A DNA stretch of 31,464 nucleotides from a virus: IMG/VR virus record IMGVR_UViG_3300030104_000807, positions 4,475 to 35,938 of that record, one strand, 5' to 3'. Positions 1 to 31,464 of the stretch are shown in pieces. Each line of letters begins with the position of its first letter. Position 1 is the stretch's first letter. The notes beneath the pieces were generated by a model. It was not told the origin of the DNA and did not search any database. It was given only the letters and a program-made list of their open reading frames with translations. A program made the translations under genes and the position numbers.

Positions 1-2
1 GC

Positions 3-131
3 GATTGTAGGTATTGTGGGAAGGAAATAATCAATACTGATAGTTTTGTCAGTTTTTACAAATCTGGTCATGCTCACTATAATTGCATGAAAATTGATGA
101 TGATAATCGCTCTAAGAGCAACGGAGAGTAG
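3..131 (+). CDS. C-terminal end of a small zinc-binding protein (5' truncated)
   Basis: An open frame enters from the left edge and ends at a TAG at 129-131. The visible 42 residues contain CRYCGK, then 19 residues after the second Cys the pattern HYNC (C-x2-C-x19-H-x2-C, with a further His at GHAH), which resembles a treble-clef or LIM-like zinc site. The acidic tail KIDDDNRSKSNGE follows. It runs rightward, convergent with the next gene, and would be the last gene of a rightward operon if the genome is circular or permuted. Function is unknown and the true start lies outside the window; the reading rests on the Cys/His spacing alone. Confidence 0.4.
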   Translation, partial: DCRYCGKEIINTDSFVSFYKSGHAHYNCMKIDDDNRSKSNGE

Positions 132-135
132 CCTT

Positions 136-180
136 GAAGCATAAATACGGTATTAGTGTACCCCTGAATATAGATGCTTC
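136..180. repeat. Inverted repeat between two convergent genes
   Basis: GAAGCAT at 136-142 is exactly complementary to ATGCTTC at 174-180, with smaller dyads inside (AATAC/GTATT, GGTA/TACC). It sits between the stop of the left-edge rightward gene and the stop of the leftward gene at 190, where a bidirectional terminator is expected. There is no clear T-tract on either side, so an intrinsic terminator is only a possibility. Confidence 0.3.
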
Positions 181-189
181 TGTATGGGC

Positions 190-459
190 TTAATTTAGCT
201 TATTACCGTCTTCTCGGTATTTCTCGGACTCAATTGTAGCTAAAGCTGAAGAAAGTAGATCTATAAAGAAAGGTTTCTTATTATATTGGGAAGATAAAGT
301 CATTGTAGCTGAAACTAATGCTACAAGTGTCGCATCTACATTTCCTCTTTTAAGAATGTCTACTGTTAAGTAGTCATTTAATTCTTCTAAAGATTCAACG
401 CAATGCGTTAGCTTTAATTTTCGTTTTTTAAATTCCTTTTTCAAATCTAATATACTCAT
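190..459 (-). CDS. Hypothetical protein, 89 aa
   Basis: Lysine-rich N-terminus (MSILDLKKEFKKRKLK) followed by a mostly helical body with a hydrophobic stretch around residues 43-55 (TLVALVSATMTLS). No family recognised. It is separated from ssb by 365 non-coding bases and has its own promoter: TATAAT on the minus strand at 468-473 lies only 8 bases before the ATG and no Shine-Dalgarno sequence is visible, so the mRNA is probably leaderless. Being the only gene behind this promoter, it may be expressed separately from the recombination cassette. Confidence 0.6.
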   Translation of the reverse strand: MSILDLKKEFKKRKLKLTHCVESLEELNDYLTVDILKRGNVDATLVALVSATMTLSSQYNKKPFFIDLLSSALATIESEKYREDGNKLN

Positions 460-467
460 AGCATAAG

Positions 468-498
468 ATTATATTTGGCTCAAGAACTAGCAACGCAC
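468..498 (-). promoter_or_regulatory. Candidate promoter with GTGCGTTGC element
   Basis: On the minus strand GTGCGTTGC (490-498), 16 bases, then a perfect TATAAT (468-473), then 8 bases to the ATG at 459. The -35 region does not resemble TTGACA; the same GTGCGT(T/A)GC element stands in the equivalent position ahead of 10607 and 18178. The short distance from the -10 to the ATG implies a leaderless transcript. Confidence 0.5.
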
Positions 499-561
499 TT
501 GTTTCCATCTTGAATTAAGCAGTATACCTAGGACTGCTAATTAATCTGCACCAAATGTACC

Positions 562-642
562 AGCGAGGGGTAAAAACCTATTTCCCATAAATTTAATTAA
601 TTATAATTAAATCCCTTTTAAATAGGTACCAACCCCCTCGCT
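562..642. repeat. Long inverted repeat with AT-rich core
   Basis: Left arm AGCGAGGGG (562-570) and ACCTATTT (576-583) pair with AAATAGGT (620-627) and CCCCTCGCT (634-642); the two paired blocks are separated by 5 and 6 unpaired bases. Between the arms, 587-611 is made only of A and T and is itself nearly palindromic (TTTAATTA / TAATTAAA). The GC-rich arms contrast with the surroundings. Origin, attachment site or large cruciform are all possible; there is no T-tract for a terminator. Confidence 0.6.
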
Positions 643-824
643 AGAAGGATTGAATTTCATCGAAAAAAAACTTAATAGGCCTTATGCCACTCTTAAGTTA
701 AAAACGACTACATTCTTATACTCGCTATGAAAAAAACGAGTAGTGCTTTTTATTCCCAATGCAGCACCAAACATTGTGTTTAGACATCTACAGGATAAAT
801 CCCAGGGAAGATGTACTGGAATAT

Positions 825-1214
825 TTAAAACTGATTTTCAAAATCACCACCAGTATCAGAAGCTGTAGGTGTTCCACCTTTAGATTCAGATTTACTGCCG
901 ACCATTCTAATAACACCAGAGTATCTAGGTACTATAACTTCAGTTACATACCTACTATTGCCATTTGCATCTTTGTAAGATCTAGTTTCAATCTCACCTT
1001 CAACATATAGCAATGTACCTGTTTTTGCGTATTTGCCCATTGTATCTGCGATACGAGGATCAAATACTACAATTTTGTGCCAAGTAGTCTTTTCACTATC
1101 TTTAAACTTTTTATTAGTAGCTAAAGATAAATTAGCGAAGTTATCTCCATTTTTGGTTTGCTTAACCTCTGGATCAGCACCTAACCTGCCAATTAACATA
1201 ACTTTATTTATCAT
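825..1214 (-). CDS. ssb: Single-stranded DNA-binding protein
   Basis: A 129-aa OB-fold SSB. The N-terminus MINKVMLIGRLGADPEVK is the classical SSB start, followed by the TTWHKIVVFD core strand, GTLLYVEGEIETRSY and a short linker. The protein ends in an acidic tip, DFENQF, the kind of tail that recruits partner proteins. It binds ssDNA during replication and recombination. It is the last gene of the exonuclease/annealing cassette; its ATG overlaps the annealing gene stop by 11 bases, and AAGGAG lies 10 bases upstream. No terminator is obvious after it. Confidence 0.95.
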   Translation of the reverse strand: MINKVMLIGRLGADPEVKQTKNGDNFANLSLATNKKFKDSEKTTWHKIVVFDPRIADTMGKYAKTGTLLYVEGEIETRSYKDANGNSRYVTEVIVPRYSGVIRMVGSKSESKGGTPTASDTGGDFENQF

Positions 1215-1692
1215 GTTTTTTCATCTCCTTTACATTTACTATTTTAATATTACTATCAAGTTTACTTGCTTTACCTTTTGCTTTTACCTCATCAGGCAAT
1301 TCATCTTCTGAATAGACAAATCCATGTAAACCTAATAACTTAAGAACACATCTGTCATAAGCTCTTTTCTCTGCCATTGCATATGGATAAGAATTTTTAG
1401 TATTTTTAGGTGAAGACTCACCATATGATACTACTTGTATTTTTCTTTCATTACCTTTATCTAATACAGCAGTACATTTTACTACTACAATACCATTAGC
1501 AGAATTAGTTTCTACTTCTTCGTATTTGTATCTTATACCATTTTCAGCACCTGCTTGTTCAATGAATCTATGATACATTACCCAAGTTCCGTGGCAATCC
1601 CACAGAGCTTTGTACTGACCTTGTTCATCTTTTGAATCAAGGTTTAATTTTTTTAGTATCGCTAATGCTCTACTATCAATTGGTTTTCCCAT
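1204..1692 (-). CDS. Probable ERF/Rad52-like single-strand annealing protein
   Basis: 162 aa. The key block is YPYAMAEKRAYDRCVLKLLGL (about residues 100-120) followed by HGFVYSEDE, the pattern seen in phage single-strand annealing proteins, in which an alanine/lysine/arginine helix precedes a LLGL-VYSE turn. The N-terminal half carries a beta-rich stretch (GIVVVKCTAVLDKGNERKIQVVSYGE). With the YqaJ exonuclease upstream and SSB downstream it completes a recombination module that pairs ssDNA ends. GAGGA precedes the ATG. Exact family (ERF, Rad52/Sak or another) cannot be fixed by eye. Confidence 0.6.
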   Translation of the reverse strand: MGKPIDSRALAILKKLNLDSKDEQGQYKALWDCHGTWVMYHRFIEQAGAENGIRYKYEEVETNSANGIVVVKCTAVLDKGNERKIQVVSYGESSPKNTKNSYPYAMAEKRAYDRCVLKLLGLHGFVYSEDELPDEVKAKGKASKLDSNIKIVNVKEMKKHDK

Positions 1693-1693
1693 T

Positions 1694-2026
1694 TTAAGTT
1701 CCTCTTTCCGTGTATAGTTGATTTATTTGTGCTTTACTGACTTTATACACATAAGCCATTGCACCACTTGAGTTCTTTCTTCTATCAGTTCTTTCAATTT
1801 TACCTTGTTTATATAACTCGGTTACTCTTGGTCTAACTGTAAAAGGACTCAAATTCAGTAATTCTGCTACTTCATCAGCAGTTGCACCAAAGTTTCCTTT
1901 GTTACATATAGAATCATAAACTTTTTTCCTTATAGTTTCAGCTCCTGCTTTAATTAATTCAGCAGCTTCCAACGATGTTCCATCTTCCTTACTTCCTGGG
2001 GATAATGGGTATGATTGTTTCACCAT
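1694..2026 (-). CDS. Winged helix-turn-helix protein
   Basis: 110 aa from the ATG at 2026, chosen because AAAGGAG sits 7 bases upstream; a longer frame would add an unlikely hydrophobic leader that is the antisense of the preceding gene. Residues about 45-95 form a winged HTH: ATADEVAELLNLSPFTVRPR is the HTH pair and VTELYKQGKIERTDRRKNS the recognition helix and wing. Members of this kind often sit in phage replication/recombination clusters as DNA-binding accessory proteins or regulators. It starts 38 bases inside the YqaJ gene and ends one base before the annealing protein, so it is co-translated with both. Confidence 0.7.
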   Translation of the reverse strand: MVKQSYPLSPGSKEDGTSLEAAELIKAGAETIRKKVYDSICNKGNFGATADEVAELLNLSPFTVRPRVTELYKQGKIERTDRRKNSSGAMAYVYKVSKAQINQLYTERGT

Positions 2027-2645
2027 CACTAAACTCCTTTGAGTTAAAATTATCAAAAGCAATATAATCAGGTGGAGCTTTCTTTTTCTCCACAAAATGC
2101 CAAAATAATACTTCAGCATTTTCTAATTGATCTTGAAATTCTTTATCTTCAGTTACTTCCATAACTTCATATTTCATATTACCAAAGAACATAGAAACAT
2201 AAATTTTAGGATAACCTGTAACCATTAAATAATGTTGCAATTGTGCTTTATAATTATCTGCAACTTTTTTTGGATTACTAAAAGCATTTGTATGTTTACA
2301 TTCTAATAAAGTTACATCTTCACTACCTTTATTTATAATAGTAGGTTCATCACCACCATAATGTTCTGGGTAAATTAAACCATCTACATGTGCATACATA
2401 TATGGATATTTATTATGAAAAAATGTTTCTTGCTTACCATCTACTTTCATACCAGTTTGTTTTTCAAACCATCTTATATTAAAGTCTTCAGTATGTATTC
2501 CCATTTGTACTGGTAATACATCGCTTAAATCAGCACCTTCGGTTTCACCTGTCTTTTCTTGCCATAGTTCATACCAATCACCTTTGTATAACCTAGTGGC
2601 ATCAGAACCACCTATTCCTTGTTTCCTATCAAAGTCTTTTTTCAT
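1989..2645 (-). CDS. YqaJ-family exonuclease (phage recombination nuclease)
   Basis: 218 aa with the YqaJ/lambda-exonuclease-like signatures in order: IGGSDATRLYKGDWYELWQEK near residue 11, GIHTEDFNIRWFEKQTG (conserved Glu), HVDGLI (catalytic Asp), LLECKHTNAF (ExK), and YKAQLQHYLMVTGYPK. It is expected to resect dsDNA ends 5' to 3', making ssDNA for the annealing protein encoded two genes downstream. GGAG lies before the ATG, inside the end of the preceding 39-aa gene. Confidence 0.88.
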   Translation of the reverse strand: MKKDFDRKQGIGGSDATRLYKGDWYELWQEKTGETEGADLSDVLPVQMGIHTEDFNIRWFEKQTGMKVDGKQETFFHNKYPYMYAHVDGLIYPEHYGGDEPTIINKGSEDVTLLECKHTNAFSNPKKVADNYKAQLQHYLMVTGYPKIYVSMFFGNMKYEVMEVTEDKEFQDQLENAEVLFWHFVEKKKAPPDYIAFDNFNSKEFSDGETIIPIIPRK

Positions 2646-2765
2646 TTATTCTCCTATTTTTTCATTATATATTTCATTATATGTAAAATAAGCATTACCT
2701 CTTTTAAAATAACCTTTTAACATCAATTGTAATTGTAGATAAAACCATCTTTCTAGTTTTTTCAT
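2646..2765 (-). CDS. Small hypothetical protein, 39 aa
   Basis: Starts MKKLERWFYLQLQLMLKGYF and ends in NEKIGE. The ATG is preceded by GGAGGTACAAT, an almost perfect Shine-Dalgarno, and the TAA abuts the ATG of the YqaJ gene, so it looks like a genuine gene coupled to it. It is amphipathic and aromatic-rich at the N-terminus, without a clear membrane segment. No family recognised. Confidence 0.65.
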   Translation of the reverse strand: MKKLERWFYLQLQLMLKGYFKRGNAYFTYNEIYNEKIGE

Positions 2766-2798
2766 ATTGTACCTCCAACTTTCCAATATTGTTTATCT

Positions 2799-3116
2799 TT
2801 AAGTTTTTTTATATCTTCCAGTAAACTTATTAACGATGGATCTAACTTTAAGACCAAGACTTTCGGCTTTTGTCTTTTTGAGTTTTTGCCACCTTTCTTT
2901 TTTCTCTTTTTCATGTTTCAACCTCAACTTTTCTATTTTATTTACATATTCCCATGGCAAAGTACCATGCAATATCTTATTAGCTGTCGCAACATATATG
3001 TCTTCATCGTATTCGATTTGCTTATAAAATTTAAGCAACCTCATACGGAAGAACATAGTTCTGTTGTGGGGAGCTGAATAATCTATTTTACTTTTCGGCT
3101 TCAGATCCTTTATCAT
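2799..3116 (-). CDS. Basic coiled-coil hypothetical protein, 105 aa
   Basis: Very lysine/arginine-rich. Residues about 58-90 (KIEKLRLKHEKEKKERWQKL and following) should form a long charged helix or coiled coil, and the C-terminus is RYKKT. GGAAGGAA lies about 10 bases before the ATG. It overlaps the MazG-like gene by 29 bases. The charge suggests nucleic-acid binding, but no domain is recognised. Confidence 0.6.
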   Translation of the reverse strand: MIKDLKPKSKIDYSAPHNRTMFFRMRLLKFYKQIEYDEDIYVATANKILHGTLPWEYVNKIEKLRLKHEKEKKERWQKLKKTKAESLGLKVRSIVNKFTGRYKKT

Positions 3117-3402
3117 CTACAAATGTTCCTTCCTTAAATTTATCAACAAGTCCTTGTAACTCTTTTTCTTTAGCTTTAAATTTATCCGTTATCGTTTTAG
3201 CTTTAACGAGATAGTGGACAGCATCTAACAATTCTTCAATTGTTTCGTCTATCCATTGATCTAAAGGTCTTTCGTTAGAGTCCATAGTTTTACCAAACTT
3301 CTCCATGCCTTGCATGTGTCGTTTCATAACTATATCTACAACCTTGTTGACAATAGGATCATTAGTAACTTGATGTTGATCAAAGTCTGGATTTATTGTC
3401 AT
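3088..3402 (-). CDS. MazG-like all-alpha NTP pyrophosphohydrolase family protein
   Basis: 104 aa from the ATG at 3402, which overlaps the stop of the upstream regulator (ATGA) and has AAAGGTG before it. The diagnostic stretch is KRHMQGMEKFGKTM followed by PLDQWIDETIEELLDAVHYL: a helix with Trp, then the EExxD metal-binding motif and a Tyr-Leu ending, as in small phage MazG-like or dNTP pyrophosphohydrolase proteins. It may trim the nucleotide pool or lower an alarmone. The C-terminal third is a charged helix. Only part of the MazG motif set is obvious, so enzymatic activity is inferred. Confidence 0.55.
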   Translation of the reverse strand: MTINPDFDQHQVTNDPIVNKVVDIVMKRHMQGMEKFGKTMDSNERPLDQWIDETIEELLDAVHYLVKAKTITDKFKAKEKELQGLVDKFKEGTFVDDKGSEAEK

Positions 3403-3638
3403 GTATTTGCACCTTTTGGAGTTAATGTTATTTGCATATCTAGAGCATCTGCCCAACAACAGAATAGCCAACCACTCGGCTTCCGGATTCCACACTCCCA
3501 TTTAGAAACTAAACCTTTAGCTACCCCTAAAACTTCATCCATTTCTAATTGAGATATACCTTTAGCTTTCCTCGCATTAACAAATTGAGGAATAACTTGG
3601 TTATGGAATATTGGCCCCAATGCTTCTTGATTTGCCAT
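3399..3638 (-). CDS. Cro/C1-type (XRE) transcriptional regulator
   Basis: 79 aa. Residues about 20-55 form the helix-turn-helix (ARKAKGISQLEMDEVLGVAK, then GLVSKWECGIRKPS), followed by a short WADALDMQITLTPK tail typical of compact phage XRE proteins without a peptidase or dimerisation domain. There is no Shine-Dalgarno; the ATG falls about where transcription from the promoter at 3645-3672 should start, so the mRNA is probably leaderless, as for lambda cI made from PRM. The stop overlaps the MazG-like gene. Facing TGTGCGT half-sites over its promoter suggest autoregulation. Confidence 0.8.
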   Translation of the reverse strand: MANQEALGPIFHNQVIPQFVNARKAKGISQLEMDEVLGVAKGLVSKWECGIRKPSGWLFCCWADALDMQITLTPKGANT

Positions 3639-3644
3639 AATTCA

Positions 3645-3672
3645 AACATACGCACAAAGAACAAAATGTCAA
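3645..3672 (-). promoter_or_regulatory. Sigma70-type promoter of the 79-aa regulator
   Basis: On the minus strand TTGACA (3667-3672, perfect), a 16-base spacer and TATGTT (3645-3650, 4 of 6), followed by TGAATT and the ATG at 3638. It drives the regulator and presumably the recombination cassette down to ssb. Confidence 0.7.
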
Positions 3673-3686
3673 CACCCAATGTGCGT
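3650..3686. promoter_or_regulatory. Candidate operator: facing TGTGCGT half-sites
   Basis: ACGCACA (3650-3656) and TGTGCGT (3680-3686) are perfect inverted copies separated by 23 bases. They bracket the -35 and touch the -10 of the regulator promoter. The right copy extends to TGTGCGTTGC, identical to the element ahead of the capsid gene at 18151-18160. The remaining non-coding bases up to 3746 contain only small dyads (GATAGCTATC, and ATAACTAG with CTAGCTAT). Confidence 0.5.
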
Positions 3687-3746
3687 TGCCATCCCTCTCG
3701 ATCTGACAACGCTTGGGCACTAGTCGATAGCTATCTTCTATTATAA

Positions 3747-3995
3747 CTAGCTATTATGGGCTTCTATGGATGACTCCAATGCCATAAATTCGTTAATATC
3801 CCATTGATTTTCTTTACATAAATGAAGTAATTGATGTGCAAAAACTCTATTAATACCTTTCTCTATTTTTTGAATTTGTTGGAAAGTTACTCCCAACTGA
3901 TCCCCTAAATTAGATTGTGTGAGTTTAGATTGCTTTCGTAATCGTTTAATATTCCATCCGATTAAATAATTTGATTTATTTCTTACTTGTTTCAT
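3747..3995 (-). CDS. Cro/C1-type (XRE) transcriptional regulator
   Basis: 82 aa. A complete XRE domain covers residues about 12-68: IGWNIKRLRKQSKLTQSNLG, then DQLGVTFQQIQKIEKGINRV and a helix rich in His and Leu. The GVTFQQIQKIEKG stretch is the wording seen in alphaproteobacterial chromosomal regulators, a hint to the host. AGAGGTG precedes the ATG, which lies 20 bases inside the DnaA-like gene. With the 79-aa regulator next to it, it could form a two-regulator switch, although no integrase is present in the window. Confidence 0.85.
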   Translation of the reverse strand: MKQVRNKSNYLIGWNIKRLRKQSKLTQSNLGDQLGVTFQQIQKIEKGINRVFAHQLLHLCKENQWDINEFMALESSIEAHNS

Positions 3996-4476
3996 TTAAC
4001 ACCTCTGTTTTTAAATAGTTATATACTTTGTGGTTATTAGGAATTTTCCAAAAGGAAGAACTCCCAATTCTTGTTTTAACATAATGAATACAGCTTGTAT
4101 GATCTCTATTCATTATTCTAGAAATTTCTGGAAAAGATAAAGCAGTACATTCTCTCATTAAATTCGCTATCATAGATCTCGGTATCACTAAATACTGATC
4201 TCTAGCTTTACCTATTAATTCAACTTTAGAAACTTTAAAATAGTTAACTACTACATTGTAAATTGTTTCTACTATTTTTTGATTATTAATAACTGGCCCA
4301 GCTGGAATATCTGCTGGTCTATTAGGTATGATAATTTTTTTAATTTTTTGACGAAGTGCTGCACCTGATCTAAAACCATTTCTAAATGCAGTACGGTATA
4401 TGATAAACTCTTTATTTGTAAGTCCTTCAAATTCGGCAGCTTTTCTAGCCATAGAATAAACATGTTTAAAATCCAT
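3976..4476 (-). CDS. DnaA domain IV-like DNA-binding protein
   Basis: 166 aa from the ATG at 4476 (a TTG three codons earlier is possible). Residues about 70-140 match the C-terminal DnaA-box-binding domain: NVVVNYFKVSKVELIGKARD, IPRSMIANLMRECTALSFPE, then ISRIMNRDHTSCIHYVKTRI with the RDHT(S/T) signature. The AAA+ ATPase domain is absent; the N-terminal 65 residues are a different, basic region. It could bind the phage origin, recruit host replication proteins, or compete with host DnaA. The start overlaps the preceding gene by 11 bases and lacks a Shine-Dalgarno, suggesting coupling. Confidence 0.82.
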   Translation of the reverse strand: MDFKHVYSMARKAAEFEGLTNKEFIIYRTAFRNGFRSGAALRQKIKKIIIPNRPADIPAGPVINNQKIVETIYNVVVNYFKVSKVELIGKARDQYLVIPRSMIANLMRECTALSFPEISRIMNRDHTSCIHYVKTRIGSSSFWKIPNNHKVYNYLKTEVLNETSKK

Positions 4477-4636
4477 TATATTCAATTAATTTATCAATTC
4501 CAATATTGTAAACTAATTCCTCTTTAAATTCGGTAACAAGTTTTCTTAATTGTTTTTCGTTTTTAGTTTGTTCCATATCTTTAATTCTATTAGCAACATA
4601 TAGAACATCTATTCTGTATAGATCTGGTTTAGGCAT
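4466..4636 (-). CDS. Small hypothetical protein, 56 aa
   Basis: Begins MPKPDLYRIDVLYVANRIKD and ends LIEYNGF. Its ATG shares a base with the stop of the upstream gene (TAATG), GGAAAGGAAATG lies before it, and its stop overlaps the DnaA-like start by 11 bases, so it is firmly embedded in the operon. It is predicted to be a charged helix throughout. No family recognised. Confidence 0.65.
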   Translation of the reverse strand: MPKPDLYRIDVLYVANRIKDMEQTKNEKQLRKLVTEFKEELVYNIGIDKLIEYNGF

Positions 4637-4956
4637 TATACATTTCCTTTCCTTCTAGATGCTTCAAGTGTTCTCCATATTTCGATACGCAATACAGCAG
4701 TTTGTCGTTTATTTGTCAACTCTTTTAAATGCTTATGTCCTTCTCTTTTTAATTTCATTATTTCAACAAAATCTTGACTAGCATAATAAGAGTGTTCTGC
4801 TTTTGAAACAGGTAAATCACTATGTTCCATAACATATTTACCTTTAGTATGTTTCTCGGCATCTTTCATTGACTCTTGACTAGCTGTTAACTCTGCATGA
4901 GTTTCATCAGTTCGTGCTAAATAATCAACTGCTTTTTCTATATCATCTAGTTTCAT
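4636..4956 (-). CDS. Conserved phage protein of unknown function, 106 aa
   Basis: Helical, charged protein: MKLDDIEKAVDYLARTDETH at the start and TNKRQTAVLRIEIWRTLEAS near the end. This start-and-end pattern (DIxKAVDYLxxTD ... LxNKRxTAxLxIExWRT) is one I associate with a widespread small protein of marine and T7-like phages, probably involved in early or replication functions, though its activity is not known to me. It overlaps the preceding gene by 14 bases. Confidence 0.7.
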   Translation of the reverse strand: MKLDDIEKAVDYLARTDETHAELTASQESMKDAEKHTKGKYVMEHSDLPVSKAEHSYYASQDFVEIMKLKREGHKHLKELTNKRQTAVLRIEIWRTLEASRRKGNV

Positions 4957-5206
4957 ACGGTATCTCCATTGATTTTAATAATTCTTCTACATAATTTTTT
5001 ACTTTTTTAGTAGATTTATCATGTCGTTTATTAAAAGCTCTGATAAAATGTATTATATCCATTTCACCAATCTCTATCCATTCACCTTTGCTTTCGGATA
5101 GATATTTTTCTTTAAGCTGTTCATCCATATCACATGGAATTGTATTTCCTAAAACTCTTGACAAATTAATTATTGTCTTGAGTTTGAGTGGCGTTCCCCT
5201 GTTCAT
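4943..5206 (-). CDS. Hypothetical protein, 87 aa
   Basis: Start set at the ATG at 5206, which has AAGGGAG about 9 bases upstream; earlier ATGs in the frame only lengthen the overlap with the next gene. Sequence starts MNRGTPLKLKTIINLSRVLG and continues with alternating acidic and basic helices (KKVKNYVEELLKSMEIPYETR is the C-terminal end). It overlaps genes on both sides by 14 and 41 bases. No domain recognised. Confidence 0.55.
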   Translation of the reverse strand: MNRGTPLKLKTIINLSRVLGNTIPCDMDEQLKEKYLSESKGEWIEIGEMDIIHFIRAFNKRHDKSTKKVKNYVEELLKSMEIPYETR

Positions 5207-5795
5207 CAAACATACTCCCTTCTGATTCATTACTTTCATATTCTTCAACTGATTGATCATATGGCATTTGCCATGCTCCTGTTTTTGGCCAGATTTTAAC
5301 TACGCCAGAAACATGATATTCACCAGCAAATGATCCCCATTCATTTAAAAATCCAAACTCATAAAATCTACTTAATAACCAATCTGTAGTTACATTTAAA
5401 TCTTTGTAATCTGTATATTGATATTCAAAGATTTGACATATAGATTTACCTTTAGTTTTAGTTGGTACTTTGTGTATTAATGGAATGTAATGAGTTCTCC
5501 ATCCATCAGGATTTAATTTGGAATGATTAACTTCTATTTCTTTATCTGTTTCATTAAAGTAAGTAATAGTTCCATCAAATCCACCACAATCACCACCACC
5601 TGAAAATGGTACTTCAAGTCTATGTACTTTTTGTTCAACCATTTTCTCAAATATAGGTTTAAGTATATTTGAGTTTTTCTTTTCTACTTGTTCAGCAAAT
5701 CTTCGCTGTTCTTCTTCGTAGTCCCACCATTTTTTATCTTCAGCATCGGTATCAAATGTTGTTCCTACTAATGTTATATCATGTGCTCTTGTCAT
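5166..5795 (-). CDS. GGGDxG-motif protein, DUF6878-like
   Basis: 209 aa. After a helical N-terminus (residues 20-55, WWDYEEEQRRFAEQVEKK) comes LEVPFSGGGDCGGFDGTITY at about 61-80, the SGGGDSG-type motif I associate with DUF6878-like proteins of plasmids and phages. The rest is beta-rich and Trp/Tyr-rich, ending in an acidic, Gln/Asn-rich tail. It sits directly after the DUF6915-like gene and near DUF932, a neighbourhood these families share. The assignment rests on the motif; the biochemical role is unknown. Confidence 0.5.
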   Translation of the reverse strand: MTRAHDITLVGTTFDTDAEDKKWWDYEEEQRRFAEQVEKKNSNILKPIFEKMVEQKVHRLEVPFSGGGDCGGFDGTITYFNETDKEIEVNHSKLNPDGWRTHYIPLIHKVPTKTKGKSICQIFEYQYTDYKDLNVTTDWLLSRFYEFGFLNEWGSFAGEYHVSGVVKIWPKTGAWQMPYDQSVEEYESNESEGSMFDEQGNATQTQDNN

Positions 5796-6124
5796 AATTT
5801 ATGTTGCCCTTTCACCATCCAACTTGTTAGTTTTATTTGTTTAATCCAATCATCAAAGCTCGGAATCCATCCTAGATCTTCGACAATATGTTTCTCTACT
5901 ATTAGTCGTACAGGAACAGCTTTACCATCGCTATTCGTTATCGTATGACCAAATTCTTTTTCGGCAGCAAAACATCCTTCAGCATGATGTCTTAATGCTC
6001 TATGTGCAAAGTGGGTAGAAAGTTTTTTACTTTCATCCATCCAATCATGGATCTTCTGATAATCATCAGTAGTACCACCCCATCTTTTCACACTTGATTT
6101 TGCGTGGTAATAACAATTAGCCAT
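5792..6124 (-). CDS. DUF6915-like protein
   Basis: 110 aa. The recognisable blocks are YYHAKSSVKRWGGTTDDYQK, IHDWMDESKKL, HRALRHHAEGCFAAEKEFGH, SDGKAVPVRLIVEKHIVEDL and DWIKQIKLTSWM. The dense, conserved His/Asp/Glu set (HAEG, IHDW, EKHIVEDLG) looks like a small metal-binding or enzymatic fold, but no activity is established. It overlaps its neighbours by 4 and 8 bases, so it is co-translated with DUF932 and the GGGDxG gene. Confidence 0.72.
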   Translation of the reverse strand: MANCYYHAKSSVKRWGGTTDDYQKIHDWMDESKKLSTHFAHRALRHHAEGCFAAEKEFGHTITNSDGKAVPVRLIVEKHIVEDLGWIPSFDDWIKQIKLTSWMVKGQHKL

Positions 6125-7022
6125 ACATATTCTCCCAATATTTAGATTGCATCATTTCAGCTACTTGTTTCTCTCTTTTTCTCGAAACATTGTAAACTGC
6201 TCCTCTGGTGATTGGATGTGTTGCCCAGTCAGTTGCAGTTTGATAAACCGCAAAAACTGTATTGCCATATTTAGCAACATACTTACTCCATAAAGAGTCC
6301 AAATCACGCATAACAATGACACTGTTATTATCGATATCGAGATTTCTTTTATTTGTGTTAGCCAGGGTTTTTCTGTAACATTCCGTAACATCAGCTACCT
6401 TCACTTTCTTTTGCATCATTTTAAACATTTCATCTCCCATTTCTTTATGGCTTTCTAAACCATCACGAAATTCAGAAACGCTATAAGTAATATCCTGTTT
6501 GGAACTATGTTTATTATAAACAGTAAATGTCCAATCAGGTCTTACCATTCCATTTAAACACCACATATAGATTGAAGAAAACATAATTTGTTGTCCCCAT
6601 TGTCCATCAAGTGATGAGTAAATTCTTACTGATGGAATAATACATTCATTAGCTCTTTTATTAGAGTCTAAATATATTTGTTTATTCCAAAAATTTATAT
6701 TCCTTCGGTATTTTTTACCATCAGCATATACCCAATCTTCTGTTGTAATTTTCCATTTATAAATATCAGGTACAGCTTCCATAATTACTTCGTTAACCTT
6801 TTCTGCTAAATCAGAATATGGTCTAACTATGTAATCATCAGAATGAATACCAAGTAATTTACTTGTATCTTTTCTTACTAAAGCATATCTATTTACTGGT
6901 TTATCTCCTTCGTCATTATAATCATTTGAATTATAAAATAACTGTTTTTTCTCAACTTCAAAATACGCACTTTTATCTATTGTGAGTAGATTGTTCGGCA
7001 TCGCTTCTATATTTGTTTGCAT
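6117..7022 (-). CDS. DUF932 family protein
   Basis: 301 aa, full length for the family. Diagnostic blocks: NRYALVRKDTSKLLGIHSDD near residues 44-63, FSSIYMWCLNGMV in the middle, and the C-terminal YGNTVFAVYQTATDWATHPI. DUF932 proteins are common in phages and plasmids; their function is not established. GAGGT lies before the ATG. The 178 bases upstream hold strong hairpins but no clear promoter. It is the first gene of the trio DUF932, DUF6915-like, GGGDxG. Confidence 0.88.
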   Translation of the reverse strand: MQTNIEAMPNNLLTIDKSAYFEVEKKQLFYNSNDYNDEGDKPVNRYALVRKDTSKLLGIHSDDYIVRPYSDLAEKVNEVIMEAVPDIYKWKITTEDWVYADGKKYRRNINFWNKQIYLDSNKRANECIIPSVRIYSSLDGQWGQQIMFSSIYMWCLNGMVRPDWTFTVYNKHSSKQDITYSVSEFRDGLESHKEMGDEMFKMMQKKVKVADVTECYRKTLANTNKRNLDIDNNSVIVMRDLDSLWSKYVAKYGNTVFAVYQTATDWATHPITRGAVYNVSRKREKQVAEMMQSKYWENMYG

Positions 7023-7200
7023 AAGACCTCTTTCTTTCTTTCATATCGAGTCGATCCCCACGCAAAGTGGGGATCAAACCCATTACTCCGTGTATTTAAT
7101 ATACCCATAACTGGGATTTTGGAGATTGCATTGAAGCCCAGCAGCAATTGTTTAACAGTTAACTAGGGCTTAACATTAGGGAGCTAACTCCTAACGGCAA
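7023..7200 (-). other. Structured non-coding spacer upstream of DUF932
   Basis: Three dyads are visible: GATCCCCAC (7053-7061)/GTGGGGATC (7067-7075), a perfect 9-bp stem with loop GCAAA; AAGCCC (7134-7139)/GGGCTT (7166-7171) enclosing TTAAC/GTTAA; and TTAGG-AG/CT-CCTAA (7176-7194) with one bulged G. None is followed by a T-tract on either strand, so these are unlikely to be simple terminators. They would sit in the leader of the DUF932 message or the trailer of the ParB-like gene. A minus-strand TATATT occurs at 7098-7103 without a matching -35. Confidence 0.45.
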
Positions 7201-7938
7201 TTATCTTTTATAATCATATAGATCCAATCTGATTTTATTCTTATCAGCTGTTCCTATATTATAAATTCTTTCAATGTTTACTATGAAATCATTTCTACTA
7301 CCTTGATTTTTCAATTTAGAAGAATTGTTTTCTAATCTCTTTTTAAATATTTCCCATTTAAAAGTTTTGTTTTGATAACAAGATAACATTGCAGATATAA
7401 AGTTTCTCTTTTTATAATACTGGAAAAATTCACCTATCCATTTCAATCGTCTAGCTTGAGTTTTTCCCCATTCTAAATCTTTAATTACAAAACCACCTTT
7501 TTTGAAATCTTTAAGAATCTTACTATCAACATATCCTTTATCATTTAACATAGATACAGATGCTACTATTGAAAACTCGTAAGTTTTAACAAACCATTCT
7601 AATAGTTGATATTCTCTATTACCAAGTTTAACAAATGACATCATATAATCTGTCATTGCCCATTTTTTAGCATTAGCATTAACTTCTCTTACTGTTTCAA
7701 GAGTAAAGTTATCTTTGATGATATAAGATATTGGAAAGCCACATAGTTTATATGCTTCCAATCTATGTTGTCCATCTTGGACACGCATTTTATCATCTAC
7801 AATAATAGGTATTTGCAGATCATTTTCTTTAATTAATTCTGCTAATTTACGCACCCATGTTTCTTGTACTGATCTATTACCTTTTAAAAACTTAAACTGG
7901 TTAAGATCTTTAGTTGTGTATATTTTATTATTTGACAT
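7201..7938 (-). CDS. ParB/Srx-domain protein
   Basis: 245 aa. The N-terminal half carries the ParB-like fold: LAELIKENDLQIPIIVDDKM, then VQDGQHRLEAYKLCGFPISY with the DGQHR motif at about 55-59. The C-terminal 150 residues are basic and unlike chromosomal ParB, which is typical for phage versions thought to act as nucleases or DNA modifiers rather than in partition. GAGGA lies ahead of the ATG. It closes a stretch of eleven coupled genes behind the promoter at 9436-9463. Confidence 0.8.
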   Translation of the reverse strand: MSNNKIYTTKDLNQFKFLKGNRSVQETWVRKLAELIKENDLQIPIIVDDKMRVQDGQHRLEAYKLCGFPISYIIKDNFTLETVREVNANAKKWAMTDYMMSFVKLGNREYQLLEWFVKTYEFSIVASVSMLNDKGYVDSKILKDFKKGGFVIKDLEWGKTQARRLKWIGEFFQYYKKRNFISAMLSCYQNKTFKWEIFKKRLENNSSKLKNQGSRNDFIVNIERIYNIGTADKNKIRLDLYDYKR

Positions 7939-8134
7939 TTCGTTTCCTCTTTGTTTGTTTATTTTCAGAATAAACAGTTTTACAATCCGTAAAAGTGCTT
8001 AACCATTTATTATGTTCTTTCCAAGTAAACTTACTTGGTTTTATTTTAACTTCTATTGTATGAGATTTAGAAGGATCTTTTCCTTTTAAACTTTTTTTAA
8101 CAATATCTTTTAAAATATTATCTTTTACTTTCAT
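7928..8134 (-). CDS. Hypothetical protein, 68 aa
   Basis: Start at the ATG at 8134 because AAAGGAG lies 7 bases upstream; the frame runs further up but without a better site. Lysine-rich: MKVKDNILKDIVKKSLKGKD at the start and NKQTKRKRNVK at the end, with a central beta-like TIEVKIKPSKFTW. It overlaps the ParB-like start by 11 bases. Likely nucleic-acid binding from its charge, which is inference only. Confidence 0.55.
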   Translation of the reverse strand: MKVKDNILKDIVKKSLKGKDPSKSHTIEVKIKPSKFTWKEHNKWLSTFTDCKTVYSENKQTKRKRNVK

Positions 8135-8144
8135 ATATTCTCCT

Positions 8145-8357
8145 TTATCTACATAAACATCCGTAAAAATATCCACTACCATTATTCATAATATGAATAT
8201 TCCATGTTTCGTGATATGTAGTTAATTTTAATCTAATAATATCACATAGATCAAAACAATTTATATTACTGGTGTTATATAGTTTAACATCAGATAACAT
8301 TTGTTTAGTAACTTCTATTAACTGATATGTTCCATCATTTAATATTATAAGTTCCAT
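8145..8357 (-). CDS. Hypothetical protein, 70 aa
   Basis: Starts MELIILNDGTYQLIEVTKQM and ends GSGYFYGCLCR, with several Cys residues (NCFDLCD, CLC). GGAGG lies about 10 bases before the ATG, and the ATG shares one base with the upstream stop (TAATG). No domain recognised. Confidence 0.6.
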   Translation of the reverse strand: MELIILNDGTYQLIEVTKQMLSDVKLYNTSNINCFDLCDIIRLKLTTYHETWNIHIMNNGSGYFYGCLCR

Positions 8358-8512
8358 TAGAACCAGTCCTCCATCCGAGCTACTTTAAATTTATGAGTTC
8401 TCGATTTTTGTTTATTAGCAAATTCGGTAGCTTCTTTTTCTAATATAAAACAATTATTGCTAAACAAACTCCAATTGTCTTCTTTTTTTTTAGACCAAAT
8501 TACACAATACAT
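8357..8512 (-). CDS. Small hypothetical protein, 51 aa
   Basis: Starts MYCVIWSKKKEDNWSLFSNN, ends KFKVARMEDWF. It begins immediately after the TAA of the upstream gene and its own TAA shares a base with the next ATG. The CVIW, NWSLFS, CFILEKEATEFAN pattern resembles a small compact alpha/beta fold, with no known family. Gene structure is well supported by the perfect tiling. Confidence 0.6.
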   Translation of the reverse strand: MYCVIWSKKKEDNWSLFSNNCFILEKEATEFANKQKSRTHKFKVARMEDWF

Positions 8513-8725
8513 TTATTTATAAAAATTTTTCAATTTTGCTGAATCCATTTTAAAATTATAACGAGCTTCTTCTGCGTCTAATTTTTCAAATAAGATTTCT
8601 TCTTCCGAAGTAATTCCAAGTTCTTTTAAACTTTTTTCAAATTGCTCGGTATCAATCTTACATTCAGCATATTCAGTTTGTAATGCTTCTAATTTGTCTA
8701 AAAAGACATCTTTAGCTTTACCCAT
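8513..8725 (-). CDS. Acidic coiled-coil protein, 70 aa
   Basis: Starts MGKAKDVFLDKLEALQTEYA. Nearly all helical and strongly charged, with heptad-like Leu/Ile spacing through residues 8-60 and an acidic centre (ITSEEEILFEKLDAEEARY). AGGAGG followed by TTTAA precedes the ATG; the upstream stop abuts it. Function unknown. Confidence 0.6.
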   Translation of the reverse strand: MGKAKDVFLDKLEALQTEYAECKIDTEQFEKSLKELGITSEEEILFEKLDAEEARYNFKMDSAKLKNFYK

Positions 8726-8929
8726 TTAAACCTCCTGTGGAGTCATTGCTTGGACTCTTATAAAAGGTTTAACATATTCAATTCCCATCTTTTTATAAAC
8801 TGCTTTACTTCCGTATAGCTTTTTATATTTAGCTGGATCTTCTGCTTTTGCATTTGGTACAGAGATAGTTGTCATAACTCTTTTACCTTTTGAAAATGCA
8901 ATAGCTCTATTTAATACTCTATGGTTCAT
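8726..8929 (-). CDS. Hypothetical protein, 67 aa
   Basis: Starts MNHRVLNRAIAFSKGKRVMT, basic, with a probable beta region (TTISVPNAKA) and C-terminal VKPFIRVQAMTPQEV. AAAGGA precedes the ATG, and the start overlaps the last of the four micro-ORFs by an ATGA. It is the first soluble protein after the membrane micro-ORF run. No family recognised. Confidence 0.6.
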   Translation of the reverse strand: MNHRVLNRAIAFSKGKRVMTTISVPNAKAEDPAKYKKLYGSKAVYKKMGIEYVKPFIRVQAMTPQEV

Positions 8930-9003
8930 ATCATTCCTTTGTTAATAGCTAATGTTAATATTATTATTCCATATAAAATTGATGTAATTATAAATAACTT
9001 CAT
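8926..9003 (-). CDS. Micro-protein with one membrane segment, 25 aa (fourth of a chain)
   Basis: Sequence starts MKLFIITSILYGIIILTLAI and ends NKGMI; nearly the whole peptide is hydrophobic, long enough for one membrane helix. It is joined at both ends by 4-base ATGA overlaps. No Shine-Dalgarno is seen, so it would depend on re-initiation. Confidence 0.5.
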   Translation of the reverse strand: MKLFIITSILYGIIILTLAINKGMI

Positions 9004-9071
9004 AAAGTTATAATCATAATTATCATCACAAATAGAAATAACACACAGCAGTAAAAATCTATACTACTCAT
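9000..9071 (-). CDS. Micro-protein with one membrane segment, 23 aa (third of a chain)
   Basis: Starts MSSIDFYCCVLFLFVMIIMI. A short polar start is followed by about 17 hydrophobic residues with a Cys-Cys pair at the start of the helix. AGGTG lies 5 bases before its ATG within the previous micro-ORF. ATGA overlaps on both sides. Confidence 0.5.
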   Translation of the reverse strand: MSSIDFYCCVLFLFVMIIMIITL

Positions 9072-9148
9072 AATACACCTACTAAAGTTAAAAATATAAA
9101 TACAATTAAGCATATTGCAAAATTATAAAATGCTAATTCCCAACTCAT
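9068..9148 (-). CDS. Micro-protein with one membrane segment, 26 aa (second of a chain)
   Basis: Starts MSWELAFYNFAICLIVFIFL and ends TLVGVL. A Trp/Glu N-terminus leads into a single hydrophobic helix. AGGTG is 5 bases before the ATG; ATGA overlaps link it with the micro-ORFs on either side. Confidence 0.5.
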   Translation of the reverse strand: MSWELAFYNFAICLIVFIFLTLVGVL

Positions 9149-9228
9149 AGTGCACCTGTTCCTTTCATTCCCAAGTATGAAAGAATACCAATTACTACTA
9201 TTCCTAATATAAATAGACCTAAAACCAT
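9145..9228 (-). CDS. Micro-protein with one membrane segment, 27 aa (first of a chain)
   Basis: Starts MVLGLFILGIVVIGILSYLG and ends MKGTGAL: one clean hydrophobic helix and a short polar tail. GGAG lies about 7 bases upstream of the ATG, the best initiation site of the four micro-ORFs. It overlaps the end of the 63-aa membrane protein by 10 bases and passes ribosomes on through an ATGA. Confidence 0.55.
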   Translation of the reverse strand: MVLGLFILGIVVIGILSYLGMKGTGAL

Positions 9229-9410
9229 TGTTTAGCTCCATTTGGTTCTTTATCCTTTTTTCTTATTTCATAAGGAACTTCTACTTTTTCTGGCATATGT
9301 TTGCTGATAGCAATACATAGACCTATAAAAGCACGGATAGGAAACATAATTATTATCCATATCCATTTAGCTAATACATTCATTAGCCAATTTTGTACTT
9401 TATTCCACAT
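9219..9410 (-). CDS. Small membrane protein, 63 aa
   Basis: First gene behind the strong promoter at 9436-9463, with GAGGT 6 bases before its ATG. It has an amphipathic N-terminus (MWNKVQNWLMNVLAKW) and one or two short hydrophobic stretches (IWIIIMFPIRAFIGLCIAIS, about residues 17-37), then a charged tail (PEKVEVPYEIRKKDKEP). Very early expression plus membrane location suggests an effect on the host envelope or superinfection, but holin-like action cannot be excluded. No family recognised. Confidence 0.6.
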   Translation of the reverse strand: MWNKVQNWLMNVLAKWIWIIIMFPIRAFIGLCIAISKHMPEKVEVPYEIRKKDKEPNGAKQWF

Positions 9411-9435
9411 TGTTTACCTCTTTCTATATTTATTT

Positions 9436-9463
9436 ATTATACACTTATCAATTGTAAGGTCAA
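9436..9463 (-). promoter_or_regulatory. Strong sigma70-type promoter for the leftward early operon
   Basis: On the minus strand TTGACC (9458-9463; 5 of 6), a 16-base spacer and a perfect TATAAT (9436-9441), followed after about 25 bases by the 63-aa membrane protein gene. It lies just downstream of a terminator for the previous leftward unit and has no GTGCGT element, so it looks like a plain host-type early promoter. Confidence 0.8.
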
Positions 9464-9503
9464 TGCCATTCGGAATCACCTTCCAATTATGGTTTTTTGC
9501 CTT

Positions 9504-9530
9504 CGTCTTTTTAGAATCGTTCTAAAGACG
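9504..9530. repeat. Dyad next to early promoter
   Basis: CGTCTTT plus AGAA (9504-9516, with TT bulged) pairs with TTCTAAAGACG (9520-9530). The centre TTAGAA-TCG-TTCTAA (9511-9525) is a perfect palindrome. It lies about 50 bases upstream of the early promoter and next to the terminator, so it may be an operator or a second hairpin of the terminator. Confidence 0.4.
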
Positions 9531-9531
9531 A

Positions 9532-9568
9532 TAAAAAAAGCCCCATCCTAACTAGTAGGACAGGGCTT
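9532..9568 (-). terminator. Intrinsic terminator of the 10285-9577 leftward unit
   Basis: AAGCCC (9538-9543) pairs with GGGCTT (9563-9568), and inside TCCT with AGGA. Read on the minus strand the stem ends GGGCTT and runs straight into a T-tract (complement of A33-A39). It lies 9 bases after the stop of the 167-aa gene and separates it from the early promoter. Confidence 0.85.
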
Positions 9569-9576
9569 AATTTTAA

Positions 9577-10080
9577 CTATTTAACTAGTTTTAATAGTTC
9601 AGATTTTAACATGCTTTTTTCAGCAACATCAACATCCTTACTATCAGTAGCATTTTTTCTACTACCTCTAGGAACATAAGATTTATCAAAAGTCTTTTTG
9701 TACCAAGACTCTAATGTATCAACAATAAACTGCGATCTTCTGCAATTTAATTGTTGTGCTTCAATGATAAACTTCAAAGATGATAATTTATTCTTGGTAA
9801 TTTCAGTACCAACATCATCTCTTGTAGCTTGTCTAATATTCTCTTTAGTTTTGTCTAAAGACATATTACACATCTCATTGTGTTTGTTCCAACCACCATA
9901 AATGGAATCAAAATTCCACTCTGCAATTTTAGACCAATCTTTACAATCTACGAAAGTACCGATTGTGCTGTCTAACATTGCATTTATGCTAGTTGCTATA
10001 TTAGATTCATTCTCATCTAATACTATTTCCATATTAGCTATTCTGCTATCTGGATCATCTCTGTATGTTTCAGCTGACAT
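9577..10080 (-). CDS. Hypothetical protein, 167 aa
   Basis: Starts MSAETYRDDPDSRIANMEIV; highly polar and helical with several Trp (DCKDWSKIAEWNFDSIYGGW). The C-terminus is basic, then ends SMLKSELLKLVK. AAGGAG lies 6 bases before the ATG. It forms a two-gene unit with the 67-aa gene, ended by its own terminator, so it is transcribed from the divergent hub. No family recognised; position next to the packaging hub is the only clue. Confidence 0.65.
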   Translation of the reverse strand: MSAETYRDDPDSRIANMEIVLDENESNIATSINAMLDSTIGTFVDCKDWSKIAEWNFDSIYGGWNKHNEMCNMSLDKTKENIRQATRDDVGTEITKNKLSSLKFIIEAQQLNCRRSQFIVDTLESWYKKTFDKSYVPRGSRKNATDSKDVDVAEKSMLKSELLKLVK

Positions 10081-10081
10081 A

Positions 10082-10285
10082 TTATACTCCTTTTTTATTT
10101 ATTAGTTTAACTTCACCATAGTTAGTTAACTCACTATCTATGATTGCAACTTCATCAGTATCATTTACCGATTCAGCTACATCTCTTTTAATAGCTAACT
10201 CCTCAACTCGCTTGATTTTATCGCTATCTTCACGAATCTTAAAATAAGCTATTAACTCTTTAGCTCTTTCAGATATTATCTTCAT
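10082..10285 (-). CDS. Hypothetical protein, 67 aa
   Basis: Starts MKIISERAKELIAYFKIRED, a charged helical protein ending GEVKLINKKGV. AGGAGG lies 5 bases upstream of the ATG. First leftward gene from the divergent hub; the next gene follows after one base. No promoter with a good -35/-10 was found in the first 60 bases upstream on its strand. Confidence 0.6.
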   Translation of the reverse strand: MKIISERAKELIAYFKIREDSDKIKRVEELAIKRDVAESVNDTDEVAIIDSELTNYGEVKLINKKGV

Positions 10286-10312
10286 ATTATCCTCCTAGTT
10301 ATTGTTAATAAA

Positions 10313-10581
10313 TGTCCAATACACGGACACCGTGCAAGAACGAGGGGATACCTTGCTTGGAAATGCGACAGAGTGTTGGCGAGTTTGCCGACACCTATGT
10401 TGCATTTAGCCAACCTATTATGTTGGCGACAAGCGAAGGGGAGTCCTTGTTACGCTAGGTGAATCCGTGTGCCATGCCACGGCGAGTGGCGTTCTTTAAA
10501 ACGCACCGAAGGGAGTCTACGACCGAGGACAGGGAGATCGTAAGAACCGTAGGTTCTTGCCCAATACTAGATATAGTGTTG
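10313..10581 (+). ncRNA. Candidate structured RNA in the divergent hub
   Basis: A gene-free block with 53% G+C (128 of 240 bases in 10321-10560) in an otherwise A/T-rich genome. Hairpins in order: CACGG/CCGTG (10322-10334); AAATGCGACA/TGTTGCATTT (10361-10407) enclosing GTGTTGGC/GCCGACAC; GCCAAC/GTTGGC (10409-10427); ACAAG/CTTGT (10429-10450); CCGTG/CACGG (10465-10482); GTG-CGTT/AACGCAC with one bulge (10486-10506); GTAAGAACC-GTA-GGTTCTTGC (10540-10560); CAATACTA-GATA-TAGTGTTG (10562-10581). The four non-Watson-Crick pairs are all G-U on the plus strand and would be A-C on the other. No tRNA, tmRNA or intron signature and no obvious promoter were seen. A cos/pac site is the main alternative. 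Confidence 0.5.
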
Positions 10582-10612
10582 TGCGTAGCAACATCTACTA
10601 AAGTGCTAATAT
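10581..10612 (+). promoter_or_regulatory. Candidate promoter of the packaging operon with GTGCGTAGC element
   Basis: GTGCGTAGC (10581-10589), exactly 17 bases, then TAATAT (10607-10612). The same arrangement with the same spacer occurs ahead of the capsid gene. The element overlaps the last base of the final hairpin of the structured block. A TTGACA at 10618-10623 further down has no good -10 at 16-18 bases. Confidence 0.45.
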
Positions 10613-10630
10613 AACTCTTGACAAGGAGAA

Positions 10631-10662
10631 ATTCTACCACTACGAACAGTTAGGGGTAGAAT
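10631..10662. repeat. Inverted repeat in front of terS
   Basis: ATTCTACC (10631-10638) and GGTAGAAT (10655-10662) are perfect complements separated by 16 bases, ending 14 bases before the terS ATG. It could hide or expose the start region of the message, or be a binding site for TerS or a regulator. Confidence 0.45.
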
Positions 10663-10676
10663 AATAAAAGCGTTAT

Positions 10677-11048
10677 ATGAGTGATCTAACAGAGAAACAG
10701 AAGAAGCTAGTTGATACCATCGTAACAACTGGTTGTAGCATCAAGGATGCAGCTAAAACAGCAGGATATTCAAGTAAAGGAAGCGAAGAAGCAGGGAGAG
10801 TAAGTGCAAGTCGCACACTACGATTACCAAAGGTACAGAGTTATATGCAACAGAGTATAGCTAGAACACTGGGACTTGGTGCAGTAAGTGCGTCTAGGAA
10901 ACTTATCGACCTGTCATCAGGAGCGAGAAGTGAGTATGTTCAACTAGAAGCTAGTAGGGACATACTAGACAGAGTAGGATTAAGAGCACCTGACAAGGTG
11001 GCTCATAATATTCAGGGCGATATCAAGATCAATATCGACCTGTCTTAA
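10677..11048 (+). CDS. terS: Terminase small subunit
   Basis: 123 aa. N-terminal helix-turn-helix of the TerS kind: LTEKQKKLVDTIVTTGCSIK, then DAAKTAGYSS and TLRLPKVQSYMQ; the C-terminal half (YVQLEASRDILDRVGLRAPD) forms the oligomerisation helices, followed by a short beta tail (NIQGDIKINIDLS) for binding TerL or the portal. It recognises the packaging site and loads TerL. A TAA at 10665-10667 blocks upstream extension; no good Shine-Dalgarno is present. G+C (27 of 60 bases in 10741-10800) is higher than in the neighbours downstream, matching the upstream structured block. Confidence 0.85.
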   Translation: MSDLTEKQKKLVDTIVTTGCSIKDAAKTAGYSSKGSEEAGRVSASRTLRLPKVQSYMQQSIARTLGLGAVSASRKLIDLSSGARSEYVQLEASRDILDRVGLRAPDKVAHNIQGDIKINIDLS

Positions 11049-11049
11049 A

Positions 11050-11139
11050 ACGATGTCGGTACTACCGACAATTTGACCACACCACTCAAAGGAGGGGTGG
11101 GGGCAAAAACACCATCGTCTAGATGACTAGTGGAGTCAT
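11050..11139 (+). other. Structured trailer after terS
   Basis: The outer pair ACGATG (11050-11055)/CATCGT (11113-11118) encloses GTCGGT-ACT-ACCGAC (11055-11069; one base shared with the outer arm) and CCACTC (11082-11087)/GGGTGG (11095-11100, one T-G pair). It is followed by ATGACT (11123-11128)/AGTCAT (11134-11139). It looks like a small branched RNA or a terminator without T-tract. The bases 11140-11203 are AT-rich with no recognised element. Confidence 0.4.
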
Positions 11140-11203
11140 TCACACAATAAGGGTTATTTTAAGTACTTCTTGAAAACCATTAAATATTCGTTAGCATAGT
11201 AAT

Positions 11204-11356
11204 ATGGCTAGAAAAAAATTTAATACTGAAAAGGTTGCCCATGAAACTAGGGCAAAGTACAAAAAGACTAGTCAAGCTAGTAGAAGGCCAAAGTTCAGTT
11301 CCATGAATAAATCCAAGAAAAGAAACTTTAAGCCATATAATAAACAGGGGAAATAA
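11204..11356 (+). CDS. Small basic protein, 50 aa
   Basis: Starts MARKKFNTEKVAHETRAKYK and ends in RNFKPYNKQGK; 17 of 50 residues are Lys or Arg. It resembles small basic proteins often found near the terminase genes in marine phages, whose role is unknown. No strong Shine-Dalgarno. Possibly a DNA- or RNA-binding packaging accessory, which is inference. Confidence 0.6.
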   Translation: MARKKFNTEKVAHETRAKYKKTSQASRRPKFSSMNKSKKRNFKPYNKQGK

Positions 11357-11398
11357 TGTGCGTTTTACAAAAAAGCATATATTTGGTAGGAATAGGTT

Positions 11399-11560
11399 AT
11401 GTCTGGAAAAAAAGATTTTTTAAAAAGTACTTGGAAAGCTCCAAAAATAGTTAATCTGTCTAAAAATGAAAAAATTTATATAAGAAAAGCTCCTGGTTCA
11501 GGAGATATGAAAAGAATACAGATTAATGCTATGAGAAAAAGTGGTTTAAAAATATTCTAA
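11399..11560 (+). CDS. Small basic protein, 53 aa
   Basis: Starts MSGKKDFLKSTWKAPKIVNL and ends NAMRKSGLKIF. TAGGAATAGG precedes the ATG. An overlapping frame from 11356 gives only 32 residues and is less likely. Basic, no domain recognised; it sits in the string of small genes between terS and terL. Confidence 0.5.
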   Translation: MSGKKDFLKSTWKAPKIVNLSKNEKIYIRKAPGSGDMKRIQINAMRKSGLKIF

Positions 11561-11561
11561 T

Positions 11562-11663
11562 TTGAAAAAATATATCGACAAATTCATGGTTTGGCAATTA
11601 CACAATCGTAGAGAGATTGTATTCGCAATTGCTGGATTTATCATTGGTGCGTTTTTATTTTAA
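11562..11663 (+). CDS. Small single-span membrane protein, 33 aa (TTG start) or 25 aa
   Basis: From a TTG at 11562 it would read KKYIDKFMVWQLHNRREI, then a hydrophobic helix FAIAGFIIGAFLF at the C-terminus; an ATG at 11586 gives the shorter form. The charged N-terminus plus C-terminal membrane anchor resembles small conserved proteins of marine podoviruses near terL. The TTG start lies 1 base after the preceding stop, which favours the longer form. Confidence 0.5.
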   Translation: MKKYIDKFMVWQLHNRREIVFAIAGFIIGAFLF

Positions 11664-11709
11664 TTAATATCTGCTAGACCTCTCCGTTCCACAATTATGA
11701 AAGGAACAT

Positions 11710-11919
11710 ATGTATTATAAGGTACTAATATGGGGAAACGATATATTAAAAAAAGAAATTTACTATAAGGCAGAAAATGATATTATTGCAATGCAAAAAG
11801 CAAGTGCTGCTATCCCTGATGGCTGCAGAGCAACATATGAGGAGATCAATGAAAAAACCTACGAAGAAGCCAAACAAACCAAAATCCAAACCGAAACCGA
11901 AGCCCAAGCCGAAGTCTAG
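11710..11919 (+). CDS. Hypothetical protein, 69 aa
   Basis: AAAGGAAC lies just before the ATG. Compact alpha/beta protein (MYYKVLIWGNDILKKEIYYK, then AENDIIAMQKASAAIPDGCR) with a low-complexity acidic tail (TETEAQAEV). The last 71 bases also encode a Lys/Pro-rich peptide in another frame with its own strong Shine-Dalgarno, so the tail may be forced by dual coding. Its stop overlaps the HNH start (TAGTG). Confidence 0.6.
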   Translation: MYYKVLIWGNDILKKEIYYKAENDIIAMQKASAAIPDGCRATYEEINEKTYEEAKQTKIQTETEAQAEV

Positions 11920-11929
11920 TGGCTACTAA
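11849..11929 (+). CDS. Overlapping Lys/Pro-repeat micro-protein, 26 aa
   Basis: ATG at 11849 with GAGGAG 4 bases upstream, the best Shine-Dalgarno in this area. The product begins MKKPTKKPNK, continues with Lys-Pro dipeptides (KPKPKPKPK) and ends SSGY. It overlaps the 69-aa gene in a different frame and runs 11 bases into the HNH gene. Lys/Pro repeats are typical of linkers or nucleic-acid-binding tails. Confidence 0.45.
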   Translation: MKKPTKKPNKPKSKPKPKPKPKSSGY

Positions 11930-12215
11930 ACAAGAAAAGATATGGATGGACAAGGTAGCCCAATTGGGTTGCTTTGTCTGTCAAAGACCTGCAACTTTAC
12001 ACCATATAAGAAATAATGGAAAAGGTAATGTAGGTATGGGAAGAAGAAGCTCCCATTTTGAAGTTATTCCATTATGCCATGAACACCATCAAGGAAATAC
12101 AGGGATTCATTTGGATAAAAAAAATTTTGAAAAGAAATATGGTACAGAAGCAGAAATCTTAAAAAATGTAATACTACAAGTAAAGGTACAAGAATGTCGT
12201 TCCTCAATAATTTAA
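11919..12215 (+). CDS. HNH-type nuclease, Ref-like
   Basis: 98 aa from a GTG at 11919 (ATG at 11946 possible). Zinc and catalytic pattern: GCFVCQRP (C18, C21), HHIRNNGKGNVGMGRR (H28, H29), VIPLCHEHHQGNTGIH (C53, H56, H57), then FEKKYGTEAEIL, as in the HNH domain of the P1 Ref protein and similar phage nucleases. HNH proteins beside terminase genes frequently assist DNA packaging or nicking. It overlaps the upstream gene by a TAGTG and the next gene by 22 bases. Confidence 0.85.
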   Translation: MATKQEKIWMDKVAQLGCFVCQRPATLHHIRNNGKGNVGMGRRSSHFEVIPLCHEHHQGNTGIHLDKKNFEKKYGTEAEILKNVILQVKVQECRSSII

Positions 12216-12382
12216 GTTTGAAAGATAGAAGAAGATTAAGAAAGATTGTAAAAAAAACACACTTAAGTTATTATCCTACACATATGATAACAGATTATGA
12301 AGCTGATAAACTCATTGAAGCATTTGGTGAGGAAACAATTTATAAAATGTTAAAAGCAAATGTAGGAACTAATGTCGATTAA
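12194..12382 (+). CDS. Conserved small protein next to terL, 62 aa
   Basis: Starts MSFLNNLSLKDRRRLRKIVK and continues HMITDYEADKLIEAFGEETI. AAAGG lies before the ATG. The TDxExDKLIxxxGxET block resembles small proteins preceding terL in other podoviruses; the role is unknown. It overlaps the HNH gene by 22 bases and terL by 11, so it is made together with the packaging enzymes. Confidence 0.65.
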   Translation: MSFLNNLSLKDRRRLRKIVKKTHLSYYPTHMITDYEADKLIEAFGEETIYKMLKANVGTNVD

Positions 12383-13904
12383 TTTTCAATATAAACCTGA
12401 AGGTGATATATTAAAAACCTTTATGAAGTCAGAAGACTTCTTTAGAGGATTGAGAGGGCCAGTAGGTTCTGGTAAATCAGTAGCTTGTTGTATTGAAATA
12501 TTCCGTAGAGCTATACTTCAACAAAAAAACGCTGAAGGTAAAAGAAAATCTAGATGGGCAGTAATTAGAAATACTAATCCCCAATTAAAAACAACAACAA
12601 TTAAAACTTGGTTAGATTGGTTTCCTGAAGATAAGTGGGGAGATTTTGCTTGGTCAGTACCATATACTCATAGAATACATAAAGGTGATTTAGAAATAGA
12701 AGTTATATTTTTAGCTCTTGATAGACCTGAAGATGTTAAGAAACTACTATCTTTAGAATTAACTGGAGTATGGGTAAACGAAGCGAGAGAGATTCCGAAA
12801 TCAATTATAGATGCTTGTACTATGAGGGTAGGAAGATTCCCATCTATGAGAGATGGTGGTGCTACATGGTATGGAGTCATAGCAGACACTAATGCTCCTG
12901 AAGAAGATCATTGGTGGCCGATAATGGCAGGTGATGTTCCAGTACCAGATCATATATCTCGTGATGAAGCTCTGATGTTAATCAAACCTGATAACTGGAG
13001 CTTTCATACTCAACCTCCTGCTATGTTAGAAAAGAAAGATAAGGATGGGTATACAACTGCATATGACAATAATGACAATGCAGAAAATAAAAAAAACCTA
13101 ACCCCAAAATATTATCCTAATATTATTAGAGGTAAAACAAAGGGATGGATAGATGTTTATGTTTTAAATAAACTAGGTGCTATAGAAGAAGGTAAACCTG
13201 TATATCCAAACTTTAAACAAGAACTACATGTATCTAAAGATAAATTAAGTATGACAATAAGCCAACCTATATTTATAGGAATTGACTTTGGATTAACACC
13301 TGCAGCTGTCTTTGCACAAAGAACTGCTTTAGGTAGATGGAATATATTAAATGAGCTTGTTTGTTTTGATATGGGAGTTATGAGATTTTCAGAATTACTT
13401 CGAGGAGAGATTGCTAAAAATTATAAAGGTCATGATATACAAATATATGGAGATCCTGCTGGAGATTTTAGATCTCAAACGGATGAAAGAACTCCCTTCT
13501 CAATTATGAGAAACTATGGTTTAAAAGCTGTACCTGCACCTTCCAATGATGTAGCTTTAAGAATTGAATCTGTAGATACAGCTCTACAAAGACTAATCGA
13601 TGGAAAGGCAGGATTTGTTCTAGATCCACAATGTATCAATCTTAAAAAAGGATTTAATGGTGGTTATCATTATAGAAGACTTCAAACATCTGGAGATAGA
13701 TATGATGAGAAGCCATTTAAGAATAGATACTCCCATGTTCATGATGCACTCCAATATTTAATGATGGGTGCTGGAGAAGGTAGAACTTTACTATCAGGTA
13801 AATCACGAAATAAACCTACTGTAGTAAAAAAGGAATGGGATGTATTTGCTGGACAAAGAACAAAAAAAAGGAAAGTATGGGATCTGTTCAAGAGGAATGG
13901 TTAA
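12372..13904 (+). CDS. terL: Terminase large subunit
   Basis: 510 aa, complete. ATPase half: Walker A GPVGSGKS at residues 29-36 and Walker B-like VWVNEARE at about 133-140. Nuclease half with RNase H-like acidic residues: IGIDFG (D305), IYGDPAGDFRSQ (D361) and VHDALQYL (D458). It packages and cuts phage DNA at the portal with TerS. It overlaps the preceding small gene by 11 bases, and the next gene starts 28 bases inside its end. Confidence 0.95.
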   Translation: MSINFQYKPEGDILKTFMKSEDFFRGLRGPVGSGKSVACCIEIFRRAILQQKNAEGKRKSRWAVIRNTNPQLKTTTIKTWLDWFPEDKWGDFAWSVPYTHRIHKGDLEIEVIFLALDRPEDVKKLLSLELTGVWVNEAREIPKSIIDACTMRVGRFPSMRDGGATWYGVIADTNAPEEDHWWPIMAGDVPVPDHISRDEALMLIKPDNWSFHTQPPAMLEKKDKDGYTTAYDNNDNAENKKNLTPKYYPNIIRGKTKGWIDVYVLNKLGAIEEGKPVYPNFKQELHVSKDKLSMTISQPIFIGIDFGLTPAAVFAQRTALGRWNILNELVCFDMGVMRFSELLRGEIAKNYKGHDIQIYGDPAGDFRSQTDERTPFSIMRNYGLKAVPAPSNDVALRIESVDTALQRLIDGKAGFVLDPQCINLKKGFNGGYHYRRLQTSGDRYDEKPFKNRYSHVHDALQYLMMGAGEGRTLLSGKSRNKPTVVKKEWDVFAGQRTKKRKVWDLFKRNG

Positions 13905-14320
13905 TATATTTTCATAACACAAGAACTACCAGATATGCTAAATGGATCTGGTGGTGGAAGCCACCTACTGGCTTTGCTCATTGTGGAGCTTTAAAATATA
14001 TACCTAAACATGATATGTGGGAACACCTGCATTTTACACACGCAGGTATTAGAACAGAAGTAGTAAGCCAAGAAGATTGTCAAAAGTTTTTACAATACCT
14101 ATATGACTATGAGATTCTTGTATGTCCTATTAAAGATGATTGGCATCTTATGAGGATTAAAGAATTAAGCTGTGTATCATTTATTATGAGATTGATAGGG
14201 TTCTATAGGTGGTGGATCATTACTCCTTACCAACTATATTGTGCGTTGATAAAAGCTGGATATAAGTCATTTTGGAAAAAACCTAGGATAAATAATGGCA
14301 GAGAAACCAAAGACAGCTGA
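13877..14320 (+). CDS. Conserved phage protein between terL and portal, 147 aa
   Basis: Start at the ATG at 13877 because AAGGA lies 5 bases upstream. Notable residues: PPTGFAHCGAL near residue 35 and ELSCVSFIMRLIGFYRWWII followed by TPYQLYCALIKAG at the C-terminus. The order His-Cys ... Cys-Val-x-x-hydrophobic ... TPxQLY matches a protein often found beside podoviral terL genes, possibly a permuted papain/NlpC-like fold; this is a pattern-based guess. Very aromatic (WIWWWK). Confidence 0.6.
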   Translation: MGSVQEEWLIYFHNTRTTRYAKWIWWWKPPTGFAHCGALKYIPKHDMWEHLHFTHAGIRTEVVSQEDCQKFLQYLYDYEILVCPIKDDWHLMRIKELSCVSFIMRLIGFYRWWIITPYQLYCALIKAGYKSFWKKPRINNGRETKDS

Positions 14321-14438
14321 AGAACTTATTGAAGAATTAGAAGACTTACATGCTCAAGAGGATGATGTCATGGACAAATTAAAAAAAGTTATATCAGGGG
14401 AAGACTTTGATGACTTTGATGACGAGGATATTGATTAA
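14295..14438 (+). CDS. Small acidic protein, 47 aa
   Basis: Starts MAEKPKTAEELIEELEDLHA and ends DDFDDFDDEDID; a helix followed by a repeated Asp-Phe-Asp tail. TAGGAT lies before the ATG. It overlaps the preceding gene by 26 bases and its stop shares a base with the next ATG. Such acidic proteins may mimic DNA or act as assembly chaperones; no function is demonstrated. Confidence 0.6.
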   Translation: MAEKPKTAEELIEELEDLHAQEDDVMDKLKKVISGEDFDDFDDEDID

Positions 14439-15136
14439 TGTCAAACGATGGTAACAAAGGTAATTCAGGAGATGGACAATCTACTTACGACAGAAAACAA
14501 CAAGCTGGAGTAAAAAAGGGTTCTACTTTTAAAACTTACAAAGGTGGTAAATATATAGGTGTTGACACTGAATTAAAAGATAAAATAGAAGGTCAAAAAT
14601 TAGAAAAATTTCATAAAGCTGGTCAAATAGACGAAGTAAAAACTGGTTCATTAGTAATTAATGCTATAGGTAATGCTACATTAGCATGGACAAATGCAGG
14701 TTCTGTAAAAACAAGAGAATATTTTACTGAAAAAGTTTTATCATCTAAAAGATCTAAAAGTAATATTGGTTATACTAAATCAGAATTTAAAAATTTAAGT
14801 TCAGCTGAACAAGAAAAAGTTTATGATTCTTATATGTCTAATAGAATGTCTGGTAAAACAGATGCTTATGGAAATCCTACAGGTGGATGGAGAAAAGAAA
14901 CTGTTAAACATAAAAAAGCAGATGGAACATATACTACTAAAGAAGTTTGGATGGGTGGCAATGATAATGATGTTCAACAAAAATCTGAAACACAAATTTT
15001 ACAAGAAAATGTTGATGCTGAAAAAAAAGATCAAGCAGCTGATGAACAAGCAGATTATTCTAAAAAGAAAAGACTTTCGGTAACAACCTCAAGATCTCTA
15101 TTTGCCAATGAAGGTAAAAGAGGTTTTTTTAACTAA
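14438..15136 (+). CDS. Probable virion-associated hypothetical protein, 232 aa
   Basis: Gly/Ser/Asn-rich N-terminus (MSNDGNKGNSGDGQSTYDRK), a central region with a hydrophobic helix (LVINAIGNATLAW), Gly-Gly turns, and a C-terminus KRLSVTTSRSLFANEGKRGF ending FFN, a type of end common in small phage head proteins. GAGGA lies 9 bases before the ATG. Its place directly before the portal suggests a head component or assembly factor. No family assigned. Confidence 0.5.
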   Translation: MSNDGNKGNSGDGQSTYDRKQQAGVKKGSTFKTYKGGKYIGVDTELKDKIEGQKLEKFHKAGQIDEVKTGSLVINAIGNATLAWTNAGSVKTREYFTEKVLSSKRSKSNIGYTKSEFKNLSSAEQEKVYDSYMSNRMSGKTDAYGNPTGGWRKETVKHKKADGTYTTKEVWMGGNDNDVQQKSETQILQENVDAEKKDQAADEQADYSKKKRLSVTTSRSLFANEGKRGFFN

Positions 15137-15148
15137 AAGGAGAAAACA

Positions 15149-15328
15149 ATGGCACATGAAACATGGCATACTAAAGCATGGATAGCAAAAAAGATCAAAG
15201 AAGGTAAAGAAAAACACGGAGATCATTATCCTGCTACTGATGCACAAATTGATTTTATTTATGGCCCAGGTTCTGTTGAAAAAGAAATGGACAGACTTGG
15301 TAAGGAAAAAAATAAAAAGAAAAAGTAA
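15149..15328 (+). CDS. Small hypothetical protein, 59 aa
   Basis: AAAAGGAG lies 6 bases before the ATG. Starts MAHETWHTKAWIAKKIKEGK and ends in a lysine-rich tail (GKEKNKKKK); the middle FIYGPGSVEKEMDRL is a recognisable helix. The TAA abuts the portal ATG. Probably a head assembly accessory; function unknown. Confidence 0.6.
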   Translation: MAHETWHTKAWIAKKIKEGKEKHGDHYPATDAQIDFIYGPGSVEKEMDRLGKEKNKKKK

Positions 15329-16888
15329 ATGGAATATATAGAAACAGCAGATGCACCAGATTATGGTGGACAGGACAAAGCAACAGCTATCCTTAAAAAA
15401 TATAAGGAAGCTAAAAATATAAAAGACTATTGGAAAGATAGATTTGAAGAAGCATATGAATATTGTCTTCCTAATAGAGAATCATTTTATGAAGAAGCTC
15501 CTGGTCAAAAAAGAACAGATAAAATTTTTGACGAAACTGCTGTAGTTGGAGTACAAGAATTTGCATCTAGATTACAAGCAGGTATTGTTCCTACTTTTGC
15601 TAGATGGGCAGACTTCCAAGCTGGTACAGAAATACCAGAACAGAATAGACCATTTATTAATTTAGAGTTAGATAAAATTACTGACTATGTATTTCAAGTA
15701 TTACAATCATCTAATTTTAATCAAGAGATTCATGAAGCATTTATGGATCTTGCAATTGGTACAGGCGTTATGCTTGTTGAAGAAGGTGATGCTGTAAACC
15801 CAATTAAATTTTCAGCAGTACCATTAACAAGAGTTTGTTTAAACACTGGCCCAGATGGTGCTATAGATTCTGTTTACAGAACTAGACATTGTAAACCTCA
15901 TGAAATAAATATTTTATATCCTAGAGCTATAATACCTGAAAATTTTGATCCTTTAAAACAAAAGAAAAAAATTAAAATAATAGAAGCTATATATAAAATA
16001 CACGAAGATAATGTAGAAAAATATAAAATGTGTGTAGTATTAGAAAATCCTAAACATATTTTATTAGAAGAAGAATATGAAGGTGAAGGTTCTAATCCTT
16101 ATTTAGTATTTAGATGGAACAAAGCATCAGGTGAAGTATATGGTAGAGGCCCAGTATTTAATGCAATGGGTGCTATTAAAACTTGCAACCTTACAATAGA
16201 ATTAATATTACAAAATGCACAGATGTCTGTATCTGGAGTATATACTTATGAAGATGATGGTGTAATTAATCCTGATAACATTTCACTTGTTCCTGGATCT
16301 TTAATACCTGTAGCTCCAGGTTCTAAAGGTTTATTACCAATTCAATCAGCATCTAATTTTGATGTAGCTCAATTAGTATTAAATGATATGCGTCAGAATA
16401 TTAAAAAAGCATTATACATGGAAGCATTAGGTAGACCTGAAGGAACACCTATGACAGCAACAGAAGTTTCTGAAAGAATGGCAGATCTATCTAGACAGAT
16501 AGGTTCATCTTTTGGTAGACTTCAATCTGAATTAATAAATCCATTATTAAGAAGAATAATTAGAATTTTATCCAAACAGGGTAGAATAGAAATCCCTAAA
16601 GTAAACGGTAGGGAAGTTAAAGTAGCTCCTCGTTCACCTTTAGCACAAGCTCAACATATGCAAGATGTTACTGATGTGACTAGATTCAACGAAATAATTG
16701 CTGGAACATTTGGCCCACAAATGATTAATTTAATTGTGGATCAAAATGAAACTGCAAAATATTTAGCTGAAAAAATGAACTTACCAGAAAAGTTAATTAG
16801 AAATGAACAAGAGCAAAAAGAACTAGTTAATAGTTTACAACAAATGCAACAAACACCAGAAGGAGGTGAAGCTCCACCAGGAGCGTAG
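15329..16888 (+). CDS. Portal / head-to-tail connector protein (T7 gp8-like)
   Basis: 519 aa, normal for the podoviral connector family. Typical blocks: AYEYCLPNRESFYEEAPGQK, GVQEFASRLQAGIVPTFARW near the start, GEVYGRGPVFNAMGAIKTCN in the centre, and GRPEGTPMTATEVSERMADL followed by LQSELINPLLRRIIRIL. The dodecameric ring sits at the capsid vertex, receives DNA from TerL and holds the tail. The ATG follows the previous stop directly, so coupling is likely. Confidence 0.92.
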   Translation: MEYIETADAPDYGGQDKATAILKKYKEAKNIKDYWKDRFEEAYEYCLPNRESFYEEAPGQKRTDKIFDETAVVGVQEFASRLQAGIVPTFARWADFQAGTEIPEQNRPFINLELDKITDYVFQVLQSSNFNQEIHEAFMDLAIGTGVMLVEEGDAVNPIKFSAVPLTRVCLNTGPDGAIDSVYRTRHCKPHEINILYPRAIIPENFDPLKQKKKIKIIEAIYKIHEDNVEKYKMCVVLENPKHILLEEEYEGEGSNPYLVFRWNKASGEVYGRGPVFNAMGAIKTCNLTIELILQNAQMSVSGVYTYEDDGVINPDNISLVPGSLIPVAPGSKGLLPIQSASNFDVAQLVLNDMRQNIKKALYMEALGRPEGTPMTATEVSERMADLSRQIGSSFGRLQSELINPLLRRIIRILSKQGRIEIPKVNGREVKVAPRSPLAQAQHMQDVTDVTRFNEIIAGTFGPQMINLIVDQNETAKYLAEKMNLPEKLIRNEQEQKELVNSLQQMQQTPEGGEAPPGA

Positions 16889-16890
16889 TT

Positions 16891-17172
16891 ATGGCTTGGA
16901 AAGACCTTAAGAAAGAGAAGCCCAAGATAGCAAATAGTATAGACGGTTATATAAGATCTGAAGCAGATGATCTTATATTAAATAAACATTTTGCCAATGT
17001 CTTTAAAGGAGATGAAGGTAAAAAAGTTTTAGACTATTTGAAATCAATCACAATAGAAGCTGTTGCTGGGCCAAATATAGATGGCAACAGATTATTCCAT
17101 TTAGAAGGTATGCGATTTCTAGTTGGAATTATTAACACACGCATAAAAAAAGGAGAAAACGATGGCAGATGA
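16891..17172 (+). CDS. Bbp19-like conserved phage protein, 93 aa
   Basis: GGAGCG lies before the ATG, 2 bases after the portal stop. Features HFANVFKGDEGKKVLDYLKS and FHLEGMRFLVGIINTRIKK, the pattern (FxxVFxxxDGxxVLxxL ... HxEGxRxLVxxI) of small Bbp19-type proteins that lie between portal and scaffold genes. Probably an assembly or virion accessory; its role is not known. It overlaps the scaffold start by 11 bases. Confidence 0.65.
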   Translation: MAWKDLKKEKPKIANSIDGYIRSEADDLILNKHFANVFKGDEGKKVLDYLKSITIEAVAGPNIDGNRLFHLEGMRFLVGIINTRIKKGENDGR

Positions 17173-17914
17173 TAATGCTAATAGTGCAGCACCAATCGCC
17201 ACTGAAGTACCTTCAGAGGTAACTAAACCTGAATTTGTTCAGGATAAGTTTTGGGATGCTAACAAACAAGAAGTTAATATAGAAAATTTAGCTTCTTCAT
17301 ATAACACACTTGAATCTAAATTAGGTTCAAGAACAGAAGACTTAACAAAGCAAATCAGAACTGATCTTGAAACAGAAAGATTAAGCAAGGTTCCTGAAAC
17401 TTATAAGTTAACTGTACCTGAACTAGATGAAAATACTAAAGTATCTATTTCAGAAGATATGCCTATTGTTCAATGGTGGGGTAAAACTGCTAAAGAAGCA
17501 GGATTAACTCAAGAACAATATGATTCAGGAGTCCAAGCATTTGTAGAAAATGCAACAGCAAACCTTCCTAATCCAGAGCTTGAAAGACAAAAACTTGGAG
17601 ATGCTGGTAAGGAAAGAATAGAAGCTGCAAACATGTGGTCTAAAAAACATTTAAGTCCAGATGCTTATAAATCAGTAGCTGATTTTGCTTCTACAGCTGA
17701 TGGAGTTAAAGCTCTTGAAGAAGTAATGAAACTAACCAAGGATAGCAGTATGCCTACATCTCAAACACAAGTAGATGTTTCTGCAAACATTGATGATCTT
17801 AAATCAATGTTAAACGATCCTAGATACTATGACAGTTCAAGGAGAGATCCTGCATATGTAAGACGAGTAACGGAGTTATATGAGAAGGCATACAAAGGAC
17901 AAAAACCAGGTTAA
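17162..17914 (+). CDS. Capsid assembly scaffolding protein (T7 gp9-like)
   Basis: 250 aa, acidic, helical and without Cys. Recognisable parts are FVQDKFWDANKQEVNIENLA near residue 25, the YNTLESKLGSRTEDLTKQ helix, PETYKLTVPE, IVQWWGKTAKEAGLTQEQYD, and a C-terminal basic helix (RRDPAYVRRVTELYEKAY) expected to contact the capsid protein. AAGGAG lies before the ATG. Scaffold chaperones procapsid assembly and exits before packaging; order portal-scaffold-capsid is standard. Confidence 0.88.
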   Translation: MADDNANSAAPIATEVPSEVTKPEFVQDKFWDANKQEVNIENLASSYNTLESKLGSRTEDLTKQIRTDLETERLSKVPETYKLTVPELDENTKVSISEDMPIVQWWGKTAKEAGLTQEQYDSGVQAFVENATANLPNPELERQKLGDAGKERIEAANMWSKKHLSPDAYKSVADFASTADGVKALEEVMKLTKDSSMPTSQTQVDVSANIDDLKSMLNDPRYYDSSRRDPAYVRRVTELYEKAYKGQKPG

Positions 17915-18149
17915 GTTTAAATACAAAAAACTTAAAAAACCTATAAAGTGGCTTGATTGCGTTAGTCAAACAGGTTGGATCAGTGAGAAAGATATTGATG
18001 CTGCTAGACCTGCAAACTGCGTAACAGGCGACTTTTGGGTTTATAAAGATACAGATGATTATATTACTCTTTTTGGTACTTATTCTCATGACGAAAAAGG
18101 TGAAATAGAATTTGGAGAAGTTATCACTATTCCTAAAACATGGATATAA
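17880..18149 (+). CDS. Conserved hypothetical protein before the capsid gene, 89 aa
   Basis: Overlaps the scaffold end by 35 bases; CGGAG lies 5 bases before the ATG. A basic N-terminus (KFKYKKLKKPIKWLDCVSQT) is followed by a compact beta-rich domain (GWISEKDIDAARPANCVTGD, EFGEVITIPKTWI). The W-x-D-x-x-S-x-x-GW ... IP-x-x-W pattern fits small phage proteins placed between scaffold and capsid. Role unknown. Confidence 0.6.
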   Translation: MRRHTKDKNQVKFKYKKLKKPIKWLDCVSQTGWISEKDIDAARPANCVTGDFWVYKDTDDYITLFGTYSHDEKGEIEFGEVITIPKTWI

Positions 18150-18151
18150 TT

Positions 18152-18183
18152 GTGCGTTGCTTACATTGTTAGTTATCCAATAT
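18152..18183 (+). promoter_or_regulatory. Candidate capsid promoter with GTGCGTTGC element
   Basis: GTGCGTTGC (18152-18160), 17 bases, then CAATAT (18178-18183). Same element and spacer as at 10581-10612. It lies 2 bases after the stop of the upstream gene and about 110 bases before the capsid ATG, where a strong late promoter would be useful. Confidence 0.45.
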
Positions 18184-18281
18184 TAATAATCTCAAGACCT
18201 TTGAAATGTTCAATGATTGCCCTTAACTGGACAACAATCCTCTGCATTAAAAGATAATCGGTTAATAATAACAACTAACAA
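18166..18281 (+). other. Structured leader upstream of the capsid gene
   Basis: TTGTTAGTT (18166-18174) and AACTAACAA (18273-18281) are perfect 9-base complements that would close a 116-base domain. Inside are TTGAA-ATG-TTCAA (18201-18213) and GATTG (18215-18219)/CAATC (18235-18239). The AAGGA Shine-Dalgarno and capsid ATG follow directly, so the ribosome site lies just outside the closing stem. If transcription starts from the promoter at 18178, the left arm would be missing from that message and only read-through RNA could form the full domain. Confidence 0.4.
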
Positions 18282-18294
18282 ATAAGGACATGCA

Positions 18295-19122
18295 ATGGCA
18301 ACATCTATAACTAATGCCTTTATAACGCAGTTCGAAGCTGAAGTTCATATGGCTTACCAAAGAATGGGAAGCAAATTGAAAAATTTAGTTAGAACAGTTA
18401 ATGGTGTCAATGGTTCTACTGTTAAGTTTCAAAAAGTTGCAAAAGGTTCTGCAAACACTAAAGCAAGACATGCTGAAGTAGTTGCAATGGATCTAGCTCA
18501 CAGCAATGTGTCAGCAACTTTAACTGATTACTACGCAGCAGACTATGTTGACAAACTTGACGAGTTAAAGGTAAACATTGACGAAAGACAAGTTGTAGCT
18601 CAATCAGCAGCGTATGCACTAGGTAGAAAAACTGACCAAGTGCTTATCGATGTACTTGATGGTGCAACATCTATCGCTAATAATGTAAACAGTTCGGCTA
18701 CTGGTATGTCTTTGATCAAAGCAAAGAACATGATGGAAGTATTTAACGGAAATGATGTTCCTGACGATGGTCAGAGATACTGGGTAGTTGGGCCGAAACA
18801 ATGGTCAGATCTATTATCAATAGATCAATTTTCTAGAGTTGAATATGTAGGGCCGAATGATCTTCCATTCCCTGGTGGTATTACTGCTAAGAGATGGATG
18901 GGATTTTTGTTCTTCGTACACTCTGGTTTATCAAAACCATCTTCGGACAGAAAAACATTATGCTTCCATAAATCAGCAGTTGGTGCTGGAATTGGATCTG
19001 ATGTAAGAACTGAAGTTAACTACATCCCTGAGAAAGTATCTCACCTAATAACATCTATGTTATCTTTAGGTGCAGTAGAAATTGATGGCGATGCTGCAAG
19101 AGTCCAACTTTGTGCAGAGTAA
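18295..19122 (+). CDS. Major capsid protein
   Basis: 275 aa, a compact capsid protein of the kind found in alphaproteobacterial podoviruses. Typical blocks: SITNAFITQFEAEVHMAYQR, MGSKLKNLVRTVNGVNGSTV, the D-YAADYVDKLDELKVNIDER segment, ALGRKTDQVLIDVL, and the C-terminal EVNYIPEKVSHLITSMLSLG. G+C and codon use are slightly higher than in the tail genes, as expected for the most expressed protein. AAGGA lies before the ATG, with a 145-base non-coding leader upstream. Confidence 0.92.
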   Translation: MATSITNAFITQFEAEVHMAYQRMGSKLKNLVRTVNGVNGSTVKFQKVAKGSANTKARHAEVVAMDLAHSNVSATLTDYYAADYVDKLDELKVNIDERQVVAQSAAYALGRKTDQVLIDVLDGATSIANNVNSSATGMSLIKAKNMMEVFNGNDVPDDGQRYWVVGPKQWSDLLSIDQFSRVEYVGPNDLPFPGGITAKRWMGFLFFVHSGLSKPSSDRKTLCFHKSAVGAGIGSDVRTEVNYIPEKVSHLITSMLSLGAVEIDGDAARVQLCAE

Positions 19123-19143
19123 TAATTAAGGAGATAATATAAC

Positions 19144-19395
19144 ATGGCATACGCAACTGACAATCCGATCAAAAAGGTAGCTCAGATGGGTGGCAACTCT
19201 CTTTGGTTTTACACTGACGGAGATGCGACATCAGCTATCGTAGGAAGTGGTTACTTTAATAGTGCTTACGCAGAGCTAAAACAAGGTGATATGATCCTTG
19301 TTGCAGCAAGTGTAGGTGGTACTATGGAATCTGACTTACTAGTAGTAAGTTCAGCTTCTGGTGCAACTACTGTTACTACAGCAAAATTAGCATAG
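19144..19395 (+). CDS. Probable capsid decoration / head protein, 83 aa
   Basis: AAGGAG lies before the ATG. Starts MAYATDNPIKKVAQMGGNSL, then WFYTDGDATSAIVGSGYF and KQGDMILVAASVGGTMESDL: the MxYxxxNP ... LWxYxxxDA ... GYF ... GDxIxV pattern common to small beta-rich proteins following phage capsid genes, often capsid decoration proteins. It shares the capsid transcript and is followed at once by a terminator. Confidence 0.7.
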   Translation: MAYATDNPIKKVAQMGGNSLWFYTDGDATSAIVGSGYFNSAYAELKQGDMILVAASVGGTMESDLLVVSSASGATTVTTAKLA

Positions 19396-19407
19396 TGCTA
19401 GTTTCGA

Positions 19408-19441
19408 TTTGGGGGAGCAATCCCCCAAGTCATTTTTTTTT
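19408..19441 (+). terminator. Intrinsic terminator after the capsid genes
   Basis: TTGGGGG (19408-19414... first G at 19411) pairs with CCCCCAA (ending 19428) around the loop AGCAAT, followed by GTCA and a run of nine T (19433-19441). One of the best terminators in the window. It would keep most transcription within capsid and decoration genes and lower tail gene expression. Confidence 0.92.
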
Positions 19442-19447
19442 ATAATT

Positions 19448-20047
19448 ATGGCAACAACAAAGATAGATATATGTGCAAGAGCTTTAGTGATGATAGGTGC
19501 TCAACCTATAACATCTTTTACTGATGGAAGTACTGAAGCATTAGTTGCCAACAACATATACGAAGATATTACAAGAGCAGCTCTAACAAGACATAAATGG
19601 AGATTTGCTACTAATCAAAAACAGATTTCATTATTAACTAATACTCCAGTAGGTAGATATGATTATGCTTATCAAGTACCTACTAATCCAGAAGTATTAC
19701 AAATCAATACAATAACAGTAAACGATTATGTTATTCCATATGCTAGATACCAAGATTATATTTATGTAAACACTTATGGTTCTACAAGTAAATTAATTAT
19801 GGATTATATTTACAGAGTAGATGAATCATATTTTCCTCCTCATTTTATTCTAGCTTTAGAATATGAGTTAGCAGCAATCTTTGCAGGTTCAGTTGCTAGA
19901 GATGCAGCAATGATTAAACAATTTAAAGAATTATCTGAAAGACAATTTCTTGTTGCTAAAAATATTGATTCTTCTGAAACTACTACAAAAGTATTAGATA
20001 CAAATAGATTTATTAATCTACGAAGATCTACAAGAACGGATGCCTAA
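19448..20047 (+). CDS. Tail tubular protein A (T7 gp11-like)
   Basis: 199 aa from the ATG at 19448. A longer frame would start inside the terminator and is rejected. MATTKIDICARALVMIGAQP followed by SFTDGSTEALVANNIYEDIT is the characteristic start; KWRFATNQKQISLL, YDYAYQVPTNPEVLQI and YELAAIFAGSVARD follow. It forms the ring under the portal. No Shine-Dalgarno is visible: the T-tract and TATAATT run into the ATG, so initiation is probably weak or of unusual type. Confidence 0.9.
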   Translation: MATTKIDICARALVMIGAQPITSFTDGSTEALVANNIYEDITRAALTRHKWRFATNQKQISLLTNTPVGRYDYAYQVPTNPEVLQINTITVNDYVIPYARYQDYIYVNTYGSTSKLIMDYIYRVDESYFPPHFILALEYELAAIFAGSVARDAAMIKQFKELSERQFLVAKNIDSSETTTKVLDTNRFINLRRSTRTDA

Positions 20048-22260
20048 TGGTAAGAACACTGAAGACTGTATTAACAAACTTTTCATCAGGTGAACTAAAT
20101 CCATTATTAGCAACTCGTACTGATGTTCCTTCTTATTTTCAAGGTGCTAAAAGCTGTAAAAATTTTGCTTTATTAGCAGAAGGTGGTTTAATGAGAAGAC
20201 CAGGCACTTCTTATTTAGCAACACTTCCTGCTGAATCTAGAATTATTCCATTTGTATTTTCTGATGATGAAGTAGCTATTATTGTATTATCTAATAATAG
20301 AATGGATGTATATAATACAAGTGGTACAGCTCTTACAAGTAATTATACAACAAATTGTAATTGGACAACAGCTCAATTATTTGAATTAAATTTTGCTCAA
20401 CAAGGAGATACAATTTTTGTAACTCATAGAGATAATCCAACAAGAAGAATATTTAGAGAATCTGCAACTTCATTTACTTGTGATGGTTTTATATTTGATG
20501 AAAATACTGCTATAAATAATGGTGGCGTTAACAAATCATTACAACCATTTTATAAATACGCTGATAGTGGAGTTACAATTACTTTATCTGCTAATTCAGT
20601 AGGTACAGGTAGAACAGCTACTGCAAGTGCTAGTACATTTACAAGTAATCAAGTAGGTGACTACATAGAGATTAATAAAAAACAAGGTAAAATAACTGGA
20701 TATACTTCTGCAACAGTAGTTACAATTCATATTATAGAAGATATGGGAAGTACTGGCCCACATACTGATTGGAAAGAACAAACAGTATCTACTAAAAGAG
20801 GTTATCCTCAAGCAGTAACTTTTCATGATGCAAGACTTTGGTTAGGTGGAGTTAAATCTAGACCTGCATCTTTAATGGCAAGTCAAATTGGTCATTACTT
20901 TGATTTTGATCTTGGTACAGGATTAGATGATGAAGCAATAGATACTGATATATCTGGTAATCTTGTTAACGAAGTTAGACATTTATTTTCAGGAAAAGAC
21001 TTACAAGTATTTACTGATGGTGGTGAATATTATATTCCTCCTTCTACAGATAATACTATTACTCCAGCTAATGTTAGTATTCAAAGACAAACACCATATG
21101 GAATATCTAGAACAGCTCCACAAATGTTTGATCAAGCTACAGGATTTATTCAAAAAACAGGTAAAGCAGTTAGAGAATTTGTTTATTCAGATTTAGAAGA
21201 TGGATATAAATCTACAGCTGTATCTATTCTTGCTCAACATTTAATTGATAGCCCAAAAGAAATGGCTATTATGAAAGGTAATAATACTAGACCTGAACAA
21301 TATGCTTTTTTTTTAAATGGAGGTGCAACACATAATGGTAAACTTTCTGTTTTTCATTCTGTAAGAGATGAAAAAATAGCAGGATGGACACAATGGTTTA
21401 CAAGAACAGGTGATAGTATACAATCAATTGCTTCATTAAATGAAAATTTAATTATGATAGGCAAAAGATCTTTAAATAGTTCAACTGTATATACATTAGA
21501 AAAATTTGCTGATGATGATAGTACTACATTAGATTGTCAAACTACTTCAACTTTAAATCAAAGAGGAACACCTCTTGTTGATGGAGGTTCACAATCTGGA
21601 ACAGTAATAGTAATAGATGGATTAACTTCAGCACCTAAAGTAAATGAAGCATTTACTATTGCTGGTAATGCAACAGAATATACTATTCAATCTTTAGTTA
21701 ATAATGGTTCAGGAGAATATAGTTTAACTCTTGATAAAACTTTAGCAGCAACTCCATCTGATAATGCTGTAGTAACTTTTACTAAAGGTTTCTTACATAC
21801 AGTAAACGGAATTTATACAAATGAATCTGTTAATGTAGTTGAAGGTAATAGTTCAATTGGAACATTTACAGTATCAGGTTCGGACACAATTACATTAATT
21901 AATTCAGCAAAAGCTACTGGACTTAAAGTAGGATTTAATTATATACCTACTTTAGAAACTATGCCTATAGATAAAGAATTACCAGAAGGCCCATTAACAG
22001 GTCTTCCAAGAAGAATTTCAAGAGCCATCGTGGATCTTAACTCTACCCTTGACATGACTATTAAAGCTGCAGACAGCACCTCTAAAGCTCTAGTTATTCA
22101 ACAAGTTAATTTCTCTGGTGGTTCTGACCTCGTTCCAGTAACAGCTAAAAAAGAATTTTTCTTTTTAGGTTATGATAAAAGTCCAACAGTAACAATAAGC
22201 CAAGATGATCCTTTACCAATTAAAATCTTGGGTATGTCAGTGGAGGTAGTGTTTGCATGA
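20047..22260 (+). CDS. Tail tubular protein B (T7 gp12-like)
   Basis: 737 aa. The opening (TLKTVLTNFSSGELNPLLAT then CKNFALLAEGGLMRRPGTSY) is the standard tail nozzle protein signature, with ARLWLGGVKSRPASLMASQI, FQ/IPxx SVSIQRQ-like repeats and a beta-rich C-terminus. It forms the tail nozzle hexamer. Its ATG shares a base with the stop of tail tube A (TAATG). Around 22021-22140 G+C is clearly higher (28 of 60 bases in 22021-22080) than in the rest of the gene. Confidence 0.92.
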   Translation: MVRTLKTVLTNFSSGELNPLLATRTDVPSYFQGAKSCKNFALLAEGGLMRRPGTSYLATLPAESRIIPFVFSDDEVAIIVLSNNRMDVYNTSGTALTSNYTTNCNWTTAQLFELNFAQQGDTIFVTHRDNPTRRIFRESATSFTCDGFIFDENTAINNGGVNKSLQPFYKYADSGVTITLSANSVGTGRTATASASTFTSNQVGDYIEINKKQGKITGYTSATVVTIHIIEDMGSTGPHTDWKEQTVSTKRGYPQAVTFHDARLWLGGVKSRPASLMASQIGHYFDFDLGTGLDDEAIDTDISGNLVNEVRHLFSGKDLQVFTDGGEYYIPPSTDNTITPANVSIQRQTPYGISRTAPQMFDQATGFIQKTGKAVREFVYSDLEDGYKSTAVSILAQHLIDSPKEMAIMKGNNTRPEQYAFFLNGGATHNGKLSVFHSVRDEKIAGWTQWFTRTGDSIQSIASLNENLIMIGKRSLNSSTVYTLEKFADDDSTTLDCQTTSTLNQRGTPLVDGGSQSGTVIVIDGLTSAPKVNEAFTIAGNATEYTIQSLVNNGSGEYSLTLDKTLAATPSDNAVVTFTKGFLHTVNGIYTNESVNVVEGNSSIGTFTVSGSDTITLINSAKATGLKVGFNYIPTLETMPIDKELPEGPLTGLPRRISRAIVDLNSTLDMTIKAADSTSKALVIQQVNFSGGSDLVPVTAKKEFFFLGYDKSPTVTISQDDPLPIKILGMSVEVVFA

Positions 22261-22691
22261 GTTCTAATCCAGTAACAATGTTTGCTATAACAGCAATTTC
22301 AAAATTACATGATATTAAAGAAACTAAAAAACAAGCAAAGATTGAACAACAAAGGTATCAAGATCGTATAATGAGAATAGCAGAACAAGCTAAACGAGAA
22401 GAAGAAGATAGAATTGATAAATTAAGAATGTCACATGCTTCTAATAGAGCATTACAAGCTAGTGGTGGTTTTACTCTAGGTAGTAGATCATTTTTAAATA
22501 TTCAAGATATGGTAACTAAATATGCTGAAAAAGATATTAGCACTATTAGACTTAACGCATCTTCAGATCAAAATGAATTATCATTAAATGCTATGATAGC
22601 TAAATCCAAAAGAAAGAATGAATTATTTGGTGGTTGGGCAAGTATAGTTAGTTCAGGAGTAGAAACAAAAGCAAAAATAGACAAGGCATAA
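22257..22691 (+). CDS. Internal virion protein, T7 gp14-like position, 144 aa
   Basis: GGAGGT lies before the ATG, which overlaps the tail tube B stop (ATGA). A long coiled coil covers residues about 20-65 (KETKKQAKIEQQRYQDRIMR, EQAKREEEDRIDKLRMSHAS), then a Gly-rich turn (LQASGGFTLGSRSFLNIQDM). Length, coiled coil and place between the tail nozzle and the two giant proteins suggest the smallest ejection protein that pierces the outer membrane. Sequence similarity to T7 gp14 is not evident by eye. Confidence 0.65.
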   Translation: MSSNPVTMFAITAISKLHDIKETKKQAKIEQQRYQDRIMRIAEQAKREEEDRIDKLRMSHASNRALQASGGFTLGSRSFLNIQDMVTKYAEKDISTIRLNASSDQNELSLNAMIAKSKRKNELFGGWASIVSSGVETKAKIDKA

Positions 22692-22692
22692 T

Positions 22693-25600
22693 ATGGCATT
22701 AGATCGTGGTGAAAAAAAAGTTAAACTAAAAGGATTTGATACAGAAGTTCCTCATGTTCAAATTAAAAGCAAATTCGGTATTGCTTACGAGGCTTTTGAA
22801 CCAACTATAAAACGATTAGAAAATGAAGCTACTCAAATAGCTGATGCTAAATATTGGCAAAATTTTCAAAAAGATACAAGTGATCAAATGCTAAAATTTA
22901 GTAATGAATTTAGAAATGATCCAGATGGAATGAATACAGCAGTTACTACTTATGTAAATAATCTTTTAGAAAAAGTTCCACCTGAATATAGGTTACAAGC
23001 TACTTCTATGTTAATGCCTGCAAGAGCAACATTAATTTCTAATGCTACTAATAATAAATTTAGAAATGATAAAAATGAATTACTATTTAACAATAATGAA
23101 ATATGGAAACAAAACGATACTAATGCAGAAGCTGCAATTAAAGTTGCATCAGAAAATCCTGATATTAATTTAGCTCAAGGTCATATTAATGATGCTACTG
23201 CAAAACATATGCTTATTTTAAATGAACATTCTCATGAAAATTTAGTAAAATTTGTTGAAGGTAATAAGTTTATATCTAATGAATCTCATGAAAAAAATAT
23301 AACAGATGCAGTTGAATCATTAGCAATTGCTAATCATTTTAGAATGTTAACTACTATGAATAGTTTAGATGCTGCTAATTATATTAATGAATTAATTAAA
23401 GGCAATATTCCAATGCCTATTGATTCAAATGAAATATCTGAAGATAATCCTATTATGGTTAAATATAATGGATTGTTTAAAGATGATGAAACAAGAAAAA
23501 GAATTACAGATGCAATCTGGACTCAATACAATAATTGGAGAGGAAAAAAATTATCAGATTTAGGTGTAAATAATTCTTTTAAATTTGAAGCTGAAACTGA
23601 AATAGGAAATGGTTTACACTTTAGTAATTTTATGAATGGCAATAATAGTAATCCTGCTAAATATATTAGTGAAAATTATTCTCATCTTAAAAAATCAGAT
23701 CAAGATGTTGTTTTAAAACATATTAATTCAGTTTATAAAATTCAATCACATGTAGCAGATATGAAGAACGGTAAAATACCAGTAGGTTTAACTAATGATG
23801 AAAGAAATAAAGCATTTGAACAAATATTATTTGAACATGGAGTAGCTTTAGATCCATCTAAAATAATGGATGTTAATGATATGAATTTCTTAAAAGTTAA
23901 AGACATTTTTGAAAAACAAGGTGCTTTACCTAAAGCATGGACAGATTATTTAAATACTCATACAGGTAATTTAGAACATGAAAGTGCAATGTTAGCTTTT
24001 AAAAAAAAATTAGAATTTTACAATCATATTAGTGGAGAGTTTGGTGGATGGCATAGCAATATAGATACAAGTAGTTTTTTATATTATATGTCAACAAATA
24101 ATGCAGGATCATTAGGTGATGCTGAAATAATTGAACTAGCTAAAAAATGGAACACTAAAGATAAAAAAGCAATTGAAACAAGTGTTGAAACACAAATTAA
24201 TTCTGATGTAAGTAAATTTGAAAAAAATATTGAATTAGCTTTAGATGGTAATGAAAGATGGTGGAAACTAATGTTATTACCTTATAGAGAAAGTGTATCT
24301 AGAGATATGTCTTTAACAAGTCAAATCTTAAAAGGTAGCAAAAATAAATATTCAAAAATATTATTTGAAGATGGTTTTCATTGGTTTGCTAGTAATCCAT
24401 ATGAAGATATGAGGCCAGGTGTTAAAGCAGATTTTATAGCTCATGTAAAAAATGAATTAAAACTTATGGCTATGGATTCTAATGTAGATATAAATAATAA
24501 AGATGTAATTTCTCGAGCTACTTTTGCAGCTTTAAATAAATTATTAAAAGCAGATTATTCACCAAGTAAATTTACTAAAAAAGCATGGAGAGGTAAAGAA
24601 GAAGGAATGTTATGGGACACACATGATTATACTTTAACAAAATTTGGTATTGAAAATGAATTTAATATGGGGGACACAACAATAGCATGGTCTGTATTAC
24701 CTGTGCTTTCCGCATGGTATCAAAGTCAAAGTGATTTTGATAAAAAAAGTGGTGTATTTGGTATAGATGCAAATGGAGATCCAATTAAATTTGATGATAT
24801 AGCAGCTAGAATAAAAGATGGCGATATACTTCCTATATTTACTCCTACAGGAATAATGAAAAATGGAAAGATGACTTATAGTATTGAGATACCAAATGGA
24901 CAAGGAGGGTTTGTAAAAATAACAGAACCTGGGGAAAATTTTCAACCTGACGGATGGGAAAATGTAGATCAAGATAAAAATGTACCATCTACTAAAGAAA
25001 ATGTATTAAAATCTATAGCTAATGAAAATGTTTCTGTTATGGAAAAAATATTAGGTGATTTTAAACCTGATGATCCTCAATGGAAATATTTATTACATAA
25101 ATTTTCAGATGCAACTGAAAAAGGTTTAATTAGTTTAGGTAACTGGTCTTGGATGGTAGATGTACCATTAATAGATGATGTACCTAATGAAATAAAACCA
25201 TTTAGATTTTTATATTCTTTATTAGGAAAAAATTTTAAAGATGTAGATAAAGAAATGGAAAAAATTGCTATTAGTAATAAAAAGAATTGGGATAAAAAAA
25301 GTTATTCTGAAAAAATAAATTCTAGTACAAAATTAGATAATAAATCAAAAGCACTAGAATCTATATACCCACCTTATGAACAAAAAAATACAGAATATAA
25401 AGCAGGTTTAATGTATCAACATTTTGCAAATGAAAATTATAATAATGATAGTTTACCTTTAGGTATTAGAACAAATAATCTTTTAGAAACTAAAAAATCT
25501 GAAGGAGATAACTCATTAGATTTAGAAGGCAATAATGGTATTGCTGTATTTGCTCATCCTAAAGATGGTATTAAAAATGCAGTTGAAAAAATGATTACTA

Positions 25601-25941
25601 TGTCAACTATAGTAAAAGGTGGTGATAAAGTATTATCAGATACACCTACTATTGAAGAATTAATAAAAGCATTTGCACCTAATGATGCAAATTTTTATTT
25701 AAAAGCTATAAAAAATTCTCCTTTATTAAAAGAAGATATGGTTAATTTTCAAGATATAAATCAACTATCTCGTATCATTAAATTTATGATTAAAACTAAA
25801 ATAGGTAATGATGCAGCTCCAGGAGAAACAGGAGCATTTGATACTTATTACCCAGACTCAATGTTAATGTTAGATATATATATTAATGAAGGTGTTAATG
25901 AAGCATATCAAATGTTTGCTGGTTCATGGGGTAAAGGATAG
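22693..25941 (+). CDS. Large internal virion (ejection) protein with C-terminal muramidase-like region
   Basis: 1082 aa, helical and Asn/Lys-rich, in the position of T7 gp15. AAGG lies before the ATG. The last 150 residues differ from the rest: GIRTNNLLE at about 923, GIAVFAHPKDGIKNAVEKMI at about 950, PTIEELIKAFAPNDANFYLK at about 990. This follows the pattern NNPxNL ... GFxxFxxPxxGIRA ... TIxxIIxxWAPxxxNDTxxY of phage P5-like structural peptidoglycan-active proteins. So it may open the cell wall during DNA entry. A catalytic Glu cannot be assigned safely, so activity is inference. Confidence 0.75.
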   Translation: MALDRGEKKVKLKGFDTEVPHVQIKSKFGIAYEAFEPTIKRLENEATQIADAKYWQNFQKDTSDQMLKFSNEFRNDPDGMNTAVTTYVNNLLEKVPPEYRLQATSMLMPARATLISNATNNKFRNDKNELLFNNNEIWKQNDTNAEAAIKVASENPDINLAQGHINDATAKHMLILNEHSHENLVKFVEGNKFISNESHEKNITDAVESLAIANHFRMLTTMNSLDAANYINELIKGNIPMPIDSNEISEDNPIMVKYNGLFKDDETRKRITDAIWTQYNNWRGKKLSDLGVNNSFKFEAETEIGNGLHFSNFMNGNNSNPAKYISENYSHLKKSDQDVVLKHINSVYKIQSHVADMKNGKIPVGLTNDERNKAFEQILFEHGVALDPSKIMDVNDMNFLKVKDIFEKQGALPKAWTDYLNTHTGNLEHESAMLAFKKKLEFYNHISGEFGGWHSNIDTSSFLYYMSTNNAGSLGDAEIIELAKKWNTKDKKAIETSVETQINSDVSKFEKNIELALDGNERWWKLMLLPYRESVSRDMSLTSQILKGSKNKYSKILFEDGFHWFASNPYEDMRPGVKADFIAHVKNELKLMAMDSNVDINNKDVISRATFAALNKLLKADYSPSKFTKKAWRGKEEGMLWDTHDYTLTKFGIENEFNMGDTTIAWSVLPVLSAWYQSQSDFDKKSGVFGIDANGDPIKFDDIAARIKDGDILPIFTPTGIMKNGKMTYSIEIPNGQGGFVKITEPGENFQPDGWENVDQDKNVPSTKENVLKSIANENVSVMEKILGDFKPDDPQWKYLLHKFSDATEKGLISLGNWSWMVDVPLIDDVPNEIKPFRFLYSLLGKNFKDVDKEMEKIAISNKKNWDKKSYSEKINSSTKLDNKSKALESIYPPYEQKNTEYKAGLMYQHFANENYNNDSLPLGIRTNNLLETKKSEGDNSLDLEGNNGIAVFAHPKDGIKNAVEKMITMSTIVKGGDKVLSDTPTIEELIKAFAPNDANFYLKAIKNSPLLKEDMVNFQDINQLSRIIKFMIKTKIGNDAAPGETGAFDTYYPDSMLMLDIYINEGVNEAYQMFAGSWGKG

Positions 25942-28900
25942 ATGGGTATTTCATATTCTCAAACAACTGCATATACTACTCAAGATGCTCAAAAAAGAGC
26001 AGAAGATAATTTCAAAGAATTTGATACTTCATTAGTTGGAAGGGCAACAGATTTTTGGGAAGGTTTTAAAGAAGAAAACCTTTTATACATGGCATATGAC
26101 GAAATTGTTAATGGTCAAAAATATCAAGGTGATGCTACTTATGACTATCAAAATGATCCTCAATTAGAAGGATATGAATTAATTAAAGATCAATTTGTTT
26201 ATAGTAGAAGTGCACAAGAAACAACTGACTTGTTAGCAAGAATGAAACACAATGCTACAATTGAAAAAGAATCACCTTATTATTTTTTAGGTAGAATAAC
26301 TGGATCTTTAGCAGATCCTTCATCTTTTTTTTTATTTACTAAAGCTGGTAGAGCTATAGGTGGTAGTGCAAAAGTATTTGGCACGGCAGCAACAACAGAA
26401 GAAATAATAAAACAAAACCTAGATCCTTTTAGAGATGATAGCTTTGTACCTATTGTTGGTTTAGCTTCATTTGTTATTCCAGCAGCAATAAATAAATTTA
26501 CTACTCCTGTTCCTAATCATGTAGTTGATAAAGCAGTTAAATCAGCAAATGATTGGATTCCAACTATTAATAAAGAATCTAAAAGAATGATAGTTAAAAA
26601 TATAGATGGTACTCAATCTGTATTTGAAAATGGTGTATTAATTAATCCTAAAAAATTAGATACTCCTCCATCATCAGTAGGAGCTAAAGTTAATACAGAA
26701 GCACAAAATTTATCTACTCCAGGTAAAAGATTAGAAGGTGAAGCATTTGTAAAAAGTTATTTTTCTAAATTTGGAGAAGAAGGGCCTTGGACTCCTGTAT
26801 TTAGAACAATGAAATCATTGTCAACAAATGCAAGAAAAATGATGTCTGACATTTTAGATACTCCTTTATTAAAATTAAAATCAACAAGAGATTGGGGATT
26901 CCAAGCAGTTAATCCATCTTTAGAAGTACAATTAAAAATGGAAGAAGTAGCTGTTATAGAAAGTATGAAAGATATTAAAAATATATATTTAAGATATTTA
27001 GAAAGTATTGGACAAACTAAACCTGTAACAGAAGTAGGTATTAATTGGAGAAATTCTTTTAGTAAAGAAGGTATGTCTATGTCGCAATTTTCAAATGAAA
27101 TAGTTAGAGCTAGAATTTTAGGTAAAGAATATAAAGGTAATTCTTTTGTTGTAGAAGCAGCAAGAATTACTGAAGAAAAAGTTTATGGGCCTTTAATGAA
27201 ACAAATTCAAAAATATAAATTAAGAGAAGAACCTGTGTTAGCAGAAATAAGAACAATGGAAAGTATTTTACAAATGTTTAAAGATACAGGTACTACTACT
27301 AAAATAGTTAAATCACAAATTGATGGTAAAAAAGCTATTTGGACAAAACCACAAGTAGAAGCACAATTAGAAAAGTTAATAGAAAGATTAAAAAATATTC
27401 AAAACAATCCTGATGGTGTTCAAAATTACATTAATATTATTTATAATAAATCAGCTATAGATAAAAATCCTGCACTATTTAAAAAAATAATTAAAGAATT
27501 TTTAAATCGTAAAGGTATTACTATGAATGAAGCTAAATTAAATAAATTAGTAGAAGATTTATCTGGTCATTTTCCTTTTGTAAGATTTGAAAAAAGAAGA
27601 TGGGATAAATTATTAGTTAAAGCTGAAGCTCTTAAAAATGGTGGTATTAAAGAATTAAATGAGCTTATAGCTAATGAAAGATTTTTATATAATAGAGCTA
27701 GATATGCTAGAGCAACAAGAGCTAGAAATTTAAATTTAGATTCTGAAGCTCAAATAGCATTACTTAATGCTAACATGATAGGTGGTGATATATTTGCTTT
27801 ACAAAAAGCATATTACAGACAAGTAGTTCCAGATATTTTATTAACTAAAAAATATGGTGATACTGCTGGTATGGGATATAAATATGTAAATGAAGCCGAG
27901 TCAATGACTGAACCTGGCTTACTTCAAGTAGCAGCAGAATATAATATGAGAATTGGCTTTACTCAAGATAAAGCTAAAAGATTAAAACTTGTTAAAGAAA
28001 AAAATCAAGTATTAAATGATCTTGAAGCAGCAGTTGAATTGCTTCGAGGTACATATGGTTTACCTTCTAATCCTCATCATTGGACTTCGGTAGCACTCAG
28101 ATCAATGAAACATTATAACGCATTAACTATGCTTACAGGTTTTGCAGCAGCAATTCCAGATGTCGCTAGGGTAATTATGACTTCAGGTATTCAAAGAGGA
28201 TTTAGAACTCAATTTGAAATGTTAACAGAAGCTGTTATTGGGAACGGTATTTATAAAATGGGTAAAAAAGAAGCTCAATCTTTTGGTGAAGCTGTTGATA
28301 TGATTACAAATCAAAGAGCAATGTTATTTGCAGATATGCCTTCTGATATGTTTGGCTTTGTAAACAAATTAGAAAGTACTATGGGTAAAACTTCTCAATT
28401 TAATTTTATGTATATTAATATGATGTCTAGATGGACAGAAATGGCTAAAGGAATGGCATCTGTTACTATTGGTTCTAGAATATTAGAAGACTCAATTAAA
28501 TGGGGTAAAGGAACATTAACTGATAAATGGAAAACAGCTTTAGCTAGTTCAGGTATTGATGAACAAATGGCTAAAAGAATAGCTGTTCAATTTGAAGAAC
28601 ATGGTACTAAAACTAAACATAATTTTATGGCTAATTCATCAGAGTGGACAGATGAAGCTGCAAAAAAAGCATTTGGTGCAGCGTTAAATAAAGATATTAA
28701 TATTACAATTGTAACGCCAGGAAAAGGAGATACAGCTTTATGGATGAGTACTGAATTAGGTTCAACTCTTACTCAGTTTAAAAAATTTGCAATGGCAGCT
28801 TCTCAAAGAATTTTACTTCGTGGTATGCAAGAAAGAGATGCTGATTTCTTATTTGGTTCTATATTATTACTTGGATCTGGAATGTTAATTGATGGAGTGT

Positions 28901-29277
28901 ACCATAAATATAGATTTAATAGAGATTATTCTAAAGTTCCAATGGCAGAAAAAATATTAAATGGATTTGATAGATCTGGATTAGCAGGAATTTATGCAGA
29001 TGTTAACAAAGCAATTGAAACTTTAACTGATAATAGATTTGGTATGTCACCATTATTAGGTGCTCAAAAACCTTATGGTTCATCTACTAGATGGAAAATG
29101 GGAACAGTGTTTGGCCCATCAGGAGGGCAAATTTATAATATCTTTGATATACTTTATGACATTGGTGGAAAAAAATATAATCACCACACAGCAAAGAATG
29201 TGCGTAGATTGATACCATTTCAGAATGTATGGTATCTCGATTGGTTGTTTGACGACATACAAAAAGGACTTTATTAA
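25942..29277 (+). CDS. Large internal virion (ejection) protein
   Basis: 1111 aa, in the position of T7 gp16. AAAGGA lies before the ATG, directly after the previous stop. The N-terminus (residues 1-200) includes WEGFKEENLLYMAYDEIVNG and a hydrophobic FVPIVGLASFVIPAAI. The C-terminal third carries LTMLTGFAAAIPDVARVIMT, LWMSTELGSTLTQFKKFAMA, FGSILLLGSGMLIDG and RRLIPFQNVWYLDWLFDD, blocks I associate with giant ejection proteins of marine podoviruses. No lytic transglycosylase motif was seen at the N-terminus, unlike T7 gp16. It would form the channel for DNA entry. Confidence 0.8.
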   Translation: MGISYSQTTAYTTQDAQKRAEDNFKEFDTSLVGRATDFWEGFKEENLLYMAYDEIVNGQKYQGDATYDYQNDPQLEGYELIKDQFVYSRSAQETTDLLARMKHNATIEKESPYYFLGRITGSLADPSSFFLFTKAGRAIGGSAKVFGTAATTEEIIKQNLDPFRDDSFVPIVGLASFVIPAAINKFTTPVPNHVVDKAVKSANDWIPTINKESKRMIVKNIDGTQSVFENGVLINPKKLDTPPSSVGAKVNTEAQNLSTPGKRLEGEAFVKSYFSKFGEEGPWTPVFRTMKSLSTNARKMMSDILDTPLLKLKSTRDWGFQAVNPSLEVQLKMEEVAVIESMKDIKNIYLRYLESIGQTKPVTEVGINWRNSFSKEGMSMSQFSNEIVRARILGKEYKGNSFVVEAARITEEKVYGPLMKQIQKYKLREEPVLAEIRTMESILQMFKDTGTTTKIVKSQIDGKKAIWTKPQVEAQLEKLIERLKNIQNNPDGVQNYINIIYNKSAIDKNPALFKKIIKEFLNRKGITMNEAKLNKLVEDLSGHFPFVRFEKRRWDKLLVKAEALKNGGIKELNELIANERFLYNRARYARATRARNLNLDSEAQIALLNANMIGGDIFALQKAYYRQVVPDILLTKKYGDTAGMGYKYVNEAESMTEPGLLQVAAEYNMRIGFTQDKAKRLKLVKEKNQVLNDLEAAVELLRGTYGLPSNPHHWTSVALRSMKHYNALTMLTGFAAAIPDVARVIMTSGIQRGFRTQFEMLTEAVIGNGIYKMGKKEAQSFGEAVDMITNQRAMLFADMPSDMFGFVNKLESTMGKTSQFNFMYINMMSRWTEMAKGMASVTIGSRILEDSIKWGKGTLTDKWKTALASSGIDEQMAKRIAVQFEEHGTKTKHNFMANSSEWTDEAAKKAFGAALNKDINITIVTPGKGDTALWMSTELGSTLTQFKKFAMAASQRILLRGMQERDADFLFGSILLLGSGMLIDGVYHKYRFNRDYSKVPMAEKILNGFDRSGLAGIYADVNKAIETLTDNRFGMSPLLGAQKPYGSSTRWKMGTVFGPSGGQIYNIFDILYDIGGKKYNHHTAKNVRRLIPFQNVWYLDWLFDDIQKGLY

Positions 29278-31464
29278 TGGCTATTACTATTTCCGACACA
29301 GAACCTCGTGTCCAATATACGGCAACAGCAGGACAAACAAGTTTTTCTGTTCCCTTTGAATTTTTTACAGTAAACGATGTTAAAGTTTACAATGGTTCTA
29401 CATTACTATCTTACAATGCTTCACCATCATCAGCTTCACAATATTCGGTAACAGGAGCAGGAGTTTCTGGTGGAGGATCAATTACATTAGGGGGTGGGGC
29501 TACCGTTAATGATGTAATCACAGTTTACAGAGATTTAGCAATAGCTAGATCTACTGACTTTCCAACTTCAGGTGCTTTTCAAATATCTTCATTAAATGAT
29601 GAATTAGATAAAATTATAGCTATGTGTCAACAGCTTGAAAGAGATTTAAAATTCTCTCCAAGAGCTGCAGCAACAACAGCAAATACATTTAATATTACTT
29701 TTCCTAACCTTGCAGCAAACAAAGTATTATCAGTAAATAGTTCTGGTAATGGATTAGAGTTTGCTCAAGATATAACTGACATTACAACAATTGCAGGTAT
29801 AGCATCTGATGTAACTACTGTTTCCGGAATTGCATCAAATGTAACTTCGGTAGCAAATAATGCTACTAATATAAATTTAGTAGCAGGTTCGATTGGTTCA
29901 GTAAATACGGTAGCAGCAGACATTGGAAAAGTAGTAGCAGTCGCAAACGATTTAGCAGAAACAGTTTCTGAAATTGAAACAGTAGCAGATGACTTAAATG
30001 AAACTACTTCTGAAATAGATGTAGTAGCTGGAGCTGTAGTTAATGTTAATGCAGTAGGAGATGCAATTACAAATGTTAATGCAGTTGCAGGTAAAGTAAC
30101 TGAAATAGGTTTATTAGGCACTTCAGCAGTAATTACAGATATGGGATTACTTGGTACTTCAGCAGTTATAACAGATATGGATATATTAGCTACTTCTGCA
30201 AATGTAACAGCAATGGGATTACTTGGAACAAGTGCTGTTGTAGAAGACATGGGATATTTAGGTACTTCAGCAAATGTAACTAATATGGCTACACTTGGTA
30301 CATCTACAAATGTATCAAATATGGCAACTCTTGCAGGTATTACAAATTTAACTAATTTAGCAAATGCTCATGCAGCAGTATCAAGCGTTTCATCAAATTT
30401 AGCAGCAGTACAAAACTTTGCAGATGTTTATAGAATAGCAAGTTCAGCACCAAGCACTTCGTTAAATGTGGGTGACCTATATTTTGACACTACTGCTAAC
30501 GAATTAAAAGTTTATAAATCTTCTGGATGGGCAGCTGCAGGTTCAACAGTTAATGGAACATCTCAAAGATATACTTATAATATTTCTGGAACACCAACTA
30601 CAGTTACTGGAGCAGATGCAAATGGAAACACTCTTGCTTATGATGCAGGTTATGCAGATGTTTATCTTAATGGTATTCGAATGTCTGGATCTGATATTAC
30701 AATTACTTCAGGTACTTCAGTAGTATTTGCTAGTGCTTTAGCAAATGGAGATGTAGTAGATGTTGTTGCTTATGGAACATTTAATGTTGCATCAGTTAAT
30801 GCAGCTAACATAGATGCAGGAACATTAAATAATTCAAGATTAAGTTCTGATGTTACTCAAAATACTGCAACACAAACTTTAACAAATAAAACTATTAATG
30901 GTTCTAATAACACAATTTCAAATGTACCTAATTCAGCTTTAGTTGGAACTGGTGCAATTACTATTAATGGTTCAGCAGTATCATTAGGTGGATCAGTTAC
31001 AGTAGGTGAAACTAAACCTACTATATCAAGTTTAACTCCAACTGTTATTACTAACGATCCTTCTAATGTAGTTATTGCAGGAGCAAACTTTGTAGCAATA
31101 CCTAGAGTACACGCAATTAATACTGCAACAGGAATTTGGTATGAAGCAAGTACGGTAACTTATACTTCTGCTTCATCAATAACAGCAAATTTTACATTAA
31201 CTGTTGATTCTGCAAATTACAGAATTAGAGTTGAAAACCCAGATGGTAATGCAGTTATATCTGGAGCTGATGCTTTAAATGTAAGTGATGCACCTGCTTG
31301 GACAACAGCAACAGGTTCTTTAGGATCAGTAGGTGCTGGTGAGTCAATAAGTTTTACTGTTAATGCAACTAACGCTACGGCATATGCCGTTCAATCAGGA
31401 TCGTTGCCAGGAGGTGCTAGTTTAAATACGAGCACAGGAGCTATTACAGGTACCGAGTCTGGAG
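29277..31464 (+). CDS. Tail fibre protein, T7 gp17-like N-terminus (3' truncated)
   Basis: Open from the ATG at 29277 (TAATG overlap with the previous stop) to the right edge, at least 729 residues. Residues 1-125 match the T7 gp17 virion-binding domain: YTATAGQTSFSVPFEFFTVN, VTVYRDLAIARSTDFP-like, FQISSLNDELDKIIAMCQQL. The shaft has tandem 12-residue repeats (30111-30362). Then come GDLYFDTTANELKVYKSSGW, an IPT/TIG-like domain (PTISSLTPTVITNDPSNVVI) and at the edge an Ig-like He_PIG start (LPGGASLNTSTGAITGT). It recognises the host receptor. Confidence 0.9.
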   Translation, partial: MAITISDTEPRVQYTATAGQTSFSVPFEFFTVNDVKVYNGSTLLSYNASPSSASQYSVTGAGVSGGGSITLGGGATVNDVITVYRDLAIARSTDFPTSGAFQISSLNDELDKIIAMCQQLERDLKFSPRAAATTANTFNITFPNLAANKVLSVNSSGNGLEFAQDITDITTIAGIASDVTTVSGIASNVTSVANNATNINLVAGSIGSVNTVAADIGKVVAVANDLAETVSEIETVADDLNETTSEIDVVAGAVVNVNAVGDAITNVNAVAGKVTEIGLLGTSAVITDMGLLGTSAVITDMDILATSANVTAMGLLGTSAVVEDMGYLGTSANVTNMATLGTSTNVSNMATLAGITNLTNLANAHAAVSSVSSNLAAVQNFADVYRIASSAPSTSLNVGDLYFDTTANELKVYKSSGWAAAGSTVNGTSQRYTYNISGTPTTVTGADANGNTLAYDAGYADVYLNGIRMSGSDITITSGTSVVFASALANGDVVDVVAYGTFNVASVNAANIDAGTLNNSRLSSDVTQNTATQTLTNKTINGSNNTISNVPNSALVGTGAITINGSAVSLGGSVTVGETKPTISSLTPTVITNDPSNVVIAGANFVAIPRVHAINTATGIWYEASTVTYTSASSITANFTLTVDSANYRIRVENPDGNAVISGADALNVSDAPAWTTATGSLGSVGAGESISFTVNATNATAYAVQSGSLPGGASLNTSTGAITGTESG
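30111..30362 (+). repeat. Seven tandem 36-base repeats in the fibre shaft
   Basis: Starting at 30111, 12-residue units follow each other exactly: LLGTSAVITDMG, LLGTSAVITDMD, ILATSANVTAMG, LLGTSAVVEDMG, YLGTSANVTNMA, TLGTSTNVSNMA, TLAGITNLTNLA. The first two are nearly identical, the last one degenerate. A register of one hydrophobic residue every few positions suits a trimeric beta-structured shaft. Unit number may vary between strains. Confidence 0.85.

Follow-up and report, generated by a model that had tools for sequence, protein, structure and literature searches.

A G+C-rich, hairpin-packed block at the early/late junction of a marine podovirus genome (positions 10313-10581) appears to carry a large conserved fold in its plus strand, and we give an even chance to the interpretation that this strand folds as single-stranded DNA and serves as a single-strand promoter or initiation region. 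The window analysed comprises 31,464 nucleotides of a 35,938-base IMG/VR virus record (IMGVR_UViG_3300030104_000807). In this model, the block would pass through a single-stranded or extruded state, at replication initiation, under negative supercoiling or perhaps on entry, and the plus strand would then fold into an unusually stable structure consisting of a three-way-junction domain (domain I) and several 3' hairpins. The plus-strand hairpins would attract host machinery able to initiate RNA on a single-stranded template, which may be an RNA polymerase, as at the Frpo/ssi sites of the F plasmid and the early promoters of phage N4, or a primase or primosome. If it is RNA polymerase, the RNA would run leftward into the early replication and recombination operon, because the folded plus strand would be the template. 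In the case of a primer, the block would represent the single-strand initiation part of an origin, laying the first primer. We infer the single-stranded phase, the recruited enzyme and the product, be it mRNA or primer; as supporting context, the phage itself encodes an SSB and a protein with DnaA domain IV.

Judged by its gene content, the virus is a podovirus. Its nearest isolate is Pelagibacter phage EXVC031P Hodr (68% identity in TerL, 59% in TerS), and the presumed host of the window phage is taken from Hodr alone. The block is located at the meeting point of two divergent operons: leftward early genes for the SSB, a Sak-like annealase, a YqaJ exonuclease, the DnaA domain IV protein, two HTH regulators, a DUF932 protein and a ParB-like protein, and rightward late genes for terS, terL, the head-tail connector, capsid and tail. 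The small terminase gene terS occupies 10677-11048 on the plus strand (PF03592 Terminase_2; PHROG terminase small subunit). The minimum of the cumulative GC skew coincides with the block and is consistent with an origin, although the flip in skew would also follow from the divergent gene directions. A DnaA-type replication origin was dropped for lack of a DnaA-box cluster: the window contains 42 boxes against 56 (sd 7) by chance, with neither cluster nor enrichment. The DnaA domain IV protein (3976-4485, minus strand; Bac_DnaA_C, E 7e-16) is devoid of the ATPase domain and could bind sites near the block, for example in the conserved left boundary described below.

The original prediction described a block of about 53% G+C in A/T-rich surroundings with at least eight hairpins and no credible gene, and it was correct in these points. 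The G+C content is 51.3% compared with 31.9% for the window, about nine hairpins or helices are present, and the sole open reading frame encodes 61 amino acids from a GTG on the minus strand. Folded as RNA, the plus strand reaches -111.8 kcal/mol versus -77.9 (sd 5.1) for shuffled sequences (z -6.7); the corresponding z values are -4.3 for the minus strand and -7.0 for the plus strand folded as DNA. Searches of the block for tRNAs and terminators found none, and Rfam returned no family even at E ≤10, save one chance match at the left edge, so that the element is unlisted. Integron attC sites, diversity-generating retroelements and CRISPR arrays were set aside on view of the sequence, in which such genes or motifs were not noticed.

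The block is bordered by an AT-rich left boundary, GTTATTGTTAATAAATG (10297-10316), with a GTTA..GTTAATAAA pattern that is conserved in relatives as judged by eye. This segment likely functions as the -10 region of the leftward early genes, and the box search placed one imperfect DnaA-box-like site in it (10303-10311). All following elements are on the plus strand. Domain I (10317-10472), delimited by a covariance match and by covariation, consists of a long stack of helices, P1-P5, that closes a three-way junction. The 5' strand of P1 (10320-10327) pairs with an invariant CGTGTG strand at 10464-10471 (mean pair probability 0.95), that of P4, AACGAGGG (10339-10346), with TCCTTGTT (10444-10451), and that of P5, CCTTGCTTG (10351-10359), with 10430-10439, one base being bulged. 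The first junction arm (10361-10407; helices 10361-10370/10398-10407 and 10373-10381/10386-10394) has an equal architecture in contigs L131, L025, L057 and L146. The second arm (10409-10427), a GCCAAC/GTTGGC hairpin followed by GAC, is the counterpart of a 'TTGGCA-hairpin-TGCGAC' arm in other members. Domain I is followed by a hairpin with a GGCGA loop (10474-10492), the stem of which covaries in L010, L017 and L050, and by the module AGGGAGATCGTAAGAACC(GTA)GGTTCTT (10531-10558), which forms a C(GTA)G triloop hairpin at 10542-10558 and is common to L001 and L236-L239, always upstream of terS. The last hairpin, CAATACTA-GATA-TAGTGTTG (10562-10581), has a core, GATATAGT, that recurs across clades. 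A hairpin-like sequence, GTTGTGCGTAGCAAC (10578-10592), with GCGTAGC and thus another C(GTA)G triloop, is conserved in relatives and sits immediately to the right of the block as originally delimited. The CGA(A/G)GGGA-like purine motif that the original prediction saw recurring reflects in part GNA hairpin loops that recur ahead of a G-rich strand (10433-10442, 10506-10514).

The original prediction implied covariation among homologous contigs, and this is what was found. Among 80 terS relatives, the closer ones almost always show a G+C-rich block of ~250-650 nt at the matching position. From 17 domain I sequences, the window excluded, an alignment (A1) and a covariance model (R1) were built; R1 matches the window at 10317-10472 on the plus strand with 45.9 bits (E 2e-11). 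When 31 R1 matches were aligned by fitting to R1 (A2), 86% of the cells paired, compared with 36-50% when the structure was slid, and both sides had changed in 45 of 60 pairs (313 changed cells versus 99±9 in shuffles). A MAFFT alignment that predates the model agrees, with compensatory changes in 33 of 60 pairs (144 cells versus 51±6). A DNA pattern derived from the block identified 65 contig stretches, 57 of them upstream of a terS relative and in the same orientation; the remaining eight lack both a detectable terminase and an R1 match and were attributed to chance. Two further module patterns were located upstream of terS and on the same strand in all 51 newly checked terS contigs, the sole exceptions being two inovirus contigs. 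In many relatives, domain I is replaced by another domain that keeps the same closing CGTGTG strand. BLAST of the window's block against phages and plasmids returned nothing beyond terS, and R1 had no match in more distant TerS clades, inoviruses, plasmids or the ssDNA coliphages phiX174, G4 and M13; the window's own modules thus have no match outside this marine podovirus group. In Hodr (L081, 12100-12373, minus strand) a different region upstream of terS also folds strongly (z -6.1), and this isolate could serve for laboratory work.

To judge from comparisons between relatives, the block content is a hypervariable mosaic of exchanged modules. The terS DNA of L001 is 97% identical to that of the window and a 60-nt promoter segment is identical, whereas the block measures 652 nt versus 272 and only ~26% is shared. 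Conversely, L050 matches a 129-nt stretch of the window's block with 85% identity, while its TerS reaches just 83%. These findings bear on the assumption that the neighbouring terminase recognises the block as a pac or cos site for DNA packaging. Such a site would explain why all motif-bearing relatives keep strictly to one position and orientation, immediately upstream of terS. However, TerS proteins of 97-99% identity adjoin very different block contents, the contig of the window is continuous across the block and has its break within a tail gene, and a packaging site predicts neither a single-strand fold nor a loop bias, which makes it very unlikely. The packaging role considered in the original prediction is weakened further by the comparison with phi29. 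The packaging RNA of that podovirus likewise combines a three-way junction with proximity to packaging genes, but the block has no Rfam match, and phi29-type packaging does not use the TerS and TerL pair that the window phage encodes. The mosaic exchange of modules between clades would also suit a recombination hotspot or a selfish hairpin cluster, comparable to the G+C-rich clusters of AT-rich genomes and functionless for the phage. We give this explanation hardly any credence: position and orientation are fixed, compensatory changes occur helix by helix, loops and mismatches are biased to one strand, and the modules are found only upstream of terS with no copies elsewhere.

To find out which strand folds, helices were drawn from Watson-Crick pairs only and isolated mismatches were then tallied, so that the count is strand-symmetric. 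This gave 5 G.T versus 1 A.C in the window region, 36 versus 15 in 46 non-redundant relatives (dinucleotide shuffles, 80 versus 82) and 33 versus 8 in 28 blocks of other clades (p 0.0014); note that these mismatch counts and the loop counts below are drawn from related sequences, which renders the p-values optimistic. Counts in MAFFT columns conflict, with 80 versus 36 for a structure that allows G-U and 27 versus 46 for Watson-Crick-only pairs, and we prefer the within-sequence counts because the column counts are confounded by misaligned helices. The strand difference in whole-region folding energy is weak (p 0.08). Altogether, the folded strand is most likely the plus strand. The strand bias that had been reported for the four longest hairpins, whose non-Watson-Crick positions read G-U on the plus and A-C on the minus strand, is thus reproduced, but the conclusion drawn from it, that the block acts as RNA rather than DNA, does not follow. 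Single-stranded DNA likewise tolerates G·T better than A·C mismatches, and an equal bias is expected when it folds. Covariation and the G.T bias fit RNA equally well.

The loops are more informative. In block hairpins of at least four pairs, C(GNA)G triloops were found 21 times on the plus strand versus twice on the minus strand, with 8 versus 3 in a second set of clades and thus the same direction of bias; every CGNAG with at least three pairs taken together, the ratio is 49:3. Flanking coding DNA as a control gave 2:1 in both cases, and ten rounds of shuffling produced C(GNA)G in 2 of 223 triloops. GNRA or UNCG loops, in contrast, account for only 3 of 141 plus-strand tetraloops, compared with 6 of 18 in Escherichia coli 16S and 23S rRNA (Fisher p 6e-5), the own strand of which has no C(GNA)G by the same count. 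DNA mini-hairpins with GNA loops are extraordinarily stable (PMC4686876), and the early promoters of N4 are template-strand hairpins with a sheared G:A loop geometry that are not melted by SSB (PMC4496689). By this comparison of loop types, the loops look like those of folded single-stranded DNA more than those of RNA.

The main competitor is a structured noncoding RNA or long 5' leader transcribed from the plus strand, modular and hypervariable, that would act in trans on host or phage proteins as an ornate, decoy or anti-defence RNA. The elaborate conserved fold with its covariation, the plus-strand G.T bias, the better folding of the window's plus strand as RNA compared with the minus strand, and a rapid turnover that fits an arms race are all in agreement with it. 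We nevertheless regard an RNA as rather unlikely, in view of the near-absence of GNRA and UNCG loops and the excess of the DNA-type C(GNA)G loop, the folding energy of the whole region that barely favours the plus strand, the absence of a terminator in the block and of a conserved sigma-70 promoter to the left of P1 on the plus strand, where none was found, and the occurrence of a sister module in ssDNA phages and, against gene direction, in plasmids (see below). What stands of the structured RNA originally proposed is a new, conserved and strand-specific element that belongs to no known family, and not the preference for RNA over DNA. Large structured elements of phages are also known among the GOLLD and ROOL ornate RNAs and as cabRNA. 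For GOLLD and ROOL, the difference is that the block has no Rfam covariance match and that its loops are of the DNA type. The cabRNA originates in the terminase region (PMC12286853, PMC10686824), specifically within terS/terL, whereas the block is upstream.

The sister module, GCGACNAGGATCGTTACCC, is the 3' module of many related blocks and is absent from the window's block. Two inovirus contigs (L249 and L286) carry it, as do Pf1 and some 20 other records of Pf-type phages. It also occurs in two records of Synechococcus phages, of which the one examined is classed as an inovirus, and in 47 plasmid records, mostly of Sphingomonadales and other alphaproteobacteria. In the inoviruses examined, it is found on the coding (virion-sense) strand. 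In L249, L286 and Pf1 (3670-3787) it is located at or just upstream of the gene for the ssDNA-binding protein; in these filamentous phages it may be a minus-strand origin or an ssDNA promoter. In plasmids, it is flanked by divergent or by convergent genes or adjoins genes of the opposite strand, and these orientations do not fit an mRNA leader; several copies are near relaxase or tra genes or near genes for zincin-like metallopeptidases. A literature search for the module sequence returned only unrelated papers. A covariance model of the sister module (R2) does not match phiX174, G4 or M13, and it gave two weak matches in the leading region of F (19.2 and 13.7 bits; E 0.012 and 0.49). Both are located inside two paralogous repeats of 89% identity, ~5.4 kb apart, on the strand opposite to the ssb coding strand. 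In the published description, Frpo2 precedes ssb and Frpo1 precedes ygeA/ygeB, the two being ~5 kb apart with 92% identity (PMC9849209), and the two repeats match this pair by position and similarity rather than by published coordinates.

The block and Frpo/ssi share strand-specific hairpins in a noncoding region ahead of early genes, and genes for SSB, ParB-like and DUF932 proteins occur both in the F leading region and in the early operon of the phage; the weak R2 matches are on the expected strand of both F repeats. In contrast to Frpo, the stems of the block are G+C-rich without clear TATAAT or -35/-10 boxes as judged by eye (the AT-rich hairpin 10562-10581 has ACTATA on the minus strand), GNA loops are many in the block and absent from the F repeats, several modules are swapped, and the element resides in a dsDNA podovirus. 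Moreover, the similarity is weak for the sister module and absent for the window's own modules, as R1 does not match Frpo of F. With the N4 early promoters, the block has in common the C(GNA)G-type loop and a plus strand that would be the template for leftward early genes; it differs as a large multi-helix domain from the N4 hairpins of 5-7 bp. A virion RNA polymerase was looked for in virion proteins of 1082 and 1111 amino acids, which gave no match and for which remote homology is possible. Complementary-strand origins (G4, the n'-pas of phiX174, M13) resemble the block in that hairpins form on the strand exposed as ssDNA in replication, and the sister module is common to Pf1-type inoviruses; neither R1 nor R2, however, matches phiX174, G4 or M13.

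We tentatively extend our interpretation to the group as a whole: the early/late junctions in a widely distributed group of marine dsDNA podoviruses may harbour fast-recombining folded-ssDNA modules that serve as the single-strand promoter or primer site of the early operon, draw on a module pool common to filamentous phages and plasmids, and constitute a new family of single-strand initiation elements. Only a few model systems are known for single-strand promoters and initiation sites (the F and ColIb plasmids, N4, M13 and G4). The blocks form a large natural family of many diverse sequences in relatives of an isolated SAR11 phage, with a clear strand and strong covariation, and the sister module, unlisted in Rfam, is a link between dsDNA podoviruses, filamentous phages and plasmids. 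Direct tests of single-strand initiation become possible in dsDNA phages, and the loop-type test is a cheap way to separate folded DNA from RNA by sequence only. If the block is RNA instead, it represents an equally large and unlisted phage RNA family.

The transcription signals beside the block bear on leader functions. A predicted strong terS promoter, TTGACA-17-TACGAA (10618-10646, plus strand), follows downstream of the block; the majority of the 80 relatives have TTGACA ~51-109 nt ahead of terS, mostly with TACNNN after 17 nt. A leader of the terS mRNA was ruled out as the main interpretation because this conserved promoter is downstream of the block. A leader of the leftward operon is unlikely, since the ribosome-binding site and the AT-rich start region are to the left of the block and the bias is to the plus strand. 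The same two start sites argue against a put-like leader RNA that would control antitermination of the late or early operon, for which the structured nature of the block and its position between divergent operons would otherwise speak. Elements of the put type are short and conserved, whereas the block, with 250-650 nt and hypervariable content, is unlike them. In spite of the precedent of putRNA as a known nascent RNA element (PMC9378689), we consider this function highly improbable. An inverted repeat, ATTCTACC/GGTAGAAT (10631-10638/10655-10662), follows the TTGACA-17-TACNNN motif and is possibly an operator. Directly 3' of terS, at 11054-11070, a palindrome, TGTCGGTA-G-TACCGACA, has a terminator-like score on the minus strand.
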